This document shows positions 1-44,227 of a stretch of DNA of 44,227 nt, in pieces. The stretch is from contig MCFE01000698.1 in NCBI GenBank assembly GCA_002104905.1, positions 1 to 44,227 on the forward strand, read 5' to 3'. Position 1 is the stretch's first letter. Each line of letters begins with the position of its first letter. The notes under the pieces were generated by a model, which did no database searches, had not been told where the DNA came from, and was given only the letters and a program-made list of their open reading frames with translations. The translations under genes and the position numbers were made by a program. The stretch is from Basidiobolus meristosporus CBS 931.73. Lineage: Eukaryota; Basidiobolomycota; Basidiobolomycetes; Basidiobolales; Basidiobolaceae.

Positions 1-1990
1 CATATACACAGTATGCAACTTATCCTGACAGCCCTCCTCATGAAGCAACTCAAACTACATCCCAAGAAGTGCCATTTCCTATATACAATATAGTTGTTCC
101 TGGGCCACAAGATCTTAGCAGATGGGTTATACCCATCTACTTCACTCCTAAAAGCCATTCAAGATACACCTGCACCAATAGATATCAATGCAGTGTTGGG
201 ATTCCTAGGATAAGCTGGCTACTATTGCCACTTTGTCAAAAGCTTTGCAACAATAGCAGCCCCTCAGTACAAATTGACGCAAAAAGACCAGTGTTTGTGT
301 GGTTGGAGCCTCAAAAGAGAGCATTTGATCAGCTGAAACATTCCCTGACATCACCGCCAGTGTTACGTTTTCCAATTGGGATGCAAGATCTCTTATTAAC
401 TGTGATGGAAGTCTCACTGGTATAGACACCATACTAGGACAATACCACCAACCTGGCAAATTCCACCCAATTGGTTACGTGAGCCATTTGCTAAATAAAC
501 ACAAATGTCACTACCCTATTACCAAGATAGAATGTCTGACTGTTGTTTGTTAGCTTAAACAACTCCATTCATACATACATTGTTGCCACCTCACAATAGT
601 GACAGACCACAGAGCACCGGTCTGGCTGATAAAACTAAAGACTTTACCAGTGGACTAGCATGTTGGCCCCTCCAACTACAAGAATACAACTTTAAAATAA
701 TTCATTGTGCTGGCAGGAAACACCAGGATGCAGACTTCCTCAGTTGCTATCTGGTTTGCCATGTATGCACCAGCAATGACTATGAAGATGTTATCTGCTT
801 TAAAAGAAAGGGAAAGTACCCCAAACACATTGTTACAAACAAGCAGAAGAGAGACTTTTGAAGGAAATGGCATCAGTACAAAGTACAAGAAAACCAATTA
901 TGGTTCCTCCAAGGACAGTTCAGAGTCAAGGTACCCCCAGTAACTGCCTGTGAAGAAACCACATAAGAAAGACATATGTGATTAGGACATGCTAACCCAC
1001 TAACAGCACATAAGATGTTGAGAAAGATGTTTTATTGGAAAAAATGACAACCAATGACACAAACACGTTACAAAGATGCTCCAGCTGCAAAAGATTCAAC
1101 CAGAGTCAGAAGATAGGGACAACCACACTAATACTGGTTGATCTACCCTTCCACTAGGTAGTGATTGATGTTGTTGGCCCCTTTATGAAAACAAAGAATG
1201 GAGAACAATACATAATAATTGCTACCAGTTATTTTGCAAAGTGGGTCAAAGCCCAAGATGTTTGAAATAAACATCAGAAGACAAATGCCCAATTCATCCT
1301 ACAACACCTCATCTGCTGGCACAGATATCCACAGATACTCCTATCCAACAATGTTGGTTCCTTCCCAAACAAAACTGTGGCCCATTTGTGCAGAATGATG
1401 GGCATGAAATAGGTCTTCATGGCTGCGTATCACCCCCAGACCAATGGATTAACCAAGAGGATGAACCAGACATGTTGCAGCATACTAGAGAAGCTTCACT
1501 GAGAACTTCCCCAGTCATGGGCCAAGCTGTTTCCACTGACACTCCTAGCAATGTGTACAATACCAAATAAAACAACAGGTTTCTCCCCATACAAAGTTCT
1601 GTATGGACAAAGGCCCAGGTGGTGTGAAGAAGCTGGATTAACAATGGAAGGTGTCCCCTTGACAACACATAATGACTATCTAGAAAGGTTGATACACTCT
1701 ATTGCCACCTATACATAAAAGTATTTGTAAGTGTCAATAAGCACCTTCCCCCTCCACCCAAAAATCAGAAACTAATGGGACAGAAGTGGAAACCAGGTGA
1801 TAAGGGTGGTACAACCAAACTATTGCAGGCCTCAAGTTTTGCCCACAATATACACCCCAATGGATTGGCCCTTGCACTGTTATTAGTTTGGACCATGGAC
1901 CAAAGTACACCATCACCCTGAACAATAAGACAATCAGCAACATATGGCCAGCCCATCTAAACCCATTTCATGATGATCCACCAATCATCA
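1..1990 (+). pseudogene. Decayed Ty3/gypsy pol (RT, RNase H, integrase), 5' end outside the window
   Basis: Read in several + frames, this stretch gives the late reverse transcriptase region (finger/connection motifs such as VLGFL.AGYYCHFV and SPPVLRFP near 200-370), RNase H (YPITKIECLTVV near 515-550, VTDHRAP near 600), and integrase: the core motif VIDVVGPFMKTKNGEQYIII near 1160-1220, AAYHPQTNGLTKRMNQ near 1424-1470, TGFSPYKVLYG near 1578-1610, and a C-terminal GPY-like stretch (WIGPCTVISLDHGPKYTITL) near 1860-1920. Frames change repeatedly and in-frame stops are frequent, so it is a dead copy. No chromodomain follows the integrase, unlike the Ty3 relative at the right end of the window. 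The 5' LTR, gag and protease lie outside the window. Confidence 0.85.
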
Positions 1991-2139
1991 CTGAAGCCAA
2001 AGTGTGATTAAACAATTACCAGGACAAGGATAGAGGAAGACACATGATACATACAAAGCTTATTAGAGGGGATTTTAGTCAATATAGGTACAAATGATAT
2101 GTGCAAGGAAGTTTGCCCAAAAAGGAGAACAAAAGAATG

Positions 2140-2391
2140 CATATGGAAAGCGCCAAAGGAAACAGTCCACCCAAGACTGGTAATACCCCTCCCACCAGCA
2201 TGAATCAAGATGATATTGAAAACAAGACCAACCTGCAAGTGTTGAGAGATATAGTACAAGCATAACAGGCAATAAGAGCCACCTATGAAGAGTCATTTGC
2301 TGGAGCAGTCATGTTGATACAAGACATGGTCAGAGTGGGACATGACAAGTTACCCACACTGATACAAAGTATGGAGATACTACCCAAGAAG
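2140..2391 (+). pseudogene. Post-integrase ORF of the Ty3 element, upstream half
   Basis: Downstream of the integrase a new frame opens. It starts with a Ser/Pro-rich linker (residues NSPPKTGNTPPTSMNQDD), continues as a helix-rich stretch with one stop, and ends at 2391 exactly where the copia element begins. The frame resumes without a break after the copia target duplication (see 6932-7898). I do not recognise the product. It could be an env-like, gag-like or accessory protein, or a fragment of another element. Confidence 0.55.
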
Positions 2392-2740
2392 TGTTGTAAG
2401 AGTCTTGGAGATATTGGAAGTGATTGGGGGGACAGGTAGACTATGTGGTTTTCACTTAATGATTTATTGAATGTAAAAGTAGTATTTACACTTTTACCTG
2501 GTCTTGGCATTACAAACACATAGAATAGGCTAAGGAAGGTCCCAAGAACATGTGTGCAAAGTTTGGGGCTGCTTAGACAGCTTTGAGAATTTTCATGTTC
2601 TGGGTACCTGGTATTTTGGTGAAAATATTCCAAGTAAATCCCAATAAGGAATTTGGTCTGTATTCTCTAGGAAATGAAGGTAATGATCTTAGTGACTAAG
2701 TCATGTGAATATTTAGGTGGAAAAACAAATTTTTACAACA
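2392..2740 (-). repeat. 3' LTR of copia copy 1
   Basis: 349 bp, reading TGTTGTAAAA..CTCTTACAACA on the minus strand. It is preceded on that strand by the polypurine tract GCTGAGTGGGAA (2741-2752). The LTR carries a TATAAATA-like box and an AATAAA polyadenylation signal about 20 nt later, as in the other copies in the window. Confidence 0.93.
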
Positions 2741-2751
2741 TTCCCACTCAG

Positions 2752-3293
2752 CTAAATGTTTGCACTGACTAGTCCTAACTTTGACCTAAGATATTCAAAC
2801 TTCTCTCTGGCTAATGGTTTGGTAAATATGTCTACAATCATTTCATCTGTAGGACAGTAATTTAAGCTAACTAAGTTATTCTCTATAGCTTCACGTATGA
2901 AATGATATCTAATATTTATGTGCTTGGTTCTGGAATGAAAAGTCAAATTTCTACCTAATTGTATACATCCTTGATTATCTTGAAATAAAGTAATAGGCAT
3001 TTTTTGACATAGGCCTAAATCCGTAAAAAGCTTTCTTAACCACAGTGCTTTTTTTGTAGCTTCACAGGCTGCCATGTACTCTGCCTCTGTGGTAGAAAGT
3101 GCTACAGTTGGTTGCAGATACCAGCAGTTCCTTTTAGGTATCTAAAAATCCGCTTAACTGCTGTAATATGATCAGATCCATAGTTCTGATTATGTTGGCT
3201 GACAACTCCCACTGAACATGAGATATCTGGATGTGTTCCAAGCATGATATACATCAGACTGCCAACCATAGATTGACAAGGAAAGTCAGGGCT
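2752..3293 (-). pseudogene. copia copy 1 RNase H end, with internal deletion
   Basis: The last 107 codons (ending at 2752) give the typical copia C-terminus: MAACEATKKALWLRKLF, then a KHINIRYHFIREAIE motif and DIFTKPLAREKFEYLRSKLG. Upstream, RIFRYLKGTAGIC joins directly to PTVALSTTEAEYM. Compared with copy 2 (15190-15410), about 45 codons are missing, including the YSDADW segment that carries an RNase H catalytic Asp. A stop near 3293 separates this part from the RT. Confidence 0.9.
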
Positions 3294-4167
3294 TTAAGAT
3301 GGCACCAAGCTCTCTTGATTTGGTTGAGTTTTGACCTGGTTAAGGTTTGTCTCCATTGGGGTAGCTGCCGGTTTACAGTCTTCAATTTTGTACTTCTTTA
3401 GTATATCTTGAATATACTTGGATTGGCTTAGGGTGATAGTCCGGGTACTTCTGTCTATGGAGAACTTAATCCCTAAGTAGTAACTGAGTTCTCCTAGATT
3501 GGACATCTTGAACTCCTTAGATAGGCTGGATTTTGTCTCTTCCAATGTTTCTAGGTTATTGGTGGCTATAATAAGATCATCCACATATAGAGCTAATAGA
3601 ACTGGATTTGCTCTATCTGGCTTATAGTATATGCTATAGTCAGCATTACTCCTTTTGAAACTCAAAGGTTCCAAAATAGAATCTATCTTGCAATTCCAGG
3701 CTCTTGGTGATTGTTTAAGAACATATAGTGACTTTTTAAGCTTGCAGACCAAATGGGGGTTATCTTGGTCAAGAAACCTATCAGGCTGGTCCATATACAC
3801 ATCCTCATCAAGTTCTTCATTCAAAAATGCAGTTTTTACATCCATTTGACAAATAAAAAACTTATATTTGGCTGCAATAGCCAATATTAATCTGATGGAA
3901 TTAAATTTGGCTACCAGTACAAAGGTCTCAGTATAGTCAAGTCCTTTTGTTTGAGAGTATCCTTTGGCTACAAGTCTTGCTTTGTATCTTTCAATTGTAC
4001 CATCAGCCTTGTATTTTGCCTTGAAGACCCATCTGCATCCAATTCATTCTTGGTTGAATGGTAATTTGACTAAGTCCCAAGTTTGATTTTCCATCAGGGC
4101 CTGATATTCCTCAGTCATTGCAGATCTCCAAAACTTCATCTGAGGGGTATTTAGGGCCTCTTTTACA
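3294..4167 (-). pseudogene. copia copy 1 reverse transcriptase
   Basis: Residues read WVFKAKYKADGTIERYKARL, KYKFFICQMDVKTAFLNEEL, YGLKQSPRAW (here YVLKQSPRAW) and the catalytic motif LYVDDLIIATNN, followed by GELSYYLGIKF and SKYIQDILKKY. This is the standard Ty1/copia RT core (RVT_2). An in-frame stop near 4047 and another near 4170 break the frame. The YVDD motif is intact here, in contrast to copy 2, where it reads YRDD. Confidence 0.92.
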
Positions 4168-4169
4168 GT

Positions 4170-5103
4170 CTAGGGTTCATCAATATGGACTGAATAGGCA
4201 TAGGCTAAGTTTGTACCTTCATTAATATAGTAATTTGGGCTATTTCTTTTCTGATTCGATCTCCAGGCATTTGATACTGGAATGATCACTTCTGGGATAT
4301 TCTTGGGCACTGATTCTGGCTGAACCACAGCTGTAGAGTCCTCTGGAGTGAAAAAATCTGCATTGTTTTGCTCTGATTCAAACATGACAATTGGTGGACT
4401 TAAGATCAAATTTTTGTCATCATCTGATGTCATTTTTTGTGAAAATTTTGAATATTCATCAAACACTAAATCCCTCGACTTGATCAGCTTCTTTGCTTTG
4501 GTATTGTAGAGTCTGTATGCCTTACTCTCATTGCAGTAGCCCAAAAATATGCATTTTACACTTTTTGGCTCATATTTTGACTGATTTCCGGCCAGTTTTT
4601 TGGCATATGCTGTATACCCAAATATTCTTAGATGTTCTCCACTTGGTCTGCATTTATACCATGCTTCAAATGGAGTAGAATCACAAAGTATTCTCGTATA
4701 ACTCCTATTTTTAAGATATACAGCAGTGGCAACTGATTCCGCCAAAAATCATAGGATAATTTTGATTGTGGATCATAGATCTTGCCATATCAATTATTGA
4801 TCTGTTAGCACATTCTGCTACTCCATTTTGCTGTGGGGAGTATGGTACAGTAGTCTCTTGCTTTATCCCATGAATTTTGCAGAAGTGGATGAAGAGTTTT
4901 GAGGTATATTCTCCACCATTGTCAGAGCATATTTTCTTGATTTTTTTACCAGTTTCTCTCTCCACCATGGCTTTAAACTCCCTGAGCTTAGACAGAGCTT
5001 CCTCCTTTCTCTCCATGAAGTAGACCCATGTGTATCTTGTATAATCATCAATAAAGTGATCAAATACTTCATCCCACCTAAGGATAAATTTGCATAGTTC
5101 CAC
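4170..5103 (-). pseudogene. copia copy 1 integrase core and C-terminal linker, frameshifted
   Basis: Two overlapping frames (5103-4711 and 4745-4170) together encode the integrase core: FDHFIDDYTRYTWVYFM, ICSDNGGEYTSKLF with the second catalytic Asp, and PYSPQQNGVAECANRS with the Glu position (GVAE). The copia C-terminal region follows (LRIFGYTAYAKKL, KCIFLGYCNESKAYRLYN). The frame changes at about 4720-4745, so integrase is not translated whole. Confidence 0.9.
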
Positions 5104-6573
5104 AAAGATCTGAGTAAATTAGATCTGATTTTTTCTTAGTTTTGATTAACCCAGAGCTCTTGAACGGCTGTCTGGCTTGTTTCCCATATATGCAGGCTTC
5201 ATAGTGCTCCAAATTAGCTGGGGGATCAATTTTCACTCCAGAAATTAGCTGATCTTTGATCATTTTGCGCAAATAATCAAAATTGATGTGCCCAAATCTC
5301 CTGTGCCAAAGCATTGGTGTTTCTTCATTTAGGTTACTTATATTGGCTTCCAGATTTGATGGAATATAAGTAAACTTGTATAGATTCTGATCTCTGATGC
5401 CCAAAGCAATATGGGCACCATTTTGATCAGTGATCCTGCATCCAGAATTGTCAAAACTGAAGCTGAGTCCTTCTGCTGTGGCCTTGCTTACAGAGAGTAG
5501 GTTCTTAGCTATTTCTGGTACATAGAGTACTTCTTTAAAGGTCAGTGTATGGCCTCCTTCACTGCTTCTAAGGTTTATTTGAATAGTTCCTTCTCTCACT
5601 GCTTCAAGTGTTCTATCTTCACCCATGAAAACCTTTGTGATTGGAACTTCTTGATATTGGGTAGAAAGTTCTTTTTGGTGTGTGAAGTGCTGAGGAGCTC
5701 CCGAGTCAATATACCATGTCTGAGAACCCTTGTTTATGGTCATATTAAGTGCAGATATGAATAGTCTATTTTCAGTTGTTGCTGCATTTCCATATTCAGT
5801 CTTCTTTTGCAGATAATCTCTCTTTTTGAGACACCAGTCTGATGTGTGTCCTTTCCTTTTGCAGCAGTTGCAAAACTGGTTGCTGTTGCCTTTGAAGGGT
5901 TTTGGGTACCTCCTTTGCTGGCTATCATTGCTTATTAAAGCATCTTCTTCTTCCTTCTTATTGGCGCTTGATTTTCTTAATTCTTCATCCAGGAGCCTTC
6001 TATATACGTTATTTAAGGTCAAATCTTCAGTTCTGTACTCTAGGGGTGATACAAGGCCCTGAAACCCATCTGTCAGGCTATTCAGGATGGTAACTATTAC
6101 ATCCTCATCAGTAGTTGGTATGCCCACAGATTCCATCTCATCTACCAGCAGGGTAATTCTGTTAATTAGATTTTTCATTTTTTCTCCAGGCTGCATCTTT
6201 GTAGTGAAGAATTTTTGTCTCAGATACATTTTCTTGGCAGCTGAACATGACTGGTAGGTGTCTTCTAATGCTGTCCAGGCATTCTTTGCTGTTTTTGCTC
6301 CTGAGCATTGAATTAGCAATTTGTCCTTAACATTAAGGCAAATGCAGTTAAAGGCACTTTGTTCTTTCTTCTGGTACTTTAACCCTTCCTCTCCCATGTT
6401 ATTAGCAGGGCATTCTTCACTCATGACAATATCCCAAAGGCCTCTTTCTTGTAGCAGCATCTTCATCTTCACCTTCCACACTTGGTAGTTATATCCATCC
6501 ACTTTTCAGCAGAGGGGAAAATTCCAGTAATAGCAGTAGTAGACACTGCAGAGAGTGACAACTTGGGGCTCAT
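5078..6573 (-). pseudogene. copia copy 1 gag, protease and integrase N-terminus
   Basis: From an ATG at 6573-6571 inside the primer-binding site, the frame runs about 23 codons, shifts by 1 nt near 6503, and continues for 474 codons to 5078. Order of domains: gag (DGYNYQVWKVKMKMLLQERG, then the UBN2-like region TAKNAWTALEDTYQS), a CX2CX4HX4C zinc knuckle (CNCCKRKGHTSDWC), aspartic protease active site (WYIDSGAPQHFT), and the integrase zinc-binding pre-domain (MLWHRRFGHINFDYL). In that pre-domain the usual first Cys of the CxxC pair has become Tyr (HYEACIYGKQ). Confidence 0.93.
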
Positions 6574-6577
6574 AACC
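6566..6577 (-). other. Primer-binding site of copia copy 1 (initiator tRNA-Met anticodon arm)
   Basis: Directly inside the 5' LTR the minus strand reads GGTTATGAGCCC. Its complement GGGCTCATAACC is the anticodon stem-loop of eukaryotic initiator tRNA-Met, which holds the CAU anticodon. Drosophila copia is known to prime from an internal half of tRNAi-Met with a very similar site. The candidate gag start codon ATG lies within this site. Confidence 0.8.
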
Positions 6578-6926
6578 TGTTGTAAGAGTCTTGGAGAAAT
6601 TGGAAGCAATTGCAAGGACAGGTAGATTATGTGGTTTTCACTTAATGATTTATTGAATGTAAAAGTAGTATTTATACTTTTACCTGGTCTTGGCATTACA
6701 AACACACAAAATAGGTTAAGGAAGGTCCCAAGAACATGTGTGCAAAGTTTGGGGCTGTTTGGACAACTTTGAGAATTTGCATATTCTGGGTACCTGGTAT
6801 TTTGGTGAAAATATTTCAAGTAAATCCCAACAAGGAATTTGGTCAGTATTCTCTTGGATATGATGGTAATGCTCTAAGTGACTAAGTTAGGTGAATATTT
6901 AGGTGGAAATACAAATTTTTACAACA
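6578..6926 (-). repeat. 5' LTR of copia copy 1
   Basis: 349 bp with TGTTG..CAACA termini on the minus strand, followed outward by the AGAAG target duplication (6927-6931). It contains the TATA-like motif and AATAAA signal in the same relative positions as the LTRs at 14131, 15743 and 2392. Confidence 0.93.
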
Positions 6927-6931
6927 AGAAG

Positions 6932-7898
6932 ACCATGTACCACCTGAGTGGAGGTTCTGTGATCTTTAAGGAGAAGGATGCTGCACTGATTCCTGTTTCC
7001 ATACTGGACACAGTCAGACAGAAGATGCAAGGAATCAACTACTGCACCCTCACCAGGCCTTGAGAGCCCCCCCTGTGTTGTTGCATACTTGCCATTAGTA
7101 GGTACCACAGTTGCTGAGGTATATGCAGACCTGGTACAAGCTACAAGAGCACCAGTAGTAGAACTCCCAATTGACGGACTCCTCCAAGAAGCTTGCAAAT
7201 TTCTTGAACAGCATTTCCAAGAAGGAACCATCCTAGAGAAGGTACTCAAATGGATTAAATACACCTGCTAGTTGACCCATGCAATCCACCAAGTTGCTGT
7301 GTTACCACTATCACAGTGGTTTACCTTATGACAACTCAGGAACCAGTACAAAGACCTACTCCAAGAAGCCAAAAAAACTGCCACAGACTCTGCAGTAACC
7401 ATGAGGCAAGTGCAAAAGTGCCTCAATTGTGCCACAGTCTCTACAGAAGAACTACAATACATCTCAGAAGAAGCAAAAACTTGTTATCAACAACAGGTGA
7501 CTGCCAACTGAGTGTATGCCCTCTTCAAAAGGGCCCCCACCATCATATTAAGCACAACAAGGACAAGCCCCAACAATGTTTGCAAGATAAAGAAGCAAGA
7601 CTTTATTGCGTTATTGCATCTCTTCTTGTTCTCCAACCCTCCCAAGGAACTTACCAAGAACCCTATGGTTTGCCACTTGTTTGGCTCTGTGGAAAACATC
7701 CCTTGAGCAATGCAAGCCACACCCTACTCTGCTGCCAAATGGTATCAAGTACTTGCCCATGATCCCCTTGCAAGTGATAACCAGAAATGGTACTCTGGAG
7801 ACTCCCCATGCTCTGTAAACAAAATCAACTCTGGAGAAGCAAGTTAGTCAAAGAACATCAAGGACAAAGCCACTCTTAACCCCCATGATATGTGAGTA
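6932..7898 (+). pseudogene. Post-integrase ORF of the Ty3 element, downstream half
   Basis: Continues the frame broken at 2391 (..MEILPKK joined to TMYHLSGGSVIFKEKDAALI) to 7063. It then shifts one base at a C-run near 7070 and stays in a single frame to about 7898 with only a few stops. Readable stretches include YLPLVGTTVAEVYADLVQAT, LLQEACKFLEQHFQEGTILE and QLRNQYKDLLQEAKKTATDS, which are helical and coiled-coil-like, and later KCLNCATVSTEELQYISEEA. Total length with the first half is about 400 codons. I do not recognise a family. Confidence 0.55.
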
Positions 7899-8277
7899 CT
7901 AATTGTAGTACCCACTCTTTGCCTAAGAGTTCTCCCCAGAGCCCTACCCAAAGTCTCCCAGTATCCTCCCTATGATTCCCCCACATGTCCTCCCTCCTAT
8001 TCCTACCCTTATCTAGTTAGAACACTTACCATAACTGGAAGGTCTTCACACCCCTATTTTATAACACATTGTGTATTATCTAAGCCTCTCCAAGCAATAT
8101 ATATATGTCCCATTGAACCAAGTGGGAGAACAAGAAGATATGGAGAGAATAAACACAAGTCTTTATTACCTTGCTACCTTGTATCAGAAGCTATTCTGAA
8201 GTAAGTGGTACTGACTTGACCTACAAGCTCTCCTACCCACCAAGTGCATTCAGTAATAACCCACATGGTAGATCATC
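7899..8277 (+). other. Possible decayed 3' LTR or 3' end of the left Ty3 element
   Basis: No coding signal. The stretch contains an A/T box (AATATATATATG near 8097-8108) and an AATAAA motif near 8148-8153, spaced like promoter and polyadenylation elements in an LTR. The matching 5' LTR would be outside the window, so this cannot be confirmed here. Confidence 0.35.
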
Positions 8278-8637
8278 ATACTGCCAATATAATACCATCA
8301 GAGTTTTGCAATGAGGCCATCAAAACACCGTCAAATTTCTTACCATATAAGGCAATTGTATGTCCTGGCCAATTGGATCTGCTTAAAATAGTTATAGAGC
8401 ACTAAAAGACCACAACAATATCATGTAAATATTGTCATAGCACCAATAAAATATTGTCAAGTTTTATTCCTTTATTTGTTTGTAAAAATAGCAAAACACT
8501 ATCATAATCTTGTCATAAGATTGTTGGAAGGGTCACTAATTCCAAGCTGCTGGTATTATGATGGTCTCCAAATGGGATCCTGATAGCTGATCTGGATTGG
8601 ATCCACCTGTGGGACCAAATTATTTTTCCTAGGGCAT
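8278..8637 (+). repeat. Direct repeat of about 355 bp, left copy
   Basis: Matches 12706-13063 in the same orientation with scattered substitutions. Shared blocks include ACTGCCAAT at the start, TTCCAAGCTGCTGGTATTAT, and GCTGATCTGGATTGGATCCA near the end. The two copies bracket the Plavaka-like transposase relic. No ORF. It could be an LTR-like repeat, a MITE, or a duplicated end of the transposon. Confidence 0.75.
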
Positions 8638-9340
8638 TATCTTGCCAGCCAGTCAATACTTCTATATTGGCATCTGGCCATATTTGTCACTTTGCGCAAA
8701 CTGAGTCAGATGAGTTTGTGATGCCTTTTGGCTCACCTCAGCCTTCTGAATATGGCATACTGAGTGATAGCTCTGACAAAGAAGGTTCACTGATGGATTG
8801 TGAGCCTATCTCCCCTAACAACTGTACCACATATGAGCCCGGTCAAATCCCTGTATGCAATGAGACAACACCCATTGAAACAAATGCCAACAATACTTTA
8901 TGGAGCCAAGTGAGCCCAGTAATCCATCTACTGGTGAATGATGTAATCTTATGGCTAGAGAAGTGTTGCATTTCCACTAATATCAGTAATGGGGGCTTTG
9001 AGGATTTATTGCTACTTCTTGCCAAAATTGTTCTGGGATGCAACTTACTGTGTACATGGTACAAGTAGACAACTGTCATGCAGCTGGCAACATATGATCC
9101 AGAGCCTCTCCTGATTCCAGCATGTGTTAACAGTTGCATGGTATTGTCATCCAAAAATGCTATCATTGCAACATGTCCAAATTGTCAGGAATCCACCACC
9201 ATTGAGGGAAAACATTGCTCACACTCCAAATATATTCTGGTAATACCTTGTCTGAGGAAGTTAATGCAGTCCAACAAATACTGCAAAGTTATACACTACC
9301 ACACTCAGTATGAAGCAAGCACAAACATATTTGATATTTT

Positions 9341-10073
9341 AGACTTGTTCCGTTGGATAGTGCCACATTGAGCCATGAGTGCCAAATGATGCCATAGTGT
9401 GCCAGAGAGGCCAAGTGAGCCTATACTTGGTCACAGAGTGTGAAACATAGATCTTCATCTTCATGCAAAGCAGCCCCTGTGTTTTACCTATGATGCAGGA
9501 GAAAATCCATTTTTTGACATTTTTTGTGGATCAATATTATGCAGAATGTGTAAGAGCACTAAAGGATTGAAGATATACATCTGGTACTCAATACCCATGG
9601 CACTCTGAATCTATCTCCTGTGGCTTGTAACATGTCACAAAAATGCATGGCACTATCTTAGTCCACTGGTACTATCTGGCACTATATTTACATATTAGCC
9701 CTAAAGTAGGATCAATACAAAGCACTTATAGTACCGGATTTTACCAGTGGACTAAGATAGTGCCATGCATTTTTGTGACATGTTACAAGCCACAGGAGAT
9801 AGATTCAGAGTGCCATGGGTATTGAGTACCAGATGTATATCTTCAATCCTTTTGTGCACTTGCACATCCTGTACAACATTTACCTAAAAAAAAAGGTCAA
9901 AAAATGGATTTTCTCCATCATAATGAGTGAAACACAGGGGCTGCTTTGCATGAAGATGCAGAGCTTTGCTGCACACTCTGTGGCCAAGTGTAGGCTCACT
10001 TGGCCTCCCTGGCACACTATGGCATCATTTGGCACTCAGGGCTCTATGTGGCACTATCCAACAGAACAAGTCT
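9341..10073. repeat. Large imperfect inverted repeat (hairpin), arms about 345 bp, inserted in the transposase
   Basis: The left arm (about 9341-9690) is the reverse complement of the right arm (about 9730-10073), with a loop of roughly 40 nt. Matching blocks include AGACTTGTTC / GAACAAGTCT at the outer ends, AGTGCCAAATGATGCCATAG against its complement in 10008-10040, and TAGTCCACTGGTA / TACCAGTGGACTA near the centre. It interrupts the transposase frame between the FDIL region and the VLDGF motif. The foldback could be a MITE or foldback transposon. Confidence 0.9.
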
Positions 10074-11244
10074 ATCCAATGGCAAACATTACAAACAGCT
10101 AAGAAGCAAGGGCTACTTTGAAGGTATGTACAACCATGCCTTTGCCTTTGTACTTGATGGATTCTCATTAAACAAGTACTCTACCAGCAAATCCTCCTGG
10201 CCACCAATTCTCATTAATCTGAATCTGCCACCTGTCTTGTAGTATCAGAGCAATAATCTGATGGTAGTCTCACTGTTATCTAGGCCTAAATCACCTTCCA
10301 GCCTGGATAGCTACCTGCTTCAATTGCTGGATGAGTTTTGAATGCTTTCCAGCAGGATAACAGTAAATGGCTCTCATGTAAAAGCGCATATTATTATCTG
10401 CATTGGAGATACCTCAGCCATCAGCAAGATAGCAGGTTCTTCCAGGCACAATGAACAGTATTGCTGTTGAATGTGTGAGATCCAGGGGATTTACTCCATA
10501 ACTCACACACATTATTATTACCCACACACCAGCATTAAGAACATCATCTTCCCACAGAGAGAATGTACAGAAGTCAGCTTGCAATTGAAGCAAAATTGGC
10601 AAGCTATAAGTCATTGGCCAGTAAATGGAATCAATTGGAAACCAGAGATACTTATGATAGAGGGTATCTATTGGAGCAAAAGCTTTCCACTGGGAGTAAT
10701 GCATTTGCTTTTCAACAATATCCCTATACTGATGACCAAGTTGTACAGGGGGCATTTCAAGCTAAATGAGCCCTTCAAGATACCAGAGAAACTTGAAAGA
10801 ATTGACAAGATATTACAGAGTATCTGCCACCCTAAGTACCTCTCATGGGCTCCAATCAGTATTCATATGCATATGCAACAATACAAACCCAAAGACTGGA
10901 CAATCTGGATATGTATTTATTCAAGTGTGTTCTGAAGCCATTCCTACCAAGAGTACATTGGAAGCATTGGGAGTCATATGCAGACATTGTAGGAATATGT
11001 ATCTAGAAGCAGATTACCATTCCAACTTGACACATCTACAGCTCTGGTGCAAGGAGTTTGTGATGAGATTTGAGTGGCTATACTACAAGCATAAAGCTGA
11101 ATGCGTAGATCTCTGCTGCTACTGTATCCATTCTCTACTCCATCTTGCATGGTGTGTGGACAATATTGGGCCTTGCTTCACCTTTTGGGAGTTTCCTATA
11201 GAGCAGATGTATGGGGAGATAGGAAGACAAGTCAAGTTGCAGGT

Positions 11245-11942
11245 TGTTGTGCATCAACATTTAAGACTTAGCCAATTTTACTCCGTTTGAAAATCTAGTA
11301 CCCTAACTGATTTTCCCTAACCTAAACTTAACAAATCCCAGTTACAGTTTATTTCATCCCACCTCAGAATCTATTTTTAGCTATCACACCTGATCTATTT
11401 TCAAATGGTCATTACATTATCAACATATCTGCCAAGCCTTCCCAGGTGATTAGTCATCTGAGATCTATCCAACCACGGTGCAGTTGCCAAGACATCAGTT
11501 GATTGATGATGTAATTTTCATTTATCTTATGCACCAATGAACACCCAAATTGATTTCAATCAATCCAGTCCCTTGGTGCTTACTAATTCAACTTGATCAG
11601 AAAAGTATAAATAAAGTTTACTAAACCTTTTGGTTTAGTGTGTGTCTCAATGAAATTAAGATTCTGTCTCAGCAAAAATAAAGAATCCAACAATTCCATT
11701 CTAGTTTCTATCCAAGCCTAGTATTTCTAGCACTCCAAAGAACACCAAGCCTAGCCTGCCTAGCAAACAAATATCATTGTCTTTATAGCCAACCCAGCTA
11801 TATCCAAGACCAATATTAGATCAGAATCTTTCTGCTAATATTTCTGCCACTCTCTGACAATTCTAAGATTCTGCACTTAATTGTCCCTTTGGTTCAGTTA
11901 AACCATTCAAGAGTTATATTACACTTTCTCTTGGATACAACA
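11245..11942 (+). repeat. Solo LTR (698 bp) of the chromovirus family
   Basis: Begins TGTTGTGCATC and ends GGATACAACA, flanked by perfect 5-bp duplications CAGGT at 11240-11244 and 11943-11947. Removing the LTR and one duplication restores AAGTTGCAGGTACTACC, which matches the uninterrupted second transposase copy (minus strand, near 37650: AAGTTGCAAGTACTGTC). The same LTR family occurs on the minus strand at 39110-39807 and 39857-40553. It has TATAAATAAAG-type promoter sequence and no internal coding region. Confidence 0.95.
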
Positions 11943-12705
11943 CAGGTACTACCATATTCCAATCTCATCAAGAATATTACCTTCAACTCTGTCATGGATG
12001 TGTTGAGTTGGTACATGGAGGACAGCCAGCAAGAGTTGGAAAATACTAAGGACAAATGTGAACTTAGAGACACCTATGCCGGTGGCATTAATAAGGTAAG
12101 CAGTCCCAATGCATGGGTAATCAGTTAAGTAATGCAAAGTTGGGTTGGGTACAACAAGCAACTAATATTTATTAGGAAAACTCTACTAAGGTATGCCAGA
12201 TTTCTCATGGTTACAAGCCAGTTTCTACATCATTCAATACAGAACTCACACAAACAAGAGCCAGAGTGCACCTATAAGGGGGACTAGAATCCAGCAGGGA
12301 GAAGGAATATATTGGCTAAATACCAAGAAGCTCTTTGCAGATATTCAGGAGGTACTCATGGCAGAAGTGGCAACAACCAAGCATATGTTTGCAAGATGTG
12401 TGTGTTACCAGCAGTGCATGGTATTTGGCAACTTTGCAAGAATCACACTGAAAAGCCGTAAAGTTGAGGTGATAAAAGTATGTCAATTGTGGCAGGTGTG
12501 CATGTTTGTAGAGGTTGGTATGCAAGAGGGCATAGTTTTTTGGATTCAAACTATATTTGGAATATCCAAAGTAGTAGTGTGTAAGCAGATAAAGAGGGGT
12601 GATTCTACAGCATAATATATGAATTGCACAAAGGGAGGTAGATAAAGGAAATACCATTTGGTAAATTGGTATGGTAGCATTATACAGAACCAGCTGTAGG
12701 CCTCA

Positions 12706-13063
12706 ATACTGCCAATGTAATGCCATTAGAGTCTAGTTGTGAGGCCATTGAAATACCGTCAAGTTTTTTGCCATATAAGACAATTAGATGTCCTGGCTGG
12801 TTGGATCCACTTAAAATAGTTGTAGAGCACAATAAGACTGTGACAATACCATGCAATTATTGTCATAGTACTGACCAGATCTTGTCAAGTTTTATCACTT
12901 TATTTGGTAGTAAAATTAGCAAAACACATTTGTGATCCCATTATAAAATTGTTAAGAGGGTCACTTATTCCAAGCTGCTGGTATTATGAAGGTCTTTTAA
13001 TGGGATCCCAGTGGCTGATCTGGATTGGATCCACCCACAGGACCAAATTACTTTTCATAGGGA
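12706..13063 (+). repeat. Direct repeat of about 355 bp, right copy
   Basis: Second copy of the 8278-8637 repeat, same orientation. It ends where the 5'-truncated copia copy 2 begins (near 13061), so this repeat either inserted into the copia element or marks a recombination point. Confidence 0.75.
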
Positions 13064-14125
13064 TTGTGGAGAATATACCTCAAAACTCTTCATCCACTTC
13101 TGCAAAAATCATGGGACAAAGCAAGAGACTACTGCACCATACTCCCCAAAGAAAAATGGAGTAGCAGAATGTCCAAATAGATCAATAACTGACATGTTTT
13201 TTATCAATGACCCATAATCAAAAATTATCCTATGATGTTTGGGCGGAATCAGTTGGCAAAGCTGTATACCTTAAAAATAGGGGTTATAGCAGAATACTTT
13301 GTGACTCTTCTCCATTTAAAGCATGGTATGGACACAGATCAAGAGCAGAACATCTAAGAATATTTGAGTGTACAGCATATGCCAAGAAACTGCCTGGAAA
13401 TCAGTCAAATTTGAGCCAAAAAGTGTAAAAAGCCTATTTTTGGCCTACTGCTGTGAGAGTAAGATGTACAGACTCTACAATACCAAAGCAAAGAAGCCGA
13501 TTAAGTCCAGGGATGTGTTGTTTGATAAAAATTCAAAATTTTCACAAAAATTGACATCAGATAGTGACAAAAACTTAATCTCAAGTCCACCAATAATCAG
13601 TAATGAATCAGAGCAAAACAATGAGACCTTTTTCACTCCAAGAAACTCTACAACCATGGTTCACCCTGAATCAGTGCCCAGAAATATCCCAGAAGTGATC
13701 ATTCTAGTGTTATATGCCAGGAGATTCAACTGGACAAGAAATAGCTCAAATTACTATATCAATGAGGGTACAAACTTAGCCTATGCCTACTCAGTTTATA
13801 TTGATGAACCCCAGACCATGAAAGAGGCCCTAAATAGCCCTCAGACAGAGTTTTGGATATCTGCAATGACTGAGGAATATCAAGCCCTGATGGAAAATTA
13901 AACATGAGACTTAGTCAAATTACCAGTCAGCCAAAAATCAATTGGATGCAGATGGGTCTTTAAAACAAAGTATAAGGCTGATGGCACAATTGAAAGATAC
14001 GAAGCAAGACTTGTGGCCAAAGGATTCTCTCAAACAAAAGGACTTGACTATACAAAGACTTTTGCACCAAAAGCCAGTTTTAATTCCGTCAGATTGATAT
14101 TGACTAGTGCAGCCAAATACAAGTT
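13064..14125 (+). pseudogene. copia copy 2 integrase and RT N-terminus
   Basis: Frames give EYTSKLFIHFCKNHGTKQET, GVAECPNRSITDM, AWYGHRSRAEHLRIFECTAY, MYRLYNTKAKKPIKSRDVLF and YAYSVYIDEPQTMKEALNSP, then RT residues WVFKTKYKADGTIERYEARL and FNSVRLILTSAAKYKFF. Frameshifts near 13210 and 13370-13428 and a stop at 13899 inactivate it. The sequence runs into the solo LTR after residues KYKFF. Confidence 0.9.
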
Positions 14126-14484
14126 CTTTATGTTGTAAAAATTCGTAATTCCACCTAAATATTCACCTAACTTAGTCACTTAGATCATCACCTTCAAATC
14201 CTAGAGAATACTGACCAAATTCCTTGTTGGGATTTACTTGGAATGTTTTTACCAAAATACCAGGTACCCAGAACATGAAAATTCTCAAAGTTGTCCAAAC
14301 AGCCCCAAACTTTGCACACCTGTTCTTGGGACCTTCCTTAACCTACTCTATGTGTTTGTAATGCCAAGACCAGGTAAAAGTATAAATACTACTTTTACAT
14401 TCAATAAAGCATTAAGTGAAAACCACATAATCTACTTGATCTCCCAATCACTTCCAATATCTCCAAGACTCTTACAACACGTTA
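14126..14484 (+). repeat. Solo LTR (14131-14479) with target duplications, inside copia copy 2
   Basis: A 349-bp LTR, TGTTGTAAAA..CTCTTACAACA, with flanking 5-mers CTTTA (14126-14130) and CGTTA (14480-14484) that differ at one base. Deleting the LTR and one 5-mer rejoins AAG TTC TTT ATA CAT CAA ATG GAT, reading KFFIHQMD. This matches KFFICQMD in copy 1, so the boundaries are exact. TATAAATA and AATAAA signals are present. Confidence 0.96.
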
Positions 14485-15742
14485 TACATCAAATGGATGT
14501 AAAAACTGCATTTTTGAATGGAGTACTTGATCAGGATGCATATATGGACCAGTCTGATGGGCTTGTTGACCAAGATAACCCCCATTTGGTCTGCAAGCTT
14601 AGAAAATCTCTCTATGGTCTCAAACAATCACCAAGAGCCTGGAATTGCAAGATAGATTCTTATTTGGAATCTTGGAGTTTTAGAAGGAGTAATGCTGACT
14701 AAAGTATAAACTATAAGCCAGATAGAGAAAATCCATTTCTATTAGCTCTATATAGGGATGATCTAATTGTAGCCACCAATAATATAGAAACTTTGGATCA
14801 GACTAAATCCGGCCTATCTAAAGAGTTCAAGATGTCCAATCCAGGAGAACTCAGTTATTACCTAGGGATAAGGTTCTCCATAGACAGAGGTACCCAGACT
14901 ATCACCCTAAGCCAATCCAAGTATATTCAAGATATACTAAAGAAGTATCAAATGGAAGACTGTAAACTGGCAGCTACCCTTATGGAGACAAACCTTAATG
15001 TGGTCAAGACTCAACCAAATCAAGAGAGCTTGGTGCCATCTGAAAGCCCTGAATTTCCTTATTGGTCTATGGTTGGCAGTCTGATGTATAACATGCTTGG
15101 AACATGTACAGATATTTCACATTCAGTGGGAGTTGTCAGCCAATATAGTTGGAACTATGGATCTGATCATATTGCAGCAGTTAAATAGATTTTTAGATAC
15201 CTAAAAGGAACTGCTGATATCTGCTTAAGATATACTTATAATGATTCAGAACAGAATCTTGTGGGATACTCTGATGCTGATTGGGGACAAAATTTAGAAG
15301 ACAGAAGATCCACCACAGGATACACCTTTCTTTACTGTAAAGGAGCAATATCATGGAATTCAAGAAAGCAACCAACCGTAGCACTTTCCACCACAGAGGC
15401 AGAGTAAATGGCAGCCTGTGAAGCTACAAAAGAAGCAATGTGGTTAAGAAAGCTGTTTACAGATTTAGGCCTATGTCAAAAAATGCGTATTACTTTATTT
15501 CAAGATAATCAAGGATGTATACAATTAGGTAGAAATCCAACTTTTCATGCTAGAACCAAGCACATAGATATTAGACATCATTTCATACGTGAAGCTATAG
15601 AGAATAGCTTAGTTAGCTTAGTTTACTGTCCTACAGATGAAATGATTGCAGACATATTTACCAAACCATTAGCTAGAGACAAGTTTGAATATCTTAGGTC
15701 AAAATTAGGACTAGTCAGTATGAACATTTAGCTGAGTGGGAG
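14485..15742 (+). pseudogene. copia copy 2 RT core and RNase H
   Basis: Residues IHQMDVKTAFLNGVLDQDAY, YGLKQSPRAW, a mutated catalytic motif LYRDDLIVATNN (YVDD to YRDD), GELSYYLGIRF, then RNase H with VGYSDADWGQNLEDRRSTTG, LSTTEAE, KHIDIRHHFIREAIE and DIFTKPLARDKFEYLRSKLG. Stops at about 14700, 15186 and 15406 break the frame. This copy keeps the RNase H segment that copy 1 has lost. Confidence 0.92.
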
Positions 15743-16091
15743 TGTTGTAAAAATTCGGAATTCCACCTAAATATTCACCTAACTTAGTCACTTAGATCAT
15801 TACCTTCAAATCCTAGAGAATACTGACCAAATTCCTTGTCGGGATTTACTTAGAATATTTTCACCAAAATACCAGGTACCCAGAACATGAAAATTTGATA
15901 AGTTGTCCAAACAGCCCCAAACTTTGCACGCATGTTATTGGGACCTTCCTTAACCTATTCTACGTGTTTGTAATGCCAAGATCAGGTAAAAGTATAAATA
16001 CTACTTTTACATTCAATAAATCATTAAGTGAAAACCACATAATCTACTTGTTCTCCCAATTACTTCCAATATCTCCAAGACTCTTACAACA
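15743..16091 (+). repeat. 3' LTR of copia copy 2
   Basis: 349 bp, TGTTGTAAAA..CTCTTACAACA, preceded by GCTGAGTGGGAG. TATAAATA lies at 15993-16000 and AATAAA at 16015-16020, so transcription start and polyadenylation signal lie close together, as in a compact R region. Confidence 0.93.
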
Positions 16092-16127
16092 TGGATAACA
16101 TATTGAATACTATGTCCCAGGTACCAG

Positions 16128-16255
16128 ATATTTTGGTGAAACATTCCAGGTGAATTCTGGCCAGGAATTTGCACAGAGTTCTCTAAGATTTGTGAGCCAT
16201 GATCTAAATGACCAAGTTAAGTGAATAGTAGGTGTGATTGTGAAATGCACAACAT
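16128..16255 (-). repeat. Diverged copia-family LTR fragment
   Basis: Reads like the inner-strand half of the copia LTR in minus orientation: GGTACC..ATATTTTGGTGAAA, then GAATTTG..CAGAGTTCTCT and a terminal GTGAATA..AGGTG..ACAACA block. It is much more diverged than the other LTRs. It abuts the intact copia copy 2 LTR in opposite orientation. Confidence 0.6.
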
Positions 16256-17227
16256 TTGCCACAAATCCCAGGAATTTACAGAATGGTCAAGGGTCAGACA
16301 ACATGGTTTTGTGGTAGTAATTGTTAAGCCCATAGGTATAGGCCAAGGCAGAAGATACCATAGGGGTATGACTACACTGCATCCATGAATCAATACCGGA
16401 AGGTGGCATACTAACCGTTCATGAACGGGCCCTACTGCTCACCGATTATGCTACACCACATCATAAAAACCTGGGTCACTTGTCTGGTATCGGAGTTGAA
16501 ACTAGATGCCCGAATCAAGGACACATATTCCCCTTTGTTAAACCTGGAAAAATGATGCTGGGTAGATTGGCATTAGTATGAAACAACGGCACCAAGCTAG
16601 CTTAGTAAACAAGCGAGACTACGATCAGCACCATGTTTAGGATCCAGAAACGGCACCATTCACCCAGCAGTAACCGATCACCCTATCCCCGACGCCCGAG
16701 ACCTTGCATGTGACGCATATAGGTTTGCGTGGAAGTGGATGTAACGGGTAAGGTCCAAGCACCGGATTATCAACCCGGTTACTGAAACGAAACGGGCCTG
16801 CTAACCATTTTACGCCGAATGCCAAGTTCCTGGGGCGATCCAGGATCAAAGTTTGGTATTAATGTAAGGGCGGATTCCATCGAGCGCCAATTTGCCTAAT
16901 AATCATCGACCGACATGATGAATGGATGCAGCAAATAAGTGATCGGTGGGCTCGATTCTGTGGAATGACCATGACGTAGGGCGGACTTGAATTGCGGTAG
17001 TGATCCTTCCAATGGCCTTGGCTGGAGATGGTTTACCGATGCGCGGCACACCAATCACTCGCCGTCCCTCGAAGCCTCACCAATGGGCGGTCCCGACCGA
17101 ATCGATGATTGGAAATTTCCTCGAAACGACTCATCCAGATTCATGGTGTCTTTCCAGAATACTTGGCTTTACTTTCATTGGAAAGCAACCCATTCCACTG
17201 GTGCCATATAAAGTGGCATGGTAACCT
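16256..17227. other. Non-coding boundary between transposon region and gene island
   Basis: No gene or repeat recognised. Base composition changes from AT-rich to more GC-rich at about 16380. Short ORFs here overlap on both strands and show no family resemblance. The last few hundred bases presumably hold the GID4 promoter; I see no clear TATA box. Confidence 0.5.
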
Positions 17228-18041
17228 ATGGCAAAACCAACATCACATATCTCCAGCATGCCTGTCACATCGACCCCTTCCAACACCACGGCTCAAAAGA
17301 GTAACCCGAATCACGAGGAGCCCAAGGAGAGACATGACAAGCCGGTGCCACTCGACCTAATGCGGCTTACTCCAACTTCGACCTGCTCCCTTTATTCGGG
17401 AAGTCAATTCAGAGGAGAGCAGAAAAGCGGGAGACACAGTTACCAAGTTAGTGTAGACATCCAGGTTAGTCCGGCCAGTCTAGCTTCAAGCCATCCTGTC
17501 GACTAACTTCCCCCGATCAGCATGTCAATCTCGATGATTCTTACCTGTGTGGATATTTGCACATCCATGGATTGACCGACGATTACCCGGAGCTGACCAC
17601 CTTCTTCGACGCCGAAATCATCGGCCCCAAATACTCCTTTCTGACTCGCAAATGGGAGGTAGACGAGATGATCGACAAACAACACTGGGTAAGTAGTTTC
17701 GTCACGGCCAGCCGATCGGTGCTTCCACTAACCTAGCCCCCATGTAGCTCAAGTTCCCAGCCTTCAAGGAGTACTCCAAGCTGTTCAACCAGGACAGCTT
17801 CAACTACAACATCAAGAACACCGACTTCATCTTCATGCGGTGGAAGGAGCAGTTCCTGATCCCTGACCATCGCATCCACTCGGTCAATGGGGCCAGCTTC
17901 GAGGGGTTCTACTACATCTGCTTCCAGCTCTCCACCGGCACCATCACCGGCTACTACTACCACAAGAACGCCGAGTGGTTCCAAAAGCTGCACCTCCAAC
18001 ACATCCCACGTCAATCTTCCTCGTCTTTTGAGTTTCGCTGA
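17228..18041 (+). CDS. GID4: GID/CTLH ubiquitin ligase substrate receptor GID4 (VID24)
   Basis: Three exons: 17228-17464, 17521-17688 and 17748-18041, with two phase-0 introns of 56 and 59 nt, each with CTAAC shortly before the acceptor; 232 residues. The family signature is clear: [14 protein letters not shown] (residues 55-68), [62 protein letters not shown] and a C-terminal FEFR. In known members this is the beta-barrel receptor that binds Pro/N-degrons of gluconeogenic enzymes and delivers them to the GID/CTLH E3 ligase. An in-frame stop at 17222-17224 supports the chosen ATG. The first 50 residues are Ser/Thr/Pro-rich and probably disordered. It is convergent with the arrestin gene. Confidence 0.96.
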
Positions 18042-18415
18042 GGGTCCGCGACTTGCTTTGTGTATTATAGAGGGGTCTACTCTTGTATACTAGCCTTAAT
18101 GTTATTATTATTAGAATCTCTTTATTAGTAAACCCACTTCATCTACCTCGATACCGTGTTGAGAATCTACCTGGTTTGCGGCCCGTGGAGCCCTAATTCG
18201 TTGGCCCCGGGGCGATCGGCCCTCGCGGAATGTGGGGGAGGAAGGGTGGCCACAAGGCTAGCGTCAACAGCGGGGGAGTGTATGATAGGGCCAATGGGTG
18301 GATCAAAAATGGGCTTTATTCAATGTGGGCTGTTTATACATGGATTAAGAAATCCCAGATTTACAAATGGTTGGTGAGGTCAATGACAGATCGGCCGGCG
18401 GTTGGATGGGGAATG
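18042..18415. other. Intergenic region between convergent GID4 and arrestin genes
   Basis: 374 bp holding the 3' ends of both genes. A short ATTATTATTA tract near 18103-18112 is the only simple-sequence feature. No ORF of note. Confidence 0.6.
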
Positions 18416-19549
18416 CTAGTAGGAAGTGATGGCTCTGATGGGAACGGTGTGTACATCGGATGACTCGTAGGCCGGTGGCAGCCCCGCAGGCAGCTGAAGC
18501 CGAAGGCGGGGAACAACGCTCTCGTAGCTAGGTAGCGGGATGCCCAGCTCGTACTGGGGTAAACAATCAAGCGCCTCCTCCAGGGACCCAGGGATGATCA
18601 AAATCGGGATTGCGGCCAAGATCTTGGTGAGGGTGCCATTAGGCTCCACCACCTCAATCTGCGCCTTGAGCTTGTGCCTGATCTGAATCAAATCCGTCTC
18701 GCAGTCGTACTGGATCATCTCCAAAGCCTTGGGGACGACCACGGTGGCCTGCTTCTCGATCAGCCTGGTTAAGCGACGGGGCCTGAAGTCCTCGTCAAAG
18801 CAGATCTGATGGGAATGGACCCGGTGGGAATTGGCGCCGCTGGATTCATAACGAACATACTCCTTGAGTGAGCAGCTAACCCGCTCCACCTGCAGCCCTT
18901 CCACCAGCGGGTGAAGTTTAAATCCGACTGTGATGGACTCCCCCTCGCCGAAGGCTCGATAAGGAACACTGAATTCGTAAGCAAGCTTATCTTCCCACAG
19001 ATCCGAAATCACCACCGCCTGCATCAATTCGGTGGCCATCGAGGAGACCTGTCGCTTGATGAAAACGCTCCTGGTGGAGTAGTAGTTCGAGTGGAATCTG
19101 GGGCGTTCTACGTGTGCGGTGAGCAAATACTCGATGGCACCATGCTCTGTTCTTACGGTTTCCGGGATATCCCCGCTTAGCGGGAGTTCGAAGTCGAAAA
19201 CGTGCTGGCCGCTGGCGAGAGTCCTGGACTTCTTGCCTACATCGAGGAAGGTCCAGGTGTGGTCGACGATGGTGCGTTTGATGTTGTGTGCGCGATGTAC
19301 GTATTGTCCTGGGAGACTGTGGGTTAGTCGGAGCTCTAAGGGAGGCTGAAGAAACGAACGGAACTTACCTTCATTCCAGGACAACTGGGCTAGCCCGGAA
19401 AAATTCAGCCAGATCTTCTTGACCCGGCGACTTCTTGGGAAGTTGAGGACCAAGGAGCCGCGCAACACGCAGCCGGCAGACTCCGAACGAGCCCCGTTTA
19501 ATATTAGGTGGTTCTCTGACAAACGAATCTCAATACATGAAGAATTCAT
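18416..19549 (-). CDS. Alpha-arrestin (ART family ubiquitin-ligase adaptor)
   Basis: Exons 19549-19369 and 19308-18416, with a 60-nt intron (19309-19368: GTAAGT donor, CTAAC, CCCAG acceptor). The intron length is a multiple of three and has no stop, so the unspliced frame stays open; splicing gives SWNEGQYVHRAHN and about 357 residues. Arrestin-N features are VLRGSLVLNFPRSRRVKKIW and GQHVFDFELPLSGDIPETVR, with arrestin-C from about VIKRQ/FIKRQVSSM to PILIIPG. The tail has PLPSYES and LPPAYES, the second a PPxY motif. Fungal alpha-arrestins use PPxY to recruit Rsp5/NEDD4-type ligases to plasma-membrane transporters. A TATATAAA box lies about 60 nt upstream of the ATG. Confidence 0.9.
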   Translation of the reverse strand: MNSSCIEIRLSENHLILNGARSESAGCVLRGSLVLNFPRSRRVKKIWLNFSGLAQLSWNEGKFRSFLQPPLELRLTHSLPGQYVHRAHNIKRTIVDHTWTFLDVGKKSRTLASGQHVFDFELPLSGDIPETVRTEHGAIEYLLTAHVERPRFHSNYYSTRSVFIKRQVSSMATELMQAVVISDLWEDKLAYEFSVPYRAFGEGESITVGFKLHPLVEGLQVERVSCSLKEYVRYESSGANSHRVHSHQICFDEDFRPRRLTRLIEKQATVVVPKALEMIQYDCETDLIQIRHKLKAQIEVVEPNGTLTKILAAIPILIIPGSLEEALDCLPQYELGIPLPSYESVVPRLRLQLPAGLPPAYESSDVHTVPIRAITSY

Positions 19550-19607
19550 TCCTGCTCTACAGATGGTTGATGAATATTAAAAGCGGTCGATGGTCATCAG
19601 GAGATAG

Positions 19608-19615
19608 TTTATATA
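19608..19615 (-). promoter_or_regulatory. Probable TATA box of the arrestin gene
   Basis: TATATAAA on the minus strand, 59-66 nt upstream of the arrestin ATG. A second copy of the same context, GTTTATATAC on the + strand, lies at 19791-19800. Confidence 0.5.
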
Positions 19616-20456
19616 CAACGGTGGAGTGCCTATTGTTGTCACCGATAATTCCAAAAAAGGCGGCAGCTTTTTTAGGTCATCATTGCCATATCTGATTCAA
19701 TCTGGACTATAGAATGCCAACCAGATCAGGCAAGTGCAGCAGTAGTATAACCAAAGCAATCCTGGGTGCCAATGGCTTGCTTGAAAGAGGGTTTATATAC
19801 CTTAATAAATACATCGCCGAGCAATTGGCGAGAGGAGCCCCAAGGCGGGCGATTTTTAAATTAAAGATGAAAAATTGGCTATAGTACAGCGCGGTTCAGG
19901 CCAAACCCAATGTGGCGGACATTGGAAGGTTTACTGAGCCTATGCGGGTGATTTTGTGCATCCAAGCCGGGAGTGGAAATCCGACCTGTGTGCACATCGC
20001 AAGTGTGCGCCGACATTACGAAATCACTCGGTTGGAACCTGGGACAGGGACCACAGGCAGATGAAAATGGAAATGGCCATGGTGATGGCGATGGTGATGG
20101 TGATGGTGATGCGGATGTGGATGTGGATGTGGATAAGAATATTTGTTTGTTGTTGGCAATCTCCGTTTATATGATGATACGAGATTCTCCATCCGCTTCC
20201 ATGGAGTTAAGTCGTCGGAAATTTAAAAATAGTTGTGAATGGAATTCTTTCCAAAACATCGGTCACCAATCTTCCCCAGCATTGCATTTTTTGGCAATTA
20301 CTCGAGCCGTGGTACGGCTTCAGGTCGCCTTCCATTTCGAAGCCGGCAGGCTCGGCGTCCAATGATACATTTTATTTATATGGATTAAAGCAAGAGTTGA
20401 GCTAGACTGGCTTAAAAAAACTTGGCAACATTGCTATTCGTACTAGGTTGGCTGCT
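19616..20456. other. Intergenic region with a GATGGT/GGATGT hexanucleotide repeat
   Basis: Between the arrestin start and the HP1 3' end. An imperfect hexanucleotide tract, GATGGT repeats followed by GGATGT repeats, occupies about 20082-20135. The short ORFs over it (19956-20365) encode only the repeat and show no family resemblance. Confidence 0.55.
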
Positions 20457-21215
20457 TCAAGAAATCACCTTGAATTTCAAGTGGGACTCGTAGAATTTGA
20501 TGACCTAGCGAGATTGGTTACGGTTATGGGCGAGCGCTCGAAGATCCACGACTGGATGCTTACCTTTTGTGGACATCTCTTGTTGGCATCCTCGGCATTG
20601 TGAACTGTTCTCTTGCCATTTTTCCTGGGGGATTCACATTAGATGGTGCGCTGTCGCCACCAAGTCGAAATGTACTTACCAAATAAGATAGATTTTCAGC
20701 TGGTCCGACTCGTCACGTTCAACTGTCTCTACCTCTTTAACTTGATCCTCCCAGCTCTCAGGGTCTTCGCCATTGACTGGCCTTTTGGCTGGTGAGGCGA
20801 TGTCCTCGTCAGAGCTTTCTGACTTGGCTCTCTTGGCTGGTTTGCGTGCGTTTTTGGGACCAGGCGTGTTTTTGGGGATTTCCTTGCTCTTCAGGTACTC
20901 CTCAATCAGCTCGTGGCAGAAAAGATTATCTTCGTCTTCCCAGGTGTTGTCTTCCTCTGGATATCCCTTCCACTTGAGGAAGTATTGGGTTTTGTTCTGG
21001 GGAGAAGGGTTAGGTTAATGTCGTTGTTCCGAAGGCTGCAGAGCCAAACAGTAGCACATGCAGCTTACCCCGCGTTTTCGATGGTTCACTACTTTCTCCA
21101 CAACGTAGACCTCCTCCTCTTCTTCTTCTTCCTCCTCCTTTTCTTCGCTGATAGCCACTGGCTCTTCCTCGACCCTCATCTGGTCTTCAACTTGATGTTC
21201 ATCACCGCTGGACAT
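20457..21215 (-). CDS. HP1-family heterochromatin protein (chromodomain plus chromoshadow domain)
   Basis: Four exons: 21215-21069, 20996-20680, 20624-20564 and 20504-20457; introns of 72, 55 and 59 nt; 190 residues. An acidic N-tail (nine Glu in a row, about residues 27-35) leads into the chromodomain [14 protein letters not shown] / [20 protein letters not shown], with the aromatic cage at Tyr37, Trp58 and Tyr61 that reads methylated H3K9 in HP1 proteins. After a Lys/Ser/Pro hinge comes the chromoshadow domain ([35 protein letters not shown], ending [12 protein letters not shown]). Known role: H3K9me-dependent heterochromatin, including telomere-proximal silencing. The ATG at 21215 is preferred over a non-ATG extension upstream. 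Confidence 0.95.
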
Positions 21216-22328
21216 ACTTAAAGAACTGTGTTGGATTGGTAATTTGTAGCTGACGATCGGGCGAACTGTTGAAGTACCTGTATCTAACAAAACTACAGAA
21301 GATTAGTACACCACATCAATGGCCAAGCAGGACCAGTGCCAGCAAATGAAAGTACCCCCAAAAAACTCTTAAACTTCCTACACGAGAAACGCGAAACAGA
21401 AAAACAAATTGAAAACCCTCACGAACTGGAAAGTATCTAAGAAAAATCGGAGCTCATGAGCGTTGAGAAATCGACCCCGCATCGGATTCACTGATCCCAG
21501 CTAATCCTCGAGCATCCAGTATCCACGTAATATCCGCCGGTTGTTGTTTATCGTATTCGGCCATTTAATCAGGATTCCTTCTCGAAACTCCGCCCTTCGC
21601 CGGGGGTTGATCGGACTTTAAGCAGGGGTATGCCAAAGGGAAATGCTTCATGCTGTCGCAAGATCCTTTGCTACTCATCCGTGGCCAATACTGCGCCAGG
21701 GAAGTGCATGTTTCTCGTTACGCGGACCCAACCTTATTTACACTAAAGGCCCGACATAGAAACAACACCCGCCCAAGGCCATGTTTCTCTAGCTTGGAGT
21801 GCCCAGGCTTGCTGGACCAATCGATTGGGCCTCGTCGACGCTCGTGGCGTTACAACTTACAAGTCTACATTGTTGAAACCGGGTCTAAAGAGGGTAGAAT
21901 TAACCCAGCCATTAAGGACATATGCAATCACTCGCTTCCACCAAACCCTGGAGAGAGTCAGCGATGCAAGGATTTCTACCACAAGTGGATTTAATACTGC
22001 ATTTTCCGGAGATCCTGGCGACGTCCCTACCTAATTGGCTTATATTATATATTGGGGCTGAATAGATTCGATATATTCATGGCAAATAAAGTTTGGTGCC
22101 CAAAGTGGGTGGTTATGTGTGTTGCATCATTCTCAATGTGTTCCATTAAATGAAATCCTAAATGATGCTTCGACTGCAGAATTCTCGAAATTATTCCTTT
22201 CTCACCAAGTGGAATATATTTCTCTAGTGTTACCACTTCCACCCTATTCGGTTCCCCAGTGAGTTTTCTCTATTTCTGTCCTTTCGTCTCCCGAGCGCCT
22301 TTCGTTTCTTTCTATCTCTTCCGCAAAC
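21216..22328. other. Divergent promoter region between HP1 and VMA6
   Basis: About 1.1 kb shared by two divergent genes. A 114-codon frame (21650-21994, +) and an overlapping frame (21825-22034) have no recognisable family and no clear start context, so I do not call a gene. A pyrimidine-rich stretch (22270-22325), typical of strong fungal core promoters, lies just before the VMA6 ATG. Confidence 0.5.
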
Positions 22329-23639
22329 ATGCAAACTGCCCTTGAGAGCTCCTATTTCAACGTCGAGGATGGTTACTTGGAGGGTATTGTCCGTGGCTAC
22401 CGTGGCGGTATCCTCAACAGCACCCAGTACCTCAACTTGAGCCAATGTGAAAACTTGGAAGGTTCTTAGCCCGTCGCGATGCTTTCTTCTGTGCGTAGAA
22501 CGTTCACTGACCTCGTCACCTGTTCTTTCCTCCTATAGATTTCAAACTGCAACTTGCCTCTACCGATTATGGCAACTTCCTCCAAAACGAGCCTTCACCC
22601 CTCGCTACCTCGGTCATCTCCGAAAAGTGCACCGAGAAGTTTGTTGAGGAATTCGAGTATGTTCGCACCCAAGCCGCTGCACCCCTCGCGAAATTCCTTG
22701 ATTACATGACGTAAGTATTCCCGGCCGCACACTATCCCAGGACCCAGGATTTACCCACTTCTTTCCAGCTACGCTTATATGATCGACAATGTCATCTTGT
22801 TGATCACCGGCACTCTTCACGAGCGTGACACACACGAGTTGCTCGACAGATGCCATCCCCTAGGCGTTTTTGATTCCATGCCTGCACTCTGTGTCGCTAC
22901 CAACGTGTCTGAGCTATACAACACCGTCATTGTCGATACCCCCTTAGGTTGGTTGACTGACTCGACCGTTTCCGGACTCCCACTGACATGGGTTTATTTT
23001 TCCTAGCTCCCTACTTCAGAGAATGCCTTTCTGCCAACGATTTAAATGAGATGAACATCGAGATCATCAGAAACACCCTATACAAGGCCTACTTAGAAGA
23101 CTTCTTCCACTACTGCCTCACTCTCGGCCCCACCACCGCCGAGGTCATGAGCGATATCCTTCAGGTGAGTCACCAATAGTCTTTTTCTCCAAAGAAAATG
23201 CCCAACCGCTTTATCCATTCTTTAGTTCGAGGCTGATCGTCGTTGCATCAACATCACCATCAACTCCTTCGGTACTGAGCTCTCCAAGAGTGATCGCGCC
23301 AGCCTGTTCCCTACCATTGGTCGCCTTTATCCCGACGGTTGCTCCAAGCTTGCCCGCGCCGATGACATCGAGAGTGTCAAGGTTGCCTGTGATGTTTTCT
23401 CAGAATACCGACCATTCTTCGACAACTCTCTCCAAGGACAGTCCAAGACGCTGGAAGACAAGTTCTTCGAGTACGAGGTCCACCTGAACAAACTCTCCTT
23501 CTACCAGCAATTCCACTACGGCATTTTCTACAGCTGGTTGAGATTGAAGGAGCAGGAGATCCGTAACATCGTCTGGATTGCCGAGTGCATCCAGCAACAG
23601 CAGAAAGAAAGAATTAACAGTTACATTCCGATCTTCTAA
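22329..23639 (+). CDS. VMA6: V-type proton ATPase subunit d (Vo sector)
   Basis: Five exons: 22329-22461, 22539-22710, 22769-22947, 23007-23164 and 23226-23639; introns 77, 58, 59 and 61 nt; 351 residues, the usual length of this family. Diagnostic stretches: [98 protein letters not shown] and [16 protein letters not shown]. Subunit d sits on the cytoplasmic face of the c-ring and couples the central stalk of V1 to Vo during vacuolar acidification. Intron 1 has an unusual GTTCTT donor, but splicing there gives the conserved CENLEDFKL. ZW10 follows 346 bp downstream on the same strand. Confidence 0.97.
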
Positions 23640-23985
23640 ACTCAGTCATAATTCCATACCAGTCATTCCAACCCGTCTGGCCATGCCGTTCCATTTCTCT
23701 TTTCCACTCCCACACCCACCCCCACCCCACCCCTTCGTTCCCTCGACTATTCCAACAACTGATTTTATTATTAATAATATAAAGATTCAATTTCAAACAT
23801 ACCCATTCCTCCAAATCCCTCGTATTGGCTCAGGGAAATTTGTTTACAACAGATTGTTTTGTTTACTGGGTCCGATTTGGTGCCAATTTCTGTAGGTGAT
23901 CTACCTGCTAGCTAGGCCTTCAAAAAGTCCCCACTACCTCAATCCACTTTATCCGTTTTTCTGCTTGAACCACCAGCCGTCACTT

Positions 23986-26903
23986 ATGCCTAGTCTAGCG
24001 CCGACGAATCATTCTACTGAGGGGGAGTTGCTTGGCCTCAACGAGTCGGTCTCCAGATTTGCCACCAAACTTGAGAGGACCAAGGTGAGCTCTCCGGCAA
24101 GGTGTCGAGTGTGTCTTTGTACTGACCGTGCTTCCATTTAGGCCAATGTTTACGAAACCATCAACAGGTACCGAAGAGCTGGAGCTTTCACATCTGACCT
24201 GTGCTAATTTGTGTTTCTTCTAGTCATTACCAAGAGTTTATCAACACGTACAAGTATTGCATGGACCTGCAAGATGAGGTTTTGGAGTTGGGGGACGAAT
24301 TGGTGCAGTTGAACTCTAGGGTATCTTCGGAACTGGTATCAGTCTTTGTAGCCTTCGCTTTGCCCACTTTCACCTAGCTAAGAGCATTCTGCGCCTACTT
24401 AGGATGAGGATTCCAAACAAGCCAAGTTGATTAAGAAACAGATCGAAGAGTTCGATGGCCTTGTGGATGCACTTCATTTGTTAGCCAAGGTGGGTGGATC
24501 CGAACTGGTTTGGTGCTATACAAGCTCGTGTGCTGATAATCAATCGACTACATTAGGTTCATAGGCAGTTGCAGGACTTCGACGGTTTGATCGAGATGGG
24601 TGAATTCATCACTGCAGCCGGCTCGTTGTCGGAGATGGTAATTGACCAGATGCATATGGCCATTGCCAGTAGCTTACCTGAATTGCCTCGTAGAGTTCTA
24701 TGATCGAGCAGCTCTCCAACGGCTCCGGAGTGACCTGTGACCCAGCCATTTTGAAGCTAATCAAGGTGAGTATACCGGGCCCAATCCACTTGTACGGCCG
24801 AACCAACAAACTGAACGAATCCTGCAGGAGCACTACATCAAGAAGAAGAGCTCGTTGAAGTTTCGCCTGGACGAGCTGTACAACTCCGCCTTGCTTTTCA
24901 CCAACAAGAATCGCGTCTCAGAGCTCATGGTGAACTTTCGCCTGTCAGGTAAGCGAGGCGCATTCGTGGCCCGCATGGATTATACTGATCGCAGTTCGTA
25001 GCCGCACATACCGCGAAATATTACGAGAACCCGTTGTCGTTGAATGACGTGTTCACCGCGTTCTCCGTCATGAACACACTGCACACCAAACTGAAGATTA
25101 TGGCGAAAACGATCATCGATCGGTTCGTCCAGCCGATCCTCGAGAATCCAAACCACGAACTGACGGTTCAAAAGAGCAAGTTCCACGTCACCCTGCGTTA
25201 CGGCAGCATCGCTGGAGGTGGCAAGTCGCGTGAAGCGTCAGCAGGTAAATCTCCTTCATTACTGCGTTGCTGGGATCCTCTCCTAATCACGCAGGGAATC
25301 ATCCGCAGATCCAACCAAGGTTTTCCAGAGGCTAGTTATGCTGGGCGAGTTCCTGAAGAAATACATCTTCGTCTCGGATTCGGATGACAACGAGGACGGT
25401 TCGATGTACATGCAGCTGTTTGGGAAGATATGGTGGCAAGATGTGTGGGATCTCGTTCTGCCCAGATGCTTGGCCCTCACCATCCCGGGAGATAGAGACC
25501 AGCTTGCCGCCTATGATGGGATCACGGAGATCGCTCTCGCCTTTGAAAAGAAGATGACGGAGCTGGGTAAGTTTCAACAAGCCCCACCTTTCCCCCGATT
25601 CTGGGACTGACCAAGCTTGCTTAGGCTTGATCCCGGAGGACAGTTGCTTCATCTCGAGCTTCGTCAAGAACATCTATGTTCACTACGCCAAAAAGAAGCG
25701 CTCCGAGCTGCTAGCCACCGCCCGTGAAATTCTCTTGAACGAAGACTACAACACAGTGGAGGTGACCCAAGGGACTGAGCGAGGTAACATCACTTGACTC
25801 CACTTGGCCAAGCGGTATCAATTAATCCTGGGTTTCACTGTAGGTGGAATCGCCGCTCTTGGTGGCGGGAAAGGGAAGCAGCAATCAGCGAACCCCAGCA
25901 AGCCCGGGCTAGAGCAAACCGGATTCAACGGTAAAGAAGGGCTGGAAGCCGGAGACGAAGGCTTTGCCCTCCCCACCTGCCATATAAGTGTTCAAACCCA
26001 AACCTTGGTCGAAATGGTTTACATGACTTTGGCTGAAGCCGAAAACGCACCGAAAGCAGGGTAAGTCATCGTCATCCTGTATGTGGCGGGGCCTCATATA
26101 CTCAACCTCAACCTCCCCACTGATCTAGTGCAATCGAACTCTATCTGTGTGCCAGAGACATATTCAATCTCTTCAGAGCCCTGGTTCCCATTCATAATGC
26201 GGACGCCATTGAAAACATCCCCTTGCGCTCGCTCATCTTCTACAACGATTGCGCCTACATCACCCACCATCTTCTGACGCTGGGTTACCAGCACAAGCAC
26301 TTCTTTCCCAGTCCGCTGGACCAAACTGGCACGTTCATAGACTTGGTTCCATACTTCCGAAACCTCGGCGAAGGCTGCTTCAAGAACCACATGAAGCGCC
26401 AGAAACTACAGATCCAACAAATCATCCGCGATGCCAGCGGATTTGGTGGAACCGCCGAGGATGATCGCTTTGACATGGTGGAACGGGCGGTCAAGCGACT
26501 GATTTACCATCTGAACCAATGGTCCAAGATTGCCAAGCCAACCCTCCCCACGCTTATCTACAGCAAATCTATGGGGCTCTTGGTCGACGCTTCATTGAGC
26601 GAAATAATTCAGGAAGTGCTTTCGCTGGCGAGTATTTCCAGGGATGAGACCCATCAGCTGAAATACATATTGCAGCTGTTGAGCAAATCCGAGAGCTGGT
26701 TCGTCCTGGAGAAAGGACGTGGCAAAAGCAAGTTGGTCGAGAAGCTGCCTATCCGAAAGTACGTCAACTCGTGGGACAAATACGAGACGGTCATCCATGT
26801 CCTTGAAAGCGATCTGCCTGACATCCAGAGCGAGCACGAGCGTGGTCTACTGAAAGAGCTCTCTCTCGATGAACAAAAATCGCTCATCCACGCATTGAAC
26901 TAA
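23986..26903 (+). CDS. ZW10: ZW10 homologue (NRZ/Dsl1 tethering and RZZ kinetochore subunit)
   Basis: Twelve exons: 23986-24084, 24142-24167, 24224-24335, 24403-24489, 24557-24637, 24694-24765, 24828-24948, 25002-25244, 25309-25566, 25625-25783, 25844-26060 and 26129-26903; introns 53-68 nt; about 749 residues, near the 779 of human ZW10. The N-terminus is a coiled coil (RFATKLERTKANVYETI, DLQDEVLELGDELVQLNS). The C-terminus has the conserved LARDIFNLFRALVPIHNA-type segment (here CARDIFNLFRALVPIHNA), RSLIFYNDCAYITHHLLTLG, FIDLVPYFRNLGEGCF, HMKRQKLQIQQIIRDASGF and LLSKSESWFVLEKGRGKSKL. Family role: Golgi-to-ER vesicle tethering in the Dsl1/NRZ complex and, in many eukaryotes, the spindle checkpoint. 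Exon 2 is only 26 nt. Exon boundaries are by-eye calls supported by phase closure throughout. Confidence 0.93.
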
Positions 26904-27256
26904 CACGTCGGCTGACTGGGCCTTATCACCACCCTTCCCGCTGCCTAAACACAACCCCCTTTACGAGAACTACTGACCGCTGGTCAATCTGTACATTAGA
27001 ATGGCTCTAGTTTTACTGATTCTTTTCACCCACGAGATACACCCCACCCGTTCAAGGTCACAGCCAATTGAGTATTCTGGAATAAGAATAAAAATCAGCA
27101 TATCCTATATGAAAAAGCATGACAAAGTAGCATTGATCCACTGAGAACAAAGAAATTTGGCTCAGGTGAGAGGCGGCCAAAAATCAGAAATTTCGAATTC
27201 GGCCCATTCCATACTCTCCCCTAGCACCTTTGTTTTGCAGTCAAGTCTATTCCAGC
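26904..27256. other. Intergenic region between ZW10 and SRP68
   Basis: 353 bp with ZW10 3' UTR (AATAAG/AATAAAAA motifs near 27080-27094) and the SRP68 promoter. No other feature seen. Confidence 0.6.
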
Positions 27257-29836
27257 ATGGCCGACCACATGGAGACAGATGAGCAAGTCAAGACCGTTGA
27301 GAAGGAAGTTCCTCTCTCTCTGGACAGTATCCTTTTTTATGAGCGCTACTGGTCCGAGGTAATCGGGCCTGGATCTTGGACTAATCGACCCACTACTCGC
27401 AGCAGTACGGTTTCATCCTTCTTGACTCGATCGCTCTTTTTTAGTTTTGAATATCTGCAATGATGCACGTAACACCTATGGACTTCGTCACCAAGATTAT
27501 CAAAGATACCGGTTGGTTGCGTCCTGTTTGAAACCTGAGGTGGAAACCACCGTCGAAGTACTGATTTTCCTCCCTTTCACTCCCCAACAGCCAATTCTGC
27601 GCGGGGAAGATCCATCGTCTGCGTAAGTCGGTCGAGTTCTCCCACGGGAAGGGAAGGACCTTTCAAAAGAAGATCATCACCCCCGACGTCGTGAACGATT
27701 CCCGGTAGATGCTCGGATTTATTTGTCACCGGTACGGCAGGAAACCGGCACTAATGTCGCTGTTCCCCCCCTCCACTTTAGTTTCCTTCACATCATTTTG
27801 TTCGATTGTGAGCGCGCTTGGAGTTACGCTATGGAGTTGAAGGCTGAGGCCGGAGGTTACGAGGAGCCGCGCAAGCACAATCATCTGATCCGACGTCTTC
27901 GCAGAGCTGTGCAGAATGCGAAATTGTTGAATGATATATGCTCGCCCGACGCTGGCAAAGTTGACCCGAAGACAAGTCTCGAAGCACAGGTAAGGCTGCA
28001 GGGTGGCGAGATGCTAAGTATGGTTTGGTTTTTAACTGGGGGTTGATTCAAGGCCTACTACAATGCCATGTGCGGTCACTTGAATTTCGAGCAACAATCC
28101 TGGCAACTGGCATTGGAGAAGTACGCGGCGGCTAGGTAAATTCTATTTTGTTTGGTGGGGAGCGATTGGGCTTAGCTTTGGACGCTCATGCCGAATTTAT
28201 TCCAGAATCATCTACGGAAAGCTTGCCAACACTGGAACCCCTCATCAAGAGGCTCTTTGCCATGCTGCCATTGATGAGAACGATCCCAGTATCCGTTACT
28301 GCGCATACAATCTGCGTCTAGGAGACGGAAACACGAACCTGGATGCCCTCGTCGAGTCCGTCATGCAGAAGAGTGGAGCCCAAACCAACCATTTAGATCA
28401 ACTTGCAGCTCAGATCGAGGTAAGATTTGTTGGTATGTCGCTGAGAACCCACTGATTGACGCCATAGACATACAGTCTACACATACGGAAACCCGTCAGA
28501 AGCAGGTGGAAGACTTGTCCTCGATCGAATGGAGAAACAATACCATCCCCGTCAAGAATGCCGACCTGGCTGTGGCAATCTTGAAGATCCAAGACAGCGA
28601 CCTGGATTTGGACTCGAACAACGACGAGATGGTGCTCGAGTCATTCGACAAAACCCTTGCGCTCTACAAAGACACGGAGAAGCTCTGCCAGAAGATCATC
28701 AAAGATGACGCTGTACGTGAAATGATTGCTTCGCTCGTACGAGCCATCACGCTGACCCACCTATTCTAGGCCGCCACCGCCAAAGTCAAGTCCTCCAAAT
28801 CCGAGGAAAACACCTCCAACCTCAGGAGCATTTTCAAATACATCGTGTATCACCGCCATCTACAAACTCTCAAGAGAAACCTTTTCTTGGTCAGATCCAT
28901 CAAAGCACGTATCGAGGGAGGTATTGCTCCTGTAAATCTTGCCAAGCCCCCAAGATACCAGGATCTGGTGAAGCTTTACGACAGCATTCTTCAGGTAAGT
29001 TCTGGCTCGGCATAGGACACATGCAGCACCCATTACTCACCAGGTGCCTCAGGTTCTAGACGAGTTGAAGGACTTCTTGATCTCGCAGGATGAGCCAGCG
29101 CTTGGTAGCATCGTCGAAGTAGCCACCCTGTATTATCGTGGGGCCAGGTAAGCTACGCAGCACTCCGTTTATGACCCATTCGTTGGCCATGTCTAGGGTA
29201 TTCTGACTCGTACAATCTAGATGCTATAATGTGGCGATCACCTATGTAGACATCAACAAGTGGACCGAAGCGTACGCATTGCTCGAAAGAGTGAACTCGC
29301 GTCTTACTCAATACAAATCTGAGCGACAAGCGATCCCAGGCGATGTGGTCCAGGATACTGAATTGGTCATTCCCGAATCACAGATCAGCGAGCTGGAAAC
29401 CATGGTCCGTCGCCAGAAATCCAAGGTCCATGCCGCATGGTACCTTCAACAAGGGAATGAGGAGGCCGGGATCACGGGTCAAATGTCCAACATGAACATC
29501 GATGATATCAAGGAGGAGGCACAGGTAGGGATTAGAAGACTTGCTTGGTACTTCTGTGCTTGGTTAACACTGTTCTACGCCTTTTCCTAGAACAATGTGC
29601 CTTTGATCGACAGTCTTGAGGCGTACCCTGAGGTGATGCCTAAAAACTCGGAGGGTTTGCCTTACTTGATCGATTTGCCGCCCAAACTTCAACCAGTCCC
29701 ATGTAAACCGCTGTTCTTTGACATTGCATTCAACAAAATAGAGTATCCCAGCACACTGGATGAACGTGCCGGTAAATCTCAAGATGCTGCTAGTCGTCTT
29801 AGCGGGTTCTTCGGCTCTTTTTGGGGCCGTAGCTAA
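27257..29836 (+). CDS. SRP68: Signal recognition particle subunit SRP68
   Basis: Eleven exons: 27257-27326, 27445-27511, 27591-27704, 27782-27989, 28053-28135, 28206-28419, 28476-28712, 28770-28994, 29053-29147 (or from 29044), 29221-29524 and 29591-29836; about 620 residues against 627 in human. Diagnostic parts: LNICNDARNTYGLRHQDYQR, RQFCAGKIHRLRKSV, ERAWSYAMELKAE, NHLIRRLRRAVQNA, AYYNAMCGHLNFEQQSW and C-terminal LPPKLQPVPCKPLFFDIAFN with a Gly/Phe-rich end. In the SRP the N-terminal helical domain binds 7S RNA and the C-terminus binds SRP72, for co-translational ER targeting. Intron 1 is the longest at 118 nt. Exon 9 has two in-frame acceptors 9 nt apart (after 29043 or 29052). Confidence 0.95.
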
Positions 29837-30378
29837 ACGAATTGGTGCCCGGTAATATCTATGCAATTCCCCTACAACGAACCAACTACTGGATGTTTTT
29901 ACTCTATTAAAGAATAATTAAGGAAATCCACCCAACTGTACCTCTGCTCAAGTCCATCATCCCTGTTTTAATATGAATTCCAATGCTGACACTGCGGGTC
30001 AATACCATGGGTTGGATCAATCGCTAACGTATATTCTATGGTTTCCGTGCTATTCAGACTCCCAAGCTTCATTGGTGGGAAATAGGCGATTGTTTCGTAC
30101 AATCTCATCGTGAATTAAGCTCATGTATGAGCATATTGCCTATACTATAGCTTCTGAGTAATCATTATGCAAGCCACTGGTGGCTTAGTCGTTGGTCTTG
30201 ATGGCGATAGTGACTCCAAATATTACGAAATGAACTTCCCATGCTTTCCAACCATTGCTCGTCTGGGTGGCTTAGACACTGGTCTTCCGGTGGTTTCTAG
30301 GGCAAACGTATATAAGAGCGGTTGAAGCCACCATCCAATCTACAGCAAAGTTTCTTCGCTAAATAACTAACACCGACC
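29837..30378. other. SRP68 3' region and upstream region of the repeat-protein gene
   Basis: Contains the SRP68 3' UTR, an internal near-repeat of GTGGCTTAG..TGGTCTT (30179-30199 and 30265-30286), and a TATA box at 30309-30316. No ORF of note. Confidence 0.6.
30309..30316 (+). promoter_or_regulatory. TATA box of the repeat-protein gene
   Basis: TATATAAG, 63 nt before the ATG at 30379. This is a well-placed TATA element, suggesting a strongly or conditionally expressed gene with a 5' UTR of about 30-40 nt. Confidence 0.7.
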
Positions 30379-31407
30379 ATGTCTTACTCTCGCCAACCAC
30401 AACACTCTCGTCCTAACCGCCAATACGAGAATGAGTACGAAAGAGACTCTCAAAGACACCATCCCGGAAGCCGTTACTCATACCCTAACACTGATCAAGA
30501 ACACAGATTAAGCGAAGGCCGCTATGGGAGCAGATACGGTCGCCAATACGGCCGCGAGTTTGATGAGGATCAGGAACAGTACCCTCGCAGCCGCCGTTAC
30601 GGCCGCGGTCAAAGTCGTCAATACGAAGATGATGAAGATTACCCCTACAGCCGCCGCTATGGTCGTGGATTTGGTCGCGAGTACGAGGATGACGAAGAGT
30701 TCCCACGTAGCCGCCGTTACGGTCGCGGTCTAGGCCGTCAATATGAGTATGATGAGGAGTACCCACGCAGCCGCCGTTATGGTCGTGGACAGGGTCGCCA
30801 ATATGAGGACGATGAGGAATACCCACGCAACCGTCGCTACGGACGTGGATTTGGCCGCCAGTATGAGGACGATGAGGAGTACCCATACAACCGTCGCTAC
30901 GGCCGCGGTCAGGGCCGTCAGTATGAGGATGATGAGGAGTACCCACGCAGCCGTCGTTATGGCCGTGGCCAAGGCCGTCAATATGAGGATGATGAGGAGT
31001 ACCCACGCAACCGTCGTTATGGTCGTGGTCAGGGTCGTCAATATGAGGATGATGATGAGTACCCACGCAACCGTCGTTATGGTCGTGGATTCGGTCGTGA
31101 ATACGAAGATGAGGAGGAGTATCCACGCAATCGCCGCTACGGCCGTGGACAAGGTAGCCGATATGAAGATGAGGAGGAATATCCACGCAACCGCCGTTAC
31201 GGCCGTGGACAGGGTAGCCGATATGAAGAGGATGAGGAATATCCACGCAACCGCCGTTACGGCCGTGGACAAGGTAGCCGATATGAAGAGGATGAGGAAT
31301 ACCCTCATAACCGTCGTTACGGCCGTGGACAAGGACGTCAATACGAAGACGAGCAAGAATACCCCCGTAACCGTCGCTACGGCCGTCAAAAGGATAGCCA
31401 ATACTAA
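30379..31407 (+). CDS. Uncharacterised 342-aa polyampholyte repeat protein (RRYGRGQGRQYEDDEEYPRN units)
   Basis: A single exon. About 54 N-terminal residues (MSYSRQPQHSRPNRQYENEY..) rich in Arg, Tyr, Gln and Ser are followed by about 14 tandem 20-residue units of consensus YGRGQGRQYEDDEEYPRNRR, ending GRQKDSQY. Each unit has a basic aromatic half (RRYGRG) and an acidic half (EDDEE). There is no signal peptide, membrane segment or cysteine. DNA differences between units fall largely on third positions in this frame, which argues that this frame is the translated one. I do not recognise the family. The Tyr/Arg/Gly pattern suggests a disordered, possibly phase-separating or RNA-binding protein, which is inference only. 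A TATA box lies 63 nt upstream. Confidence 0.8.
   Translation: MSYSRQPQHSRPNRQYENEYERDSQRHHPGSRYSYPNTDQEHRLSEGRYGSRYGRQYGREFDEDQEQYPRSRRYGRGQSRQYEDDEDYPYSRRYGRGFGREYEDDEEFPRSRRYGRGLGRQYEYDEEYPRSRRYGRGQGRQYEDDEEYPRNRRYGRGFGRQYEDDEEYPYNRRYGRGQGRQYEDDEEYPRSRRYGRGQGRQYEDDEEYPRNRRYGRGQGRQYEDDDEYPRNRRYGRGFGREYEDEEEYPRNRRYGRGQGSRYEDEEEYPRNRRYGRGQGSRYEEDEEYPRNRRYGRGQGSRYEEDEEYPHNRRYGRGQGRQYEDEQEYPRNRRYGRQKDSQY
30541..31392 (+). repeat. 60-bp coding minisatellite, about 14 units
   Basis: Period of exactly 60 bp from about 30541 to 31380 plus a partial unit. Because the period is a multiple of three and the units lack stops, frames on both strands stay open across it (for example minus-strand frames of 325 and 227 codons), which are by-products. 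Confidence 0.95.
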
Positions 31408-31937
31408 AATCAATGAAACACACAGTTGAAAATGTTGATGTCAAACTTTCCATCTCCAACACACTGGAGAAGTTTATTCGAAATAAATGCTAGCTAACTT
31501 GCTAAATGTATAAAGCCCGTTTCTCTACATCCGACGAATTGTAAACAGAGACCCCTATTTCCGCGTACCATTTCAGTTCAAAGCAACTTGCTCCTTGGTG
31601 ACTAAAAATCAAGCTGCAATTGGATCTAGCTGGATTCCGTCCAATGGCTTGTTCAAGCGCTGGTATATTTCTCAAGGCTTTGTTGGACAGCATTATCAAG
31701 CATACATCAGATTTGAGGGTCGTATAGAAATAGTATGACACCAGGCTTTGCATCCAGATAGTGGCCCATATTCATAGTTTGCCTTGCTACTTTTCCCAAT
31801 TCAATATCCACTTGAGTTGGGCAACACAAACGGCACTATTCTGGAATAGAATACAACATCCTACTTAAAGTGGTCGTTCAATCAAGTCTGTATACTGTAA
31901 GAGAAGATTTTAGCTCACCCAACTTGTAATATTCTCA

Positions 31938-31980
<43 letters not shown>

Positions 31981-32921
31981 GATACAGCATTTCAAATTTC
32001 AGTATCAATTGGGAGCCAGCAAAGTAGGGCAGATGTCTACTATAGAAGCTGGAATTTCATTGTCAATTTCCATGTAGAAGAATCGCACCATATGCTACTA
32101 CACCAAGTGGTTTGGGCGCGATGAGTACAAAGGATCCTAGACCGACTACTGTGGCCTAATATTGCACGCGATGGTTCAGCCAAAGCATTGATATTGCGCT
32201 TGCCTGATATTCAACGTGAAAAGCGCCCCAATGCAGAGTTCCCACCTGAGGCTGATAGGCCGGTATGAAGCCTGCCTTGATCACACCATTCCAACGAGGC
32301 ACCCGTTAGCGAGTAATGAGTATTGAGCATTGAAAAATAAATTGTTGGTCATTGCACGTAGAACAGTCATGTCGTGTGGGTAAATGGGGGAAGAGCACTT
32401 GGCGATTAGTTTGTATGGATCTGGTCGCTAATATCCGTGCAGTTGGTCATTGGTTTGTACAGCATAAAAGCTGATGATTTTGAACAAAGTGCTGAAGTCT
32501 TGCACCTCGTTTACGTCGAAGTACAGTGGCGATTCAAATGGGTCATGTGCCTGTTTTCAGTCAACTATTTGGCATATGGAATAGACATGCTTAACTAAAA
32601 CTTATAAAAGAGGTTTCAAAGCATCCTAATACAACGCGCGTTAGGGATAGACCATGATAGATTAATATATATCCGTCTTACGAAGTGTATCCGCTGAAGT
32701 CGGAAACTCCCGTGTTCGTTACTAATACACTAAGCTACTGCATAACAAGATAGTATTATGTTGATACCTCAATGGACAGCTCGATGTAGTTCCACTTCTG
32801 TATGATCAAGTATAGGGGAGTGATTCGGAACACAGGTGTGTAACTTGGGGGAGGGGACTTTCCTTCTTTTCAGTGGTTTCTAGATCTGGCAACGTATCTT
32901 ACTCCGTTGGTTTCTGACAAC
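31408..32921. other. Intergenic region with a CA/TA microsatellite
   Basis: No gene recognised in about 1.5 kb. A (CA)n tract of about 14 units followed by (TA)n lies at about 31939-31980. Short ORFs on either strand have no family resemblance. Confidence 0.6.
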
Positions 32922-33138
32922 ATGGCCGAGAAGCCCCTTGTAGTTGCTTTTCCGGTGAGGTCAACCATATAAATGAACGCTTCATACATACTCAATGTTT
33001 CAGATCCACATGCTATGTCCTTATCGACGGGCGGCCCTAGAGATTGCTCACATTCCTATCGACAGACCTACTGCATATGTTACAGACGCTCGGCCAACAA
33101 GTTTGGATCATTTCATGTATATAGCGTTAACGACATGA
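32922..33138 (+). CDS. Candidate two-exon microprotein gene (55 aa), doubtful
   Basis: ATG at 32922 opens MAEKPLVVAFP (exon 32922-32954), followed by a GTGAGG donor and a TGTTTCAG acceptor bounding a 49-nt intron (32955-33003). Exon 2 (33004-33138) encodes IHMLCPYRRAALEIAHIPID.. and stops at TGA. The intron is slightly shorter than those of neighbouring genes. No homologue is recognised, so this may be a chance arrangement in an otherwise empty 3-kb stretch. Confidence 0.25.
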
Positions 33139-34470
33139 ATGCTGCCCATTGTTTGCTGAGACCACGTCTCGAGTTCACATGTCCATAGCTATATATCTTT
33201 TGTTATGAATGAATGAGAGCGATATGGACATCGTAGTGTGTATATTTAGCCACCAAATCCAACTATTGCCTGAGGCAACGCAGCAGTTAGTGATCATAAA
33301 GACTTGGGTATTTATCCAAGAACAACAGCCTCTATGCACACTCCAGTGACATGGTTGATTTGAATGATGGGTAGAGAGGCCAGATATGGGTAGACTGATA
33401 CGTCAACTGGGTACTTTGAAGGTTGATCAACCATCCTAGCGCCAGGGAATATATACCAAAAGACACGGTTTTGGTCTTATGAACAGCTATAAGAATGATG
33501 TCGATTAGTGGAGTAGTGCGCCAAGAAATCAATCAATCACTTATGCCATGCTCTGCCGATCGAAGCATAAACTCCGCCATATCTGTACTAGTGCGCAAGA
33601 AAAGGGTATGATTACTCCATGTCGATGTTCGATATTGAGGTCCCAATAAGTCGCGCAGGGCAGTATTAGTGAAATGCTGCCTCGTGCGTATTCCTGGGGT
33701 TCTAGATACGTGACCGGCCGAATTCTTCATTCTAATCGCGGTAATGCCTAAGCGGATACCACTTCAATCGATTGCGGACTGTGCAAGGATTTAGCATTTG
33801 TGCTTGCGAAGAGTGAACACCACCGTGGCCGGAAAGTGCACCATGTGCCAAACAGGGGGGCTTTCTGAATGAAGAGCTGAGGAAATGCCCTGGCAGTAAA
33901 TGGGAAAAGAAGGGGGAATGAGTGTCGGCGGTGAGCGCATGTGATGCATCTTTAGGGCTTCTAGATTTGGCCAACTGATTGGAACGGGTGCAGTACATAT
34001 GATACTTTATAGCCTACGATGGTTTCAACTGTTCAAGTGTGGGACTTGATATGCTGAGGTCCATAATAGGAAGTTTGCTCACAACAACATCCCGAATTTG
34101 CGTGTATGATGTGTGTGGATCTTTATTTTCAGACAATAAAGTAGTGAAGGTTGCCTTAAATGGACAGGCGGAATGCTCTGGATACCTTGTTAGAGGGTAT
34201 CTTTCGCAGAACGGCTCCGGGACAGACTAATATGATAGCACTGGGGGGCTATGTCTCTCTAAACAAACAAAAGCTCGATATAAAAACTCATATGAACATT
34301 CTAGTAATAACTCTGATTCATACACACGACTACCCAATGGGTGGGTGGCTCCAGTTCCGTAGTGGATTAGCTGATAGAGGGCTGCGTTAGTATAAATAGT
34401 CGTTGAGAAGCCCCGAGGTGCCGGCCGAATTCATATTTCTATCAGCAAATTGTTCATCGCATTCATAAAC
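33139..34470. other. Intergenic region upstream of the TDT transporter
   Basis: No gene recognised. Short ORFs on the minus strand (33332-33532, 33533-33730, 33732-33998) look like chance frames. The last 80 bp hold the transporter promoter with TATAAATAG at 34391-34399. Confidence 0.55.
34391..34399 (+). promoter_or_regulatory. TATA box of the TDT transporter gene
   Basis: TATAAATAG, 80 nt upstream of the ATG at 34471. Confidence 0.65.
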
Positions 34471-35649
34471 ATGAAGGGTCCGTTTTCAGAGCTCGCGCAC
34501 CCGCGGGAGATCATCAGGAACTTCGTTCCCGGATGGTTCGCCATCAATATGGGTACTGGAATTACCGGGATCGTGATCGCCAACTTCCCATTCCCTTTTC
34601 GTGGAATGATTGTCATTGGGTCGATCTTCTTCCTGACCAATGTTTGCTTGTTCATTTTATTCTCGCTTCTGTTTGCCGCCCGTCTGGTCATGTTTCCGGA
34701 GACCATTGCCCCGCTTCTTAGGAGCCACCAGCTGCTGATGTTCGGTGCCATCCCTATGGGGCTGACCACGCTGACAAATTATACAATCATGGTGCTTCAT
34801 CCTACACATTCCTGGGGGATAGAGCTGGCGTATGTGCTGTGGTGGATTCAGTTTGCATTCACCATGATCAGCATCTTTGGAGTGCCATTCTGTATGATGA
34901 GATATCATAGCCACAACATCGAGAATATGACTGGGCTGTGGCTCTTCCCACTTGTACCAGCAGTGGTTACAGGTGCCTCTGGGTGTTACTTGGCTCGCTT
35001 CTTGGAGCTTGAAGGCCACAGAGCGCCTATGATTTTGGGCGTCGCCGGAATCACACTTTGCTGTGGTATTTCATTGGCCCTTCCGGTGATTGGAATCTAC
35101 TTCTACAGATTGATCGTCCACGACTTCGTTCCCAAGGATATCATTGTCAGTAGTTTCTTGCCGGTTGGTCCATTAGGTCAAGGTACCTACGGTATCATTC
35201 AGATGGGATGGGCATTCCAAAGGATTATCGGAGACAAGTATGCCCCGGGGTTCGGAGATAGTGCCTTTGCCTGCTGTATCGTGATTGCTTACTTCTTGTG
35301 GGGCTATGGATTGTACTACATGGTGTTCGCCTTCACTTCAGTGTTTATCAGATTGAGAGAAGGAATCCCATACAACCTGGGCTGGTGGGGACTTACTTTC
35401 CCCATAGGAGTGTTCACTGCCGGGACCATGAACATAGCCGTTGCTACCGATTCCAGGTTCTTCCGTGGATTGACCGCATTGTTCGTGTGCATCCTGGTGA
35501 TCAACTGGTTCATTGCAGCCAGCAACACACTTACAAGAATCTATACCGGATCGATCTTCAAGGCGCCGTGTCTTCAGGAAAAGCACGCTAAAAGTACAGA
35601 TTCTGAGATGCAGGTGCGCAACACCGATGATCATATCACCCATGTTTAG
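34471..35649 (+). CDS. TDT-family transporter, SSU1-like sulfite efflux pump or Mae1-like dicarboxylate carrier
   Basis: Single exon, 392 residues from the ATG at 34471; the frame is open a few codons upstream but starts there with TTG. The N-terminal motif NFVPGWFAINMGTGITGIVI (17-36) is the TDT/C4-dicarboxylate carrier signature, and the rest is strongly hydrophobic with about ten membrane segments, as in SSU1 and Mae1. Other conserved parts: FPLVPAVVTGASGCYLARFL (as FPLVPAVV..), LPVGPLGQGTYGIIQMGWAF, PYNLGWWGLTFPIGVFT. The PVGPLGQ and WWGLTFPIG segments fit the SSU1 branch, which exports sulfite across the plasma membrane, but substrate cannot be fixed by eye. The C-terminal tail is short and hydrophilic. 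Confidence 0.9.
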   Translation: MKGPFSELAHPREIIRNFVPGWFAINMGTGITGIVIANFPFPFRGMIVIGSIFFLTNVCLFILFSLLFAARLVMFPETIAPLLRSHQLLMFGAIPMGLTTLTNYTIMVLHPTHSWGIELAYVLWWIQFAFTMISIFGVPFCMMRYHSHNIENMTGLWLFPLVPAVVTGASGCYLARFLELEGHRAPMILGVAGITLCCGISLALPVIGIYFYRLIVHDFVPKDIIVSSFLPVGPLGQGTYGIIQMGWAFQRIIGDKYAPGFGDSAFACCIVIAYFLWGYGLYYMVFAFTSVFIRLREGIPYNLGWWGLTFPIGVFTAGTMNIAVATDSRFFRGLTALFVCILVINWFIAASNTLTRIYTGSIFKAPCLQEKHAKSTDSEMQVRNTDDHITHV

Positions 35650-37470
35650 TGTAGTAATAGAGAGTACATGTAAATAACCAAAACATACCCTTAATGCAAC
35701 ATCTCGACTATTCAAGTTGCAAACAATCTCTCAACACCGGCATGAATTCCCAATTTCTGAGGACGTCGTGCTTATATCATGTCTGTAGTTATTTTCCCAA
35801 ACTTTCATTCTCAGTAGCTACAAACCCCACTTTGCGTTGACAACTTATGGCTCTTTAGTTCAGATAATTGCCGCATCATGTAAATACAGAAAAGCCTTGA
35901 TTTCAATCAATTATCTAGTAAGCGTAGACCATGCTTTCTTCTATGGCTCCGATTATGGCTGGATTTTTAATTGCGTCACAAAGCAGCATTGTGATTAGTA
36001 AATTTTACTAGTACAATGTGGCTAAGCCTTCAATAATGCGAATACTACTGGCGACCATATTATATCGAAGGGTTACCATGGGTGATGTGCAGTTGCAACG
36101 CAGTGAACTCTCTATTGCTTGACTAAGAGGCACTATAGCATTGTTTGATTGTAAGCACACTTCATCAGTTGCCTTGCTGGTTCTTACTATTGCCGTCTCA
36201 TGTTTTGCATTGGCCTACTCATTCCTCACCCGAGTAGGGTTAACAATGGCCTTACCTTAGAGTTTGTTGCATGTTCTACATTTCCATATTGGAGATATGT
36301 ATCTCCGTCGGGAACCAGACAAGACAAACCGAAGTGGCGAACAAGGTGGCAGAAGGCCATCCGAATATATCTTCACTTGATATCTCATTGTGGCAGTGCG
36401 GAGTGTAAGTAAAAGTATGGATCTCTCCGGAAAGGGCATCGAGGTTATCAAGATAGCCATTCTAGCACTCGTTGTCTTCCGCAGCGCCGTTCATTAGAAC
36501 AGAGCACGGTGTATATGGAGGTCGTTCTTAAAGGTTCCACTCTGCATCGATCTGACCTTTTGCGCTAATTCGTTGGTGTGCCACTTGCACTCACGGTATA
36601 GTTCGAGTAAGCATCCAGTTAACAATCGATGAGAGAAAATCCCTTCAATTGGTTATATCACGTAACAAGTAGGTGTCAATCTTTGATATTCGACCTCAAC
36701 CTTACTCATAAGCCCGAATCAATGATCGGCCGTATCACAGGTTGTTACCAGTAAAATGCAATAGGTAGAGCCGGGCTTAGGTGGGGGGGGGTTCAAAGGT
36801 CATTTATCGTGACATACGCATACAGCGAGATAATTTGGCGCTTGACCGAACCAACTCTCCGATTCACCTTGGGAAATGACACAGCCAGTATATAGATTGT
36901 GCTTTCGCACCGGAGGCTACGAATCCTATTCAACTTACGGTGCGTATATTCTGTGATCTTGACTTATCCATCAACATTTACGTACAGATAGCATTCATCA
37001 AACAGTAAATGACATCACAATCATGTCCGCAATATGCATGCAAAAGCTATTATCAAGACAGTATCGCATCATCCACGGGGTTGCGGAGCAAAACCAAAAA
37101 GCTATATTGTAGGTGTATTCTGATAAAAGATGGTTGCAACGATGGACTTCGTGCGGCTACGGTGTGATTACTGACAAATGAAGTTAGAGCCGTATCAAGC
37201 ACTCCACTAATCTTAGTTAATGAACCCCAAAATCACGCGATGTTGCTGAACAGTGCCCATTGCATCATGCTTCTGGAGAGTGTTATGTAAAGAAGAGAGC
37301 CTTGATTAAATGGCCATTAATTACTGTTTATGCCTTAATGGATGATCGGAGTATTAGTGACCAGAGGTTTAGAGTTGCAGTTTAAAGGAAGAGATAGATC
37401 ACTACATATTAATGAGCATATCTCTACTCCAGACTCACTGACATGGCAGAGAAACTTTTTGCATAAAAAT
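35650..37470. other. Intergenic region between the last host gene and the subtelomeric repeats
   Basis: No gene, RNA or transposon recognised in about 1.8 kb. The ORF at 36200-36412 shows no family resemblance. A G-run (GTGGGGGGGGG) lies near 36781. Confidence 0.5.
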
Positions 37471-37479
37471 ATTGAAACC

Positions 37480-38240
37480 TCTTGGCATTTACACTGCCTC
37501 TAGCCAACTTGTGTAATAGTCTCTGCACAGGCACTGTGCCCAGTATTTTCCAACTCTTCCTGCCTGTCCTCCATATGCCAACTCATCACATCCATGACAG
37601 ACCTGAAGGTAATATTCTTGATCAGATTGGAAATGACAGTACTTGCAACTTAACATGTCTTCCTATCTCCCCACCAATCTACTATATAGGAAACTCCCAA
37701 GAGGTGAAGCAAGGTCCAATATTCTCAACACACCAAGCAAGATGAAGTAGAGAACGGATACAGTAGCAACAAAGATATGTCTTCAGCTTTATGCTTGTGG
37801 TATAGCCACTCAATCTCATAATAAGCTCCTTGTATAAAATCTGTAGATGCTCCAAATTGCTGTTGGTGATCTGTTTAAGGATAAATATTGCTACAATCTC
37901 AACATATGACTCCCAATATATTCTGGATAGAGATTACTTCAGAAAGCCACTTGAATAAGTACCTCTCCAGTTCATCCAGTTGTTGCATTTGTACTGTTGC
38001 TCATGTGTAAGAATATTAAATGGAGCTTTTGGGCAGTGCTGTGGGTGGCTGATACTCTGCAATATATTAATAATTCTTTCAAATTTCTCTGGTATCTCCA
38101 AGGTCTCACTTATCTTGAGATATCTCATATACCACTTGGTCATTAGTATTGAGAGATTGTTGAAGAGCAATTGCATTATAGCCATTGGTGTGTAGATTGC
38201 CAACTCTGTAGCAATTGCATGCTGACCTCTATACATTTTT
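37480..38240 (-). pseudogene. Plavaka/Tnp2-like transposase relic, copy 2 fragment
   Basis: Minus-strand frames match copy 1: IMQLLFNNLSILMTKWYMRY against VMHLLFNNIPILMTKLYRGH, then PEKFERIINILQSISHP, and the late region near 37640-37780 (RFEWLYHKHKAE, GSFLY, GEIGR..KLQV). Copy 2 has no LTR at the site where copy 1 carries the solo LTR, which makes it the empty-site reference. Frameshifts and stops are present. Confidence 0.7.
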
Positions 38241-38289
38241 CTGTGGCAAGATGATGCTCATAGTATAGGTATTTGAAGAATATAAATAG

Positions 38290-38965
38290 ATGTCAGTTAT
38301 TCAGTATATCTCACTTGATGATTTACTCAATGTAGAAGTAATATTTGTACTTTTGCATGGTCCTGGCATATCAATCTAGTGTAATATGTCTTGGAAGATC
38401 CCAAGAACATGTGTGCAGAGCTTGGGGGTGTTTGAATAACTTTGAGAATCTCCATGTTCTGGGTACCTGAAGTATTGGTGGCAATATTTCAAGTATATCC
38501 CAATAAGGAATTTGATCAGTGCTCTCTGAGATCTGTAAATGATGAGCTAAGTGAGTAAGTCAGATGAGTATTTAGGTGGAATTGCAAATCTTTACAATAC
38601 TCCCACTCAACTAAATGCTCATACTCACTATTAACATTAACCAAAGATACTCAAATTTGTCTCTAGCAAATGGTTGGTAAATATGTTGGCCATCATTTCA
38701 TCTGTAGGAGAGTAAGCCAAGTTAAGTAAGCTATTCCCTATAGCTTTGCTTATGAAATGATGTCCATTATCTATAAGCTTGGTTCTAGCTTGACAAGTTG
38801 GATTTCTATTGAATAGTATATGACCGTATTATCTACAAATAAAGCAATAGGCGCTTTTTGATATAAGCCTAAGTCTTGAAAAAGCTTTGTAAAACACATT
38901 GCTTCATTTGTAGCTTCACAGGCTGCCATATACTCTGCTTCTGTGGTGGAAAGTGCAATGCTTAG
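38290..38965 (-). mobile_element. copia copy 3, fragment: 3' LTR and RNase H end
   Basis: The LTR part (about 38290-38599) shares TTACTCAATGTAGAAGTAAT-like and GATCCCAAGAACATGTGTGC blocks with copies 1 and 2. The internal edge has the polypurine region (CTCCCACTCAACTAAATG on +). The following 360 bp on the minus strand read TTEAEYMAACEATNEAMC, HHFISKAIGNSL and related RNase H residues. It is truncated upstream near 38965 and more diverged than the other copies. Confidence 0.85.
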
Positions 38966-39109
38966 TAGAGACTGGATTGTACCCAGAAGGAACCTATCTT
39001 ACTTTGGTAAAGTTGTCCTGATAACAATTAGTTGCTAGTTGCATCCAATCCAACTTTCCATTACCTGACTGATCACCCATGCATTGGGGCAGCTTAGCTT
39101 CTTGATGCC
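38966..39109. other. Unassigned spacer between copia fragment and chromovirus LTR
   Basis: 144 bp with no recognisable match to the other elements in the window. Confidence 0.4.
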
Positions 39110-39807
39110 TGTTGTATCCAAGAGAAAAGTGTAATAAAACTCTTGAATGAGTTAACTGAACCTAAGTGACAACTAAGTGCAGAATCTTAGAATTGTCAAG
39201 GGTGACAGAAATATTAGCAGCAAAGTTCTGGTCTAATATTGATTTTGTATATGGTTCAGTTGGGCTATAAAGACAACAAAGTTGGTTTGCTATACAGGCT
39301 AGGCTTGGTGCTCTTGGGAACGCTAGATATGCTAAGCTTGGGTGGAAACTAGAACAGAATTGTTGAATTCTTAATTTTGCTGAGGCACAATCTTAATTTT
39401 GTTGAGACACACACTAAACTAAGAGGTTCTGTAATCTTTATTTATATTTTTCTGATCTAGTTGAATTAGTAAGCGCCAAGAGACTGGACTAATTGAAATT
39501 TGTTGGTGTGTTGATAGGTGCATAAGGCAAATGAAAAATTGCATCATTAATCAGCTGATGTTGTGGCAACTACTAAGTGGTTGGATAGCTCTCAAATGAC
39601 TAATCCTTTGGAAAGGTTTAGCAGATCAGCTGAGGACATAATGACCATATGAAAATTGATCAGGTGTGAGAACTAAAAATAGATTCTGAGAAGTGATAAA
39701 ATAAACCATAACAGGGATTAGTTATGTTTGGGTTAGGGAAAATCAGGTAGGTACTAGATTTTCTAACAAAGTGAAATTGGATTAGTTTTAAATGTTGATG
39801 CACAACA
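39110..39807 (-). repeat. Chromovirus LTR, distal copy (698 bp)
   Basis: TGTTGTATCC at its left end and GATGCACAACA at its right end; the same family as the solo LTR at 11245-11942, but reversed. It is followed at 39808-39856 by 49 bp matching the very end of the chromovirus pol (40554-40602), so it is the 3' LTR of a second, almost wholly lost element. Confidence 0.9.
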
Positions 39808-39856
39808 TTACTTCCTTCTGGAAGAGGAGTTTTTTAATACCTTCTGGGCTCCCCTG
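39808..39856 (-). pseudogene. 49-bp remnant of the chromovirus pol 3' end
   Basis: Matches 40554-40602 with about six substitutions, including the purine-rich end next to the LTR. It is all that remains of the internal region of the element that owned the 39110-39807 LTR. Confidence 0.85.
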
Positions 39857-40553
39857 TGTTATATCCAAGAGAAAGTGTAATAAAACTCTTGAATGGTTTA
39901 ACTGAACCAAAGGGGCAATTAAGTGCAGAATCTTAGAATTGTCAGAGAGTGGCGGAAATATTAGCAGAAAGATTCTGATCTAATATTGGTCTTGGATATA
40001 GCTGGGTTGGCTATAAAGACAATGATATTTGTTTGCTAGGCAGGCTAGGCTTGGTGTTCTTTGGAGTCCTAGATATACTAGGCTTGGATAGAAACTAGAA
40101 CTGAATTGTTGGATTCTTATTTTTGCTGAGACAGAATCTTAATTTTGTTGAGACACACACTAAACCAAAAGGTTCAGTAAACTTTACTTATACTTTTCTG
40201 ATCAAGTTGAATTAGTAAGCACCAAGGGACTGGATTGATTGAAATCAATTTGGGTGTTCATAGGTGCATAAGATAAATGAAAATTACATCATCAATCAAC
40301 TGATGTCATGGCAACAGCACAGTGGTTGGATAGATCACAGATGATCAATCACCTGGGAAGGCTTGGCAGATGGGTTGATAACATAATGACTAATTGAAAA
40401 TAGATCAGGTGTGATAGCTAAAAATGGATTCTGAGGTGGGATAAAATAAACTGTAACTGGGATTTGTTATGTTTGGGTTAGGGAAAATCAGTTAGGGTAC
40501 TAGATTTTCAAATGGAGTAAAATTGGCTAAGTTTTCAATGTTGATGCACAACA
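39857..40553 (-). repeat. Chromovirus LTR, proximal copy (697 bp)
   Basis: Starts TGTTATATCC and ends GATGCACAACA on +. It directly abuts the stop codon of the pol fragment, so the purine-rich GGAAGGAAGTGA at the pol end doubles as the polypurine tract. Contains the motif GTTTGGGTTAGGGAAAATC. Confidence 0.92.
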
Positions 40554-41479
40554 TCACTTCCTTCCGGAAGAGGAGTTTTTTGATACCTTCTGGGTTCCTC
40601 TGTGGCTCCAATACTGATCAGTGATAGCAACATCATTAAAGTTGGTGTAAGGATCCCAGGTGTTGTGATTGGCATCATAGCTTTTCCACTTGACTAAATA
40701 AAGGCAATTTGGTTCTTCTCCATCATGGTCCACAATAGCTTCAACTTCATAGGATTCCAAAGTTACTGGCTCTTGAGAAATAAGTTTGAGTGAAGAAGGT
40801 GGAAAGTTTTTGGGTAGCAGTGCTCCAGTGTCATCCTGAAGTACATAAAATCCTCCAGTAGTGCATCTGACAGCCTTGAATGGTCCTTCATACTTGGGGT
40901 CAAGCTTAGATTGCCGGATTGGATCTAGTGTCATGACATATGACCCATATGGGAAGCTGCTGTTCCTGTGTCTTGAGGCGTACGTTGAAGTCATCTTTTG
41001 CTGAGAGGCCTTACTTCTGGCACTGATAGCAGGGTAGACATTGTTGGTAAGGTACTCAAGCCGGTTCTTTAGCTTATCTGTATTCAAACTTGCTAACTCT
41101 GTATTCTGGTAGTCTCCAAAGTGGTTGTATTTTCTTCCAAACATCAAGGAAAATGGTGTTGATCCATGTAGAGCGGCAATTTTGGTGTTGGTAGCATACT
41201 GTAGAGTTGGAATGTACTTGTCCCAATTCTTCTTGATACCTTTGATAGATTTCCTGATGATGTTCACTGAGGTCTGAACATGTCTTTCAGCCAGTCCATT
41301 AGTTTTGGGATGATATGGAGTGATCAGAGGGTGATCAATGGCGCTATTCTGGCAAAGGGCTTTGATCACGTGATTCACAAATTCTGTTCCATTATCTGAT
41401 TGAATGACGTTAGGGAATCCAAAAAGGCAGAAGAGCTTGAATAGTTCTTGTGCAATAGTGGCAGCATACTTGTCTGGGA
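40554..41479 (-). pseudogene. Ty3/gypsy chromovirus integrase-chromodomain fragment, cut at a telomeric seed
   Basis: A single open minus-strand frame to the native stop at 40554. From its upstream end: IPDKYAATIAQELFKLFCLF, GFPNVIQSDNGTEFVN (second catalytic Asp), PYHPKTNGLAERHVQTS (catalytic Glu), TPFSLMFGRKYNHF, a GPY/F-type stretch (KLDPKYEGPFKAVRC) and a C-terminal chromodomain (YEVEAIVDHDGEEPNCLYLV, KWKSYDANHNTWDPYTNF). The frame is intact but lacks the zinc-binding domain, the first catalytic Asp and everything upstream. At 41479/41480 it joins TAGGGTTAGGG; the residues read further upstream come from telomeric and SINE sequence, not integrase. Confidence 0.95.
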
Positions 41480-41490
41480 TAGGGTTAGGG
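41480..41490 (+). repeat. Interstitial telomeric seed 1
   Basis: TAGGGTTAGGG at the junction between the truncated integrase and the SINE-like unit, oriented toward the chromosome end. Confidence 0.85.
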
Positions 41491-42016
41491 GGGAGGAAAG
41501 TCACCAAGTGGTGAAATCTTTATTTACCTATGACAAGTATCTAAAGAAGCCAAGTTAATCTGAAGTAATTCCTAGAAAGCTAGGTCTGAGAGATATCTTC
41601 CTGGTAAGCCAGGTCTGAGAGTTGAGAAGCTGAGTGGTACTATATTTCCTAGTTAGCTAGGTCTGAGAGAGGTTTCCTGGAAAGCCAGGCCTGAGAAGTG
41701 AGAATCTGAATATATCTGAGCTAAGTTATACTGGTTTGCGGTAGCTGGATTGTGGCCGGAAAGGCCAGTAGACTGGGGGAACTGAGATGAATTTCTGGGC
41801 AATCACTGGCCAAACTTACTAGGCAAATCTGGCCATTAGCATTTCAAGGATTTCAGCCAATCAGAGCCTTTACTTTGCCCGATGGTTGATCAAGCCATCT
41901 CCCAATGAGCACACATCAATTTATTAATCAAATTTTTGCTGGATCCAGGATTTGAACCCACAACCATGGGTATGGAAGGGTTAGGGATAACCACAAGGCT
42001 AAGTGTTCTTGGTTCA
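41491..42016 (-). mobile_element. tRNA-headed SINE-like element with a LINE-type 3' tail, inserted in telomeric repeats
   Basis: On the minus strand the unit starts after CCCTAA with a tRNA-like head: A box TAGCCTTGTGG (consensus TAGCTCAGTGG) and B box GGTTCAAATCC, their starts 43 nt apart, about the normal tRNA spacing (44 nt). A body of about 400 bp includes four small hairpins (41571-41689). The last 50 nt (AAATAAAGATTTCACC, a TCACC..GGTGA stem-loop, then a C-rich end joined to CCCTAACCC) nearly match the end of the LINE at 42029. No coding frame. Both flanks are TTAGGG repeats. It may instead be a LINE variant with a different 3' region; the tRNA-like head favours a SINE. Confidence 0.7.
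41571..41689. repeat. Array of four covarying small hairpins (two tandem 77-bp units)
   Basis: Stems CCTAG/CTAGG at 41571-41584 and 41648-41661, and CCTGG/CCAGG at 41600-41613 and 41676-41689. Each has a 4-nt loop (AAAG, TTAG, TAAG, AAAG) and is followed by TCTGAGAG or a close variant. Units 1-2 and 3-4 form a duplicated pair 76-77 bp apart. The A-T pair in one hairpin type is a G-C pair in the other. Confidence 0.85.
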
Positions 42017-42028
42017 TTAGGGTTAGGG
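42017..42028 (+). repeat. Interstitial telomeric seed 2
   Basis: TTAGGGTTAGGG between the 5' end of the SINE-like unit and the 3' end of the LINE. Confidence 0.9.
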
Positions 42029-44013
42029 GGGAGACAGTCACCAACAGGTGAAATCTTTATTTCAGTTGAAACAAAGAAGCCAGCGCTACTGTTGTAGCTT
42101 TGATACAAGAGTGTGTAGCTGAGGGGAATTTGTAGGTAAGTTAATAAGAAGTGATGATAGTTCTTCAGTGCTCAAGACACTGTTCAGTGGGAAGGGGGGT
42201 AGCAAGAGAGGTAAGAATGACTTGTGAACAACATTAATGAGGGGAATGTGATAAGGATTGATATTCATCATAAAGGGAGTGTGCTGCTGCAGATATTGCT
42301 GCCAAAGGTCTGTCAAGTACTTCAGGTAGGCCAGCTTGGGTTTTTCTGACTGCAGAATATAGTGAGCAAACTTCTTGACTTCAGGATCTCCAAGTATAGT
42401 TCTCCAGCAGGAGCCAGGTGTTGTGTGGTGTGTTCTCTTCCAGGCCTTAATCAGTGGGTTGTTGCAGTTGTGAAGTCTGAGGTATAATCTGGTTCTAAGG
42501 TAGAGAAGTCTGATCTTATAGGGCATAAACCCAAAAGCACCAAGAATAGCATGTCTGTAGGGGCATTCAGGCAAATGAGGCACCAAGGAGGAAATGCACC
42601 ATACTGCAAACTTGTCAAGCTTAGTGCAGTCTCTAGAAGTAAGAGAGAGAAGTGGTAAGCCAAATTCCAGGACAGGGAAGACAAACTGCTTGAGTAGAAG
42701 GAGGCAGCTGGGAGCTGAAGTTGTAGGAGGAGTAACAGCCAGTAGCTTGTGGAGTGCCTGTCTTGCCAGGACAATTCTCTTCTTCAGGTGTGCTCCAGAG
42801 TCTAGTCCAGTAGGAAGGAAAGGAAAGCCAAGATATGTAGCAGAAACCTGAGCAGGTAGAGTGGAGTTCTCCAAGTTGATGGGAGAGCCCAAAGGTACTG
42901 TCTTTGCAATGGAAAGCTGGAGATTATTCTTCTGCAGATACTGGTGGATGGTCTGGGAGTCTTGTTGCACATTGGAGGAGGATATTCTGATGTCATCAGC
43001 AAAGAGAGTAACCAGGCAGTCAGCTGAGAGTCTTGGGAAATCATTCAGGAAGATGGCAAACAGTATAGGACCAAGCACAGAGCCTTGAACCACTCCATTA
43101 GGAACTGAGAACACAGCTGATTGCTCACTTGGGTGCAGAATTCTTGCTTGTGGATCCAGAAACAGAGACCTGACAAGGAGGGTGAGAGAGGTACTGGAGA
43201 AGCATTGCAACTTGGACCAAAGCAGATTTCTGTCAACTGAATCAAAGGCCTTAGTAATATCAAACAGAACAGAGGGATACTTGCACTGGAGAGAGTGATC
43301 TTGGCTAAGTATGACTGCATATTCCAAGGAGAGGCCAGGAACAAAGCCAAACTGTGCAGGATGAAACTTGAGAGAGTCAGAGTAGAGCTCCTGAGCAAGC
43401 AGAAGCTCAAACACCTTTCTGCAGGTGGGCAGCAGAGATATTGGCCTGTAGGAGCTAGGATCCAGGTGCTTTCCTTTACCCTTGTACAGTGGCAGAACAT
43501 TTGCAAAGGACCATTCCTCAGGAGTAGAAAGCTGGGCTGAGCATTGCTGAAACAGTGGAAGCAGAAGTGCAGACATGGCCTTGGTACTAGTCTTCAGAAG
43601 CTCATAGGAGATTGTGTCCACACCTGGAGCAGTAGAGTTGGGAAGCCTCTTGAGCACATTATGGATTCTCCTTTGATCAAGTGCAAGTGGGATGGGCAGA
43701 GTCTGGAAGTCAGGATGAAAGCCAGGAGTTGAGTACTGCTTTGTAGAGAAGAAGATGTTAGCCAGCTGTTCTGTTGAAGGTAACTTCCTGGAAGAGGGCC
43801 TCATTGCCCTGTAGAGTCTTGATACTGTTCTTGTTATAGAGTTGGAAGATTGCAGAGGCAAGGAACTCATAATATGATCCCAGAGCTGAGTATGCAGAGT
43901 GTGGTGAATTGCCTTGGAGTGGTGTATTGCTGTCAGGAGGAGTTTCTCTGTTTTTGGGTTAGGGAAGCTCAGGTAGCTTTGTTGCAGGGCTGAAACAATG
44001 GATTCCCATTTTC
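42029..44013 (-). mobile_element. Telomere-anchored non-LTR retrotransposon (LINE), 5'-truncated
   Basis: A minus-strand LINE whose 3' end abuts TTAGGGTTAGGG (42017-42028) and whose truncated 5' end abuts the terminal telomere at 44014. The short 3' UTR (42029-42085) has AAATAAAGATTTCACC, a TCACC-TGTT-GGTGA stem-loop, and a C-rich end that runs into CCCTAACCC. No poly(A) tail. Orientation (3' end toward the centromere, 5' end toward the telomere) is what target-primed reverse transcription from a telomeric 3' end produces. Confidence 0.9.
42086..43870 (-). pseudogene. LINE reverse transcriptase ORF, N-terminally truncated
   Basis: 594 codons from the first ATG; the frame is in fact open for 47 more codons back to 44012 and then into the telomere as (LeuThr)n, so the true N-terminus (gag-like part, endonuclease) is missing. 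RT motifs in order: LPNSTAPGVDTISYELLK, WSFANVLPLYKGKGKHLDPS, SYRPISLLPTCRKVFE, FGFVPGLSLEYAVI, VLFDITKAFDSVDRNLLW, NGVVQGSVLGPILFAIFLND and the catalytic TLFADDIRI (FADD at residues 290-293). The roughly 250-residue C-terminal region has no recognisable RNase H. The RT itself has no stops or frameshifts, so the copy is fairly young. Confidence 0.95.
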
Positions 44014-44227
44014 TTAGGGTTAGGGTTAGGGTTAGGGTTAGGGTTAGGTTAGGGTTAGGGTTAGGGTTAGGGTTAGGGTTAGGGTTAGGGTTAGGGTTAG
44101 GGTTAGGGTTAGGGTTAGGTTAGGGTTAGGGTTAGGGTTAGGGTTAGGGTTAGGTTAGGGTTAGGGTTAGGTTAGGGTTAGGGTTAGGGTTAGGGTTAGG
44201 GTTAGGGTTAGGGTTAGGGTTAGGGTT
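44014..44227 (+). repeat. Terminal telomere repeat (TTAGGG)n
   Basis: About 214 bp of TTAGGG running to the end of the window, with several 5-nt TTAGG variants interspersed (for example near 44045, 44117, 44151 and 44167). The G-rich strand runs 5' to 3' outward, as expected for a right-hand chromosome end. Confidence 0.98.

Follow-up and report, generated by a model that had tools for sequence, protein, structure and literature searches.

LINEs that target telomeres have arisen several times. HeT-A and TART of Drosophila lie with their 3' ends toward the centromere, TRAS1 and SART1 of Bombyx (R1 clade) have two ORFs, and Zepp of Chlorella forms LINE stacks at telomeres. UnaL2 and UnaSINE1 are a LINE-SINE pair with a common 3' hairpin tail; to our knowledge, telomere targeting and a SINE are not united in either this pair or Zepp. 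Published telomeric LINEs of fungi that were located (MoTeR, FoTeR and CNL1) are all described as single-ORF elements of the restriction-endonuclease or R2-like type. MoTeR1 and MoTeR2 of Magnaporthe (Pyricularia) oryzae are described as sitting in TTAGGG telomeres with their 5' ends distal and as forming head-to-tail arrays with short TTAGGG tracts; truncated 5' ends carry seed nucleotides at the telomere, and the non-autonomous partner has the same termini (PMC7367193). FoTeR of Fusarium oxysporum is described as a telomere-only LINE with TTAGGG on its 3' side, 5' tandem repeats, a single ORF and a REL endonuclease (PMC12857005). CNL1 of Cryptococcus neoformans, described as single-ORF and related to the R2 superfamily, has full-length copies at chromosome ends between telomeric repeats, forms arrays and also enters a reporter gene (PMC12810828). 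TRAS/SART elements are reported to target TTAGG and to carry poly(A), and SART1 to depend on a poly(A) tail and on a minimum of three repeats (PMC7265360). In Drosophila, the Gag-only HeT-A is reported to rely on the RT of another element (PMC5009743, PMC4700185).

The locus described here is a chromosome end, at the end of a contig of Basidiobolus meristosporus CBS 931.73. The window, by which we mean the whole stretch of DNA analysed (44,227 nt), is contig MCFE01000698.1 (C977) in an assembly of 89,006,234 bases and 1311 contigs. From the centromere side outward, the window end was composed of chromosome sequence, a short telomere tract, a SINE-like element lying 3' to 5', a second short tract, a LINE (LINE-A) running from its 3' end to a truncated 5' end, and the telomere, as follows.

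40554 to 41479, minus strand: gypsy-type integrase (chromodomain) fragment, cut short on its upstream side, within an ORF frame of 40554-41519
41480 to 41487, plus strand: proximal telomere-like junction TAGGGTTA, preceding the SINE G-run, at which the gypsy fragment breaks
41488 to 42016, minus strand: SINE-like element, 5' end near 42016, 3' tail in common with the LINE
42017 to 42025, plus strand: junction tract TTAGGGTTA, between the SINE 5' end and the LINE 3' G-run
42026 to 44013 (approximate), minus strand: 5'-truncated copy of LINE-A, 3' end at 42026-42031, where the plus-strand G-run is the C-run of the RNA
42031 to 42069 (approximate bounds), minus strand: shared 3' tail with AATAAA, the hairpin UUCACC-UGUU-GGUGA and the C-run
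42086 to 44013, minus strand: C-terminal two thirds of ORF2 (RT, FADD motif), the endonuclease part having been removed by truncation
44014 to 44227, plus strand: terminal TTAGGG array of 214 nt, ending the contig and beginning on the broken LINE 5' end with 2 nt shared

On the plus strand, TTAGGGTTAGGG at 42017-42028 passes into the G-run at 42026-42031, and AGACAGTCACC, the LINE 3' end, follows; the antisense RT frame spans 42086-44119. The gypsy fragment, in which Pfam detected a Chromo domain (3e-10) and a partial rve domain (1.1e-5, under the rve cut-off), is old chromosome sequence carrying the stack. The first-pass annotation had read this end as TTAGGG units followed by a LINE 3' UTR, an antisense RT, a truncated 5' end and the terminal telomere, and all of these parts were found in the sequence. 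The TTAGGG proximal to the LINE was also present, but it amounted to two units only, with the SINE-like element (41488-42016) beyond it in the same orientation rather than plain subtelomere; this partner and the other elements with the same tail and target had been missed. The first-pass annotation compared the LINE with telomere-associated elements such as HeT-A; the closest anatomy is rather that of MoTeR, FoTeR and CNL1, with which the Basidiobolus elements share the telomeric site, the distal 5' end and the TTAGGG on the 3' side.

In the whole assembly, the 25-mer that forms the LINE 3' end was matched exactly at 645 places (602 forward and 43 reverse). TTAGGG was located 0-6 nt before this 25-mer at up to 512 of the 645, and ca. 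21% of the tails (133/645) had no exact TTAGGG within 6 nt. The SINE 3' 26-mer occurred at 409 places and the general tail at 1554 places in the assembly, with TTAGGG at no more than 356 and 1283 of them, respectively; these two counts are upper limits, as double counting was visible in the corresponding listings. Since TTAGGG was found 0-6 nt upstream of 117 of the 127 tails in the fetched loci and of 668 of 177,083 random positions in the same loci (0.38%), its occurrence at the tails exceeds chance. The C-run was fused to TTAGGG, with no poly(A), in the 127 tails listed. The absence of poly(A) and the merging of the C-run with TTAGGG, both remarked on in the first-pass annotation, thus hold, and its proposed telomeric junction was recovered when all exact 25-mer ends were scored. 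Poly(A)-primed or random insertion was ruled out by the TTAGGG junction counts and the lack of poly(A).

The position of the copies was examined for the first 100 of the 645 LINE places, of which 89 could be assigned to a contig whose length was known: 57 to contigs of up to 60 kb and 32 to longer ones. All 32 copies in the >60-kb contigs were located 301-18,236 bases from the contig end faced by their 5' side, and a predominance of internal copies with poly(A) was not what was found. In the fetched loci, 125 of the 127 tails were within 14 kb of the end faced by the 5' side. Only one SINE-LINE pair, on C726, departed from this; it is internal, with 59 kb between it and the contig end on its 5' side. 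The copies on C217 are 12-14 kb from the faced end of a contig of only 13.8 kb. Arrays were present at 30 of the 39 contig ends inspected, the other 9 having none. TTAGGGx3 occurred 8002 times in forward and 103 times in reverse orientation in the assembly, with nearly all telomeres on the right-hand side of contigs; in a sample of 40 left ends, no contig began with a telomere array. This bias is probably an assembler habit, and the forward excess of LINE tails (602 vs 43) parallels it. C424 (312,558 bases), each end of which bears a SINE stack and an array, the one the mirror image of the other, is probably a whole small chromosome.

Longer copies of LINE-A reached ca. 4.6-4.8 kb, with a 5' UTR containing one to three repeats of ca. 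101 bp; shorter ones were truncated at the 5' end, and the 3' end was constant. The RT of the full ORF2 of another copy matched RVT_1 in Pfam (2.6e-25). An endonuclease-less LINE, suspected from the 2.84-kb stretch, was dropped as the longer copies carry an endonuclease. ORF2 residues 1-213, N-terminal to the RT, gave tied fold matches to the endonucleases of TRAS1 (1wdu), R1 and APE1, and the motifs GDLN and SDH were present. The Pfam endonuclease scores (18.2 and 16 bits) were both under their cut-offs, and a PDB sequence search with the endonuclease part returned 0 matches. Asp at residue 33 of LINE-A ORF2 replaces the catalytic Glu of other LINEs, as it does in a second family, LINE-B, and in P0001 and P0003, two of the relatives (P0001-P0005) taken from sequence pools; a pattern scan for relatives in viral contigs gave 15 matches, 0 of which were confirmed. 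Judged from its predicted domains, the LINE is APE-type, with an endonuclease and an RT. Whereas the MoTeR/FoTeR/CNL1 group is defined by a single ORF with a C-terminal restriction-like endonuclease, two ORFs and an N-terminal APE-like domain were found here; MoTeR1 is reported to have a restriction-enzyme-like endonuclease, and membership of the MoTeR-type family was ruled out by endonuclease type.

ORF1 (523 codons from stop to stop) and ORF2 (922 codons) are in the same frame, with only a TGA between them, followed by CTA. TGA CTA was found at this boundary in 22 of the 22 LINE-A copies listed. LINE-B ORF2 is ca. 47% identical to that of LINE-A over 801 residues; its copy L115, the one copy spanning the site, carries TGA CTA at the corresponding position and a frameshift further on, and copy L114 gave no match at the stop site. 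Among the LINE-A copies spanning ORF2, which are ca. 99% identical, 12 of 15 were intact. The pN/pS value of ORF2, computed among the 12 copies chosen as intact, was 0.23 for the whole frame; it rose to 0.42 within the RT part and fell to 0.07 in residues 1-140, the first Met being residue 142. The stretch just past the stop is thus under selection as protein, even though no AUG is present there. UGA-CU(A) is described as an experimentally leaky stop in fungi (PMC4207609). On the simplest reading, stop-codon readthrough would join ORF1 to ORF2, with a non-AUG start as a possible alternative source of ORF2. The UGA-CUA-linked pair is thus a clean candidate case of recoding in a LINE.

The SINE-like element is ca. 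530 nt long, also occurs as tandem units of that length, and shares the 3' tail (AATAAA, hairpin and C-run) with the LINE. An A-box-like TAGCCTTGTGG and a B-box-like GGTTCAAATCC were recognised 32 nt apart by comparison with the pol III box consensus. ARAGORN called no tRNA in the window, and Rfam called none in 41400-42200, where it gave one sub-threshold chance match; because of these results, a tRNA origin is graded as likely rather than shown. No coding frame was followed in the SINE. A third element of ca. 950 bp encodes a protein of 240-242 residues at 5 of the 26 tails listed, one such protein being 35% identical to the C-terminal part of LINE ORF1. This ORF1-only element and LINE-B have the same tail and the same target as LINE-A. 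In the fetched loci, 154 tails had AATAAAGAT and the hairpin, with the exact stem in 152 and loops that vary by family. When single strands were folded, the hairpin was recovered in the LINE tail (z -4.2) and in the SINE tail (z -0.54, no better than shuffles), and it is absent from the minimum-energy structure predicted for the ORF1-only tail. From the common tail, the SINE-like element appears to travel on the LINE machinery. MoTeR2 differs from these partners, being neither a pol III SINE nor the carrier of an ORF1-like gene; the ORF1-only element may be compared with HeT-A. CCCTAACCCTAA was seen inside the LINE 5' UTR and CCCTAACCC between the A-box-like and B-box-like motifs of the SINE head; either may be a chance occurrence or a telomere-protein site.

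Junctions were compared among the 127 tails of the fetched loci; 4 tails classed as "other" were left out, giving 123. In this set, the class of tails preceded by GAGGGAA (T3) consisted mostly of LINE-B, and the junction script overlooked tails whose loops have 6 nt. The G-run was 4-11 nt long, a length that may include sequencing error, and was directly preceded by TTA in 106 and by TA in 117 of the 123, leaving 6 without even TA. The proximal telomeric tract was at least 9 nt long in 33 junctions and under 9 nt (<1.5 units) in 90, as compared with the 3-7 repeats described on the 3' side of FoTeR, and the terminal arrays were 108-222 nt long (29 ends). A uniform insertion point in such an array would leave <9 nt in ca. 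4% of cases. Since the tracts are mostly <1.5 units, random insertion into a full array is unlikely, and insertion at a uniform point of the full array was ruled out on the lengths of these tracts against those of the terminal arrays. The tracts could be short through later shrinkage or RNA templating. On the distal side, the 13 LINE/array junctions with at least 3 units, some of them at interior arrays, had 0, 1, 2 and 3 nt shared in 2, 2, 5 and 4 cases, respectively. Such sharing would be as for telomerase seeding. For MoTeR truncations, in-frame seeds are reported in 17 of 23 (PMC7367193).

In all, the elements are on chromosome-end sequence with the 3' end toward the centromere, and their C-run joins directly onto the GGG of TTAGGG. 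New telomere repeats follow on the 5' side, where the element is often truncated. We consider, with a probability of roughly three in four for the whole account, that LINE-A is a telomere-targeting non-LTR retrotransposon and that the other elements are hitchhikers using its 3' tail. An RNP consisting of the ORF1 protein, the ORF2 endonuclease-RT and the RNA would recognise the 3' hairpin, and a G-strand 3' end with a short TTAGGG tract would pair via GGG with the C-run and prime reverse transcription, so that the cDNA would become the new G-strand of the chromosome. The first-pass proposal that the C-run is primed by a 3' end made of TTAGGG fits the junctions. When synthesis stops, telomerase would use 1-3 nt of telomere-like sequence and add TTAGGG; alternatively, the RNA of the next element would be copied onto the cDNA end, giving stacks. 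The tail of LINE-A would also serve the SINE, the ORF1-only element and LINE-B, and ORF2 would be produced when ribosomes read through the UGA-CUA stop at the end of ORF1. Both mobility and capping by the elements are what we infer from sequence comparison. Two pieces of a telomerase gene were present, one with an in-frame TAG that is possibly part of an intron. The Drosophila systems differ in this respect, having no telomerase, whereas Basidiobolus has the gene and TTAGGG arrays.

A less likely alternative is that the telomere unit is carried by the RNA, which would extend into the telomeric flank and so have CCCCCCUAA(CC) as its end; its tail would pair with almost any 3' end, the single TTAGGG would be copied from the RNA, and template jumping of successive RNAs in one event would give the SINE-LINE and SINE-SINE dimers. 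When the junctions were split into those after a full-length SINE 5' end (30) and others (92), which leaves out one more of short context, 21 of the 30 were exactly CTTGG-TTA-Gn despite the varying G-run, and erosion of a full array between two events would not be expected to stop at the same 3 nt each time. At some junctions no nucleotide is added, the native TTA, TA or TAGA of a truncated element meeting the G-run directly (C2:260232, C577:91116, C1245:18143 and C957:187139). Pol III transcripts terminate at TTTT; as the SINE has no TTTT, its pol III transcript should extend into the downstream CCCTAA. However, the template within telomerase RNA would read identically, and one unit added by telomerase before priming would give identical junctions, so that sequence alone is undecided between priming and an RNA-carried unit. 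Recombination can also copy tandem pairs, and 18 of the 92 other junctions had at least 12 nt of telomeric sequence, as expected of real tracts. It is also unlikely that the elements form a second telomerase-like end-building system, in which RNAs ending in a telomere template (C-run and UAA) would cap nearly repeat-less ends with template jumping, and the RT-less SINE and the ORF1-only element would be specialised cooperating members beside a working telomerase.

Similarly doubtful is a TRAS/SART-like course, in which the endonuclease would nick within full-length arrays and the proximal arrays would shrink later via breakage or unequal exchange. Telomeric repeats are the target in both systems. 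The APE-type endonuclease, with its fold like that of TRAS1, is in favour of this course, and interstitial tracts are reported to break and be healed in Magnaporthe (PMC7367193). Nevertheless, tracts of <9 nt were observed at 90 of 123 junctions against the ca. 4% expected, and SART1 has the repeat and poly(A) requirements given above; the Basidiobolus LINE differs from TRAS/SART in its target (TTAGGG, not TTAGG), C-run, lack of poly(A), one-unit tracts and putative readthrough stop.

Absence of present targeting, with old subtelomeric repeats being spread by break-induced replication and unequal exchange and TTAGGG being passive, is very unlikely. Exchange between chromosome ends is described as common in fungi (PMC8381367), and tandem SINE units exist, but the many distinct 5' truncations and flanks each have a fresh TTAGGG-G-run junction, and the near-identical copies, the mostly intact ORF2 and the purifying selection also stand against it. 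False joining of telomeric reads to repeats during assembly is hardly credible, since the one-sided telomere motif and the 9 ends without an array are outweighed by the precise form of the junctions, their hundreds of repeats with differing flanks and the mirrored arrangement on C424.

The literature search found no paper on a telomere-targeting SINE with a borrowed LINE tail and, at the level of search records, none on telomeric elements of Basidiobolus. The main text of the FoTeR paper (PMC12857005) contains none of the terms SINE, non-autonomous and readthrough. The telomere-targeting reading of LINE-A and its partners would add an APE-type telomeric LINE in the early-diverging fungal phylum Basidiobolomycota, together with a SINE-like element adopting telomere targeting through a borrowed 3' tail. 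With hundreds of independent junctions in one genome, the encounter between LINE RNA and the telomere end becomes directly testable. Such elements would represent a new way of life for mobile DNA at telomeres, alongside telomerase.

Other repeats were observed further inward in the window. Two adjacent direct repeats of ca. 746 nt (39126-40604), 78-92% identical in pieces and each containing TTTGGGTTAGGGAAAATC, lie beside the gypsy integrase and are perhaps tandem LTRs. A plus-strand reading frame at 30367-31407 contains 13.7 copies of a 60-bp repeat of the RRYGRGQGRQYEDDEEYPRN type, and broken copia-like polyprotein frames, judged by eye, are located at 3294-6505 (minus strand) and 13368-15188 (plus strand).
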